Assembly (NCBI RefSeq): GCF_963675165.1
Contig: NC_087383.1
Coordinates: 5,248,839 to 5,312,838, forward strand
Length of the DNA: 64,000 nucleotides
Source of the DNA: Halichondria panicea
Taxonomy: Eukaryota > Porifera > Demospongiae > Suberitida > Halichondriidae
Direction of reading: 5' to 3'
A model generated the notes under the pieces. The model searched no databases. It saw nothing but the letters and a program-made list of their open reading frames with translations, and was not told where the DNA came from. Numbering within the stretch: position 1 is the stretch's first letter; every line of letters starts with the position of its first letter. This document shows positions 1 to 64,000 of the stretch, piece after piece. A program made the translations under genes and the position numbers.

Positions 1-449
1 CCAATAGAAGACCAACATGTACACACACACTGACACCGGAATATTTAGCTAATATTATATGAACCAGCTACTAGAGTCATGGTTATGCAACCTGTAATTA
101 ATTAATGAGCCTTTCCCACCCATAGGCCGATTTAATACCCAAATGTAGATAACGAACAGCCTGACCCTACCCCAACACATTATGCATAATATATACACTA
201 GAACCAAGCTATGGTACATACTATAGGTCAAGTTATAGGAACCAAAAAAGCTGTTGTGATTTCACCCACCCACACACACAGACAACTAGAACTCTGTGGT
301 AAAAAATAATGGTACATGTACATAACCCTCAGTAGTAACACCTTGGGGGAGCCTTAAATTAAAGCTCAACATGATCCAAGCATGCCATATAGAAACAAAT
401 GGATAAAATGGAGTGTAACCCAAAAAAGTCATCTGAAGCACACATGGAT

Positions 450-489
450 ACACACACACACACATACACACACACACATACACACACAA
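450..489. repeat. CA microsatellite
   Basis: Near-perfect CA repeat with a few TA interruptions. The rest of positions 1-505 shows nothing I can name. Confidence 0.85.
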
Positions 490-507
490 AAGCGGAGGAT
501 ACACATA

Positions 508-1721
508 CCGTACCGTCGCGAAAATATGCCCACCCTTTTCTGCAACAACCTTTTAGGGGACTGGGCGTTTTTATTCGCGAACGGTGAATTTTCACTCGAA
601 TATATGCCCACCGCGCCTTAACCTCGAAATATCGCGGCTTAACCTCGAATTAATTTGTGCAAACTCAGCAAAAAATTTTCATTTTTCAGTTACCAAACAC
701 ATTGTGCGCAGTCTATATATATGATACCATTAATAATTATGATATAATGCTAACACAATAGCTCAATGAAGCTATTTAAAGTTTGGGTTTAGGCAAAATA
801 ATTATTGTAGTCAGTCAGTGTCACTTTCATCCTCTGAAAACGGATCAATCTCGTCAACATCATTGCTTTCTGGTTCATCCTAGTTCCTCCGACAGTTCTA
901 CTTCTTCAGCATCGGCACATCATTGCTCACGAGATCGTCTTGTGAACCGTCAAGAGCGTTTGCTAGTCCACACACTAGAAAAGAATGGACTAGCGTCTCC
1001 ACTGTGATGGATTTCCAGGCAGTCGACACCCAGTTCAAGACACTTGCCTAGTCGGCACAGAAATCATTACCCTGCTTCTTCTCATCGGCATCATGGCTAC
1101 CTCCTTTAGAATTGAATCCACCATTCGAGGACATCATGTATTCAAGGAGATATGGCACACATCAATGAGAACCTCGAAGTTACTGCTGACCATGGAAATG
1201 TTTTTGATGTCCATTCTGTAGCAGCATGGAAAGGTGGACAAGTCGTCGGTCATGTTCCTAGAGAGCTATCCAGTACATTCTGGTACTTTCTTCTGTTTCT
1301 CCACAGAAGGAACAGTAAGATAACCTGCAAAGTCACCGGGGATTGACATCGTTCCGAGATCCGTGGGAAAGGGCTAGTTGTTCCCTGCATCTACATTTTT
1401 GAGGGCAAGCGAAATCACATAGAGAAACTCATGACTGTTCTACATGTAGCTAGCAAAGAGACTGAATATAAATAGAGGCTAACTCACTGCGCTAGCGCTA
1501 GCACTAACTCTGTCACTAACCAGCTTCTCTAAAAGCTACCACTATGCAAAAATTCACCACAATTATGACGTCAGTTCTGGACCCGTGATAGTAATAGTAG
1601 CTGGATGATGGGCTTATAATCGAGTGAAAATACCCTTGTGCAATACCCTCGTGCAAGAACTTCGAGGCAAAACAAGGGATGGGCGTTTATTCAAGATGGG
1701 CTTATTTTCGCGACGGTACGG
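508..1721. mobile_element. Non-autonomous TIR element, TA-flanked, inside a CA tract
   Basis: The left end reads CCGTACCGTCGCGAAAATA and the right end is its inverse, ending TATTTTCGCGACGGTACGG. TA lies directly outside both ends, as expected of a TA-target element. A second inner pair is also inverted: CGAATATATGCCCA with ATTTTCACTCG near 590 against CGAGTGAAAATACCC near 1620. CA repeats flank both sides, so the element sits within a microsatellite. No transposase frame is visible inside. The superfamily is not certain. Confidence 0.7.
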
Positions 1722-2512
1722 TACACACACAAACACACGCACACACACACACACACACGCACACAAACACACACCACACACCCACACGCGCACACACGGC
1801 GAGCACACACGCACGTGGTGTGTGCGTGTGTGTGTGTGGTGTGTGCGTGTGTGTGTGTGCCCCCTGTGTGTGCGTGTGCGTATGTGTGTGCGTGTGTGTG
1901 TGCCCCCTGTGTGTGTGTGTGTGTCCCTGTGTGAGTGTGTGTATGTGTGCCTCCTGTGTGTGTGTGTGTGTGCCCCTGTGTGAGTGTGTGTGTGTGTGCG
2001 CGTGTGTGTGTGTGTGGTGTTTGTGTGCCCCTGTGTGTGCGTGTTTGTGTGTTGTGTGTGCCCCCTCTAGTGTGCGTGTGCGCGTGTGTGTGTGTGCGCG
2101 TGTGTGTGTGTGTGTGTACATGTGGTGTTTGTGTGCCCCTGTGTGTGTGTGTGTGTGTGTGTGTTGTGTGTGCCCCCTCTGGTGTGCGTGTGTGTGGTGT
2201 GTGTGTGTTTGTGTGTTGTGTGCATGTATGTGTATGCGCGCGTGTGTGTGGTGTGTGCGTGTGCGTGCGTGTTGTGCCCCCTGGTGTGCGCATGTGAGTG
2301 AATGTGTGTGTGTGTGGTGTGTGTGTGCGTGTTGTTCCCCCTGTGTGTGTGTGGTGTGTGTGTGCGCACTTGCGTGTTTGTGCTGTGTGTCTGTGTGCTG
2401 TGTGTGTGTGTGTGGTGTGTGTGTGCGCACTTGCGTGTTTGTGCTGTGTGTCTGTGTGCTGTGTGTCTGTGTCTATTCCCTGCGTGTGCGTGTTTGTGTG
2501 TGTTGGAGGGGT
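1722..2512. repeat. Composite CA-then-GT array with minisatellite units
   Basis: The first 90 bases are CA-rich and the following 700 are GT-rich on the same strand, so the array is partly self-complementary about a centre near 1815 (ACGCACGTGGTGTGTGCGT). The GT part is broken at intervals by GCCCCCTGTGTG, GCCTCCTGTGTG and GTGCTGTGTGTCTGTG blocks, giving a higher-order repeat. Long open frames through it are low-complexity and are not genes. Confidence 0.9.
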
Positions 2513-2515
2513 TGA

Positions 2516-3804
2516 AACAAAAAAAGAATAAATTGTGAGGAACTGCCTTATCCGACCGTCTCCTAACAAATTAAACTGCTTATGAGACATAAATAGCTAC
2601 AGGAATACCCACTATAGTTAATTTTTAAGTTGGTAAGCTAGCTAGCTATTAACATCACAGAACTCCAAGCTTTAGAACACTACTGGATAGCTACACTTAG
2701 AACAATTATTCCACATGGACTAAATGTATTACCATAATGTATCCACGTGTTATTAATTAAGTCACATGACTTGCAGTAACTACACCTCGATCCATTTAAA
2801 AAGATAGCTGTGCGAAATCTAACAGATCACTGAGACTGCGCATGCGCGTACCGTTCCCCATGTAGGACCGTTCCCCATGTAGGGGATTGGGACCTTATCC
2901 ACAAGGGTGGGGGTGGGTAAAGTCACACACACACACACGCACACACACACGCACACACACTACTATCTATTTGTTTTGACTAATGCCTGTTGCTAATTCT
3001 AAGAACCAAAATTTGAGGTTAATGTTTGTTGTATGCTTGCTTAATTTCAGTTTAACCACATAGAAGAACCCACATTCCACAGCCCCACTATCAACTACAT
3101 TCAACTACATGTACCACAAAACCTGACCCAGACAATACAGTACTTGTACCTAAGCCCCCCTCAGAAGTTTTCTTGCCCCAATGTGAATAGATGTACAATA
3201 ACTATTGGGTGTTATATAGTACTGTAGTTGCATGTGTGTGTGACTGAATGCAACAGATGAATGGGGAGAGTTGGTGCACCATTAAAGACTCTTTAACCCA
3301 TCATTCTCGGCTCTCCAGGCCGGGCATCTGTTTGCTTTTTGTTGCATGTTCTCTGTTTTGTGTTGTCTGCTATCAACCTACCTTATTTGTTGGGCATACC
3401 ACCTTGAAATCAGATCAGGATGGTCATCCCCAGTAATATACATATGGAATAGCTAGTTATGAGCATACTTTACACCACTTCTAACCATTGCTATAATTAT
3501 GTGAAAACCGCAGACAGCATTTTTCTAATTTAAAAAAAAAGCACACCCTCCAAAGAAAAGAAAGACACAGCAGGTCAAATCCTATCAATAATTATGTGGC
3601 AAATATTATTAATCAACTATTGTCACGTCAATATCATCATAATGTTACTCGATCATTGTCAATATCGTATCATGACTTACAATTGTTTTTGTCGGATGAA
3701 CTGCCGATCATTATCAATATACATTTACATGCAGCTATACTTGTATGCCCATTTCAATGATTAATAATTACATCAAGGACAAAATTAATAATGCCATACT
3801 GTTA
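2516..3804. other. Non-coding stretch
   Basis: No gene recognised. It holds a perfect 17-bp tandem duplication (ACCGTTCCCCATGTAGG) near 2849-2883 and a short CA repeat at about 2925-2960. Confidence 0.5.
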
Positions 3805-4444
3805 TCAGATAATTACTAGATTCTGCAGGAAGTCAACAGTTTCTTCATACAGAGCTATACCATAGTCATCACACTCTCTTGAAAGGTCAATACTCGTACA
3901 TAATTGTTCATAATCCTCTTCAGAAATATTCACCCTATATACATGTTAATTAATGATTAATAGCTTGTCTCGAGTGTGTACATTTAGGGGGAGGGGGAGT
4001 ACTCGCATGGGGGTACACTATAATTATTATATAGCAAATTAAACCATACACTCATATTGAGAATCTTTGGGGAATACATTATACATTGTCCTTCCTTCTT
4101 ATACTGTATGTAAATGTAGTACTGAAAAAGTTATGCACTTGTACTATAGCGGGTATATTTCGAGAGTATAAACTTTCGCGGAAAGATAGCTATAGAAAGG
4201 TTTTCGTGGAATAGCATGCAATGTGGGTATAAATGTTCGCGGTACATGATTTATCAGCGAGAGTTTATACCCTTGAAATAATTATACCTGCTACGGTAAG
4301 TAATGTTATAACAGAGTATTAGTATTAATTACAACTTGCCTGTGGATCCTCATACAACACCGACGGCTGATCATTATCCATCCCATAATCATTATTTTTC
4401 AAAAAGGTCCATGGCTTCCAGTATTCTGCAACCTTAGGAGACCG
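3805..4444 (-). pseudogene. Likely C-terminal tail of the integrase-core gene, beyond an in-frame stop
   Basis: After the TAG at 4445-4447 the same minus-strand frame stays open for 36 codons (RSPKVAEYWKPW... then DYGMDNDQPS), ending at a CAG|GCAAGT GC-type donor. This resembles the tail of this integrase family. About 400 bp further on, beginning near 3934 after TATATAG, is an exon-like stretch containing NISEEDYEQL and ECDDYGIALYEE, which stops at 3805-3807. Joining the two at the visible splice sites does not keep that last frame. Either the splice differs from my reading or the tail is decaying. The intron contains the TIR element at 4146-4296. Confidence 0.5.
4146..4296. mobile_element. 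Small imperfect-TIR element in the gene's last intron
   Basis: The left end TAGCGGGTATATTTCGAGAG and the inverse of the right end, TAGCAGGTATAATTATTTCA, align with a short gap and continue into GTATAAACT. About 150 bp, no coding capacity. Confidence 0.5.
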
Positions 4445-5827
4445 CTATGGAATAGTTGCAGAGGAGTATGGTTGTGCTCTGTACGAATTCCATGCAGATT
4501 CCAGCCATCCTTGAATGCAGTTAACGACTTGTTTATTCTTGCAAGAAACACGTGGTGAAGAGCAAATAAATGCAGCTGGGTTTAAGGTTCCTTTCTCTTC
4601 CAAAAAGTAAAACAATCTATAATACAGTTGTGTGACACAGCGATGCATGTCCCTCCAGATGCGCTCGATACGTTGGTTGTGGACTGAAGATCCTGTGATG
4701 ATGCTGCCTCGTCCAGGTCCACGATGTTCTAGCATATACCGTGCCACTAACATATTCTCACGACCTTGGTCGGTTCTCACACGTGAGGGCAATCCGTACT
4801 TCCGTACACCCCCAGTAAAACCCTCCAAAACTGTTGATGCACGGTTGTTTGTCGAGCATTTCAAAAAAACCAAAAGTCGACTAAATCCATCGATACCACA
4901 GTGTGTGACGAATCGCCACCTCACAAGCTTATGGTGCCCATCTACAAAAATAGCAAGTATAATTTAAAGCTGGCACCTAACAATGCGATGTATACATGTA
5001 TCGTACATTTTAAAAAGAGAAATGGGAACCGAAGTTTGTCCTCAAAATCAAATTGTCCTCAAAATCAAAAGAGACTCACCTAAATGCCAGAGTGAATTAG
5101 GCCCTGGAACAGAGTATGGCCGCCTTGAAGTACTGTTGCCACCCCAACGTAGAGCTGAATTAAGGGGATCGACTCTTCTGATCACTGACCGCACCCTCTC
5201 TCTAGTCACAACAACATCCATCGCTCTTAAATGGCCCATCATCATGATTTCACCACAATATGGATTGTCATGACGTAGCTGCTGAATAATCCCTGTGAGA
5301 TGTTCCCCACTCACTTCTATGCGTTGGTTTTCTAAAATGCCAAAATCTCTTCTACGCCTGTAGATAGTCATACGTGACACACCTATGAGGCCACTTATTT
5401 CAGTCCAGGAAAAGTTCAAACATGTTAGATATTCTATCTGACTCTGTTCAATTGAAAAGGATGGACGTCCGGGCGTTAAGCCTGTACGGGTGACTGATGC
5501 TCGATACATTGACACAGCAGACATTGATCCTAACTCATCCAGATAAGTGTCCCAATAACACAACAGTGATCGAATGCAAGAGGCCAACTCATCTACCATT
5601 TCTCTATACGTAGAAATAACTTCTTGCTCCTCAACTTCAAGTTCATTTTCGGGCTCAAGAGCCATACAGAGTGTCTCACTTATGGGGTCCAAGTTTCTGA
5701 GTCCATTTTCTAGTCTTTCTATTATATAGTTAACAAAACTTTGGTTGGCTGTTCCTATCTGGTTCTGGCAAGAATCAAAAACCTCACCAACCTCTATAAA
5801 GAACGTGCTCCAACCAAAGTGTTCCAT
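4445..5827 (-). CDS. Integrase-core (DDE) protein, spliced; transposase-like or domesticated
   Basis: Two exons: 5827-5080 and 4941-4445, with a 138-bp GT-AG intron whose junction falls inside the codon for the first catalytic Asp. Residues 1-110 are acidic and of unknown role. A helix-turn-helix follows ([18 protein letters not shown], then [14 protein letters not shown]), then an integrase lead-in, then an RNase H-fold core. The core carries D in NSLWHLDGHHK, D in VRTDQGREN and E in [10 protein letters not shown], so the triad is complete. The strings VRWRF, GGIDGFSR-like and [14 protein letters not shown] mark a metazoan integrase-core family (Pfam rva_4 type) related to eukaryotic DNA transposons. 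The protein would cut and join DNA in the nucleus if active. Start chosen: first Met of the long exon. An in-frame TAG (4445-4447) comes before the family's usual tail. No TIRs were found around the gene, so domestication is possible but unproven. Confidence 0.8.
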
Positions 5828-5875
5828 TTCTAATTAATTATCACTGTGCCAGCTCTAGATCTGCGCAGAATTGAT

Positions 5876-5972
5876 GGATGTGACCTTTTAACCTTACGAT
5901 GTGACATCTTACATGGGGCGTGGCGTGACCTTTTAACCTTTAGGATGTGACCTTTTAACTTTACGATGTGAC
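5876..5972. repeat. Short tandem repeats upstream of the integrase-core gene
   Basis: Three to four copies of GATGTGACCTTTTAACCTTA lie 50-150 bp upstream of the minus-strand start at 5827, a promoter-proximal position. A regulatory role is inference only. Confidence 0.6.
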
Positions 5973-6609
5973 ACTAGCTTCAATTAATTTTGTTACGAAC
6001 GGCTTGCCATAAGGAAGAGTAGCAGTAGTAGTAGCAGTGCAAGCAGGACTAGACTAGATTAAAAAGTGACGTCACCTGGCTGCCAGACGACTCTTCCCCC
6101 TGAGTAGCTGGCCTTTCTCTAAGCCACAAAACTGAGCAAGAAGCTGAAGAAGCAGCTAGACAAAGACTAGACAGAGACATGTACCTAGCCTTGAGGCTCA
6201 ACTAGTTAGCCCAGCCCAGAGGAATTGTTACCGTGGGTACTGAACAACCGTAAAGTACAGGCTTTACTGAATTAACTAGCTGTGTCCGCTGTCTAGTTGG
6301 ACCAGATTTAGCTAGATGATGGGGTTGAGCGGTGCTGTGTGTAGCTTGAACTGTACTGGCTGGCAAGAATCTAGTAAGCACCCTATGCACTGATAACTCG
6401 TCAGAATGGAGGGTATGTTCTAGGGATCTGGACAGCTGTACATCCAAAGGAGCCAGGGAGTGCCAATCATCTTCTCCCAGTCTCTGACTTCTCCCAGTCT
6501 CTGACACGCTAAACAAAAAGAACTAGAACTGGCTAGAATTGCTAGCCGGATCTAGACTAATAGAATGACATGGAGGCGTGGTGAGGCCGGATCCACACTA
6601 ATTGATCGA

Positions 6610-6893
6610 CCTAAAGACGCTTCTGTCCTAAAGACGCTTCTGTTTCAGATTTTCATGAATGGCAAGGAAAGGGATAATCTTGACAACATACTCTATCTTT
6701 TGAGGGCCTAAACAGCTACTCTTACCTCCAGCCGCTTTTGTTGCTAAAGATATTGTATAATAGTTCAGCTAGCTACATTGACTCATGACGTCACATGCAC
6801 TGATAAAGATTATGAATCTCATTAACACTACATAATCTACACAATCTTAAATTAATGCTATCAGTACAAGGCCCAGGCCTTAAGTGCATGGAG
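6610..6893 (-). mobile_element. Truncated, inverted copy of the element at 8731-9433
   Basis: On the minus strand it matches the first 300 bp of that element: the GGCCTTAACTGC-type end, CACTGATAAGAT, TGACGTCA, and AGGGCCTAAACAGCTACTCTTAC. The far end is missing. A 17-bp perfect tandem duplication (CCTAAAGACGCTTCTGT) sits at its edge. Confidence 0.65.
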
Positions 6894-7091
6894 TCGTTAT
6901 ACCATGGATAATACAGGGTTTATTATACTTTCTGAACCTGATTATTGCTAGTGTTCTACGCTCACGCATGTGCCCAAAACCACCAACGAGAACAATCTTT
7001 CTGTTAGTTGACTCACTCTCAACATCTAATGCATCATTATTAACATCCGCTTCTTTTGGCTAATAGTCTGTGGAATATGTAGCAGCGTTGC

Positions 7092-7289
7092 TCAGCTGTG
7101 CTGATATTTGTCAATGAGGCTCTTTTGAAACATATTAGTATCATCATTGTCTACGGCTCTTAAGCACTGTTGATTAGTGTCAAACAAACCTGATAGCAAA
7201 TCAGTCGCCTTTCCCCCTCCAGTATTTTCAGCTGGTGTTCGTAGGTCAATTGCAGGCCACTGGCTGTAGTTAAACTGGTTGAAACTCAT
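7092..7289 (-). CDS. Possible small exon or ORF, unrecognised
   Basis: 65 codons from ATG at 7289 with ordinary, not low-complexity, composition (MSFNQFNYSQWPAIDLRTP at the start). No motif is recognised and no convincing donor was found. The flanks 5975-6600 and 6900-8730 show no other genes, only small tandem duplications (for example near 6470 and 7977). Confidence 0.2.
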   Translation of the reverse strand: MSFNQFNYSQWPAIDLRTPAENTGGGKATDLLSGLFDTNQQCLRAVDNDDTNMFQKSLIDKYQHS

Positions 7290-8730
7290 CCAAATTTAGA
7301 TCGAGTATATAGTAGAAGAGGATCAGGATCTAGAATCAGAGCTAGCAACCGTGACCACTACATGAGGAAGAGCACGTGGTTGAAGTGTGACCTGCAATGT
7401 GCTATAAGCTAGCTAGTTGGCTGCATTTCAACTTTTAACTGCTGCCAACCAGCCTGTATGTCATAGCTAGTACTAGCTCACGTTCTGTGTTGTACATTCA
7501 GATAAAAGGACCTCATTCATGTCCCACATTCTGGCATGCAGTTGTAGCAGTCGAGCATGCGCTTAAAATAAAGATACGCGTATAGCGCTAATAATCCAGT
7601 TTCTACGGCAAAGCATCACTTCCAGCAAGCGATACATTGGTGGTAACAGCGTTACAATGTTCGGAAGACTTGAGCTCTGTAGAGGTGTAGGATTACCATA
7701 GCGTACCACACCCTTACTATTGTATTCACAAGTAACTATTGTATGCAGATATAATAATTGTGACTAAAACAAACAATACAGTAAGAGTGTTCACAATGCC
7801 ATGTAATAGGAATTGTGTGTGATGTTTTCCAAGCCAGTACAGCTCGTTTTTTGATAGCAATCACCCACTCTGAAAATCAAACTGAGTACTGCTGTTTGTG
7901 GACGCCTGGAAGGAAGGAGACGGTGAGCGTGTACCAAACTGAAAATCAAACTAAAAACTAGAGTGCATTATTAATACAACCTAACTTTTAATACAACCTA
8001 ACTTCTCACACAGAGTAGCTAATTTGATTTTTGCACTATACTGTGAATGAGATATGAAATGGAACATCGTACTCTAGAAATGAAAATTTCGAACATACTA
8101 TTCATCTACTAAGTGGAGACTTAGACTACTTGGACAACAAACGACAAACGTATACAACATTGTGACCAGCTGAGTCCATGTCATTACATACTAGTTTCAG
8201 AACCAGAAAATAATCAAATTGATGGTGAAACACTAATACTCAGCTAAATCTGTTTAGTTCAGACTTCCGATTCTGAATCACATTATTTTGGAAGTCAATG
8301 CGAGAAAATGTCATGCGTAATGGAAGCGAACACCAGTAAACTTGTCGATCATTTCACCATACGCAAAGAGCGATTTTTTGATCCGAACGAAATTTGATTA
8401 TCGCATCGGTCAACTCACTCCACAATCTAAGAACGAGCACCGTGGTATTAAGGGATCTACTCTTCCATTTCCCCCACCATACTAGGGCTATACTTGCCTT
8501 GCTGTGGCTGCTGTGTACAGGATCACCAAGGCACTTCAACTCATCAATCTCTCTAGCTTTTACCACTTCACCAATAGGGGACAAATTGCTTGGAATTGGT
8601 AGAATTAGAGAGACTTATAGAGAGACTTCATAAATTAAAATGAACAGGAATAATTACAGAACAGTAATAATTACACGAAAATGGTATCTGTATCACTAGC
8701 CAAATTACAGTCTACGACACAAGCACTTTA

Positions 8731-9433
8731 CTCTGCGCAGTTAAGGCCTGGGTCAGGCACTGATAAGATTAATTTTATTCATTGCCAACATTTTATGTAG
8801 ATCATGTAGATCATGTAGTGTTAATGAGATTCATAATGTTTATTAATGTTATTCATTGCATGTGACGTCATAAGGTCAATGTATTTGCTTAGCTAGCTGC
8901 TAGAACTATTATAGATTATCTTTGGCAACAAATACGGCGGACTTAAACAAGGTAAGAGTAGCTGTTTAGGCCCTCAAAAGATAGAGTATGTTGTTATGAT
9001 TATGTTTCCTTGATGGGAAGTAAAAATGTCCAAAACTTTCTTAGCTATGCTAGCTTCTTTAGCTCTGACAGCCACTCTAGAGGTAGGCTATTTTGTGTAT
9101 CTCAAGAATACAATAACTCCTACTCTTCCCATCAAGGATACTAGTACCTAGCTATGAGATGTTCATCTAGCCTTGTTTTTGAAGCTTGATCTTGGCATCT
9201 TCAACGCCGTATTTGCACTTCTCTTTCTGAAAGTGGCATGACGTCATCACCATTTATGGGACTAATTAGCATAATTGAATTAAGCTAATTAGTTTTTTGG
9301 AAAAAGAAAACATTGAGCTTCATTTTGGATCATTTTGATGCAGCATACACTGTATATTGCAAATAATACAGCAGTATGAACATAGTGTAAATTTTGGTGT
9401 TGAAATCTGGACCCGGGCCTTAAGTGCGCAGAG
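8731..9433. mobile_element. Non-autonomous TIR element with TA duplication
   Basis: The ends are CTCTGCGCAGTTAAGGCCTG and the inverse CTCTGCGCACTTAAGGCCCG. TA lies outside both ends (8729-8730 and 9434-9435). 703 bp with no transposase frame. A partial copy lies at 6610-6893. Confidence 0.75.
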
Positions 9434-11440
9434 TATACTATACATATCCATATACATATCCAGTTGTAGTAACTGAAGATTTATAAAAATAGGGCAGACT
9501 AGTTGACATGGTGGCAGTACTATGTATGAAATCATATCCACGGCTATTCGGTTAACAAGAGTCATTGATAAGTAGTTTACTTTATACTATTTTTAACCAA
9601 GGAGTTTACAATGGCAAAACGTGAACATGGCGGGATTCAAACAACACCAAACAACACCAAACAACACCAAAAAAACCGCCAAAAAAACTGAAAGTATGCT
9701 TACTAAAATCACCGAAGTTGATGAGGATTAACGTGATACTTATCGACCTTTGTCCTCCTAACCCTTACAACATTACTTTAGTATTCCAATAACTACCTAC
9801 AATAACTACCTACACATGATTATAAGTTACACATGTTAAGAACTATAGCTAATCCTACGGACTATATAAACAATTATTACCACAGAGTTGGAGGAATGAC
9901 TGGGTCAGCACTTGTTTTACTGTACTTTGTGGGAAATAGTGTGTTGACCAACTGTGCAATCACATTATATTACAATACTACCTTGTCTTAGAGCTAATTC
10001 CCACCACCAGAGTGAGTATGGAGACTGGGTTTTATTCATGATCATTCCTGTATTTAGCTTCTTCTGAACACTCGATCCACAGTGGCCAACCACTACAATT
10101 ATTTTGGAATAAGAAGTCCAAGATCCAAGAAGCTGGGGGTACAAAATACATACACCTTACTGATCCGGTGAGTTTACCAAACTTGCTTTAAAGAAACCTG
10201 ATCCATCCCTTCCATCATGGAAGGGATGGATCAGGAGAAAGTAAGTACTGACAAGCTCTAAGTCTTTACTCTGTTTTTACTTTTATTGAAATACTCCATG
10301 TCAATTTTTCTCTTCCTGCTGTGAAGCCGAAACAGCAAAGGACTTTGCTTGACTTGGTTATTATGTATCTAAGCTGTACTGTTCATAAACGTTTGCATAA
10401 TTATAGTCCTTCAAACTGCTTTAGTAAAACTGCTTTAGTATATATACTTTTAGAGGCCTTTCTTGTATAGCATTTATTTGTTTAGTGATAGTTGCTTAGT
10501 CAACCTTTTAGAGCTAGATTCTCTTTATTCTATGCTAGTGGGTGTACTGGTTAGTGTGGGGGAGTGTGAGTGGACAAAGAACATAAACATATTAAAAGTG
10601 ATCAATTCACCATTTCTATGTGCAAGACAGGTAATGAGCATGCTGACTAGTAGTTTTATTCACCCTATAACGCGGAGTGTTTCACGCAAACATTTTCGTT
10701 TCTTAATTTTCTATCGATGCTTTAACCGCGGATGACACAAATTTGCGTCAAAAGCTCTATTCTTATTGGTAAGCTCCAGAGCTCCACAACTTTGCAAGGC
10801 TTCTCTCGAAGGTCAACAGAAGCTATAATTATGGAGTCCAAATCACCGCAATCAAAAATTTGCGAAATGTTCATGTATATAAATTCAATATCAAAAGTGA
10901 CAATTATACAACAATGCAATGACTCTGTACAGTACACAGGGGCGACCGTTGAAGGAAAATTAATTACGAAGAGCTACAAAAAGAGGGCGGCCGTTACATG
11001 AACAGCTAGAGTCAACTATTGGACACTACGGTGGTGGTCTCAGCAGTACATGAGGAAGAAGAGTATTACCAGAAGAATTGAATTTTAGTGGTGCATAAAA
11101 GATTAAAAGATTATCATGCAATCAATACACACACTAAATTTACACACAACTAAATTGAATAATTATACAATCTTACTCCCACAAGCAAACTTACACATAT
11201 GAAGTAATTCAACAAAAACAAGATTTAACTTTGGGCACAGACATAATAATATATCACAAATTGTGACCTAATATCTAGCATAACACAACCAACAAGCCTA
11301 TTACCTCATAAACCTCGCCTTTGCTTTGCTTTCCCCAGAAAAGGTTATTATGTAATCAATCTCTGTACATGTACACAGTTGAGCATTGAGTAACGCAAGC
11401 AGGAACTTCACACAAGCCTAGGCATGACTACTGATGTAAA
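9434..11440. other. Non-coding stretch
   Basis: No gene recognised. It contains ACAACACCAA three times in tandem near 9646, a 43-bp segment at 9512-9554 repeated in inverse at 12186-12229, and the hairpin at 10197. Confidence 0.5.
10197..10235. repeat. Perfect 18-bp palindrome with 3-nt loop
   Basis: CCTGATCCATCCCTTCCA, then TCA, then its exact inverse complement. A 39-nt perfect hairpin on either strand. It has no neighbouring gene, T-tract or known RNA context. Confidence 0.9.
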
Positions 11441-11459
11441 TTGTTAGCATGGTATAAAG

Positions 11460-11626
11460 CCACAGACACACAGCACAAACACGCACGCGTACACACACCA
11501 CACACACACACCGCACACACACACACCACGCGCGCACACACAGGGGGAACACGCACCCACCCACACACACACACACACACACAAACACACAGGAGGCACA
11601 CACACACGCGCACACACACAGGTGCA
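11460..11626. repeat. CA array, inverted relative of the 1722-2512 array
   Basis: It holds CACAGACACACAGCACAAAC, ACACAGGGGGAACACGC and ACACAGGAGGCACACAC, which are inverse versions of the irregular blocks in the GT array at 2.0-2.5 kb. This points to shared ancestry rather than independent slippage. Confidence 0.8.
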
Positions 11627-11639
11627 TTAACAAATCCAC

Positions 11640-12165
11640 CCTCCACCCTCAGATTTATAAATCCATCCCATGATAAATTCACCCTCAGATTCATGCCATG
11701 ATATATATATCCTATCCACCTCCCATGATATATAATCCACCCTCAGATTTATAAATCCATGCCATGATATAAATCCATCCCATGATATATAAATCTAAAT
11801 CCATACTCAGATATAATTATTATATCAAGGTGTTGAGGTGTTGACAGTGAAAATGTTAATGTTCACTTTTGAGACAAACGGCACCCCATAAGCAACAGTT
11901 ACGTTGTCAAAAATATTTGAGAAGGTTGGTGCCTATCCACCCTCAGATTTATAATGATAAATCCATCCCATGATATATAAATCGACCCTCAGATCATGCC
12001 ATAAGATTTATAAATCCATCCCATGATATATAAATCCACCCTCAGAATTATAAATCCATGCCATGATATAAATCCATCCCATGATATATAAATCTAAATC
12101 CATGCTCAGTATTATTATATCAAGGTGTTGACAGTGAAAATACGTTGTCAAAAATATTTGAGAAG
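11640..12165. repeat. Degenerate ATATAAATCC satellite, duplicated block
   Basis: CCACCCTCAGATTTATAAATCC and CCATGATATAAATCCATCCC phrases alternate. The whole block, ending in TATCAAGGTGTTG...CAAAAATATTTGAGAAGGTT, occurs twice (about 11640-11930 and 11937-12165). Confidence 0.8.
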
Positions 12166-12279
12166 GTTAGCTATTTGCAACGTGTTTAACCGAATAGCCG
12201 CGGTTATGATTTCATACGTAGTACCGCCAAGGGCGTATAAAAGAAAAGAGGGCATGCAACTCCACTATCTAGTAACGTA

Positions 12280-12868
12280 GCGTGCGTGTGTGTGTGGGGC
12301 GTGTGTGTGTATGTGTGTGTGGGGGGGGTGTGTGTGTGTGTATGTGTTGGGGGTGTGTTGTGTTGGGGGTGTGTGTGTGTGTGTGTGGGGGGATGTGTGT
12401 GGTGTGTGTGTGTGGGGGGATGTGTGTGTAGTGTATGTGATGTGTGGTGTGTGTGTGTGTGTGTGTGGGGATGTATGTGTGGTGTGTGTGTTTGTGTGTG
12501 TGTGTGTGGGGATGTGTGTGTGGTGTGTGTGTGGTGAGTGTGTGTGGGGGGTGTGTGTGTGTGTGTGCGTGTAAGTGTGTGTGTGTGTAAGTGTGTGTGT
12601 GTGGGGGGGGTGTATTTGTGTTTGTGTGGGGGTGTATGCGTGGTGTGTGGGTGTGTGTGTGTGTGTTTGTGTGTAAGTGGGGCATGTGTGTGTGTGTGGG
12701 GGGTGTGTTTGTGTGTGTGTGTGTATGGTATGTGTGTGTGTGTGTGTGTATGTGTGGTGTGTGTGTGTTTGTGTGTGTGTGTGTGTATGTTATGTGTGGT
12801 ATGTGTGTGTGTGTGTGTATATGTGTGGTGTGTGTGGGGTGGGGGGGGGGGGGGTGTGTGTTTGTGTG
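12280..12868. repeat. GT/G-rich microsatellite array
   Basis: About 590 bp of TG repeats with GGGG runs (TGTGTGGGGG blocks) ending in a G tract near 12840. The strand is strongly G-rich, with potential for quadruplex or Z-DNA. Open frames through it are spurious. Confidence 0.9.
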
Positions 12869-12944
12869 CTCTGATGCTGAGGATAGCTACAAATTTTGGA
12901 CTCTACTGAAATAGCTACTAGTACGTATACGTGTGTTCAACCTG

Positions 12945-13525
12945 ATGTTCTGGAGAAGACAAGTTAGCTATGTAGCTGAAGAAATAAAGAGACAAAGACT
13001 CCCGTCGTTCGAATGGTAAGCTATTATCTGTGTAATGTATCAGTCTTATAAAAGATCGCTCATTTATAATTATGGAGCCTAAGTGATCTATTATAGGTAG
13101 TCTTTCTCTTTGCCTTATCCAACTTATTAGTAGCCTTCTTTAATTTAGTACTGGTATCACTGCAACAGGTCTGATGGGATGGGTGATCACATATTATATT
13201 GATGGTTCCCCCAGGTGGTGGTGAGCGCTTAAGTGACATTGATATTGTGATTGTGTCTATCTTAACGGATACGTACATCTAAGTGCTGATGAAATAGTCC
13301 TCCTGTACAAGTTGTTTGTTAAAAATAATTAACAATAATAGGGTAATAGGCAACTCACGTAGACAGTAAATTGTAAAAAATTAACGTTCGTTCAACGTCC
13401 GCACTTGACCTTTCGTAGACACCCAAATTTTTACAGGTAGGTAGAGGAAGGAAGGAAGGAAGGGTTAAAGTTAGCACCTGTGAAAAAAATTTTTTACCAC
13501 CTTTAATTATTGCCGCGTTAAGGTC
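12945..13525. mobile_element. Internally deleted relative of the element at 22552-23938
   Basis: It shares TGTTCTGGAGAAGACAAGTT, GAATGGTAAGCT, TGATCTATTATAGGTAGTC, the GGTTCCCCCAGGTGGTGGT block and TTTTTACAGGTAGGTAGAGG in the same order as the longer element, but with many small internal gaps. Only a remnant of one terminus (GCCGCGTTAAGG) remains. Confidence 0.7.
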
Positions 13526-13689
13526 TCATGTCATTATGCATCATGCATGTTATGGTTCTCGCTTATCAAGACAAACAAAGCCACTGTTCAAGAGCAGTAG
13601 CCCCAGCAACCTCCCCTGCATAAAGTGCCATGAGAAAGTCCACTAACAACCTGTACCTTGTACCTAGTAGCTGCTCTAGAGCTAGAAAG

Positions 13690-14575
13690 GGAGGCTACTA
13701 TTTGAGTGCGGCCGTATCTTACCACCTTAGATAGATACAATAATTATGTGTAACCTCCAAAAAACACGAGTCAAGCACTAAATTAATGTTTGCGGTTTTC
13801 GGGGATGTTGTGGATGTTGTGCCCCAAATTGTATTGACTGGTCCTTGTACCAGAGCTAGAAAGGGAGCTCAGGTATATTAAGGACTGGGACCTTCAATTA
13901 TTGCTGAATCAGCTAAAACGCAGCCACGCCCACGATTTTTAATATGTTTTGTGTGTAAAAATGTTGTGCAGCTACTGATCTTTTTTAGTTCTAAAAACGG
14001 TGTTCTAAACCTTCCTTTTAGCTCTTAATTCTTAGTGTAGTAGGTAGTTCAAAGGCTTAAGCAGACATATCTGCTGGGAGAGAGCCACTTCTTTGGCCAA
14101 AGGTGAGATTTTGCACAAAACTTAGTCTTACAGCTGACAATAAGTGACATTTTTATTTTTATAGGCTAATAACTTACTCTAAATAGAACATGATGCTCTC
14201 TCCCAGCGGATATGTCTGCTTAAGCCTTTGAACTACCTACTACACTAAGAATTAAGAGCTAAAAGGAAGGTTTAGAACACCGTTTTTAGAACTAAAAAAG
14301 ATCAGTAGCTGCACAAAATTTTTACACACAAAACATATTAAAAATCGTGGGCGTGGCTGCGTTTTAGCTGATTCAGCAATAATTGAAGGTCCCAGTCCTT
14401 AATATACCTGAGAGGCTACTATTTGAGTGCGGCCGTATCTACCACCTTAGATAGATACAATAATTATGTGTAACCTCCAAAAAACACGAGTCAAAACCGT
14501 ACAGCACTAAATTAATGTTTGCGGTTTTCGGGGATGTTGTGGATGTTGTGCCCCAAATTGTATTGACTGGAGTCA
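13690..14575. repeat. About 155-bp tandem duplication split by a TIR element
   Basis: GGCTACTATTTGAGTGCGGC through CAAATTGTATTGACTGG occurs at about 13690-13842 and again at 14413-14570. The copies are nearly identical and the second has a 10-bp insertion (AAACCGTACA). GAGCTAGAAAGGGA occurs before each copy position. Confidence 0.85.
13868..14412. mobile_element. Long-TIR (foldback) element
   Basis: Starts CTCAGGTATATTAAGGACTG and ends with the inverse complement. The arms are about 215 bp each (to about 14088 and from about 14195) and nearly identical, around a loop of about 105 bp. No coding capacity. It lies exactly at the junction of the tandem duplication. Only a 2-bp AG duplication is possible at the ends. 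Confidence 0.8.
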
Positions 14576-14850
14576 GGATTTTATCTCAACCTTCCTCCAC
14601 TTTTAATCACTTTTAATCACTTTTAATCCTAGATGAAACCCTGGCCTTACCTGATAGCTTTTCGCTTCTGTAGAAACCAGAGCACTTACTCTATCAACAC
14701 CTAGCTAAACTGGTTAAAGAAAAATTAGCATGTGGTCAATTGCGCATGCGCAAGTATACGGACGTAGACGGAAACAAGGTCAAATAATTGCAATGCTGTT
14801 TCTCGAACTAAAGGTACTTATAAGGTGGCAGCTATTTTACATAGATCTAG

Positions 14851-16364
14851 CTAGCCACTTAGATACTGTACCTTATAGATTGTCACATATAGATTGTGCT
14901 GTTCTACTACTTTCAGAGAATTGTTTAGCTGGGACCAGACCCCATTGTGGCCAACGTCACACAACGTCGTCGTCGGTTTGGTGGCGACTGGTTGGTCTTG
15001 GTGAGGAGAACTCTTGAATTTTGTCAAGAGACCTGGCATGTCGTCCTTGTTAATTTACCCCATCCTTGATGATCTCATCGGAGTCGCTATGGTTCTTGGC
15101 GACGACCACACCTGGCATGCTGGAGCATATCTGGAAGTACATAGGTACTATCACCTCTCCGTCACTGTCGACCACCAGCTGAACCGTGTTACAGCTGGCT
15201 GACTTCTCCACAACGTGTGAGTGAAAATGGTGTGTACCTGTTGTAAGGGCAGCTCCGTTTTTCAACCCCTAATTTTTTTACATACCATAAATTCTTATGT
15301 ACAGTAGGGTACCGGCTACTGTACCGGTAGCTATCGTGCTCCCGATTACAGTCCTCCTATAGAGCCTCTTCATCAGCCCGAAACACCGTGTGGCCAACAA
15401 CAAGAACTGGACCATGGTGTTATGGCCAGTACAATTTTCTGCGTGCAGATGTATCACCTGTAAATTTAAATTTAAACCCATGTTTGAATGGTTGAAACAA
15501 CGTATCCCACCTAGGCCATGGTTCTCGAAGTAATAATGTAGCTGGCTAACCCCTTGCCACAGTTAATCACAGTTCATCACAGAGGAAGTTTCCTCACAAT
15601 TTACCCCAAATAGAGCACACTTCCTCGGTGTCCTGGATTACTGGGATAGTGTGGCCAAATAGTAAGCGTTCTGTATTATCTTACATGATGCGTACCTGTT
15701 GAGCGGAGTAGTGACTCTCGATGAGTAGTTACTCTCGATGACTTCTTCAAGGTGCTCTGTGTAGGCCTTCAGAGTGCCGTGCTGCTGACAAGTCCAACAA
15801 AGGTCAGTCATTGGCTTCGTAATTACAAGAAATGGAATTAGCTGTTTCCATAACTTGCAGAAGGTTGAATACCCAATAGCGATGTCCTGCCTTGTATATC
15901 GACCTCTTGGACATGCTAGAGGGTAATAAGCGAATATCGGTATTCTAAAAGCCACCAGGGAGGATTAGGGCATTTTGTGCGCAGTAGTTCAGAAGGAAGG
16001 TGACTACAATCTTCTGGCACCTACAATTCTTCTGGCACTCGTACGACAAAACGTTGTAAGGGTTACCGAGTATCACCGAGGCTGTAGGTAATTTTTCCTA
16101 AAGTTGCTGTGGAGACTGGAGACTCTTCAAATTTTATTCACTTACGGTATTGAGAAATCCCCTTGATGAGCTGTGTTGGACATGCGCATTGAGCTGCTCT
16201 TTCACGTGGCAGTACTGCCATGTTCTTAGTACAACCTCAGTGAGGTCTACACAGTGAGGAGAACGATGCTTATGGCCTTGTTGAGTGACAGTGGCTGGGA
16301 TCATAGCTAGACCAGAAGCTGGACTAAGTTCCTGGAGCTTCAGTATGACTGTATCATGAGCCAC
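14851..16364 (-). pseudogene. Broken copy of a transposon-associated gene (DUF7869-like)
   Basis: Successive minus-strand pieces share one recognisable order. 16364-16134: GLAMIPATVTQQGHKH. 15955-15638: FCKLWKQLIPFLVITKPMTD, then LCWTCQQ and TEHLEEV. 15481-15278: VIHLHAENCTGHNT, then CFGLMKRLYRRTVIG. 15265-15050: HVVEKSASCN, then DGEVIVPMYF. The phrases KPMTDLCWxCQQ, HxHAENCxGxN and CFGLxKRLYRR are hallmarks of a multi-copy metazoan family with a nuclease-like DUF7869-type domain, probably transposon-encoded. The pieces lie in different frames with stops between them and part of the core is missing, so it is not functional as it stands. The exact family name is my recollection and the function is unknown. 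Confidence 0.6.
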
Positions 16365-17589
16365 TATTCCACTATTTTAAGTTGTAAACCAAAATGGATG
16401 TGACCTCATAGACAAATTTCGTTTCTGCTGATCCTGCTTCTCCGTGTAAATATTGAACACATATATAGTGAGAACACATATATAGTGTCTTTAGTCACTT
16501 TGTGCCTTCACACAATATTATTTGTGTACATAATTATAAGCAGTTGCTAGGTAATGATGAGATACCTCTGGGGTCTGCGCTACCTGTAGTTACAAGTCAT
16601 TTCAATGTGTGGTTTATGATAATGATAATGAAGTATTTATTCTGAATTTTCTTTTTTTAATTAAAACTAAATCTTTCTAATCTGATAGGAGTAATAGGAG
16701 TAGAGATAATAGCCAGTAGAGATAATAGCTAGCCAGTTTTAGCATCGTCACCACGCCCATTTCCGACACGCCCACTTTTGAAACCCACTTTTGGACTGTC
16801 TGAAAACCAAGCTGAAAACCAAGAAAAGTTCCACCACCTACAAAAGTTCCACCACCTACTCACTCTCTACTCACTCTAAAACTCTACAACAGCTCAATCT
16901 CAAGGTATAATTATACATAATATACGTACATGTGTATATAGGCATGTGTATATACGCTTTGACCTCACATGTACATGTGCATGTGTAAATTTGTACATAC
17001 CAATTACCTATTTACTTTTCAGGATTACGACACTTTCACTCAACCGCATCCACTTAAATCTGTGTCATTGGAATTGTTTCAACAGTTGGTGCTTTCTTGC
17101 AGGTCTTCCTCGTCAACAAAATTCACAATTACGTAACATCCTAACAGTGTCTTTGTGCTTGAAACGTCAGCGCCAGACCTTGAAGAAGGAATTGAGGTAT
17201 TCGATGCACTTCTGCTAACTAGTAAAAGCGCCAGTACTCTAAACCACACAAGCCAAAAGACCAAAAGTAAATTGTTACCAGGGTAACAGATTGATTACAG
17301 CCCACAAATGAGTGCTACAGCTAGCATGCAATTTACACAACTAATTGAAATATCAAGCAAAGAAAAGAAAAGACAAGCTACTGCCTAGGCATATAATTAT
17401 AATAATAAATTATATCTTACAATGTAGCAAACAGAAATTGCAAATACAAGCCTTGGCATACAGTCAAAAGGGCACTTTTCACACACACATACAACCACTC
17501 CTACCATCCACGGCAATTGTTCACTCAATCTGTTGGCCCAACTGTTATCATTTCAGATTCTCCACTACTACTTACTGTAGTACATTGTT
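16365..17589. other. Non-coding stretch
   Basis: No gene recognised. Contains short tandem duplications (for example GAACACATATATAGTG twice near 16456, and GTAGAGATAATAG twice near 16700). Confidence 0.5.
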
Positions 17590-18000
17590 ACTGAGACAAG
17601 TAAGTACGCAGACCAAACTATTAAAAGTGGATCCTCGACAAGCTCAATACATATTGATGGGCGTAGTTACGCTCCCATCAATAGAGGATTATTCACCTAT
17701 CGCATCCAAGATCTCAAGGGATCGGTTCAGAGATATTCGTCGCTACCTCCATTTTGCTGACAACACAACGCTCCCAACGCTCCCAACTCCCGGCACCCCT
17801 GGTAGCGATCGCTTCGCAAAAGTACGTCCCCTCATCAACAAAGTCAATGCGCTCGTTAGACCGGGACGTGGCCGTGGCTGTTGATGAGGCAATGATTAAG
17901 TTCCAGGGAAGGTCGCCCAACAAGCCTATAAGGCAGGGCACAGTTGTCATGTGTACTTTGATAACTAGTTCACCTCACTAAACCTGACTTGGAAAAGGAT
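17590..18000 (+). pseudogene. piggyBac-like transposase fragment (DDE_Tnp_1_7 type)
   Basis: The first frame gives ILMGVVTLPSIEDYSP, then ISRDRFRDIRRYLHFADN and RFAKVRPLINKVNA, the characteristic piggyBac/PGBD order ahead of the first catalytic Asp. The frame then shifts near 17845, and the next frame carries RDVAVAVDEAMIKFQGRSP, the DEAMI region holding a catalytic Asp. Both flanks decay: no other catalytic blocks are clear downstream (18000-18360), though RGDYLMRQK near 18060 may be a further remnant. A 9-bp tandem duplication (CGCTCCCAA) lies in the coding part. It is non-functional. No TTAA-bounded ends were found. Confidence 0.75.
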
Positions 18001-18361
18001 GGGATCTATGCTTGTGGAACAACTGATCCAAGCCTGCCTGACAGGTATATTACATTTTTCAGAGGAGATTATTTGATGAGGCAGAAGGACACGGAAGGAC
18101 AATAGGATTGTCCGTGTAATCTGCATTTTCTTTGGGGAATAATAGAACATGCCAAAGACTTCTGGAGCTGTAGCCTATGGCATGCACAGCACAGCATGAG
18201 CAGCAAGAGCGCGCATTCTTGTACGCTCCATCATAACCAATTTTCGGTACTACTTGAAGCCTCAATTGCCTCAGTGATGGTTTCAGCGTCACAAGTGCAA
18301 GACTGCTTGACCGTCTACAATCCATCGGCAGCAAATTGAAAGCTCGTGCTGATATCATCTG

Positions 18362-19770
18362 CTAAAATAGGGCAATCTTTTCAACAGTTTTCGGCGTAAC
18401 CATGGTGCACGATGTTAGCGAAAACTTAGATGTATATTGTTCAAGGTGATGTGCTAGTTGTTCATCACCATTTGCAACTTGAAGAGCTATTAAAAGTGAA
18501 TACAGTGTGAACTATGACAGTGAGCCGGTAACCTTCAAAGACTTTCTAGCATGAAACCCTTGAGATCACTGCCTGACAGATACGTCATGAAGCGCCGTAT
18601 ATTCTCACCCGAGAAAAGGCTAAGGGTAAGACGAGATGTTACTGTTACTGTACAGTTACTGTACATCATGCACATTCTTCCACCCACATTTGAATTCTGA
18701 TGTTTACATGTATTTCGCCTTGGTATTTGTGTTTATGCAGTATGCAGGAAGTGATGTTGTCCCTTTGAGCATGTCGTCCCTTTGAGCTTTCTTCACTGGG
18801 GCAGAGTCAGTGCCTCGGAATGTTCCCCACATGTGCACCTTACACTACGTACCACAACCAGCCAGCTCTTTTCAAAGAAAGAATGCTGTATGGCCTTGAG
18901 GTTTTGCGTTTTCTGAAGCTGTATTCCAGCATTATATTGACATGTGCACATAGTTAAGTTAGCTAGACTGCACCTTGCATACACTCCCTCAATTCTTCAT
19001 CATTTAATGGGCATGTTGTGGATGGAAGTCACTCCCCGCACATCTAGGACACAAGGGGCACCAGTCAATTCATTAGTGCACAGTTTTTATATATTTTACT
19101 CAATTTGAGGCCAAACGGGTGTACTGTTCCAAGTGTCCCAAGTGTCATTCACCGCTTCTCAGTTCTTGTCAAAACGAATCGTCTAAGCTATATGGGAAAA
19201 CTATTGTCACTAGTAAGTGTATCATGTAATTATGTATTTAATTTTATACACTGGTTAATATAACTATCTATTGAGGGAGGAGCTGGACAAGCAGCACTTT
19301 CAATGAACGGGATTGCGGTGTACCTCGTAGTTGCTCCAGAAAACATGATTTTGGGTGCCGCTAAAAATGCCGTGTATATGAAGGCGCTTCTAGGACCACT
19401 ACTCAAAATGATCAAGTCACAGTTACTGTGCAAGTCACTGTGCCTTCTGACCTGAAAATTCTTCGTACCAAGCTGCTATTTGACATGCGCAATTCAATGG
19501 AGAATTTGGTTGTACAACCAATGGCAGTCGAATATACCACCCGTGCAGAATTCCCCAAGATGCTGTATCAGCAGGTAAAATTGGTGAAGCAGTCCATGGA
19601 ATAAAAAAGCCGCGTCGCAAGGGATTCCTGTAGATTACATGCACCTGTTCTTTACTCCGTACGTGGATTGATTCGCACAATCAACCATACTACCATACTA
19701 CCAACCATACTACATTGGTAGAACTTAGCCGCTCTCCACGATCACTAACGTTGTAGGCGGCCACTGACTA
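18362..19770. other. Stretch without a recognised gene
   Basis: At 19270-19430 a plus-strand open stretch (GGAGQAALSMNGIAVYLVVA) has ordinary protein-like composition but matches nothing I know. Otherwise nothing is supportable. Confidence 0.35.
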
Positions 19771-20073
19771 CAGTAGAACCTCGATTATCCAGACACCTTG
19801 GTTCCAGAAGCAGGCCGGATAAGTGAATATGCCGGATAATCAAATAGATAAACCACGCCTTGATCCACCCACCCACTTTATTGATAAACAGCAGTGCCAC
19901 ATGGTTGTCTGCGCATGCGCAGAAGATAAGCAGGCATGTATCCATGGTAACAGCTGCAACACGCATGCGCGTTTGAGGGACACGCCCATTTTCTGATCTG
20001 ATAACAAGAAAACTGCCAAGCCGGATAATCGAGGTTCCGGATAATGGAGGGCCAGATAATCGAGGTTCTACTG
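19771..20073. mobile_element. pogo/Tigger-like MITE with TA duplication
   Basis: The ends are CAGTAGAACCTCGATTATCC and the inverse GGATAATCGAGGTTCTACTG-like right end, with TA on both sides. CAGTAGAACCTCGATTATCC is close to the pogo/Tigger terminal consensus. It is 303 bp with repeated CCGGATAAT subterminal motifs and no coding capacity. Confidence 0.85.
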
Positions 20074-20320
20074 TACCAGTTGAGTAGGGATCGCTGTGAC
20101 CCTCCACGGAGCTATGAAATTGGGTGGAACCATGCACCTACATGTAGCATGATGATGTGGACACAATAAAGTGCAGATTTGGCAAACAAGCCGCTTCCTG
20201 CATATAAGTCACATTGTATAATTATCTGCCTGTGATGAATCTTATTTCACTCATGTTTGTGCGTCTTTCTGTGATCTCTATTGTTATCTGAACTCTGTCC
20301 AATAACTCTTCCCCATTTTT

Positions 20321-20463
20321 GTTTTTTGCACTTGTTATACCTATTATTCTCGAATGTATGTCACAGTTCAAGAGCACATGCTCTTCCAACCTTACTCTCC
20401 TAAAAATGTTTTTTGCACTTGTTATACCATTATTCTCGAATGTATGTCACAGTTCAAGAGCAG
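20321..20463. repeat. Tandem duplication, unit about 85 bp
   Basis: GTTTTTTGCACTTGTTATAC through ATGTCACAGTTCAAGAGCA occurs twice, with one or two differences. Confidence 0.85.
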
Positions 20464-20639
20464 AGGAGGTATACGACACGCGTGCCTTGATTAGTGGGTA
20501 AAGACTTTAGAATGGATAAGTAACAGTCACATGAGCCAAAACAGCCGGTAAAGACCCACTAGACAATAAACACTATGTGAGACGGAGGTCATATCTCTGA
20601 TAAAGAGTAGATCATAAAGAGTCGATCATACATTATTAT

Positions 20640-20810
20640 AACACTATAATGGAACACAGGGGGGGCAGAGCGTATACAACACATAAAAAGTCTAACGAAA
20701 CACGGGGGGGGGCACAGCGTATACAACATACAAAAAGTACGTTATTATAATAGTCTAATGGAACACAGGGGGGGCACAGGGGGGGGGGGGGCACAGCGTA
20801 TGCAACAGCT
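20640..20810. repeat. G-rich tandem repeat
   Basis: Four imperfect copies of GGAACACAGGGGGGGCACAG + CGTATACAACA. Further copies follow at about 21357-21393 and 21891-21913, on the far side of the element inserted at 20819. Confidence 0.8.
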
Positions 20811-20818
20811 TGTTTAAC

Positions 20819-21329
20819 CATAGATACAGGAAGAGCATAGATACAGGAAGAGAGGGATTGGCAACGGATCACGTGCGCCCATAAGCCACATATAAAATTA
20901 CATGAAATCAATACAGAGCTTGACAAGCCATCCGTGTTTCCCTCCCCTTTCCCTCCCCAATGCGGTAGAACAACCTTTATGGCAACCTTTCCAAGCCCCC
21001 AAAACACTTCTATTCGATGCCCCTTGCTAATAGGCATCATTTAGAGATGACAAAAACATAATTTCGATTGTTGTGAAGTACCTCCTGCTACTATAATATA
21101 GCTAGAGCTGCCTAACTAAGTAGTGTACTGTGTAGCATATGGCCTAAAGCACTGCATTGAACTGAAAGTTAAGCAGCAAAATTCTTATACTGACAGTAAA
21201 ACAATCGTTTGTCTGTGTCTGGCCATTTTTCCCAACGTTGAAAGTAGGCGGCCTCAATTAAACCGCAGGGAAACACGGATGGCTATTCGAGGCGCTTTTG
21301 TTGCAAATCCCTCTCTTCCTGTATCTATG
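20819..21329. mobile_element. P-like non-autonomous TIR element with 7-bp target duplication
   Basis: The right end, inverted, reads CATAGATACAGGAAGAG + AGGGATTTGCAAC. The left end is the same but its first 17 bp are present twice in tandem. GTTTAAC flanks both sides exactly (20812-20818 and 21330-21336). Its relative at 61331-62569 has matching ends and its own 7-bp duplication. The CA start and a GT-starting 7-bp target resemble P-superfamily elements. No transposase frame. Confidence 0.7.
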
Positions 21330-21336
21330 GTTTAAC

Positions 21337-22099
21337 AAAAAGTACGTTAGTGTCTAATTGAGCACAGGGGGAGGGCACAGCGTATACAACAGCTCGTAAC
21401 ATTGGCCTGTGACCCTATTATAAATGATGCGACTAAAAGTGAGTGGGAGATATACATGCTGTGCAGGTGCACCTGAAAACGGGTTTTCTATAGAGAGGCT
21501 TTATTTGCTTATTTGCTTATTTGCCTGATTGAGAGGCATCTTTGTGTAGGAACATTTGCATTGGATGACTCGATCTAAAGTACACGTACATGTACATGCA
21601 AGCTTCGTACTCTGAAAACATCATAGTTGCTAAGAGCTGACCGTCAGGTGACCATCTGAGTCTGCACACCTCCTGTGTGTGACCTTGGTAGCGTTCGATT
21701 GGAAGAGAGGCCTCTCGATGGTCCTAGGCAACAGATCAGAGGAATACCATGTGACTGCATGCAGACATAATTGCTGTGGCTGAGAATAATTATGCTCTCC
21801 GTGTGCATATGCTCTCCGTGTGCATGCGCAAGCGAGGTATACGGTAGTCCGTTTGTGTGTGTTAATACTGAAAGTGAAAGTTATACTCTAATGGAGCGGG
21901 GGGCATATACAACAGCTGCTATTTAGATCAGAGTACACATCACCACGATGACTCACATCTCTTGACTGTAACTGTTTAAATACTGCCAGTTCAGTTCCTC
22001 ACATCCAAATAGCGTCATTCTCAATGAATCCAAACTGTACATCACCTGCAGAACGAATAGGCAAATGGATCATAGGCAAATGGATCAAGTGAAATGTAT
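21337..22099. other. Non-coding stretch with dispersed repeat
   Basis: No gene. Around 21828 CATGCGCAAGCGAGGTATAC + GGTAGT matches a dispersed repeat also near 36136 (GCACCGAGGCATACAGTAGT). Short duplications near 21500 (TTATTTGC) and 21794. Confidence 0.5.
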
Positions 22100-22420
22100 G
22101 TGAGAAACAAAAACCTATTGGTCAGATCCATGAGAAGGCGTTGCTATGGAGAAACATTTACTGGACAGGTGTGCTTGAGCTGCAGAAAAGGCTGTGACAA
22201 AAAGCCATACACTTACAGAACGGAGATTGATCATGTCGATCATCCATCATTGGTAAAGCCCAGAAGGTCTAGTCCCTAATGTTTATTGTGCCGGGACTCA
22301 TCAGTGGACTGCACACGCACTCAGTAATAAAATCTACCTTGCTCGCACTATATTAGAGGTTCCTAGCTAATAATACTTGCAAGTATGATCCAGTGTGACT
22401 TCTTTGATTTTGATTGGTCA
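22100..22420. repeat. Low-copy repeat, family shared with 31108-31390 and 40095-40380
   Basis: Shares CAGATCCATGAGAAGGCGTT, CAGGTGTGCTTGAGCTGCAG and TTTATTGTGCCGGGACTCAT with 31.1 kb, and the latter phrase with 40.1 kb. These may be exons of a degenerate gene family, but no frame is recognised. Confidence 0.7.
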
Positions 22421-22551
22421 TGCAGAAAATCTGACCGGCCATTAGGCACCTCGATGCTCTTCAACAGAGATGTAGAAAAGATTGTTCTTGTCTCGGTCTC
22501 TTATACTTGCAAATAGGAGTAATCTAGGTATTATATCAAGCTATATGTGAC

Positions 22552-23938
22552 AGGGCCTAGGAAAACACCCCTTAACGCGGGTATACCCGAGTTTATTTTT
22601 ATTGTTGAATCGGATAAAGCGTTTTCTAAGCTTCAAAATGATACCAAGATCGACCTCCTAGCTATTTTCTATCCGGAGATATGTTCGAGGGAACGCTACA
22701 AAGGTATTGCAACGTCCTCTTGAGTAAAACGCTCAAACGTCATGAATAATTGAAGTTCAATTATTGCCCGGAAGGCAATTCCGTATACTCGTAAAGCTTC
22801 GTAAAAGATGTTCTGGAGAAGACAAGTTAGTTAGATGAAGGCTAGGCGTTCTAGGACTCTCTAGCTAGCTAGTATAGCTATGTAGCTGGATTGCTTGGCA
22901 CCTAGGAAGGATCTTCGAAGAAATAAAGAGGCAAAGACTCCCGTCGCTCGAATGGTAAGCTCTCATGTCTTGTTATAAGCTTGTACTTATTATCTGTGTA
23001 ATGTATCAGTCTTATAAAAGATCCCTCACTTGTATGGAGCCTACAGAAAGTGTCTCTGTCCTTCATACAGCTTAAAGGAAGCCTAAGTGATCTATAATAT
23101 AAGTGATCTATTATAGGTAGTCTTTCACTTAGTATTCGTCCGTATTGATCTAAGGCTTGATCCAACTTATTAGTAGCCTTATAAGAAGATTTCCTCCTTT
23201 AATTTAGTACTGGTATCACTGCCATTGTGCTTAGTAGTAACAGGCCTGATGGGATGGGTGATCACATCATGGAGGGCCCAGGAAACTGCGTAGAATTGTC
23301 GTGTAACATTTATATTGATGGTTCCCCCAGGTGGTGGTAAGTGTCAGAGGCCTGAGAAACGCTTGTCTATGGGCTAGAATGTAAGTGACATTGATATTGT
23401 GTCTATCTTAACTTACTACTTATCTGTAGGTTGTTATGGAGTGTTTATGAGGATAAGTGGCACGGGATACGTACATCTAAAGAAACAAGAGTGGATCTAC
23501 GCCAAGCTAGCTAGCTAGATAGCTGCTCTTTCTAATCTATTTCTGTTGCTAAATTATGTTTGTTAAGAAGTGGAGCTATATTATACCTGGCTCCTCTTGA
23601 TGATTGTAAGTACTGGGCTGATGAAATAGTCCTTACAAGTTGTCCTCTTTTATTTGTTAAAAATAATTAACAATAATAGGGAAATTCCCAGGGAATTTCC
23701 CCCTCACGTAGACAGTAAATTTCATTATAAAAAATGAACGTTCGGTGAGTTTCTTCAACGTCCGCGCTTGACCTGTTTAAAGCTTTGTAGAGACCCAAAT
23801 TTTTACAGGTAGGTAGAGGAAGGGTTGAAGTTAGCACCTGTGAAAAAAAAATTTTTTGCCCATGTTTTTTATTTCTACTAAATTGGCTTATAGCTTAATT
23901 TAATTAGTGCCGCGTTAAGGGGGGTTTTCCTAGGCCCT
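22552..23938. mobile_element. 1.39-kb TIR element
   Basis: Left terminus AGGGCCTAGGAAAACACCCC + TTAACGCGG. The right terminus is the inverse with one mismatch. Contents match the gapped relative at 12945-13525. It contains an 87-codon minus-strand open frame that I cannot assign. No clear target duplication is visible, so the superfamily is unassigned. Confidence 0.75.
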
Positions 23939-24850
23939 CTAACCAGCTTACACAATAAACTGCTAAACGGCAACTACTCACTGACAAATGTATCACTTCC
24001 TGGTGGGCGTATTCTCGAGGCAAAATAGCCTATGCAGGAACTTCCACTCAAAAGTGGGGGTGGGCGTAATCTCGGTAGAGCACGGTATGTGTACTTGTGT
24101 AAACTGTGGTAACCGCTAATTAAGGGTGTAGAGCAGCATGCTCCACAGCCAACTGCCAAAATGTGCACTGACTCTGATGCGTTGCCTTATCGGTTTTCAC
24201 AGTTTACACAATTACACATTGTAGTGACGCAGCAGAGGCCTAATCTCATCTCCAGAGGCAGTTGCATACTCTTGGTAATACACTCTTGCCTACACCTACA
24301 AGAGCAAATACGTACATGTACATTTAGCATCATACCAATCGGCCTGATACAAAAGAAAAGCATGTACATGTACGTACGCAATGGTGTCCAATTGACGGGC
24401 TAATGCATGTACATAGTTCGTAACTATCTTTGACTGCCAAAAAAGGCTGGCATTCCTTTAAAATAAAGCACGTACGTTTGCCCAGCTGTCCGGTAAGAGC
24501 TGATGCTGGCGATGGGTCCCAGTGGCCATCAAACTGGAGAAAGATGCTAGGCTTGCTCCTGTGTCTCTGGCCCTGTGCACACTCCTCACTGTCTACAATG
24601 AACTCAGTCTGTGAACCAGAAGAAAACACCGATAATTTCTCAGCATTTAGAGGGAGGTAGATACGTAACTACTGAAGCCTCTCAAAAAGAGAGCCAGTGT
24701 TTTCTTGGCTTGCTAGAGGTGGAACAGTAACATCACGCAGTTCACACTATCTGCAGTGGAGTTACCTGGCAGCAGTCTCCAGTAAGTCCAGCTTCACGTC
24801 TTCCTTCTCTCAGTCTGTAGGGGTACATGTCTATATAGGTTTGATCATAG
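23939..24850. repeat. Segments shared with 29.98-31.03 kb
   Basis: GTGTCCAATTGACGGGCTA with AACTATCTTTGACTGCC and AGGCTGGCATTC (24380-24470) recur at 30010-30140. CACACTATCTGCAGTGGAGT + TACCTGGCAGCAGTCTCCAGTA (24743-24785) recurs at 30988-31030. No protein is recognised. Confidence 0.7.
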
Positions 24851-25285
24851 GTGACAGGCTCTAGGAAAACCAGACTATTGGAGCAGACTAAAATTTTGGT
24901 GATTAATGTACCAAGTGATAGAGCAGAGCATTGCCTACACAACGATATGCTTAGTGTTCACATACCTAGTTTCATACCCGAGCTAGTTTCATACCCGAGT
25001 TATGCGCGTTGGAAACTCGAAGCCGTAAAATGTAGTATCGAGAAAAACGGCTCTCAAAGATTGCTTAATTAGGAAAAATAAGGTAATAGCGAAAGTTTGG
25101 ACGAAGCGTTTCGATGGAAAGAGTTGGATTTAGAGCATCAGATTTTACAGAGAGGTAGTAGAAGGACTGTAGATACTTATACATCAATAACATTTTAATT
25201 GAGATTTTATACTGTAGGCATAAATTTAGCTGTAGCTCAATACTAAATTCTGCTCCAATAGTCTGGTTTTCCCAGAGCCTGTCAC
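24851..25285. mobile_element. TIR element, about 435 bp
   Basis: GTGACAGGCTCTAGGAAAAC + CAGACTATTGGAGCAGA at the left is inverted at the right with one mismatch (about 40-bp TIR). No coding capacity. The end resembles that of the element at 22552. Confidence 0.75.
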
Positions 25286-25499
25286 AATAGTGTTAGTTAG
25301 TCATAATTTTCGGATGTTGCTTCTACACAAAAATTTCCACCATACAAAAACCACCATACAAAAATAACGTGCTATACGGTATTGGGACCTGGGTGCCAGA
25401 CGTTTGTTTCGCTCAGGCATTATAGGATAGTGTGATCCACCCTAATGTATACATTACGGACAAACGCCTAGTATTGACCTTGACTCGTTGAAGAAAATA

Positions 25500-25620
25500 C
25501 CCTCAGTCGTTTACTAAATCCCCTCAGTCATTTACTAAATACCCTCAGTTGTTGCTAAATACTCTCAGTCGTTTGGCCGTCAAACATTTGCTAAATACCC
25601 TCACTAAATACCACAAGAAA
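25500..25620. repeat. Degenerate satellite, unit about 22 bp
   Basis: CCCTCAGTCGTTTACTAAAT repeated about five times with decay. From 25286 to 26330 nothing else is recognised, apart from a segment near 25700 (GAAACACTTACCGCGAGGTC) repeated near 29380. Confidence 0.75.
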
Positions 25621-26334
25621 TACGTTATCTGATATTAATGTTTAGTTTGAGCAATCCGCAAAATGTTAGTGCCTCGAAAAGTACCCCGCTATACGGTGTG
25701 AAACACTTACCGCGAGGTCATTCACTTTCTATTTCTGTTTCAATATCGTTGCTCTGCTCCCAATCACTCAACCTGTTAGACCAAGTGTGTGTCACAAGAA
25801 GTGTCAGTTGTAGAACGGAAGGCGACAGGTCGATGCTACGGGGCCAGTTTTTATAGTCATTCTCATCACCTGCAGACAATACACAGCACATGTAACTGCG
25901 TAGTTATGCCCTATCAACAAATCAGACAACCAGTAAACACATCGTCTACTAGAGTGAGTATTTGGTAGAGTGCAACTGAGCCAAAAGACGGTACAGATTC
26001 ACTAGACAATAAGAGACGTGCCCATTTTGTAGCTGGTCACGAGTTCCTTCGCTACGATCCGATCTTACTGAGATGATCGGCCAGCTCCCTCGTTGGTCGT
26101 CCAGACGCTCTAAATGACAGTTCTTCCTGGATACCGAACACATCGAGGAGGTTGCATGAAAAAAGTGTGCGAGCCACAAGGTAAACACGACATTAATAGA
26201 CATGGACCTGATTTATGATCAGTTGCATGGTCTCTAGTCAGGGAATGGTCGGTGTGACCCCCCACGGCAGATCCACAAAGTGCCGACTAACTCGACAATC
26301 TCACACACACGCCAATCTCACGCTCACGCCAATC

Positions 26335-26450
26335 TCACACACACGCACGCACGCACACACGCACGCACACACGCACAAACACGCACAAACACACACACAC
26401 ACACACACACCTTGTGCACACACACACACACACACACACCTTGTGCACAT
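26335..26450. repeat. CA microsatellite
   Basis: CACA and CGCA runs interrupted twice by CCTTGTGCACA. Confidence 0.9.
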
Positions 26451-26664
26451 CCTTGGGGCAGTTACACCATCGTCTGACCCAAGTGTTACAGAGGTTACTG
26501 TAAACAGAATACAATGTACATCGTGAACAATGTCACAGTTTCACACTAACCTAGAGGGGGGTCACTAGCTGTAGCATTAGATGATTAATTCAGTCAATAT
26601 AGATGCATTAAAAGGGAACGACAATTTTGAATCACATACAATGAATGTATGATGTAATCTATTT

Positions 26665-26895
26665 TGGTGTTTACTCTAACTCACTTGTCCGCAGAAATTC
26701 TTGTTGTACACACTGTTAGAGTCGTTGTAACAACAGCCTGGCTTACTTACTAGTAGCCAACAGAGGCACAGCCCCAAATGGTAGGTGGGCGGGGTAATCC
26801 CAATGAGAGTGTGAGACAGGAGCGGGTTGGACCTGTGTAAGGAGGGTGGTGTGTGTGTGTGTGATAGTTGTATGTCAAAACTCATTCAGTAGCTC
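26665..26895. repeat. Low-copy repeat shared with 40520-40805
   Basis: CACTTGTCCG, GTCGTTGTAACAACAGCC, GGTGGGCGGGGTAATCC and TTCAGTAGCTCTA occur in the same order in both places. 26896-27200 shows nothing else. Confidence 0.65.
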
Positions 26896-27201
26896 TAAAA
26901 GCGCATGGATCCTCCTTGCCAGTCCTAACCCTAATACACACAAATGAAGCACAAGGATTAATTATATACATGTACTAGGGGTTATTAACGGTACAGTATT
27001 TGTCAACAAATACCCCCCAGACACCACCACCCTTGCCATCACTCTAATACCTTAAATTGTAGGAGCTAGGTGTATGAGTGTGACATAATGGCTATAATTA
27101 TACAACCTAAAAATAGTAAGGGTTTTCCTCTGTGCCTCTGTGCTCATTCAGCTAACCACACTTACCACTGAGCTCAGCTAAAAAACCCACAAAGCTGACA
27201 A

Positions 27202-27209
27202 TATAAAAG
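27202..27209 (+). promoter_or_regulatory. TATA box of the FHA-domain gene
   Basis: TATAAAAG lies 76 bp upstream of the ATG at 27285. Transcription would start near 27232, giving a leader of about 50 nt. Confidence 0.55.
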
Positions 27210-27284
27210 GCTACACAAACAGAAAGCTATTCACAAGCTCTCACCAAGTTGAGCAACAGTGCAACCAGCAACAGTGCAACCAGC

Positions 27285-28988
27285 ATGGAAGATTCCTCTC
27301 ACAACCCAACAAGCGAGCCGTCCAGCGTATTCCTGCAGGAACAAGAGCCAAATCAACCCTGTATAATAGGGGTTAATTAATGACCTGTCGCAGAGTCCTA
27401 AACACAGCCCAGGAGGAATCTTGCCTGAAACAGGTAAATTATTAAAGCGTATTTGCAATCACAGTTCGATTACTATCACAGTTCGATTACTAATAGAACG
27501 GTAGGTTGAATATTGTAATAGGCATTTACGGCATGTTTTACAATACTATCGCTATAGACACGCCCAGATACCATCTCCTATTTTTCTGTATTTATATAGC
27601 CAAACATGAACAGTAGTATTTTATGTGCATATACCATCACAAGATACAAAGATATTACTGACATATGCCCCTACATTGAGTTCAAATATGGTAAACGATG
27701 CCCGAGGCGGCCACAAGTTATAGTCCGGTCTGTCTGTCTGTCTGTCTGTATATATTCTGAGTCTGCTCACTCTGATACCTTCTGATAATGTCAACCAGAA
27801 AGACTAACGGCAGAGCGTGATGAGACTTTGAGCACCCAATCAGCGAGCCTTTTGCGAGTGCTCTCCCAGGACAAGAGTATCTCCCAAAACGTAGAATATA
27901 CACCCCCGGTATATTTTGACTATTTCCTCAAAGAGGGTGAGTCGATTGTACATACTCTGTGCATGTGTGTGCGTGTGTCATGTGTGTGCGTGTGTCAATG
28001 TGTGTGCGTGTGTCCCCGATTTTCTATACACACATATATGTACAACAGGGGATAACTTGGTAGGACGTGGGGAGGATTGTGATGTGACACTCTCCGATGG
28101 GTCCCTCTCCCGGAAACATGCACAGATACTTGTGGAGAAGGGTTCACACTTTATAAAGGATCTTGGAAGTCGGAATATGGTATTGCAAATCATACATACA
28201 TGTACATGCATGTGAGACAGTTAGATTATTATAGCAGAGAACTCAGTAAGCTAATCTAATGTTTGACCGCTGGTTAAATGATTATTGAGCGACAAGACAA
28301 AAATGTAACTTACACTGAGGTGTAATTGTAGTGATGTGCATGTCACTCCCTCCCACCTCCCAGGTGGCCCTCAAGCCTAACATCTCTGACGGACGGAGTG
28401 CAGGTGATGTTGGCCAATATCACTTGTTTACTACCTCATAGGAAACTGGCCGGAGGAGGCAGCCAATGATGAACGAGAAGGTAACTCTTCTATGCTCCAG
28501 TAGGTTTTTGGTGAACTATATGGTTTGTCCTAGTTTCAGAGGAGAGTGAAACCAGTACAGTGTTGTATGGCCCCAGTGAGGCTCTCTTTGAGGCTCAAGA
28601 GAGTGTGGAGGACTATGATTACAACTATGAGGAGGAGAGCCCTCAACCTCAACCACCAATTGGTGAGTGCTATACAACAAATATATGTACGTATAGAAGA
28701 TTACTTGAGTGGTAGCTTTAATGTCTACGAACATTGACATAATTATGTCTCGACCGCACGAGGACTACGGCATAAAGCTGACTGGTCCGTGTGTGTGTAT
28801 TCCAGCTCTGTATTCCAGCTCTGTAACTGCTCAACGCAAAAACAAAAACTTGTCGTACTTCAAACCAATTGTATTTCCTTTCAGCAACAACCCTTTCAGT
28901 TTGCCGCACCCCCACCTCCAACCGTAAGACCTCGGCCTCAGCCACTGAGACGTCTCAAGTGCCTGCTGCTAAGAAGCGGCGTAAATAA
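27285..28988 (+). CDS. FHA-domain nuclear protein gene (frame-broken in two places)
   Basis: The exons are: 27285-27433 (ATG, MEDSSHNPTSEP; ends ILPETG); 27799-27936 (RLTAERDETL to YFDYFLKEG); 28049-28179; 28364-28480; 28541-28660; and a last exon from 28885, ending AAKKRRK-stop at 28988. Exons 2 and 3 join in phase into an FHA domain: GDNLVGRGEDCDV, then GSLSRKHAQI and IKDLGSRN, with the conserved G-R, S-x-x-H and N. FHA domains bind phosphothreonine, typically in DNA-damage or nuclear signalling. The order N-terminal FHA, acidic region (DYDYNYEEE), basic nuclear signal is loosely MDC1-like but much shorter. Exon 4 holds the last FHA strands (DGVQVMLANITCLL) in a frame reached only if the doubled GACG at 28388-28395 is single. 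TTAATTAA at 27373-27380 similarly breaks exon 1. Whether gene or pseudogene depends on those repeats. Confidence 0.65.
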
Positions 28989-28989
28989 C

Positions 28990-29980
28990 CTTATACCTGA
29001 GCTCCCATAGTATATATGCATGTACATGCATGTACTTGCTCACATTGTTGTTTTCTTGCAAAAGTAAGTACACAACCACATAAAGTATTTTAAAGCATGT
29101 TACTGAGTGTCAGAGTCTATGCTCATATGCATGAGGCATCCGTAGTTCGTGTGTATACTGTTTTTGGGTGCCTCTCGAGATGCAAAGATGTGGTGTACTA
29201 CTTATCCTCTCAACAATTTATTGCTAGAATTCAGGTTGCTATAGTGGGGGATATTTGTAAGGGAATTTCCTCCTAAAGACCCTACCTAATTAGGTAACTA
29301 AAGTACGTATAATTATAGCCTGGATAATAGGTGGTATGTGGTAGGTTAAATACAGCTGTTAGAGGAAATCTGAAACACTTACCACGAGGTCATTCGCTTT
29401 ATGTTCCTATTCTTTGATATCATCCTTAGCTGCTTCATTCTCATATGCTTCATTCTCATATCACTGCTCCCCATGAACTCTACCTGTATGGTCAGATGGA
29501 GAATCAGAGTACTTTCTAACACACACACTAATTATACATTATAACACTGCATGCAATACACTTCTTGCTTCTAAGCCCGCTATACTCACCTGTTGAGCTG
29601 GTTGGGAGGGTGGCTGCTTCGAGTTTACTTTCAGCTTATTTGCTTATTTGGAGGGACGTGTAAGAACCGACGGTCATGGTACATGCTTTTTGGTATGAGG
29701 TATGATGCTATACATACATGTATGTATTTGACTCATGTCTTGTAGGTGTAGGGTATAATGCAGATTTGTAACCTGGGTTGCCACTCGTACTTGGCAGTCG
29801 AGGTCAAAGTTCAAGAAAACGCACATGATAACGCACATGATACGCAATAATACCCCCCCCCTAAAAAGTAGCTCTACTGACTTAGTAGGAAATACATACT
29901 TGTATAAGTGTAGTGTATAAGCACTCTGTTTGTGTGCTTACGCCCAGTGCTTACGCCCAGTGCAAGAAAGGGAGCACGAC
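28990..29980. other. Non-coding stretch
   Basis: No gene recognised downstream of the FHA gene. A duplicated TGCTTCATTCTCATA near 29430 and a 20-bp echo of 25.7 kb near 29370. Confidence 0.5.
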
Positions 29981-29984
29981 TGAA

Positions 29985-31390
29985 AAAGTGGATACATGTA
30001 CGTACCCAATAGTGTCCAATTGACGGGCTAGATGTACATAGAAGTACATAGAATAATGTTACAGAGGCATTCGCAACTATCTTTGACTGCCCATAACAAA
30101 ATGTATTCAAAACAGGCTGGCATTCTTTTAAAATAAAGCACAGGTACATTGTGGTTCTAAATTATTGCTCAATTTCTATTCAAGATCCATCTTGTTCTAA
30201 CCAGGACTTAGCATAAACCCTGTAATGTGTGGTTAGCTATTTTTAGGTTGTGATACCACTTTGCTTCATCACTTCCTACATGTATGTACATGGCAGGCTT
30301 ATACCTAATGTACTGTACATAGCCCCCCCCCTCCCTACACACACAACAGGCTTTATACCTAATGTACTGTACATATTGAACTCCCCCCCCCCCCCCCCAG
30401 CTGAGGGCACCCGGCTTAGACACGACTGACGGCTAGCCACAGGGATCACTCGATTATGCAGGAGACGATATTGGGACCACCCCTACGTGCAAGGTGTGCA
30501 TACTGTACACAACTTCCCCCCCCCCCCACACACAGGCTCTGTGATTAGTCATAATGAAGGCTATGAAGGCCTATTTAATTAAAGTAGAGCCTCACACCTA
30601 TTTAGTAGCATTTTTGAGAGCATGTTCAATTCCTAAACTAATAATATTGATGCAGTAGCTCTCAGAATTACCTTTCCAATGAAAGCACCATAGGTGCTGA
30701 TGCCTCGGTAGGTGCCAAAGCTACATAACATAAAGCAAACATTGATCATGATTATTAGTGGGTAATGATCGATGGTGATTGTGTTGTTAAAAAAGATCAA
30801 TGCCAAAAGTTCAAGTCTAAAATTAACGGCTGGAGGAGAACATTATAATTACAAAAATAAAAAACACGTGCAGCACTGACGTAGCACGCACATAAACACA
30901 TGAACAGCTAAGGAGAGAGCCAGTGTTTTCTTGGCTTGCTAGCTAAAGCTCTAATACAAGTGAGGTGGAACAGTAACAGCATGCAGTTCACACTATCTGC
31001 AGTGGAGTTACCTGGCAGCAGTCTCCAGTATTGATATCCTGCCACGCCGTCATTCTCAATCTGGGCGGCCATACTCTTGCTACCTCCACCTGGTGTTACT
31101 AACCTCATTGGTCAGATCCATGAGAAGGCGTTGTATGGAGAAAATGTTGCTGGACAGGTGTGCTTGAGCTGCAGAAAAGTGCTACAAAAAGCCATACACT
31201 TACAGTAACGGACGATCGATCAAGTCGATCATCCATCATTGGTATAGCCCAGAAGGTCGAATACAAGACCTTTTCGTCCTTAATGTTTATTGTGCCGGGA
31301 CTCATCAGTGGACTGCACGCGCACGCGCACTCAGTAAATGTACTTTGCTCACACTATTAGCGGTTTCTAGAACTAATAAATAATTACTTG
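29985..31390. repeat. Cluster of shuffled low-copy repeats
   Basis: In order it carries: the 24.4-kb segment (30005-30150); a block with TAATGTACTGTACATA, C tracts and GAGGGCACC...TTAGACACGACTGA (30280-30540) shared with 38990-39290; the 24.7-kb segment (30915-31030); and the 22.1-kb segment (31108-31390). No protein family is recognised. Confidence 0.75.
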
Positions 31391-31396
31391 CATTCA

Positions 31397-31579
31397 CACA
31401 GGGCCAGAAGTGGTAGTTTACAGCTTGTAAACTATGTTTGTACTTGCGAGTGTACATCATAGTTTACAATGTTGTTGAATTTTAGTTCATTTACAATAGT
31501 TTCCTTCATAGTTTACAAAGAAAGTTGATAGTGTACAACGTTGTATACTTCTGTAAATGAACTGTTTTGGCCCTGTGTC
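31397..31579. mobile_element. Possible small TIR element
   Basis: ACACAGGGCCA at the left and TGGCCCTGTGT at the right are perfect inverses, and the interior is rich in AGTTTACAA motifs in both orientations. No target duplication was identified. Confidence 0.45.
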
Positions 31580-33955
31580 AGTGTAATTTAATTTTGATAG
31601 GTGTCCTTGAACATTTTATTCCTTGAACATTTTATTCCGTGGAACTCCCGGTGGAACTCGCAAAAATGGCCTAAAAATGTTGTGCCTCAAAAATTAATTA
31701 CCTGCTTTATGGTGGACTTTTTGTTCTTTTGTTAATTTCAGGTACCAGACAAAAGTCAAAAGCAAAAGAGCCAGGGCCATCAAAACGTCTTTGTGTAGTA
31801 AGTCATCACATTAGTGTGGTTTGTTGGGCTCCTCCCACGAGCCTTTGATGTGGACGAGCCTTTTCCTCTGCTGTACTGTACCTATGTGCCCTAAACCCCC
31901 CCAGTAGTTAATGATATTCATAACACCACACGCGTGTGGTACGCTCACGTAATGACTTCATAGTTGTTGTGGTTTGTTGTGTGTTGTCAGCATCCTGAAT
32001 ATGCCATATCCAAGTATCTCCATCCAAACTACCGGTATGGTACATGGTACACAATAACAGGATGGTACACAATAACAGGATAACAGTCTTCCTCCATTTG
32101 CACATTGCTTCCTGTTAGGCATTTGTAATTTTCACATTTTTCGAGGGCGAATTACTCTTCGCTATATGGTTATGTAACACCACAATGCTATAGAACTGTG
32201 CTTTGTTACATGTTAATTTGTTATTGTAATTAGAACTCTGCTTAATATAAACTATTTCTGTACTTTATAGGTTGGAAAGCCACTTACATCATTTCTACTT
32301 GCTGTTATTTTTACATCAATGTGTTATACCAGCCAAACAAACAGCCAAACAAACCAAACAGCCAAACAAACCAATGCGAAAGACGAAATAAGAAGTTTAG
32401 GTATTCACCTACCTTCGGAACTGCCTGGTGGATGCTTCACAAATGTAATTTGGTGTCCAACAGTAATAATCATATACGGGTTTGCCTGTCGGGACACATC
32501 TACTACAATACACGAATCTCTAATACACACTGCTAGGAACTTGATCAGTCCATCAGACTTAATTGAAGGAAACCTGCTGGCCGATTTCAACTGTGCAAGA
32601 AAGTACTTATTCCCAACAACTCTCTCATACTCTCTCATTCAATTACGTCTATCCCTGACGGCATTGCTGTAAAAACACAAACAGTTTTTGAGGATCACTT
32701 TTGAGGATCAACCTTGTATGAGACCGAACGAACAGGTGTATTGTTAGATGAGCTGCGGAAGGTACCGTATGTAAAACACAACAACATTCATATTCAGGAA
32801 CCGCAAGTCTTTTTTAAAGAAATGAAAAAAGAAAGTATCTGCCCGTTCACGGGAGGGGGGGACATGAGGGGGGGACATGAGGGGGGGACATATACATTAA
32901 CAAAAGCGGCTTATCAAATAACGATATTGGTGTATGCCTCTTAAGATAGCTAGAGGATACAGACTTAGACAGCTCACACCCTGAGCCCCCTGAGCCCCAC
33001 TTCTGACCCTTCTCAAAACTTCCATGGACCAAGTGTCATTGAATGTAAGGTGGGCAGCAGCAGCTCACAATCCCAAAGACAAATTGAGCTACAGTTAAAG
33101 GCAAGCTAGTGCTGTGTCATCAATTATATAATGTGTTGGCAAACACGATTGCTTCAGAAGATCATTCAAATGAAAATCATTCAAAAAATCAAAAAACATT
33201 ATGAGGCTAAAAGATATTACTACCCTGACAGCGTCCACAAATTTAGATGTTTTGAAACTATAAATGAATTTCGAAGACAATACATTCCTGTACACACGAA
33301 GGTTTAGGTACTGGGTCACTACACAAATGAGGCATTGTCATATATTAGGGATATAGGGATATCGAAATACAAACAAAAATGAACTTATTTTTTGTTTGTC
33401 TGATTTATGCACCTTTGTCTGTATAATACCTTTGTCTGTATAATGTCTGTGTCTGTGTCTGTGTCTGCACCTATTGTCTGTGTCTGTATAATGTCTTTTG
33501 TTAATTTCCAAGTTCTTGCCCACTGCACAAAAACAAACTGAAAACTAAAAACGTGAAAATGATTTTGCGCATGCTCATTGACCTGGCACATGTTGCGATC
33601 ATACAAAGTGGATCAAGGTGCACAAAATGAGCTCTGGTACTAATACTAGCATGAGTAATCAAACAGACAGAAGAGTGATCGTCACTGTTTTACAGCAGCC
33701 TTCTTCTGCTGTCACTAATTCTACTTTGGCACTACTTTGCCACTACTTTGCACCATCAGTAAGATTGGCACCATCAGTAAGTACGTGTAGATCTAAATTT
33801 ATTTTTTGAATGGGTACTATTTAGAGTCAACACCAAAGATTTACTAAAACGATTCAGTAAAGACCTGATTCTATGTCTGTTAGCCACAGCAGCAGTAACA
33901 ATTTTAGTAGACTCTATAATTATAGTAGAATGAAGAGCCAGGATAAAGAGCAAGG
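31580..33955. other. Stretch with weak coding hints only
   Basis: A plus-strand open frame at 32270-32672 follows a plausible TTATAG acceptor (VGKPLTSFLLAVIFTSMCYT) and could be an exon, but no family is recognised. Three GGGGGGACATGA repeats lie near 32855, and GTCTGTGTCTGT repeats near 33418-33495. Confidence 0.3.
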
Positions 33956-33999
33956 TTAATAGCAAGGTAGTACTTGTAGCAAGTGACAGTTGGAATGTA

Positions 34000-34620
34000 G
34001 ACCAAGAGCAAGAACTGGAGCCAAGTGCATGCTGAGCTGCAAATCGCCCAAATGTACAAGTGCCACAATGGGTTGTTACTGTCTGTGGCCTCTATTCAGC
34101 AACAGAACATGCAGTGGCAGCAGAAACTGTGGTTTATTTGCTATTGCCGCTGCAGTGGAGTAGGAACAGCTAAAAGGTTGGAGGGGCCACTTGGGTGGTG
34201 CGAAGCACTACCCAAGTGGCGCTCCCGGCGCTGGAAATTTTAAAACTGGAAGCTACACTAGCTGCGGCCTAGCTACAAGCTTATTAGCTCTGAACAAGAA
34301 CTAATATACAGCAGAATTGTTAAAACATGTTGCTGTAAAACAAGAGTATGAAGCGTCCAGAAAAAGCGGTTTTTTATTTCTGCTTACAAATTCATGCTTT
34401 ATCCTTGATCAATTGGTTGGTTAAAACACCTATTCAACTCAGGAAGGGTGGGCTGATTCACTGCCCCCCCCCTGTTCCTACTCCACTGCGCTGCATACCA
34501 CGAATTACAAGGAGACAATTTGGATCACATCATCCTAAATGAAGACAAAATAAGGCACAATCTTGTACGTTGTTTTGAAATGAGAAACTAAAGAAGATTT
34601 TCGAAGTCAAAAGAACTGAA
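34000..34620 (+). pseudogene. Ulp1 protease fragment of the decayed Ginger1, interrupted by an insertion
   Basis: AELQIAQMYK, then HNGLLLSVASIQQQ matches the intact element's protease. Reading resumes beyond 34493 with HELQGDNLDHIILNEDK and LVRCFE. In between, at the Ala-Tyr of the CGLFAIAAAYHAL region, sits the 336-bp element at 34153-34488. The catalytic Cys region is frame-shifted and the PHD finger is gone. Confidence 0.85.
34153..34488. mobile_element. Nested TIR element in the Ulp1 remnant
   Basis: Perfect 17-bp TIR CAGTGGAGTAGGAACAG with CGCTG duplicated on both sides (34148-34152 and 34489-34493). Removing it restores the expected codons of the host sequence. The CAGTG start is hAT-like, but the duplication is 5 bp rather than hAT's 8. 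An internal hairpin GCCACTTGGGTGGTG/CACTACCCAAGTGGC lies near the left end. Confidence 0.85.
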
Positions 34621-35053
34621 TAGTGACCAGAGAGATTTTCTAGCATTGTGATTACTATAATTATACTGCTCCTACAACTCGTGGTATCATTATACGTATT
34701 AAAGTATCTCCACTCAGTTGACTATATAGTTGTAGATCTAAATAAACATGTATTTTTAGGCTTTCGTTATCTTCCACTGCTGTTTTTGTTTTTCATGTAA
34801 TTGAAGTAACGATAGTTAAGGAACAGCTATAGACTAAGACAATCACATCTTGATTGATTGACTGCCTTTGAGGATGTACTTAGTATAGCCATCCGCTGAA
34901 ATCTAAATTTGGGGGGAGTCATTCGTCACTAGGAGGCAGTGACCGGGGGAGTAATTTACTCCTAGGCATGAGTGACCGGGGGTCACTGGTGACTAGGTAG
35001 GAGTGACCGGGAGTCATTATTTAGGGGAGTCACTCGCGCCTATGACACCGGGG

Positions 35054-35166
35054 ATGAACAATATTGCATACTATAACTACAATTCATAGTTCGAGTCCAC
35101 ATTCGAGATCAAATGAACAATATTGCATACTATATAAAGTTCTATATCAATTCAGAGTTCGAGTCA
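35054..35166. repeat. Tandem duplication next to the Ginger1 remnant
   Basis: ATGAACAATATTGCATACTA to AGTTCGAGTC occurs twice, diverged. 35170-36335 contains no recognised gene. Confidence 0.75.
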
Positions 35167-36337
35167 GATGAATGGACCCATTACTTGGTGGGTGAACTTT
35201 ACTGACCCAAACCTTACTGACCCAAACCCAATCCCATCCGCGGTCAGAAACTTTCCCAAAGTCAAGTTGATGCCCAAGCACTCAACCCCCCAATTCAGCA
35301 TGAATTCAGCATGGTTGTGGATGAGAATACTACTTGGAGGACGTCCAAATGGACATTTCTCGACAGATGAAACAAGCCGCTAATACGCCTACCGTTCGCA
35401 TCGCGCACTGCGCACTAAAGAACCCGGGGAATGCTGGACTACAACTGTGTCCAGCCAATCACTGAGATTTTGTTTGGACCCTGCTGGTATAATTATAATT
35501 ATAATAAGAGTTTTAGATTTCTACCTTGTTGGAGCACTGGTATCCCTGGCCCCATCACCAAGGCGGCCACTGCTGGCAATCCCAAACATTGATGGATGTC
35601 GTTGTCACTGCTGAACAAGATTATTATCCCTGGGTCGTCTTCGTCGGTTCCTTTCTAAAGAAGAGACACAAGATGGAAACAACTTCAGAGGTAGGCAAAA
35701 CAATCCTGCTACAGAGTAATTCCCTAGTGCAGCAACTTACACAATTTGCCTTGCTCAATGCATTAGAACTGAAAAACAGGATACCATATCAAAAATTTCC
35801 AGGATACTGTGTTATAACTACATTTAAGTCACAATAGCATGGCATTGTAACAGCTTACAATAATATGCTAGTAATACGTGACAATGTGGTATGCAACTGG
35901 GAATGCGCTAGATACGCTCAGCATGAAACTAGATAACACATATTTTTATTTAATCCTTTCCCTGCTTTAGGATGGGCTTCGGATGAGTGCTATACACCCA
36001 AATACTGACTCTAATACAATAGAGCCCTAACCATATCATAGTGGAGGCCATCCTGGACGTTCACTAGATCCGAGTTGCTGGTGGGAGAAAGTTATGTGCC
36101 ATTATTATGTGCTTACACATAGCATAGCAAGAGGACATGCGCACCGAGGCATACAGTAGTGTGTTTGTGTGTCTGTCTGTAAACACATCTCTTATTACGG
36201 GCCTTAAATTGCCTTTATTAGAGCAAACAGAAACACTTCACACTATCTATAGAGTGCACCAAATAGAGTGCACCAATTGAGCACATTGCGCATTAGCAAG
36301 CCTGCTAAGACAGCATATGATTTTCGAAAAAGCACTA

Positions 36338-36494
36338 CCGTAAAACCTCGATTTAAGGCGACACTTTTAAATAATTACGTTTTGCGAAAATAGAGTTTTA
36401 ATGTACACTAAAAAATGAATTTATATGGTGCTATATGGGCGAAATGTCCAAGTGTCGCATATTTAGAGGGTCGCCTTAAATAGAGGTTTTACGG
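36338..36494. mobile_element. Mariner-type MITE with TA duplication
   Basis: CCGTAAAACCTCGATTTAAG + GCGAC at the left, with the inverse at the right (one mismatch) and TA outside both ends. 157 bp, non-coding. Confidence 0.85.
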
Positions 36495-36499
36495 TAGAC

Positions 36500-38830
36500 T
36501 TTACAAGTATGCCAGGGACTTCTACATGGAAAATGCTAACTTTTAGCTAGCTGGTTGGAGCTTATCAACTCTAAAACCATAAAATTATAGATAAAATTAA
36601 AAAGACATGATAAGAGGGCAAATGGAGCAGGCTAATTAGAACGCGGATAACTTTGTTGAGACAGTACAAGGAAGGATTTTCTTCAGATCGCAGCTTGTGT
36701 CGTGGTAGTTGTCTGATGAATGAGCTTGAGACCCCTCGAAGAAGACTGAGTCAGAGCGTGGTTCACGTGATCATTTTACATGTGTTTTCTGCAGTTTCAT
36801 TATGAAACCATCCGTGACTCGCCTGCCAGAATGCCCGCGAAAAGCAGAAAAAGTCTGTTATGGTCTTCCTTTAGTGCCTCATGACCTCTCATGGTGTTAC
36901 ACTGATGTTGTGCTTTATTTAGAGTTAGATTATCTTGCCAGTTTGTAAAACTAAAGAAACAAAGACTTTTTACTACAGAAAAACTACAATTTTACAAGGT
37001 TTGATCCCTTTTTAAGAAACAGTACTCATCGTGTATGTATGTAGGTTGATCTACTGAAAGGCATAAATCGCCTATTCATACCATTTAGAATGTGTTGTAG
37101 TGTTGAGTATGGCTTATTTCATCTGACGTTTTATGCTCATTTTTAAGAAACACACATGCTTTTAAAATTATACTGACTTCATGAGAGTGTTTATCCATGT
37201 CAGGTCCATCAACTGGTACAGGTTTTGTGCTTTAAATTTAAATTTAAGTCAGTTGCAGAAAATATGACTGGAGGTGTAAGGCCTGATTGTCGGCTTATAT
37301 AGTAAGAAACAGAACTGGGATAGAAAGCTCCAGGTCAGTGCCACAGTGTTTTACTAACTCATTCATATGCCCCCCCCCCCACATACACAGTCATACTATT
37401 AGATCTTCATCGTACTATCAGTATGCTGGAAGAATTTATGAAGCTGAAGAAGGAAGAGTTGATTGACTATTTTGGGCTACATATTAAAAAACGAAATGAA
37501 AGACTTTGTTACATGCAAAAGACCTGTACAGTTGTATAACAGTTAGCTCTACCTCATGCAGTAGCAGCAGTAGCAGTTCATTATGCAGCTTATTATGGCA
37601 GTTTATATGACTTGTGAAATGTTGATAATTAAAATGTCGTACAGAACATGTTACAGTAATAGCTACATAGCTACAGTACTATCAGTCTATCTATGTTATC
37701 TAGTTCAAGCCCAGAGCTTGTATCAAATGTGAGAATGGACATGAACACAAGCAGTATTGTCTAAGTATTAAAGTCTGTGTTGTTTCTGAGCGTCTCTCTT
37801 TCTTGTTGACTTTGACAATCCCTAGCTCTCGGTATTTAACTTGAGGCAGATTCTTGGGATGTCAACTTGCATCTGTCATCAATGACTTCTTTCAGAGTTA
37901 ATAAGGACTTGTTCTCTCTGTTATTATGCCTCGAGGCGTAGCCGCACGAGGGATACGGTAAAGCTGTGTGTGTGTGTGTGTGTGTGTGTCTGTGTGTCTG
38001 TTCCAGCTGTAACTGCTCAACGGTTGCAATGCGACGAAAACTAACAGCTTCTATAGGCTTCTAGCCACGTTCTCTTGGATTTTGATTCGTGGATTTGCAA
38101 ACTAAAGCTTCTTTCTCGAGTTATGGCTAGTTTGACTCACATTGAAGGCTGTTGCAGTCTCTTCAGAATCTTTCATAGCATCATCTGTCCGCACAAACTT
38201 TCTATTCAACATATGAGTTAGCCTTGCACTAAAGCGCTAGCTTTTTGTTAGCTACAATACTCAGAAAATATCTGTTAAAACAGCTAGCTAGCAGTAGCCA
38301 TTTGTGAAATTGATCTCTTTGGACACACCCTTTAATTATTCCTGTGTATGTAATGCGCATGCGCGCTCATTCCCCACGTGTGAGAAAATAATAATATCCA
38401 AGATCCAGATCCAGATCCTCCTGGCAGAATCATCTTTGTCTTGAAGGCCTGGTAAGCCACAAAACACTACCATATAACAATATAGATAACAATATGCATG
38501 TACACAGGTCTTTTCTTAGATATTATATACACTGAACTACAGATCTTGGAAGAATCAATTTTCTTCTTTCTTGAGGTCCTAGTAAGCCACATAATACAAC
38601 AATAGATGCATGTAAATAAGTCTTTTCTTCTCAGTGACTTTATATAGATAAGCTAACTTTAATATAAAATTCATTATAGAAACTAATATAACACTCTAAT
38701 ACTTTTCAGCGAAAGCAAAAACATGGCGAGAGGCATTAGCACAGCGCCAGCTTGAACACTAGTTTTTATAGCCATAGTTTGGAGGCAACAAAAGTAGAGG
38801 CAAAGTGATGACTGATGACGGATAGCTTCA
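36500..38830. other. Non-coding stretch with one dispersed repeat
   Basis: At 37926-38060 the repeat TTATGCCTCGAGGCGTAGCC + GCACGAGGGATACGGTA...GT-run...AACTGCTCAACG recurs in decayed form at 28745-28840. GTAGCAGCAG repeats lie near 37562. No gene recognised. Confidence 0.5.
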
Positions 38831-38876
38831 AATTTTCTACCGTTGCCAATCCTTCCCTTCCTATATCTTTGCTATA
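38831..38876. mobile_element. Solo end of the P-like TIR family
   Basis: Inverted it reads AAAGATATAGGAAGGGAAGG + ATTGGCAACGGTAG, like the termini at 20819 and 61331. No matching second end was found. Confidence 0.5.
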
Positions 38877-38989
38877 CCACCCTTAGGCAAGCTTGTTGTT
38901 CCTCTCAAACACCAAGTTTTTTTGTTGGTGCTTGGGGACATAATTATGGTGTGTGTCATTGTGTGTTAAAACATTGTTCACCCATTGTT

Positions 38990-39290
38990 CACCTCCTCAT
39001 CTCATCTTCTCAAATGACATGCATGTACAACCCCCTCATTCACACACACACACAAGCTCATAGCTAATATACTGTACACAACCTTCCCCCCTACACAGGC
39101 TTATAGCTAATGTACTGCTTAAAATATGTACAATGTTCAGTTGTGACAATATTTATACATAATTATCGCGATTCTTAGAGCTATACCCCCCCCCCCCCCC
39201 CAGCTCCTGGTGAGGGCACCAACCTTAGACACGACTGATGGCTAGCTACAGGGATCACTCGATTAAACCCCTACGTGCAAGGTGTCTTCT
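38990..39290. repeat. Low-copy repeat with C tract, shared with 30280-30540
   Basis: Has TAATGTACTG, a run of about 18 C and GAGGGCACC, then TTAGACACGACTGATGGCTA and CCTACGTGCAAGGTGT. The C tract followed by CAG looks like a splice acceptor, but no downstream frame is recognised. Confidence 0.75.
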
Positions 39291-39656
39291 TGACAGCTAC
39301 ATTGTACATGTTATATTGCACTCAAGAAAATTTTGACCTGTATTTTATTCTCAAAATAACAGCCTTCATGTAAACCACGAGCACAACATAGACCACATCA
39401 TTGCCATCACAAGCAACCTCACAAACTTTATAATGGCCACATAACAGGTCTGAGGAATCACCCATAACTAATGTTTCCGTACAGACATGTGTTTCCAAAG
39501 CCTGCATATAGTTACACCTTTAATTCTCACCCAAAAACTTAAACTTTCTCAATGTACTCACCTTTGAAGTCCGAGCTGAATAATGAACAAAACGCAGGGG
39601 GTAGTGAGCAATAACTATGCACGAGTTCGAGCGTGCACCTCAGGCCAAGTGTTAGC

Positions 39657-39705
39657 TGTGTGTGTGTGTGTGTGTGTGTATGTGTGTGTGTGTGTGCAGG
39701 GGGGG
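39657..39705. repeat. TG microsatellite
   Basis: TG run ending in a G tract. 39290-39656 and 39706-40090 show no recognised gene. ACAAAGTAAGCTATA is tandemly doubled near 39800. Confidence 0.9.
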
Positions 39706-40117
39706 GGGTGAAGCTGTGTGTTAGTAAGTGTATTGGGGGTATAGAGCTATAGCATGCATGCACACAATACACACCGACAGGATCTAACTAGCCCAGAAAA
39801 CAAAGTAAGCTATAACAAAGTAAGCTATAACAGACATACACATGAATTCCGCAAAATAGTTATTCGTATTACTAGAATAATTATTTTGCAAGCCAAATCA
39901 GCAGAAAAATTGACCTACCGGATTGTGTGTAATTGATACTAATAATACTAATTGAGGTTTTGGGATTTTATTTTGGGAATTGATCAACACTCGCAAAGTT
40001 CACATATGACTCACAAAACATTCTAGCAATAAGATATGCACAGTTAGTGAAAAAATAATGTGCATCATCACGCCATGTGCAAATAGCAAAATCCCCGCAT
40101 GTGGCCCAGAAGGTCTA

Positions 40118-40377
40118 GACCTTTTCTTCCCCTATGTTTATTGTGCCGGGAGTCATCAGTGGACTGCACAACTAAATCTAGTTTGCAGTCTATCATTACA
40201 TGCACGTACGTATGATCCAGTGTGGTTGCTCTGATAACGACTAACCCGACCTTTTCTTCCCCTATGTTTATTGTGCCGGGAGTCATCAGTGGACTGCACA
40301 ACTAAATCTAGTTTGCAGTCTATCATTACGAGCACGTACGTATGATCCAGTGTGGTTCCTCTGATAACGACTAACCC
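40118..40377. repeat. Two 130-bp tandem copies of the 22.1/31.1-kb repeat
   Basis: GACCTTTTCTTCCCCTATGT begins at 40118 and 40248. The units are nearly identical through CTGATAACGACTAACCC. Confidence 0.9.
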
Positions 40378-40519
40378 TTGACCTTTTGACAAGTGCCCAC
40401 TGGTCTGTGTGACCACCCTCCAGGTCTCCTAAGAGTAGAGCCCCACACCCTCAGCCACATGGTACATGTACCTGAGAGGAGGGTTAGTAATGTTCAATGA
40501 ACACAATAATCCAGCAATG

Positions 40520-40805
40520 TGACTGTCGCTCTAACACTTACTTGTCCGTTTACATGTACGTGTATAGCAGTCGTTGTAACAACAGCCAGCTTCTCTAGCG
40601 TAACTATAGTCAATATAGGGACCACTGGTGGGTGGGCGAAGTAATCCATGAATGATGAAGAGTGTAAAGAGACGTCAATCCGAGAGGTTCGTCTCTGGTC
40701 AGTCGTGCGTGAGCTAGACAAGAGAGGGGTCGATCTGTGTGAGGGGGTGGGGTTGATGTGTACTGTATGTCATTAACACATACATTCAGTAGCTCTATCA
40801 CATCA
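40520..40805. repeat. Copy of the 26.7-kb low-copy repeat
   Basis: Same ordered phrases as 26665-26895. 40806-42120 shows no gene, apart from CCAAGGGCGTATA and AAGAGGGCATGCAACTC near 41323, which echo 12.22 kb. Confidence 0.6.
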
Positions 40806-42197
40806 CATGAGTAAAGTGGGGAGGAGTTGGGGGATAGTAGGGGAACAAGTGGAGATCTAGAGTGAGGGATATTGGGCAAACTGTATGTGAAACGGTGAAT
40901 GTCAATGGTAACATGTATGTGTTGTAAGGAAGGGTTTAATGTAAGGAAGGGTTTAAATAATGTATTCAGTGAGTTGGCGCGGTAATTTACATCAACTACG
41001 GTGCATACTGTAAAATTGTTTGAAATGACAGGTTACTTATCAATTCAGGTAATCATTTCCATGTTGTCCCGACATACTGATAACGAACTGGAGCACTGAA
41101 GTGCTACGTCTCAAAACGAGGTATATGTACCCATAGCAAAAGTTTAGTAGGTGCATATTTTCGCTAAATGACTCGAGAGCCCTCAGAAGAAATTTCCTCA
41201 GTCAATTCCACGCACCTCATGGGTACACAAACACATTATTATAACTTGTTGTGTGAATCGCAAACAGACAAACAAACCAACGGACTATTATACCCGTGGC
41301 TTCCACGCGCATACAGTACAGCCAAGGGCGTATACAGAGAAGAGGGCATGCAACTCACTATGTACCCTACGTACTCATCCGACTTCGTATCAGAGACCGG
41401 ATATGCTAAGACCGGATATGCTAAAAATAGAATCCAGTAGGAACAAGTGGGCGGTGTTGTTTACGGAGTTATAATTATGGTCAGAGCTGCCTAGCCTTTG
41501 CTAGCTAGCTAGCTAACAGTGGAGTATTATTTTAGAGAAGTGTCATGACCAGTCTTAGTCTACTCGAAAGGGTCGATTAATTAGGGAAATGTGGTATTTT
41601 GCAAAGAGCAACAACAGAAGATTACGTGTACATCATGCTTATTAAATAATAATTATTATAATTATGTGCAGGTACCTGGCACCTTCAAACCAAGCAGAAT
41701 GAGATTCAGATTCACAGGCGTGATTCAAACACCTATAATTAATTATCACCTATAATTTAATTATGTACAATAATTAATGTACAATAATTATAATTGTGTA
41801 CGTACTATTGTGTAGTTTGATGGTATACTATTGCAATTGTTGTAATTTATCTGAACAGCTTCTTGCACCTGCTTTCTACTTTCCACTTTCCGTCATTACC
41901 AACAGTTTTTCAACCCCAGTACCAAGAGCATGCTGTAAACACCAATGTAGTAGACGACCCCAGGAGTAAGAAAGAGGGTGTGGTGTCTTCTGTCTAGCCA
42001 CACCCGCAAAATAAAATAATTTCATTAGCTTAAAGCCACGCCTGAGACGAAGTACCTATACATAATTATAGGGCCTGTGTATTTTTCGTGGGGTTCAAAA
42101 TTTGTTTTTCGAAGGCGTGAAAGGCCACTAAGTCTTACGAGAGGTGAGTCTTTGCGGTGAGTCTTTGGGGATGATAACCGACTTGCATGTTCCTATC

Positions 42198-42345
42198 CAC
42201 TTAGTGAATCTGCCAATGTGGTGATGTAGTTTCCAAAAGTGACATTTGCTGAGTATATCATGGTTCTTTCCACTTAGTGAATCTGCCCACTTAGTGAATC
42301 TGCCAATGTGGCAGCAGTTTCCAAAAGTGACATTTGCTGAGTAGG
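42198..42345. repeat. Tandem duplication, unit about 95 bp
   Basis: CCACTTAGTGAATCTGCCAA to AAAAGTGACATTTGCTGAGTA occurs twice, with an extra short copy of CCACTTAGTGAATCTGCC between them. Confidence 0.85.
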
Positions 42346-42829
42346 TGCTAAGGGCCTTCCAATTAGGGCTTAAGGTAACTTGTGTGAGTACTGTACATAA
42401 TTCTTGGTAAGTTAGCTTGAGGTCGCCAACAATTCTGCTTTCTTTTCTCCCCATAGAGTGAGGTGAATGAATTTCCAGGTGATGTGTTGATTGGTGAGGT
42501 AATAATAGTTCTAAACAGTTCTAAACAGTTCCTTGGTTTCGCACCAACAAAGCTATGTTACACATTCCACATGAAGCATAAAATAATGAAGCCATAATTG
42601 ACCAACTTCCGGGGCATAAGCGCCACTAGCGCCAATCTGAACGCAATTAATTTTTTTTGTGGTTTTTTTGTGGTCTAAAAGATGCGCCACTTAGAAGTGG
42701 AATTAATTTTTTCTGGCGCTGCAATATAGTGTGCTGGTTGCACTTCAACTTTTAACTGTTTACATGTACAACCATACTACATGTGCAACCATACCCGCTT
42801 ACCTACCTTGCATGCTTTCACCATAGATC

Positions 42830-43130
42830 TATGTACAGTACATACAGTACATTAGCTATAAGCCTGTGTGTGGGGGGGGGGGGCTATGTACAGTACATTA
42901 GGTATAAACCTGTGTGGCAGTATAAGCCTGTGTGCAGTATAAGCCTGTGTGTAGGGGGGGGGGCTATGTACAGCATTAGCCTGTGTGTGTGTACAGTACC
43001 ATTAGGTACAAGCCTGTGTGAGAGCTATGTACAGTACAATAGCCTGTGTGTGTGTGGGGCTGTGTGTGTGGGGGGCTATGTACAGTGATAAGCCTGTGTG
43101 TGTGGTGTGGGGGGGGGGTACATCAGGTAT
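42830..43130. repeat. Minisatellite with G tracts
   Basis: About seven decayed units of CTATGTACAGTACATTAGGT + ATAAGCCTGTGTGTGGGGGG. Inverted relatives lie at 30290-30390 and 39060-39115. Confidence 0.85.
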
Positions 43131-43813
43131 AAGCCGAGATATGATCTGCGCATGTGTATGATCTGCGCATGTGCAAGCCGGGTGCGGTCCTCCTTATTAA
43201 CTTACAGAGCAACTATGCGGCATGAATAACGTAAACAAGTAGCTGGAGATACTTATATTGCGGAATGGTGCAAGAAAGGGGACCCTGCGCATGATGCAAA
43301 ACATTCAAAATCTACAACAATTGCATTCATGAAGCAACAGTATTCATGAAGCTACCAATAAAACTAACTACCAAGTAGAATAGGTTTAAATCATAACTAT
43401 AGAAGCTGTTACTCACGCAGTTCATTAGGCATTCAGCAGTTATATATAGCTTGCAGTCTTCATGGTATACGCAGCGCAAACAAACTATTGTCTAAGAGCA
43501 ACTACACAGACAAGTACAGACAAGTACACTACAGACACTATTCCACAGCAGTTATTATAATGAATGGAATGTTCGGGGGACAAATTCGTCTTTTTTCGGC
43601 TTCAGTGTAGCGTAAGTGAAGCGAATTCCGATACAAACGTTCCAGGTATTTCTCTTCTACACTATAAAATCACGTGCACGACATTCATCGGAACTGACAT
43701 CACAGTCCCTCATAGCATCTCTCATTTGTTTCCCCGGGCTATCGCCACACATCATAGACATTCTCTCTTCGAAGTACAAGATGCACTTTTATACATACAG
43801 TCATTAAACTTAC

Positions 43814-44003
43814 GAAGGAGACTTTCTTGAACATTGGGAAGTTGGCAATCATCTTCAGGATCATCTAAGATTTCCAATCTTCTCTTATTAAATGTTCTTT
43901 TCATAAGAGAGTCGCCATCCGTACGAAGCTGCTCCTTCAATGCAGTGATATTTCGTTGGAAAGAAACTAGATCATCAATTATTGTCTGTTGTCTACTTTT
44001 GGA
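43814..44003 (-). CDS. Coding-like internal exon, unrecognised
   Basis: An open minus-strand stretch, KSRQQTIIDDLVSFQRN, ALKEQLRTDGDSLMKRTFNK, RRLEILDDPEDDCQLP, is followed by a CTTC|GTAAGT donor. Charged and probably helical or coiled-coil. Upstream, CCAAAAGTAG could be its acceptor. No family recognised, and neighbouring exons were not found with confidence. 44110-44770 shows only weak open frames. Confidence 0.35.
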
Positions 44004-44774
44004 GAAGGACCAGGTTTGTAGTGAACAATTGATGAGTGGCACTCTGATCTCAAGTACTATCAAAAAACCACCACAGGTCCATTGCGTATGTCTGAACATA
44101 TCAGGAACTGTTTGTACTTTGTACTGACATAATAGGTTGAAGATCGTAGTACTCCTTACTAAACATAGCTCACGATGATCGCTTTATGACGTGTGCTAGC
44201 ATTATCTGGGCCATCAGTCAATGATTTGTCAATGATTTAATATAAATAATTATTTGAGTTGAAGAAAAAAAGTAGCGGAACCCCCCGTGGTGGAAGCCAA
44301 TTGAAGAATTAGGTCTCCTGTCTCTAAAATATTTATCCAATATGGCCACCAAATTGTCTTACAAGGGTCATAATAACGCTACAGAAATGTATGTGGAAAA
44401 AGCCATCTTTGCCGGTTGTGCAGCAGATGACATTTTCTAGTTATAGTTATAAAAACAACAACACTATAAACACACTATAAACACAACAACATGCTGGTAG
44501 TATCTCCGATAGGGCATTGACGAGAGAAAGTGGTTTCCTGGAAATTCTCGGGAGCTGACCGTGATTTGATATTCAAATTACTAGGTAATAAACTGAGGTT
44601 CAGTTTACAGAATGTGAAATGGTTCAGACAAGAGACGGATTGCGTCTGTACGTATCCATGTCGGATTAAAATTACCACATATGTGACAACGCTGGAGAGT
44701 CCTGATCACATTGGCACACCAAGTTCAGTTCAGACTGGGTACCGTCGCACCTCCATCGGTGGACATGAGCCAAG

Positions 44775-45060
44775 TTGTGGAGCGCTCTGCAGTGTGCAAT
44801 GAAGGTGGTAGGTGATGACAGAGAAGTCATCGTCCCGACCTACGACTGGACGGACTTCACCACCAGTTTAGTACCACCACCTCCACCTACGTCTTCTATG
44901 CCCGGGAAGGTGTATGTTAAGGAGAATGAGCACACTCTTCTCAAACCTGGGGTCATCTTTGACGATAACGAGCTACCATCAGTGATACACCCAGCGGGTC
45001 TGTCCGACAATGGTATCTGTACGTCAAAATTCGGGAATTTTGTCATCATATGTCCTCATT
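44775..45060 (+). pseudogene. Fragment of the DUF7869-like transposon-associated family
   Basis: SVDMSQVVERSAVCN (one frame), then DDREVIVPTYDWTDFTTSL and PGVIFDDNELPSVIHP (another frame). This parallels HVVEKSASCN...DGEVIVPMYF in the copy at 15 kb, and continues further C-terminal than that copy. Frames are broken at the join. Non-functional as read. Confidence 0.5.
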
Positions 45061-45199
45061 CTCGACCATTCTCGACCATTCAGCAGACAGAACACCCCCC
45101 AACGTGCACTCCACCATCGTCCCCGTTCTCCACCTCGGCAGCGTGTATGCGGAAGTATGCGGAGCGGGACAGTGGGACATGACAAAAGGAGAATTTAAC

Positions 45200-46260
45200 T
45201 CCCTTTAAACCTTTTTTTTTCACAAAAACTGCCAACAAACAAAAGAATTTGCTGTGTACGGGGTGCCTCACCTACAACATTATCGAAATACACGTAGTTT
45301 TATACTACTTCATGATGACAACTTTTAATTTCTAAAATTCACACAAAAGTTCTCTCTTTTTGCTTACCCATTCTTTTTGCTTACCCATAATTATTATCTT
45401 GTGAGTCGTCTTGTGAGTCGGTGATCCTTTAAATATACTCCTGAGAAACTAGCTGGCCAGGCAGCCCTTATCTTTCTGCGGAACCACGAGGGCGGCGACG
45501 ATTTATCCGGGTATACGGAGGTATACGGAGGTTCACGGAAATCATTGAAATTTGAAATGACGCATTGAACTTTAAACGCGGTTTTCTCACAAAGGGCGTC
45601 TCACAAAGGGCGTTGACATACCTTTCGATTGGTAAGTGCTAAGTAGGTATCATTTTGACTAATTTGATCCAACAATAAAAGCCACCCACGCGATAAGGGT
45701 TGTTGCCCTGTCACAATTGAAGAGGGTATATATGTTCGACATGCACGTCCAATGATATAGCTCATAATATCAAATCTGAATGAAACCACACCACAAAGCT
45801 ACACAAAGCTACAAGAGAGAAAAATTTCAATGCCATGCCATGCCAAGAGAATGAAAAAATAAAACATGTGGTTGCAACATGTGGTTGCAACTGCCATCGT
45901 GTCCTTTCTGCCACCTCTGTTTTGCCACCTCAAAACAGACTCCTTAGACAGACTCCTTAGACAGCTGCTCCACTCAACACGCGGGTCCCCAATGGAGCAA
46001 TCTAGGCGCAGTGAAGACGGACGACAGGTAAGAACACAAATTATGCCAATAATTATTATAGAATGCATAATTCCACAGAGTTAGCTCGAAGTGCCAGCCA
46101 AACCACCTTGAGCGGTGAGGATCAAGTTTTCAGTTGCAGAGAGCCTGGGGATACCATGTACAGATACCTCTGATGTAGCATGTTGGTCCCACTCAGAGGC
46201 AGACCTTTTATGTGCTTCACTCCACATCTTTGGGACAACCAAAACCATGCTCAACCAAAA
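45200..46260. other. Stretch without a recognised gene
   Basis: Rich in short perfect tandem duplications: TCACAAAGGGCG near 45587, GGTATACGGA near 45510, ACATGTGGTTGCA near 45866, ACTCCTTAGACAG near 45940. Confidence 0.5.
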
Positions 46261-46289
46261 ATAATGATGACTACATATGTAATACTGTG

Positions 46290-47900
46290 TCTATTTAGAG
46301 TGCACCGACTAACCTGGCACACCGCTTCGACCTGCATAACAAAACGTGGAAGTACTAAAAAAACCGGAAAGAATATCCGAGTGTTTCTCAGCGGAGACTA
46401 TGAGTTCCTGTGCAACATATTTGGCTTGTCAGGTGCTGCAGGTAAAAGTAATACTTCGGTTATAATAATTACACATGTAGGCTGAGACCGCAGTTGCAAG
46501 TAGAAATAGACTGTAGTTTTAGCCACACCCACACCCACCGCCCACATTAGTGATAGTAGAATATCCAGTTTTCACATGCAGCCGTATAAATTTAGATAGT
46601 TGTCTGATAGTCTGAAATCCAACTGGAGGTGAGTTTAGTACTACTTAATACTTCATCTATGTGAGCGTATGTTTTGTGCAGCCCCTTCATGTTACTGCTG
46701 CTGCAAATTAGTTAACTTTTAGCTACTAGCTACTGCGCCAGAAATCTTGCAGTGCCACAAAGGTCACTCTGTTAGGTCCTGTTCAATTGACCTGTGACCT
46801 CTAGAACAGCTACCACTAAAAAACACGAAAAAGCTATGTCTTCTATCCTATGTCTCCTATGTCAACAAGAAGAATTCGTTCACCTACTGGAGAAACGCCA
46901 CCAAAAAGACCTTTGCAACCCAGATCTTCCAACAAGCCATTACAGTCCAAGAAAAAACTCTCCTTTGAGGAGCTCTGTCAAATCCTCAACCAATTTCGAA
47001 GATGAAACTCTGGGTTCGCTATATTTTGCTAAACTGAAGGATTGGCCATCTGAGAAGGAAGGTGCCTCAAAGTTTTTGGGAGGAGATGTTTGCAAGACAA
47101 AAAGATCAAGTAATCTGTGCCTGTCGTAGAGTAGAGCTGCGAAATGTCTCCATTCCCGATGCTGAATTTATTTCAAACAAAAAACATGCACAGCTGATAA
47201 GTGTGCAGCTCTGTTGAGAGTGATACTATTGAAACCCTTGATACGGCTGAGCGTTTAGTGAGCTGCCTATTGTTTGAAGAAGCAGTTTCAATCTTCAAAA
47301 AGAAGCAATATCCTGTATGCTCTGGCTAAAGGTTTTGGGACAAAACGTTCAGATCAGTCTGATTCTCTGTTCCCCTCAAAAATGCTGTTTTAGTTGAATA
47401 TTGTGCCAACTTTTTCATCGCACCAACCATAGCCCAAGCCCAAGTAAGTATTCGCGCCCAAGTATGGTTACTTGAGTATAACCTCACTAATTATGATTGT
47501 TTGGGTCCTGCCCTGACTCGGCCCCATTTACCCTCGCTCGTTGACACGATGGGGGATGGAGTGTGCATGTTCAGGGCAATGTCTGTGGTCTATCAACGAC
47601 TGTCAGGCGAGACATTGTAAAGTGATTTTCAACATTTGTTTATGGTAAACATTGGTTGATCGATGCAGGTTACCCGGACATGATCTCCTACGTCAGGGGC
47701 ACGCAAATGGACCAAACACGTACCTGGGGAACTCACTTGGAGATTTTTGCACTGGCCCATCTGCTCGCTCGAGAACAGTTGCCTGGTGTGTCACTGTCCT
47801 GTCCGAGCAAAATAGACCCCCCGGTTTGTATATTTATCACACGAGTGACCACTACAAAGTAGTGACATCTGTGAACTTACGTCCCTCCCGTTCAATGTTT
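46290..47900 (+). pseudogene. Fragments of a mobile-element gene including an OTU protease motif
   Basis: An exon-like piece after TATTTAG (46283) ends NIRVFLSGDYEFLCNIFG + LSGAAG at a GTAAAA donor near 46442. I recall this motif from multi-copy invertebrate mobile-element proteins. At 46862 ATG opens MSTRRIRSPTGETPPKRP to KLSFEELCQILNQFRR. At 47549 ATG opens MGDGVCMFRAMSVVYQRLSG, an OTU cysteine-protease signature (Asp and Cys of DGxC). A short gap with GTAAAG...GCAG follows, then YPDMISYVRGTQMDQT + RTWGTHLEIFALAHLL, and in another frame SDHYKVV with the likely catalytic His. OTU proteases remove ubiquitin, and some transposon proteins carry one. A frameshift lies between the last two pieces. 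Whether these parts were one gene is unclear. Confidence 0.5.
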
Positions 47901-48895
47901 CACACATACTCTGTTACTCTGTGCGTATGTTTACTCTGTGCGTATGTTGCCCATTGTTGTTATACATGGAGACTTACTTTACTGCCCGTTCAAAGTAAAA
48001 AATATTCCTTCCATCAACATAATATGGGTAACCACCTTTTCTTTCTGTTATTAATTGACTCTAAGTGTAGAACTTAATTGTTCAATGTTTCACACGCGTA
48101 GGTTGCCCATTGTTGTTTGTTCATGGAGACTTATGTCAAACGGTTTACTGCCCGTTCATTGAATGTGTGATGTGTGGCTAAAAGCATTCCTTCCATTTGT
48201 GTCTCTGAGCACACTGGTCCAAGAGAGCTAACAAACAAACCAACAAATGGCCAACCATAATTTCTTTTCATTAAAACATTTCTTTTGAGCGTCACAATAC
48301 GGTGAGTGAAGAGTATTCAATGTGCTTATCCCCTGCAGTGTCCCTGCAGTGTCCCAATAACAAAGACACGTGATGTGTATAGGACTCTAGGCAAATACAA
48401 CGAAAAACGAGATGAAGGCCTTACCTCAAAGGTGTCTTGGAAACCGGCCGAATGAAACGAAACAACACCTTTTGAAAAGGGAAAAACAAAACACTAACTC
48501 ATAATTATTATAATATACATGTTTTGCTATTTATTTCTTCTATTTAATGCTCATTTGGCACTCCCACTTGCAGTGGCAAAAAATTTATTGGATTAAGAAT
48601 TTACGGCATGTAATAATTATGATAGCCTCTATTACATGATAGCCTCTATTACAGGCCTCACTGTATTGAGGCCTTGTGAAGGAGGCTAGTGATGACGATT
48701 GAAATACTAATCTGGGTGGTCTCGAGGCTTAATTTGTTGTTATTCATAGTAAAACCAGTAGGTTTTACATAGAATTGTTATAACATTCAAGAGTTCACTT
48801 TATTTCTGCTGTCACTGGTGCATTGAATATCTGCAGATGGAGGAAATTATGGAAAGTTCACAACACTATTAAAACTTCAATACTTCAATACTTAC
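47901..48895. other. Non-coding stretch
   Basis: CATTGTTGTTATACATGGAG + ACTTA...TTTACTGCCCGTTCA at 47952-47994 is repeated with variation at 48108-48158. GATAGCCTCTATTACA is doubled near 48635. No gene. Confidence 0.5.
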
Positions 48896-49178
48896 GTAGA
48901 CACTTCTGCCTCCTGCACCACGGCCACGACCACGACCACGGCCCCTGCCTCTACCTCGCTGTGGACTGGGAGCAGGAGGCACGTAGTCTTCATCACTAGA
49001 AGAACTAGATTCGTATGAATCTGTCTCCATTGGGTCAGTGTCAGTTAAAGTGAAAGTGAAAGTGAGATGGAGTACTTTAATACTGGGAGGAGAGCGGCCT
49101 TGGGATTGGAGAAGGAGTGACTGGAACAGGGGTCCGGGCTGGACGCTGAGGTGTTTGTTCAGGATCAGGAGTTGCCAT
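48896..49178 (-). CDS. Possible first exon: acidic and RG-rich protein
   Basis: From ATG at 49178 (MATPDPEQTPQRPARTPVPV), or more simply ATG at 49030, the minus strand encodes METDSYESSSSSDEDYVPP, then a run of Arg-Gly repeats, and ends at a GTCTAC|GTAAGT donor (48896). An acidic Ser stretch followed by RG repeats is typical of N-termini of nuclear proteins, including some piggyBac-like transposases, but this is weak evidence. The two starts are in different frames, separated by an ACTTTC repeat. No downstream exon was identified. Confidence 0.35.
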
Positions 49179-49894
49179 TCTGTATCACAGTTATACAAAC
49201 TGGTAACCACAAAAAAATCACTTACCATATACGTATTAAGCTTTGTTTAGATGACATTGGGAACTGCTTTATATAGTGCTCGCGAATTTTCCCCATTCAA
49301 CATACAAACTTCAAAGGTTGTCAACGCAAATATCAGATCTTACCTTTTCCCATGTTCACATACGTGCGTACGCACACACACATGTACACATGTATACAGG
49401 TGGTCTACATAAATATTGAATGACTACTCACCTTCGAAGTACTCTATCAAGATGGCTATAATACAAATATTCCTATATTCCTATAGTACAGACGGTGGGT
49501 CGAACTCCATGGACGTTACTCTTTCACTAGCTTGCGTCACACTTTGTCACTTATAATTAAATTTAAATACTACTGTAATTTGCAATGTGAAAAATTGCTA
49601 GGATTGGCCCAAGGGAAACCTTTAAAATGCGTGGAAACAAGAAATTCGGCGAGTGCATAACTCTAATCCGTTACAACGTCATGAACATGTGCTGATAACT
49701 TGTATCATAATAAAAATAGCATCACAATAGTGCAGTGACAGATTAACAATCTTTCTATTATAGGATCATTAATTCTGGTTGTGGACAGTCTATGGCTATC
49801 GCATATAGTTTGTTAATTGTATAGGGTAAATGATTGTCTATACACTGACAGTATACACATGCACTATCACAGTGTGTCCCTTTTAGCTCTTTGT

Positions 49895-50185
49895 TGAAAA
49901 GTATAGCCCAGTAGCTAGTAGCCTGTCTAATCATTATCATGCATTGTCTGGATTGTCTGGACTGTCTTTGCTCTCTCTTTCTGTCTTTCTTCTAGATCTT
50001 TGTCTTTATTTGGCTCTTTATATTATTTGGCTCTTTATACTTGGCACTGTCTTAGTATAGCCCAGTAGCTAGTAGCCCTGAGGCTATTGTTCTGATCATT
50101 ATCATACTTCATGCATCAATCAGTACTGCATCAATGAATGGTCTGGACTGGACTGGACTGTCTTTGCTCTTTCTCTCTAGATCTT
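49895..50185. repeat. Tandem duplication, unit about 150 bp
   Basis: TATAGCCCAGTAGCTAGTAG to TCTTTGCTCTTTCTCTCTAGATCTTT twice, with smaller internal repeats (GGACT, TTATTTGGCTCTTTATA). 49180-49890 and 50190-50700 show no recognised gene. Confidence 0.85.
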
Positions 50186-50751
50186 TGGTTTTTTACTTTG
50201 CACTGTCTTTGCTGTAAAGGGGGTATCACAAAACTAAAACACATACCTTGTATCACAAAGTTTCAATATGATAATGTAATACTATGTAATCACCCTATAT
50301 ACATACTGTTATTGAGTTTGGGTTGTACCCACTGGCTTTGCTTAGCCCTGCATCAAAGTAGATTTTGACTAAAACATCCTGGAAATTTTTGAGAATAGGC
50401 ATATAACCATGACAGATCACTTCCATACTCGGTCTTGAGTGACTGCAGACGTTCATACGTTGCCTGGTCCCCCTCTAATAGGACTACTTTGTGGTTTCCC
50501 CTTCATACGAGTTAGGTCATTGATGACACTTAGACACTTAGCAAGGTTTCATGTCTAGAATATTGTAATAGATGACATTAGTTTGAGAGACTACAATTGA
50601 CTTCATCTCTGTTTTGTTTTCCTAGCCAGCTTCTTTTCCTAGCCAGCATCTCTTTAAACTTGCTCTCGTTTCACATTGTCCCAATTTAAAATCAGCCATA
50701 TTAAGTTTGGCGTTTGATTCTACACTAGAGCAGTGACGTGTCGGGTTAGAA

Positions 50752-52084
50752 TTACTCCTGTTCTGCTTCTCCGTTTTTTGGGAGAGTAAAGCCTTTTGTT
50801 TGTATCAAATGAATGCTGTTACTTAATTCCACTCCATTCACTGTAGATGTAGTAGTATCTTTGTTAAGGAGTTGAGGTTGAGCAATCTGCACCGTCCAGC
50901 TGCTCTCGGGCATAGTGATACACATGATACACATAATCTATGTTGTCAGCTGACGCAATCATAAAACTGTTACTTGGGTAGTGAGTCAGGATTCCTTCCT
51001 TAACACGTTTCTGGATACGATATTGCATATATCGAAGAGCTTGAACAAATTCCTAGTCTATTCAGCAGTTTTATAAGCCTTTTTGACCCTCCACATGCAT
51101 TTGCTATTAGTGTGTGTAACTTAGTGTGTGTAACGGAAATTAGCACTGGCGGTAAACAGCATTACACATACACATGCATTACACATACACAAAATCATCT
51201 TCGAATGTTCCGTTTGCTTGAAGCATTGTTGGTAGCTTTGTTCGAAATGGGCCTTTTTAGCAAACAAATTGCTTTCCAAATGTCAGGATGAATTTTACTT
51301 ACGAAGTATTCTATGTTTACACACTCTATGTTGTGTGGTGATAGTTTATAGTGGAATGAATAGTGGAATGAAATTTTTTATTCAGATCTAGACATACTAC
51401 TGAAAGGTTATCTTTGAATTCTGGATTCCTAGTCCTAGCCTCCCCTAGGGAAACGGTAAGTGCGTAAAACAAATCACCTCCATATCGATATAGAACAGTC
51501 CCTGTTCTTTTCACTGAGCACCTGTAAGCCATATGATGCAGATGATAGCTGGCTTCTGAGCCATCCTGGGCTTCTACTGTTATAATCTTGTTTGTGTCAG
51601 TGTACTGTATGAACTGAAACAAAAGAGCAGTTTGTTTACTGCTTCTCCTACATGAATTGCAACTATAGTTGATACATAGGCAACTGCTTTTTCAAATGTT
51701 TTATTAGCAATGGTAATTCGGTAATTTAGCTTTCAGTCCATTCAAGAGGTCCTCGTCAATACTTTGAACTGAGCCAATTAAGTGTGACTTGACTTATAAC
51801 ACGTAACTTATAACACGTAACACACTCTGTCTGAAGGGGAAAGCTTATCACTTAATCTACTTCAGGAATGAATCGGCTTTTAGTTGAATCTAAAATAAGT
51901 AATCTATTATGCATATGATTGACTTATGTAGCGTCTACAAACCTCGCTGGATTGGTGTGATGATTTCGCTCTGGCTCTGGATGCGGCTCATTTCAATCTA
52001 TAGTTAGCTGATAAACTTTTGTAACATGTCATACATATCTAAACAAACCTCTGTGGTGTTAATTTGTTCACCACTTGTTGCCAT
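50752..52084 (-). pseudogene. Spliced gene of a multi-copy mobile-element family, decayed
   Basis: Good exon structure on the minus strand: 52084-52049 (MATSGEQINTTE), 51997-51943 (IEMSRIQSQSEIITPIQR) and an exon from 51768 (SIDEDLLNGLKAK), each with GT-AG sites. A later exon starts after TTGTTTCAG near 51618 (FIQYTDTNKIITVEAQ, SYHLHHMAYRCSV, GGDLFYALTVS). Near 51050-50752 come ALRYMQYRIQKRVKEGI and NSFMIASADNIDY, then in another frame ESSWTVQIAQPQL. The SADNIDY...SSW..TVQ.AQP pattern is familiar from invertebrate repetitive, transposon-like genes, though I cannot name the family. Frames are broken by short duplications (GGTAATTC/GGTAATTT near 51711; ATTCCACTAT near 51350; ATGTGTATC near 50925). 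Confidence 0.5.
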
Positions 52085-52766
52085 TATGACCACATGGAGA
52101 TTTTGGTGGGTAAATTTGGGTAAATTTAGCATGCTCTAACTTTTTGTTTTTAACAACCAGGTTTTTTTTGCAATAATATCTTTGATTTTTTGTCTCTGCC
52201 CTGTGCAAATTTTGTGGCATGCCCGTATTGGGAACATGCCCGTATTGGGTGCCCGTATTGGGAAACGCGATTTTGAAGACATCTGAGGTACAAAATTGTG
52301 CAGTATGTACAAAAACGGGGCTAGAGGCAAGCAGCTAGCAAAACTAGATACTTTGTAAGTACCTGGAAGACTGAAAAGCAGATCATACCTTTCGCAGCAA
52401 GAAAGATAAACATAAACAAGCTAGAAGATAGCTCAGAAACCTATAACCGCAAAATAAAAAGAAACAGAAAGTACTTCCTGCTAAAAAAAATAAAAAATAT
52501 AAAACGGTCACTGGCCATCCGACTGAAGATGGAGCCAAATTACTCTCCAACGAAGGTCCAATGAGTATAGAATCGGCATCTTACTTTTTGAATTTCGCGA
52601 GTTTATTAGCAGGCAGGGCTGAGCTCTATAGTCAACCAAGCTCTATAGTCAACCAACCTGAAAACCTATTGATAATACATACTAATACATATACTAACCC
52701 TTTCCCTGCTTTAGTAATTTAAAAATTTATAACTCATGATGAAAACACAAAGTTCCACAGGTAGAA
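52085..52766. other. Flank of the Ginger1 insertion
   Basis: No gene. GAGCTCTATAGTCAACCAA + GCTCTATAGTCAACCAA (near 52621) and GCCCGTATTGGGAACAT (near 52221) are short tandem duplications. Confidence 0.5.
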
Positions 52767-52770
52767 CCGG
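52767..52770. other. CCGG target-site duplication, left
   Basis: CCGG directly precedes the TGTCA terminus. The partner is at 57208-57211. CCGG-type duplications are diagnostic of Ginger1. Confidence 0.9.
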
Positions 52771-52873
52771 TGTCATAGGAATGAATGACTCCCCTAAATA
52801 ATGACTCCCGGTCACTCCTACCTAGGCACCAGTGACTCCCGGTCACTCACGCCTAGGAATAAATGACTCCCCC
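52771..52873. repeat. Ginger1 left terminal inverted repeat
   Basis: About 100 bp alignable to the inverse of 57115-57207, with gaps. It is made largely of TGACTCCC and GGTCACTCC motifs, which continue to about 52925 beyond the alignable part. Confidence 0.85.
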
Positions 52874-53356
52874 GGTCACTGACTCCTAGTCACGAATGAC
52901 TCCCCCCTGGAAAAAATGACTCCCCCGAAATTTATATATGAACACTGATCCATAGAGCTAAAGAGACTTCAGGGGCTATACTAAGTACATGCATCCTCAA
53001 AACCTGTCACAGTGTGACTATACAATCAAGCTCAAGACTGTTATCAGGACTGCATGCATGCTATCTGTGAGAGACCTGTTTAATACATAGTATGACTATA
53101 ATTACAGCTGTTCCTTATATACTGTAAACTGGTTCAGTTTAGCTATTAGTACCTATAGTACTTATACTACATTGTACACTCTGTTCACATTTTCACACGT
53201 CTCACGGTCACTGTAAAGCAAAACTTATAATACAACAACATCCATCAAAATAACAAATAGATCTACAGTGCATGAAAAACAAACAAAACAACAGTGCAAA
53301 TTAACAGTGTATAAACAAAAACAGCTAGTGGAAGATAACGAAATGCTAAAAAAATT

Positions 53357-56300
53357 CTATCTAGATCTACAAGTAGGACAAAACCAATCTCCAAGTGGAG
53401 ATACTTTAATACGAACACATTTATAATGATACCACACAGTACATGTGTCGCACTGGACCATTTCATCATAACAGTCAGGGCGGAGACAAGGGCAGTATAT
53501 CGTAATTACTATGCTGGAAAATCTTTCTGGTCTCTTGCGGCTACTAACATCTTTTGACTTTGGAAATCTTCTGAGTTTCTCATTTTCAAAGCAACGCACA
53601 AGATGTGGCCTCATTTTGTCTTCATTTAGGGTGATGGTATCCAGATTGTCTCCTTGCAATGCGTGGTATGCAGCGGCAATTGCAAACAAACCACAGTTGT
53701 TACTGCCACTGCTCTGCTGTTGAATGGAGGCCACAGATAGTAACAGCCCATTGTGCGCTATTAAAGGCTTATACATCTGTGCGATTTGCAGCTCAGCACT
53801 TGGCTCCAGGTCTTTCCCATATTGGAAGCAGCTATCAAAGAGGAAAAGTTCCCCCTTGATGAGTGCTGTCGCAATCCAGTGATGCCTCTCTGTTACAAAG
53901 AATATCTGCACGGCTGTATAGGATATATATGATATAATTATTATACGGTGCGGCCAAGGATGAGGATGAGGTATAATTATACCAATACTATAATAATACT
54001 ACTATTAATTTAAGTAGAAATTATACCTGTGGCTTCACTACTAGTGACTGCAGGAAAGGACATCTTCTGAACCAGAAGAGTAGAATAACAGCCTTCAATA
54101 TTTGGAAATTGCATTCGCATCAGTTTGTGCGCAGCATACATATGACGGTCAGAAAGCATCCCGCTCTCAGCAAGAACTACATCCTTGTCTCCCGTCCTCA
54201 GGTCCAAATCCTTCACCCAGTAACTTGAATTCTGTCGAATGTGCACACAATAATTATAATGAACGGTTTATAGTGTGCATGCACATAATTATTAATAATA
54301 ATTGTAATTAACGATAGCTCCTGTTAACAAGTATATAACTATATACCTTTCTTGTTACAGATTGAGTAGTCCTTTGCTTCTTCAAAGGTGGCTCCATAGA
54401 GGATGCAGTCTTAACCTGAGAGAAGGGGGCGTCTCGCTTGCGAGAGGAGTGAGCATCTGGCTTGTGAGAGGAGGGGACGTCTGGCTTGTGAGAGGAGGGA
54501 GCGGCTGGCTTGTGAGAGGAGGGGACGTCTGGCTTGTGAGAGGAGGGAGCGGCTGGCTTGTGAGAGGAGGGGACGTCTGGCTTGTGAGAGGAGGGGACGT
54601 CTGGCTTGTGAGAGGAGGGAGCGGCTGGCTTGTGAGAGGAGGGGACGTCTGGCTTGTGAGAGGAGGGAGCGGCTGGCTTGTGAGAGGAGGGGACGTCTGG
54701 CTTGTGAGAGGAGGGAGCGGCTGGCTTGTGAGAGGAGGGGGCGTCTGGCTTGTGAGAAGAGGGAAAATCACAATTTTTTTCCCACAGCTTCTAAAAATGG
54801 AGTGTATAATTATAAAGAAACATGAAACATTAAATTAATATCGTAAAGAGAAATGTAATGTAATTATAATTAGCTTCAAAATCTAGAGACACATGCATTA
54901 TACCTTGCTTGGGTCTTTCATAGGAGTACTCGTCAAAGAAGGGTTAAACTGATCGAGAGATTCATCGTGATGGTTGTCTGATAATTCGGAAGGATCCGAG
55001 AGAGAACTATGTTGATCAAAGATAGGTTTTTCGGAGTCTGAGCCATGGTAATGCTTTAACCGCTGTTGGTTAACAGCCTTTTTTAAGGTCTTTCCAGTCT
55101 TAGGGTTGGCAATCTTAAAGACTCCCTTGTCCAAGCACTCCACCACCGTGTATGGGCCTAACCACCGAGGCTTCAGCTTGTCTCCCTTCTTACATTCCCT
55201 GGCTGAATTCCTCAGCCAGACCAAAGTCCCAGTCTTAAACACCTATATAATTAGAAAAATGACATGGCTATGACATTAAACGAGTAATGAAAATAGCCAT
55301 GCTACGCTCATACAATGATATAGCCTGCTCACCCTCTTGTCTGCATGCTTCCGATCATAGTACATCTTGTCCTTTTCTTGGGCATTGTCAATGTTCTTCT
55401 TGGCTTTGCTGTGGATATCATCCTTTAACTTTGTAACAGCTCGAGCATGGGTCATAATGGCACTAATGTCCCAGCTCTGCTCAAGTTCACCCTCGCTGCC
55501 TAACTCCAGTTGAATAGGGAGTACAGGTTTCCTGCATGTGGAATGTTATAACAATAATGCATGCATGCCAGATTATCATGTAATTATTATAATAATTATA
55601 ATTATGAACAACTCACCGACAGAACATCAACTCGAAAGGTGAATACTTCGTTGCCTTTTGCTTACTCGTCCTATAAGCAAAGAGAATAGCGGGCAAGTGG
55701 TAGTCCCAGTCGGTCTGTGAGTCATTCACATATTTGAGTAGTGCTGTTTGAAGTGTTTGATTGAAACGTTCAGTTAGCCCGTTGGTTTGTGGGTGGTAAG
55801 CTGAAGTGACCCTGTGCTCTGTTCCAGTGAATCGAAAAAGCTCTGTGTTGACCTGATTAACAAACTCACGGCCTTGGTCCGATATCAGCACCTCACAAAA
55901 CCCAAACCTGCGTGCATGTATAACCATAATCATTAAATACGTGTTATTATAATTATGTGTAGAGATGCATGTGATTACAATTTCACACACATGCATAGCT
56001 TACCGACAAAACAAGTTGTACAGGAACATTGCCACTCCAAATGCAGTTTTGTCAGGGAGTGGGGCTGCTTCAGCCCATTTGCTAAAATAATCGACCAATG
56101 TTACCACATATTTGCTGCCATTGGGTGTAATCGGCAAAGGTCCTATCAAGTCTATGCCAACCTATAAAGTGAATTACATAATTATAATTAATATATGATT
56201 GTGCTCAAAACAAATAATTATTATGCAATGCCATAAAAATTATAGTGTACATATACCTGATGCCAGACTTTGGGTTGTACAGATATCGGATGGAGTTTGG

Positions 56301-56781
56301 CATTTGTCTTTACAAATGCTGGGTTCATTCTCTGGCACTGGCTGCAGTTCTTTACATACTCTCGAATCTCCTCCACCATCGACTTCCAGTAGAATCTAGA
56401 ACATATCTTGTCTATAGTTCTATCTCTTCCAAAGTGGCCACCAGCTGTTCCTGCATGCATGCGTATAATAGATTACAAGCATACATAATTACATACATGC
56501 TCTATTACCTACTATTATCATTTTACCAAAGCCATAATAATTATTATACCTGCATGGCAATCTTCGAGGATTCTTGATTTCTCCTCATTGCTGCGCACAC
56601 ATATCCTCCAGTCAGCTGCATCAGCAGCTTTGGTGTGCTTCTTGTAATATAGGCTACCATTTTCAAACTTAAAGTTCTGCCTGCATTTTCTTCTAAAGTT
56701 TGCCTTCTCTGTTTTGCTGTTAATAGTAGGAGGGTATTCTCCTTTTCGTAAATAGTTTTCAATCTCTTGTAAATTCTCCAT
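53357..56781 (-). CDS. Ginger1 transposase: integrase, Ulp1 protease and PHD finger
   Basis: Nine exons: 56781-56550, 56450-56257, 56161-56004, 55907-55617, 55531-55333, 55242-54904, 54790-54347, 54231-54027, 53913-53357. All introns are GT-AG and phases agree throughout, giving 2619 nt (872 residues). Domains in order: YPYY-type motif (GEYPPTINSKTEK); HHCC zinc finger (CHAGTAGGHFGRD to NCSQCQ); integrase core with D in VGIDLIGP, D in ISDQGREF, E in GLTERFNQ; GPY motif (PRWLGPYTVVE); an SHKPDVPS/SHKPAAPS repeat with a basic KKQRTTQ; a Ulp1/C48 protease with H in RHHWIA, D in LFDSCF and C in NNCGLFAI; a Cys/His PHD-type finger (MVQCDTCTVWYHYKC to FCPTC). It should cut and join the element's ends in the nucleus. 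The protease, SUMO- or ubiquitin-like specific by family, may act on the protein itself or host modifiers (inference). No broken key residue was seen. Confidence 0.92.
54427..54762 (-). repeat. 24-bp coding minisatellite in Ginger1 exon 7
   Basis: Thirteen SHKP units plus one decayed SRKR unit, 8 residues each, alternating between DVPS and AAPS endings. It is open in several frames on both strands. The true frame (SHKP) is fixed by the flanking splice phases and by the continuation into FSQVKTASSMEPPLKKQR. Confidence 0.9.
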
Positions 56782-57114
56782 TTCTTGCTGCCTTCTTCAA
56801 ATGACATGACTGTGAACGATCACTGGTTTTATACCATAGATCTAGCTGTCACTTGCTGTCAACTACAGGATAGAACAATTAACCTTGCAACTCTGCTCTT
56901 CACACATTTATAGGTCTACATTCCAGCTGTCACTTGCTGTCTACTACAGGATGAACACTTGCTTCATTGCTACCTTGCATGCTACTACTAACCTTGCTCT
57001 TCATCCTGCATGGCTCTTCATTCTCTACTATATGTCTATGAGGAGTGCATGAATGTACTCTTGCTACTATATACTTACATTGATGGCAACATTGGCGGAA
57101 CAAACATGCGCATA
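56782..57114. repeat. Ginger1 5' region with a duplicated block
   Basis: AGCTGTCACTTGCTGTCAAC + TACAGGAT...ACCTTGC...CTCTTC occurs near 56845 and again, diverged, near 56927, upstream of the transposase start. It probably holds the promoter, but no clear TATA box was chosen. Confidence 0.5.
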
Positions 57115-57207
57115 GGGGAGTCATTTATTCCTGGGGGAGTCACCCACACCTTAGGCAGGAATGACCGGGGAGTCACTCCCACCGGGGAGTCATTCATTCC
57201 TCTGACA
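57115..57207. repeat. Ginger1 right terminal inverted repeat
   Basis: GGGGAGTCATTTATTCC...GGAGTCATTCATTCCTCTGACA, the inverse of the left end. Ends at TGACA against CCGG. Confidence 0.88.
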
Positions 57208-57211
57208 CCGG
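57208..57211. other. CCGG target-site duplication, right
   Basis: Exact partner of 52767-52770. Confidence 0.9.
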
Positions 57212-57489
57212 ACCTGCCGCATCCATGGAATCATCATTGTTGCCTAGGACCACCACCCCACAAATAACAATTGTTAACAAAAATTCACAAACAATTATTG
57301 TATGATGTTACAAAGTGACTGAACGAACACATGATAAAAGTGTTCCTCATGGCTCGAAACCAGACACCCTTTTCCCGGGAAATATTTTCTTCACCTACAC
57401 ACAAGTTCGTACTGACTAGCCTAAACAAACGTATAGTGAAGACTACAAATGCTACTCTATAGTGGTCCAGGAAGATGGTCCACCGGCTC

Positions 57490-57600
57490 TTTCTCTCTGA
57501 AAGGAAGCTAGCTATGATCCCAGTCACTTATCCTCTCACTCTACAAGGCCATAAGCATCAATATCCTCACTTTTCTTTCGAAGATTCTGATCGAACCGTA
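57490..57600 (+). pseudogene. Small fragment of the DUF7869-like family N-terminal region
   Basis: KLAMIPVTYPLTLQGHKHQYP + HFSFEDSDR parallels GLAMIPATVTQQGHKHRSPH of the 15-16 kb copy. Nothing further of the gene was found here. 57212-57480 and 57610-58100 are otherwise empty, apart from AATGACCCTGTGTGAT doubled at 57972. Confidence 0.4.
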
Positions 57601-58106
57601 CCTCGAAGCAAAATATTAAAAATACCACGTGCATGTGCTGGTACCTGCAGCGTGCGCATAGCAGCGTGCACAATGATTTTTTGAAATTTATCAGTAGCCA
57701 TGCGTCGGCTAAAGCGGTTAACCAACTTGTTATAGCATTGGCCCGAAGTCCTGCACTGTAGTTTTCTTGAAGTCTGAATACCCAGGTGAAATTGTATGAA
57801 GCTTAAAAGAAGAATATGACGTGTATGAATTGAGAAAAAAGAACAGGCACCACTTGGTGAAGGAGCTTTAATATTCGATGTCAGTGAAAGTCAGAGCAGT
57901 GTCAATGTCCGCATTGGGTACGATGTCTCTGCTCTAATGTGGAGGGATCATAGTACTAACTGCGGCCCATACAATGACCCTGTGTGATAATGACCCTGTG
58001 TGATGGAAGAAAATTCCATGCGTATGGATTTATGGCATGTATATCCAAAATTAATTATGAAGGGTACTTTGGCATAGCTTTCCCCACGTTGTTCAGCTGA
58101 CAATGC

Positions 58107-58685
58107 ATGACGGTCGATTTGCCTCGGTTCCGGTTTTTTGCTCTCAACACAGAGATGAGATGGCGTGCTCTTCAATCCGGTAGAATCTACATTCATCAGC
58201 ACGCCCAATTAACGGTCGATGAGCGAGAAGGAGATGTTTTTTGTAACAGAGTACTTCGCGGCACCAGGCGTACTCATGTCACCTCTACTCTATGGTCGAC
58301 ACCCTTGCACTACCAACTATCTTCTTCACACACAGTGCAGCTGATATCTGCCCAGAAGAACCTGACTCTTGCTGTCAATGACAACCCTGCTCTTGCCGAC
58401 TGGTTTTTCTGCCACAGAATACAAAAGTTTGTTGAAGTTTTTTACCTTGGTGTGTTAAACGCCACCGACTACTGGATGACAGAGACACGAGCTGACTTGG
58501 CTAAGCATACAACAGCTTCCAGGCCACTTGCATCATCAGGTGACGCTTTGCAGCAGTGGCTCCAGTGTGAACAGCTTGCAATAATGTTGTATTCTACAAC
58601 TGACTGTTGGATAGATGAAGAGCATTGGCAAAAGGTTTCAGATCCAGATCTGGAACATTGGTTGGTGTTGTCATTACCAGCGTGA
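58107..58685 (+). pseudogene. Helitron Rep/helicase N-terminal fragment
   Basis: RFRFFALNTEMRWRALQSGR + IYIHQHAQLTVDE at the start and NPALADWFFCHRIQKFVEVF + YLGVLNATDYW further on are the Helitron_like_N order seen in animal Helitrons. The next expected block, the HUH-type His motif for rolling-circle nicking, is absent: sequence after ATDYW diverges (MTETRADLAKHTT). The middle is also shorter than usual, with no recognisable FFTxSxADLQWP block. The frame is open for 192 codons, but the catalytic parts are lost, so this is a dead fragment. No CTRR hairpin end was recognised. Confidence 0.7.
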
Positions 58686-58694
58686 GGTCTGTCA

Positions 58695-58830
58695 AACTGG
58701 AGGTAGGCTGTTCTTCCTTGATGTGTAGAGTCGGTGGCAGCTGACCAAAATCAGCAAGGAACATCCAACATCATACCTCTTGACCTTGGCGGAGGCGGCG
58801 GTCAATCTGTCCAAACCACTTTTCTTTCTA
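58695..58830 (-). pseudogene. PIF1/Helitron helicase fragment in opposite orientation
   Basis: The minus strand reads DRRLRQGQEV, then after a stop MFLADFGQLPPTLHIKE. DFGQLPP is the Walker B region of PIF1-type helicases found in Helitrons. It lies tail-to-tail with the Rep fragment, so the two pieces are rearranged. Confidence 0.55.
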
Positions 58831-58859
58831 CCCACCATAGACGTAGACCAGAGGAGGGA

Positions 58860-60060
58860 GGACACGATTAACCTTAGCTGCTAATTATCGCGACCTTTTA
58901 ATTACATTCTTTGAACGATTCATCTTTTCTTTCTTTATAACCTCTACATATTGGTGCCGTAAGTATGACATACTGTATAGCGGGAAATTTATAGCGGGAA
59001 ATTTTCGTGCGTTTTTCGATGGTTAACGTGAAAATTAAAACTGGGATAAACTCCCACCCACCGGTATTTCACATGCAAAGCTATTGATGGGTGTGGTTGG
59101 GTGTGGTTTACAGGCATTGAAACGCATTGAAACGCGAATATTAGAACCCACGAACATTTTTGCTAAGGGCTCTGGAGCCAAATAGCGAAAATGTTCACCT
59201 CCTTTTCAAAATCCCTTTAATTTATGCTAGCCCAATGTCGTTACTTCTGGTCCTATCGTACAGCTACAGAGAGATGTGTCAAGTTGGATAAAGTCCATTG
59301 AAGTTTGTACTCTCAAAGGGAGTGACCCTGTCATACTGACTGAATATCCAATTTCACTAGATGACAGCACGTTAATATGCTTTGAACGAAAGATCTCCCA
59401 CAACTGGGGAATTGCACTGGGAATTGCACTGTTTAGTAATTTTCTTCACTTCTTTCCAGAATAGAGCCGACAGAAGTGCATTACTAAGCTTCTCACTGAC
59501 AATGTGTTTTTGTCTCCGCTTGACACTCCTAACCGCATACTTGAAAGCTTTCTTAGTAACACGACACCAGCCTCAGGACAGCCTGCCTCTACCCACACTT
59601 GATCATTCCATCCATTCCATCCAAGCCTCTTTTGCTTATGACCGGCAAACAAAGTTTGGATGCAACAGAGAGACAGAGAGACAGGCTGATTACAGAACAA
59701 ATCAATTTCCTCGTGGTGTAATAAACAGTAGCTTGCTATTAGAATCTACTTACCTTTTTGGAATGAGCGTGGGCTAACTCCTGGTGTCTTGCTGCTATAA
59801 AAGCTGCAGCATTTGAGGACAGGCCAAGCCCAGTTGTAGAGGCTGATCCCTGGCCCTCGCCAGTCCATCTACAGCCACTGTCCCTGTCTCAGAAACCAAA
59901 AGGAGGATCAACTTGTTCATTATTGTCAGTTGGGATGGGACAGTTTAAGAAAATCCATGCCAGATGATCAAGAGCTGTACGTAGAAATATATACCTACAA
60001 ACTTTCAGTCTATCCTAGTACTAGAACCACATGGCTACTGATTTTTGCTGCGCATGCTCA
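58860..60060. other. Stretch without a recognised gene
   Basis: ATAGCGGGAAATTT is doubled near 58977, GGGTGTGGTT near 59090, GGGAATTGCACT near 59406. The open frames at 59276-59777 match nothing known. Confidence 0.4.
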
Positions 60061-60067
60061 AGATAAA

Positions 60068-60771
60068 TGGAGTCTGTAAAGGGAATGCTTCTTGAAGGTC
60101 TTACATACAAAGAAATCTCACAAGAATTGAAGTGTCTTCGTGGTGGTCTCTCTGAGAGAAGTGTCAGGAGATTTGTTAAAAATAACGGTATTAAAGAGGA
60201 AGCTAAAACTGAACAACGAAATGTTAGTCAATTAGAGAGGTAAGCCTATGTAATACTGTGCGGTTATATTCAAGGGAGTAAGATATTCAAGGGAGTAAGT
60301 ACGTCCGGTTATTAGTAGAAATGGGCATTCTTCACGACAAATGTCAGCATATGAATTGAGAAACCCAAGTATATATGTAGCAAGATATTTTGGTCACAAA
60401 TTACACCTAGACCAAAATGAGAAGCTAGCTGTGTATGGAGTGACGTGCGTAATGGCTAGAATGGCATGATTGTAGGTTATGCCCAAGAAAAATAACTCCG
60501 TGATTTATGAATAATTATGTGTACCGTTCTGCAGTCCTAAGTAATGGGTTATGGGACCAAGTTCCATGATTCTTGCTCCTTTCAAACAACTTCAACAAAC
60601 AATCATGTAATCGAACGTATGTGGGTTAAATTAATCGAAGAGTCCCATCAAGCATGCCAAGAAACAGACATGGATTGCCGTGTTACAGAGGTAGGTATGA
60701 ATCGCATGATCATCAGTTGGAACAATCATTTAATTTCGAGACGGGGTGTTTTGAGAGGTACACGGTTTTGA
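60068..60771 (+). pseudogene. Second integrase-family gene, decayed
   Basis: A first exon from ATG at 60068 is intact: a helix-turn-helix-like MLLEGLTYKEISQELKCL, then GLSERSVRRFVKNNGI, ending at AGAG|GTAAGC. Further on come YVARYFGHKLHLDQNEKLAV + YGVT (60390-60450, with the Asp of LHLDQ), then PKKNNSVIYE and YRSAVLSNGLWDQV in different frames, then QTTSTNNHVIERMWVKLIEE (with the Glu of VIERMW). This order is that of an integrase-core family distinct from the gene at 4.4-5.8 kb. The middle Asp block (VDHGTE-type) is missing and stops interrupt the frames. Confidence 0.65.
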
Positions 60772-60789
60772 GAGGTACACGATTCGGAA

Positions 60790-61323
60790 CTACCAGGATT
60801 GACACACAAGATCTACCGAGTGCTCCTGCTCCTGCTGCTGTATACAGACCAAGGTGGTATTTTGTCTAACCCGTCCTGTGTTGGCAATGATCCACTTCAG
60901 GGAGAAGAGCGAATGGATTTCTTCCTTTAGTACCTCTTCATTGAATAACGCTATCCAATTTTATGTGACTCTATCACTGACACTACTCTATCACTGACAC
61001 TATCGTTTAACTCAAACACTTCTTATATACATAATCATTAGGCAACAGATATATAAACTCAAATGTCTTGCTTCTTGGGTGAGATCCAGAGGGGGCACCG
61101 TGCTGTTCAAAACAGCATACCTATAAAACTACGAACTCTAATTGTATTTTGCTTTGATTTCACGGTGATTTACAGTTATCAATGAAAACGATCACATAAT
61201 TATTGTGCATGTATGGTTGTGACATTAAAAAATTAATTGATAAATGAGTTTACTTACAACTTAGTTTCCACACGGGAGTTTCCACATTTTTGTGAGTAAC
61301 TGATGAGTTTAATTTGTACACTA
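60790..61323. other. Non-coding stretch
   Basis: No gene recognised. CTCTATCACTGACACTA is doubled near 60969. Confidence 0.5.
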
Positions 61324-61330
61324 GTCTGAT

Positions 61331-62569
61331 CATAGATAGAAGAAGGTAGAAGAAGGAAAGGGATTGGAAAGGGATTGGAAACGCATCACATGATGCTCTA
61401 TCAATTGTACGTGTGACGTCATAACATGATTTTAGAGGCTAGTTGCGCTTGTTCAGCTACTGGAAAGCTGGTAACTCGTAACTCGCTCACTGTCTGAACA
61501 GTTGATCGTTTTATGAGAAACTCCAGCAATGTATTGGGTAGTCAACACCCACGGGGCTATGCTGAGCCATAGTAGACTATCTACAGACTTAAAGACTTCT
61601 AGCTACTGAGTTACAAGGAGTTTTCTCTTGGATTTCTGCTATATTGTAAGTGTTGTTCCTATATCATCACCCCTGGTTTGCGTAATAGGCTGTATTTAGT
61701 ATGAGGAGAAAGCCTATAGTGTATAGAATGGGAATAGCTACTTTGTAGAGTTTTCCTAGGTTGTACAAACAGAACAAAATATAGCAGCCGTTCCTCTTAC
61801 CTTATCCAGCGATGAGTTACAGTAGCATACGTTATTAACAGTAGAATGGGAATAGCAGTTAGATAGCTATACACTTATTTATGAAGGCTCAATCACTTGT
61901 TTTACAATTGTGGTTTTATACAATTATTGTGGATTATTTTATGTTATGTCCATATTAGCATATTAGTACTGTGTATTACGATACAAACTTATTATCAGCA
62001 GTTCAAACACAGGACATGGGGAACCTGAAGAGGGAATATGGAATGCTAGACAAAGATAGAAGTGGTCCTTTCAAGTCAAGCCAAGGAGAACTTGTGATAA
62101 ATTGAGCATTTCTGTTATATCTAGATCAATCTTTACCAACATACATGTGCTAAGTACATAGTATAAGCATTGTTCAATGTCACACATAAATGATACAATT
62201 GTTGTATAATCATAGTGTCATGATTGGTGTCTTCTATCCATGGTGTGTTTATCGTAGAAATCACAAAGCTCTAGAAGACTCACAGAAGCTTCAGGGAGTC
62301 TGGACCGTCTCTCTGGCAGTCAACTTCTTCTTCTCTTCTTCTTCAACATGAAATACAAATTTGATATACTATCCGTATCCATACATAACATAATTGCCTC
62401 TTGTGTTGATCTTTGATTGTTTGTTCTTTTATTGTTTCCATCAAATTCCATGTGGAACCAGTTATGTTAATTATGGTGCGTTAGGGGTTAAATATGGCAT
62501 TTCCTCACATGACGCAACTAGTACAGGATTTCTATTGCGTTTCCAATCCCTTTCCTTCTTCTATCTATG
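61331..62569. mobile_element. P-like non-autonomous TIR element with 7-bp target duplication
   Basis: The right end, inverted, reads CATAGATAGAAGAAGGAAAG + GGATTGGAAACGCA. The left end is the same apart from two internal tandem duplications. GTCTGAT flanks both ends exactly (61324-61330 and 62570-62576). It is 1239 bp with no recognised transposase. Same family as 20819-21329. Confidence 0.75.
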
Positions 62570-62576
62570 GTCTGAT

Positions 62577-63070
62577 TGACTTAGTTCATCTAGAGTGTAT
62601 AACATACAATGTTATGATGTCAACAAGATCCACGGCAAGATCCACGGCAATATTTCTGCCGCAAAAAGTAGCCACCCCTGGGCATTGCCTTTAGTGTGCT
62701 TCGCTACAGAGTCATAGGGACACTCGGACACACTAACAAGGAGGAATGAAGTGACTGTAATAACAATAATTGGCCATTAATATCATCAGTTCCTAAAAAA
62801 AATGGTATACTTCCTTTTTTTATACTTCTACTTCCGGCCCTTTTCTCTTACAAATTGAACCGCGTACCGCGTAGTCCTTTCCCTTGTGCTTGTGTTTCAC
62901 TACTGGGCTCACTAAGCTTAGTTTTGTGCTGGCTGCCAGTCTGTGAACACGGAGAAAACCAGTTTTAAATAATAGTATCCAGACTAGTCTAAATTTGCTG
63001 TTTTGATAGTATCTCAATAAAAGTGTTGCTGAATTTGATGCGGTTCTTAACCTCTTAACCTCGCCACACA
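62577..63070. other. Non-coding stretch
   Basis: No gene recognised. CAAGATCCACGG is doubled near 62627. Confidence 0.45.
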
Positions 63071-63250
63071 TTGTTATTTTGTGACCAAGCCCTACGCGAC
63101 CGATTTGTGCGCGGGTTGGCTCGCGGTAACACTTATATCAAAGCAGCGGAGACAGCAAAGGTCATGAAATGCCCTTACAGGACTACACAGCAGCCACCTT
63201 CAAAGGAAAAAACTCTACCATCTACCATCGACCAAATCACAGTGCCGATG
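63071..63250 (+). pseudogene. Possible gag-like remnant of a Gypsy-type retrotransposon
   Basis: DQALRDRFVRGLARGNTYIK + AAETAKVMK resembles the end of Gypsy-type gag regions, where an RDRFVxGL helix is followed by an alanine-rich helix. A zinc knuckle, protease and reverse transcriptase were not found, and the match is short. Alternative: chance resemblance. Confidence 0.3.
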
Positions 63251-64000
63251 GTTGCAAGACTCCTCAAAGTACGCAGCAAAGTACCAATCAGCTACATACG
63301 AATGTTCAGGCCCGACTCTCAACGCACACAAGTGAGCGTATTTCTGCAGGGTTATTTCTGCAGATAACCCTGGTACTGGCCCTACCACGTGACTGGCTGG
63401 AGAAAATCAACAACGTATTCTGCGCACTAAGGTGTGTCTATGTATATTTTGTCGAATTAGAGATGCTAGATGCTGGTAATTTGGTAATTTGGAATCAAGC
63501 AGCGTGGAATGTCGCTGCAAAAGAAAGTTGGTGAAAAAAGTGCTGAAGATGTGTGAATGTCATGCAAGTTTTGTATTAATTTTTGTGTATTAAGGTAATG
63601 TATCCATTAAGGTAAGAATGGTGGATTCACAAAAGACGGACGGACTCCCTCTGGAGATAAAAGTCCTCTAGCATGAAGACAACATGGATGGCTTGTTCCA
63701 TGTTGATGGAACAATAACTTGATGGAACGATAACTTTGATGGAACGATAACTCCAGAAGAGGAGAAGCACAGAAGATTGGTGTTTTTTGATTTGCTACAG
63801 TTAACTGTGTTTTGCGACTTCCTCTCCACCCTCCAAGAGGACTAAGCGGTCTACCTCAAAGGTTGAAGACACAGTGATGGCTGAAATCGGTAGGCCATAA
63901 TTATACACCGTGCTACACTGTGCCTCTTGACTTATAGTTGTAATCTTTCCCTACTTGTAGATAGTAAAAAAAATCGAACAAGGGAAGTAAACAGGTCAGT
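63251..64000. other. Terminal stretch without a recognised gene
   Basis: Short tandem duplications near 63340 (TTTCTGCAG) and three copies of TTGATGGAACGATAAC near 63700-63750. The open frame at 63169-63534 matches nothing known. Confidence 0.4.

Follow-up and report, generated by a model that had tools for sequence, protein, structure and literature searches.

The window analyzed here, the whole 64,000-nucleotide stretch of Halichondria panicea contig NC_087383.1 under study, contains what is very probably an intact, very young autonomous copy of the DNA transposon Ginger1. Its single spliced gene is predicted to encode an 872-residue transposase that combines a Gypsy-type integrase, a proline-rich repeat linker, a Ulp1-like SUMO/ubiquitin-like protease, and a PHD finger. 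Those published hallmarks of Ginger1 that were testable here support this identification. Judging from its sister copies, the family has moved very recently, and the element may still be mobile today.

Ends, gene, and predicted protein

The outer sequences of the element, TGTCATAGG...CCTCTGACA, carry the TGTCA...TGACA termini named in the original prediction, and CCGG is present on both sides (Table 1). The terminal inverted repeats, which had been put at about 100 bp, are indeed about 106 and 97 bp long (query positions 1 to 106 versus 4349 to 4445) but fall short of a perfect match, with 74% identity overall and 89% complementarity in the best outer pair, which spans 35 nt including flanking bases and CCGG. 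Used as a 160-bp query, the left end matched at least 41 places in the genome, with 40 of 71 candidates scored. The 4-bp flanks were identical in 15 of the 17 copies with both ends located (8 CCGG, 5 CCGT/ACGG, 1 CCGA, and 1 TGGG), which exceeds chance, and unmatched in the other two, L014 and L029; comparison of the flanks revealed a symmetric target core.

Table 1. Features of the Ginger1 element, in positions of the window
Feature	Position	Strand	Content or basis
Left target-site duplication CCGG	52767-52770	.	Sequence; flank comparison among copies
Right target-site duplication CCGG	57208-57211	.	Sequence; flank comparison among copies
Whole Ginger1 element (very probable)	52771-57207	-	4437 bp
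Left terminal region	52771-52930	+	Imperfect TIR, ~106 bp, with six TGACTCCC motifs
Right terminal region	57115-57207	-	TIR partner; four TGACTCCC motifs on minus strand
Exon 1 (predicted)	56550-56781	-	ATG at 56781; YPYY-type motif region, by inspection
Exon 2 (predicted)	56257-56450	-	Bulk of H2C2 zinc finger
Exon 3 (predicted)	56004-56161	-	Integrase core, D146
Exon 4 (predicted)	55617-55907	-	Integrase core, D205 and E241
Exon 5 (predicted)	55333-55531	-	Downstream of integrase core
Exon 6 (predicted)	54904-55242	-	GPY motif, residue 387
Exon 7 (predicted)	54347-54790	-	Linker with 24-bp in-frame minisatellite; 13 octapeptides by simple pattern
Exon 8 (predicted)	54027-54231	-	Ulp1-like protease, N-terminal part
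Exon 9 (predicted)	53357-53913	-	Ulp1 H, D, Q, and C residues, then PHD finger and stop (frame end 53357)

Joining the nine predicted minus-strand exons across eight GT-AG introns of 85 to 115 bp reproduced the in-phase frame of 872 codons plus stop that had been read from the sequence. A Pfam search of the resulting protein identified the H2C2 zinc finger (PF17921; E value, 5.7e-20) and the integrase core rve (PF00665; E value, 1.3e-9), both above the cut-off. The catalytic integrase residues originally claimed were found (D146, D205, and E241), of which the last two have the 35-residue spacing of a DD35E enzyme. The protein also has a GPY motif, which aligns with the GPF of Ty3. A YPYY-type motif (EYPPT...FENGSLYYKK, within residues 9 to 52) was recognized by inspection upstream of the zinc finger.

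The Ulp1-like protease was less readily recognized. The Pfam model Peptidase_C48 had no match to the window protein at an E value of ≤1, whereas it matched three of six aligned members (the window protein and five relatives from the same genome), with a best E value of 7.9e-8, and the H, D, Q, and C residues were invariant in all six. The Ulp1 assignment draws on the five aligned relatives and on these invariant residues; the H-D-C residues of the original prediction hold, but its protease is not one that Pfam recognizes in the window protein itself. Folding of exon 9 alone (184 residues) without an alignment was uninformative (mean pLDDT, 33). The PHD finger scored above the Pfam cut-off in the element's own protein, and ING/YNG2/TAF3/SPP1-type fingers were among its best matches. 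PHD fingers of this type bind H3K4me3, and the role in recognizing chromatin that had been suggested for the finger is plausible.

How the element would move can be inferred in part. The integrase would bind the repeated terminal motifs, free or copy the element by some route, and insert it at a palindromic site resembling GTA-CCGG-TAC. H3K4-methylated chromatin may be located with the aid of the PHD finger. The protease may act on host proteins of repair or chromatin at the insertion site, stripping them of SUMO or a ubiquitin-like tag.

Copies in the host genome and their age

From the 131-Mb host genome, 22 full or near-full copies were fetched. Twelve of these, the window copy counted, lie within 0.21% of the window copy (0 to 9 substitutions over 4.4 kb), are distributed over ten contigs, and have open frames of 856 to 874 codons with all splice dinucleotides intact; 11 of the 12 have matching 4-bp flanks. 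Two of them, L010 and L011, each differ from the window copy by one substitution, which is the same one. For two of the copies, the one in the window and L012, empty paralogous sites with a single CCGG were identified from a reading of four paralogs in all. The genome-wide search proposed in the original prediction thus yielded both the near-identical copies (eleven sisters) and the empty CCGG sites, and the recent insertion inferred there is borne out.

Other readings of the element differ widely in probability. Descent from Ginger1 as a domesticated host gene, such as GIN1 or Imagin, would account for an intact, intron-rich frame, as is seen in published host genes, whose introns number six to eight (PMC2836005 and PMC12863088, in excerpts). 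This reading is extremely improbable and was rejected on copy number and duplications: because the near-identical copies are intact and are accompanied by matching flanks and empty sites, with the terminal inverted repeats kept, they point to a recent transposition burst instead, and their number excludes the old, fixed gene against which the original prediction had been set. We give equally little credence to the idea that the element is a piece of some Gypsy LTR retrotransposon in which only the integrase part is retained. The integrase is 32 to 36% identical to four Gypsy-type integrases from the same genome, and the best PDB match of the protein is Ty3 Gag-Pol; however, no reverse transcriptase or RNase H had a Pfam match in the protein at an E value of ≤1, the element has inverted terminal repeats, introns, and a tail of Ulp1 and PHD, and its integrase is nearer to those of families B and C, which themselves have CCGG duplications. 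What we regard as possible, though less likely than not, is that the element is intact but silent, the burst having ended recently and the copies being repressed or short of a needed host factor. Activity is not visible from sequence, and older copies do decay: frames are broken in 9 of the 22 fetched copies, and the frame-shifted L022 and L023 share the same two 4-bp exon insertions at different loci. Against silence stand the 12 intact copies, among which only L018 and L020 have terminal-repeat deletions.

In the Ulp1 region, fixed and shared changes taken together comprised 0 replacement and 10 silent, whereas individual old copies had 17 and 15, respectively (Fisher P = 0.0026, from 10 and 32 changes and with the protein split after the fact). 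The whole-protein test was borderline (P = 0.050), the integrase alone was not significant (P = 0.21; fixed changes, 4 replacement and 1 silent), and the linker showed no constraint (9:4 versus 17:12). Ulp1 lacks amino acid changes on the shared branches, a hint that the protease is important when the element spreads.

Of 18 four-base insertions present in a minority of copies, 16 form palindromes of the type XY-rc(XY)-XY. Eight indels of ≤12 bp, including a single 4-bp insertion, were found among four copies of family B; since none of the eight fit this rule, the signature is unconfirmed outside the window family. A literature search for palindromic 4-bp insertions yielded one preprint, on an unrelated subject. 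An origin of the small insertions as transposon footprints was considered and set aside: among larger insertions inspected by eye, none was recognized in which a variable dinucleotide had been duplicated (2 bp). Two larger insertions looked to be of other kinds: L029 has a 149-bp insertion that resembles a TA-duplicating MITE, and L021 has a 61-bp hairpin, apparently with a 9-bp duplication.

Junctions between Ginger1 ends

The string TGACACCGGTGTCA was found 10 times in the genome, and each time it marks a junction at which two Ginger1 ends meet in a single CCGG, which is a new observation. The ends belong to three Ginger1 families and are joined exactly at the CCGG, an arrangement that suggests a target rule. 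We tentatively propose, with somewhat less than even confidence, that Ginger1 transposases here steer insertions to the CCGG duplications of resident Ginger1 elements across families, thereby building head-to-head tandem arrays (TGACA-CCGG-TGTCA), with one case apparently a three-element chain. Recognition could occur through a palindromic GTACCGGTAC-like core with its abutting TGTCA or through transposase on the resident end. If true, such cross-family targeting would amount to a self-seeking insertion strategy, of which no description for Ginger was found in the excerpts of PMC2836005 or PMC12863088 used.

It is also possible, though somewhat unlikely, that the back-to-back junctions reflect not target choice but repair or recombination between neighboring elements, or a common preference for rare open sites. 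The junction structure would be identical for either order of insertion, and the unmatched outer flanks of L014 and L029 are consistent with rearrangement in those two. Against this reading stand the exactness of the join in every case, although two right-hand junction partners match over 20 and 35 bp only, and L020, which has matching CCGG on both sides.

Related families and published systems

In a tree of integrases from same-genome families, four Gypsy-type elements, and Ty3, the window integrase clusters with those of families B, C, and E; a support value of 88 separates this group from Ty3 and the Gypsy-type integrases. Families B (L049:932-4333) and C (L050:775-4318) likewise have CCGG duplications and TGTCA...TGACA ends and share the architecture of integrase, repeat linker, Ulp1, and PHD, whereas their integrases are 47 to 50% identical to that of the window element and their TIR sequences and linker repeats differ. 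First-look candidates numbered 253 for the end of family C versus 71 for the window element's end (40 scored in each). A single genome that contains a dozen near-identical intact copies together with empty sites and related families allows excision, the choice of target, and the function of the protease to be tested; the founding paper calls the way in which Ginger1 leaves its old site unknown (PMC2836005, in excerpt).

Gypsy/Ty3 LTR retrotransposons have a homologous integrase with H2C2 and GPY/F; in contrast, the window element has no reverse transcriptase match and has inverted ends and introns. The Ginger1-derived host genes GIN1/GIN2 and Imagin share integrase ancestry and several introns with the window element, but they are host genes, and Imagin is single copy without inverted repeats, whereas the window element is multicopy with ends and duplications (PMC2836005 and PMC12863088, as excerpted). 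Ginger2/Tdd, which has AT-rich RTATAY targets and neither GPY/F nor YPYY, was rejected on the CCGG-type targets and the GPY motif of the window element.

As described in the excerpts of PMC2836005, Ginger1 elements have 4-bp duplications of CCGG (75%) or CCGT/ACGG (24%), TIRs of ~40 to 270 bp with a 5' end of TGTNR, and proteins in which a Gypsy-type integrase with YPYY, H2C2, DDE, and GPY/F is followed by a C-terminal OTU or Ulp1 domain and sometimes by PHD. Judged by described features, the window element resembles the Hydra element Ginger1-9_HM and further Ginger1 families of the Ulp1 type in its H2C2/DDE/GPY integrase, C-terminal Ulp1 and PHD, TIR size, TGTNR end, and CCGG or CCGT/ACGG duplications (PMC2836005, in excerpt). 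Its linker is a 24-bp in-frame repeat array, of which those excerpts make no mention for published Ginger1. It has eight introns, versus two in Ginger1-9_HM and 0 to 4 in the published table of 16 families, which is a description and not a defining range (PMC2836005, in excerpt). Its family includes 12 copies within 0.21% of one copy, compared with some elements of one published family that are <1% from their consensus (PMC2836005, in excerpt).

Structure, copies and insertion sites

Joining the nine exons across the eight GT-AG introns of the original prediction yielded 872 codons plus a stop, as had been claimed. An alternative exon 9 acceptor, 8 bases further on, produced an early stop at codon 710. 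When used as a DNA query against the host genome (39 contigs totaling 131.5 Mb), the element gave at least 119 matches. The loci fetched comprised 20 that were full or near-full and another 20 that were shorter; L029 and L030, from the shorter set, were counted as near-full, for a total of 22 copies. Twelve of these (L009, the window copy, to L020) were located on ten contigs and carried 0 to 9 substitutions relative to the window copy, and the near-identical copies that the original prediction had proposed seeking amount to 11 siblings at most 0.21% away. All 12 contained open frames of 856 to 874 codons with 16 of 16 splice dinucleotides present. Small indels were also found in L014, L015, L016, L017, L018, L019, and L020, and terminal-repeat deletions were found in L018 and L020. 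Nine of the 22 copies are broken; in L024 the frame is open over 848 codons, but the ends of this copy are damaged and one acceptor was flagged, possibly as an alignment effect. The length of the exon 7 repeat array varied mostly by whole 24-bp units, the array being shorter in at least 7 of 10 older copies and longer in at least 2 among the events listed per copy. Two frame-shifting 4-bp exon insertions were common to L022 and L023, which lie at different loci, and because these are shared, a dead element was probably mobilized in trans.

Both ends could be located in 17 of the 22 copies, and the 4-bp flanks were identical in 15 of these (CCGG in 8, CCGT in 3, ACGG in 2, CCGA in 1, and TGGG in 1), the flanks of L014 and L029 not matching. 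When the 15 sites were pooled with their reverse complements, the core was symmetric and close to GTA-CCGG-TAC, A preceding and T following it in 20 of 30. Empty sites were compared for 2 of the 15 sites, with 40 candidates scored for each. The joined flanks of the window copy aligned across the junction with 38 listed paralogs (78 to 84%), and those of the copy L012 aligned with 40 listed repeat copies (93 to 100%). A single CCGG was present at the junction in all of the paralogs read, two for each copy; empty CCGG sites, suggested as a check on the insertion, exist as paralogs for these two copies.

Protein domains and selection on coding changes

The element protein matched the Pfam families Integrase_H2C2 (5.7e-20), rve (1.3e-9), and PHD (4.5e-7), and its top sequence matches among solved structures were Ty3 Gag-Pol, foamy-virus integrase, and PHD fingers of the YNG2/ING/TAF3 type. 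Recognition of H3K4me3 is a property of ING-type PHD fingers. The Ulp1 protease with visible H, D, and C residues that had been claimed for this protein was borne out in its residues, and no Pfam match to Ulp1 was found in the element protein itself. When the element protein was aligned with five same-genome relatives, the catalytic residues of Ulp1 (H, D, Q, and C) were invariant, and three of the six members matched Peptidase_C48 (best, 7.9e-8). A profile of the six recovered PHD structures from the PDB, with no Ulp1 structure among the best 60 of 193 matches.

Replacement and silent changes were counted in the old copies, separating those fixed or shared from those private to one copy, against a random expectation of 2.65:1; the copies have a common ancestry, which qualifies all of these ratios. 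For the whole protein, fixed or shared changes stood at 21:24 versus 81:44 for private changes (Fisher p 0.050), the private changes themselves being below the random expectation. With domains split after the data had been seen, the ratios were 0:10 versus 17:15 for Ulp1 (p 0.0026), 10:7 versus 39:12 for the integrase (p 0.21; fixed changes alone, 4:1), and 9:4 versus 17:12 for the linker.

Relatives, derivatives, and small insertions

Two further Ginger1 families, family B (3402 bp) and family C (3544 bp), share the CCGG duplication and the order of parts of the element, with different linker repeats. The locus L052 contained an intronless frame with the C-terminal part of an integrase, a repeat-rich linker, and a Ulp1-PHD part in which Ulp1 and PHD were both below the Pfam cut-offs. 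In a small integrase tree (LG+G4, query-anchored alignment), a branch with a support of 88 separated the element, B, C, and E from Ty3 and four Gypsy-type integrases, the branching inside the Ginger side having supports of only 48 and 38. Another intronless open stretch, L053 (913 residues), contained Ulp1 above the cut-off, a weak PHD match, and no Pfam integrase match at E<=0.01; it would be either a host gene or a further type of element that shares the protease-PHD tail. Shorter matches of about 70 to 75% (L036 to L047) lacked most of the gene but retained the ends together with some of the Ulp1-PHD region; in three of them (L038, L044, and L046), which are derivatives of 1.5 kb, both ends are present. 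The left end of L044 was 99% identical to the young element and adjoined an old body, as if by conversion or recombination.

Positions of features in the window
Positions	Strand	Feature
52771-57207	minus (gene)	Ginger1 element; CCGG on each side by direct sequence reading
53950		Substitution private to the window copy, absent from the other eleven close copies
33921-35047		Decayed relative, about 1.1 kb; outside the end below, 72-73% to the 1.5-kb derivatives
34911-35047	minus	End of the decayed relative, 92% to the element left end
40148-40285	minus	Two more TGACTCCC motifs; perhaps an old end of the element's family
4448-5833	minus	Two adjacent frames resembling, by eye, an integrase-core gene with helix-turn-helix part
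17345-17881	plus	Frame resembling, by eye, part of a piggyBac-type transposase
1628-2596		CA/TG-rich low-complexity sequence, long stretches
12207-12902		CA/TG-rich low-complexity sequence, long stretches

Among the minority-held insertions in copies L014 and L020 to L030, 16 of 18 distinct 4-bp insertions converted XY to XY-rc(XY)-XY (CA to CATGCA and TG to TGCATG, with CT, AA, TT, AC, and GA likewise), a form expected for 1.5% of random 4-mers and 12% of tandem duplications. Similarly, 12 of 14 2-bp insertions were TA or AT next to the same dinucleotide (expected, 11 to 23%). The palindromic form was absent from five six-base and two eight-base insertions, and no case was found among four copies of family B. 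Hexamers of this form numbered 620 on both strands of the window, versus 306 and 537 expected under second- and fourth-order Markov models, respectively. The pattern could reflect a mutation or repair process that seeds the TGCATGCA and TAATTA tracts of the genome. At element position 4327, L021 carried a 61-bp insertion forming a near-perfect hairpin with an apparent 9-bp duplication, which looks like a minimal foldback element.

Junctions between Ginger1 elements

The copy L020 adjoins a family C element across one CCGG, and L014, L024, and L029 likewise abut a family C end, the junction of L029 being CCGT. If the family C end is assigned its 253 first-look candidates (40 of them scored), with two duplications counted per candidate, and the genome about 140,000 CCGG sites, a figure extrapolated from the 68 of the window, the chance of four such hits among the 18 copies with a located left end is about 5e-7, or about 4e-5 for three hits when L029 is left out for its CCGT; both values are post hoc, with sites unweighted for the ACCGGT preference.

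The junction sequence TGACACCGGTGTCA occurred at 10 places genome-wide, versus 1 for the reversed control and 0.3 predicted from composition alone. Three of these are the junctions of L014, L020, and L024, and the other seven, which were fetched, each paired a family C end with the element (one), family B (two), or family C (four); the match was limited to 20 bp for one C partner and to 35 bp for one B partner. At one locus, C6, coordinates indicated a three-element chain in the order family C, family C, element. The pattern TGACANNNNTGTCA was found at 322 places, fewer than the 457 of its reversed control, so that half-sites as such are not overrepresented. From composition, 0.6 CCGG spacers would be expected among the 322, and other spacers, e.g., TCAT and AGGA, also recurred among the matches listed.

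In literature on Ginger1 with CCGG, Ulp1 plus PHD, and sponges, judged mostly by titles, no title described insertion of Ginger1 elements at one another's duplications; the matching passages of PMC5429095 and PMC5560861 held the terms only in author names or references. The usefulness of the element derives from its copy number, its empty sites, and the Ginger-Ginger junctions. The element is a new member of Ginger1, both young and intact, that is ordinary in kind and unusual among Ginger1 elements in the number of its introns, which is eight.
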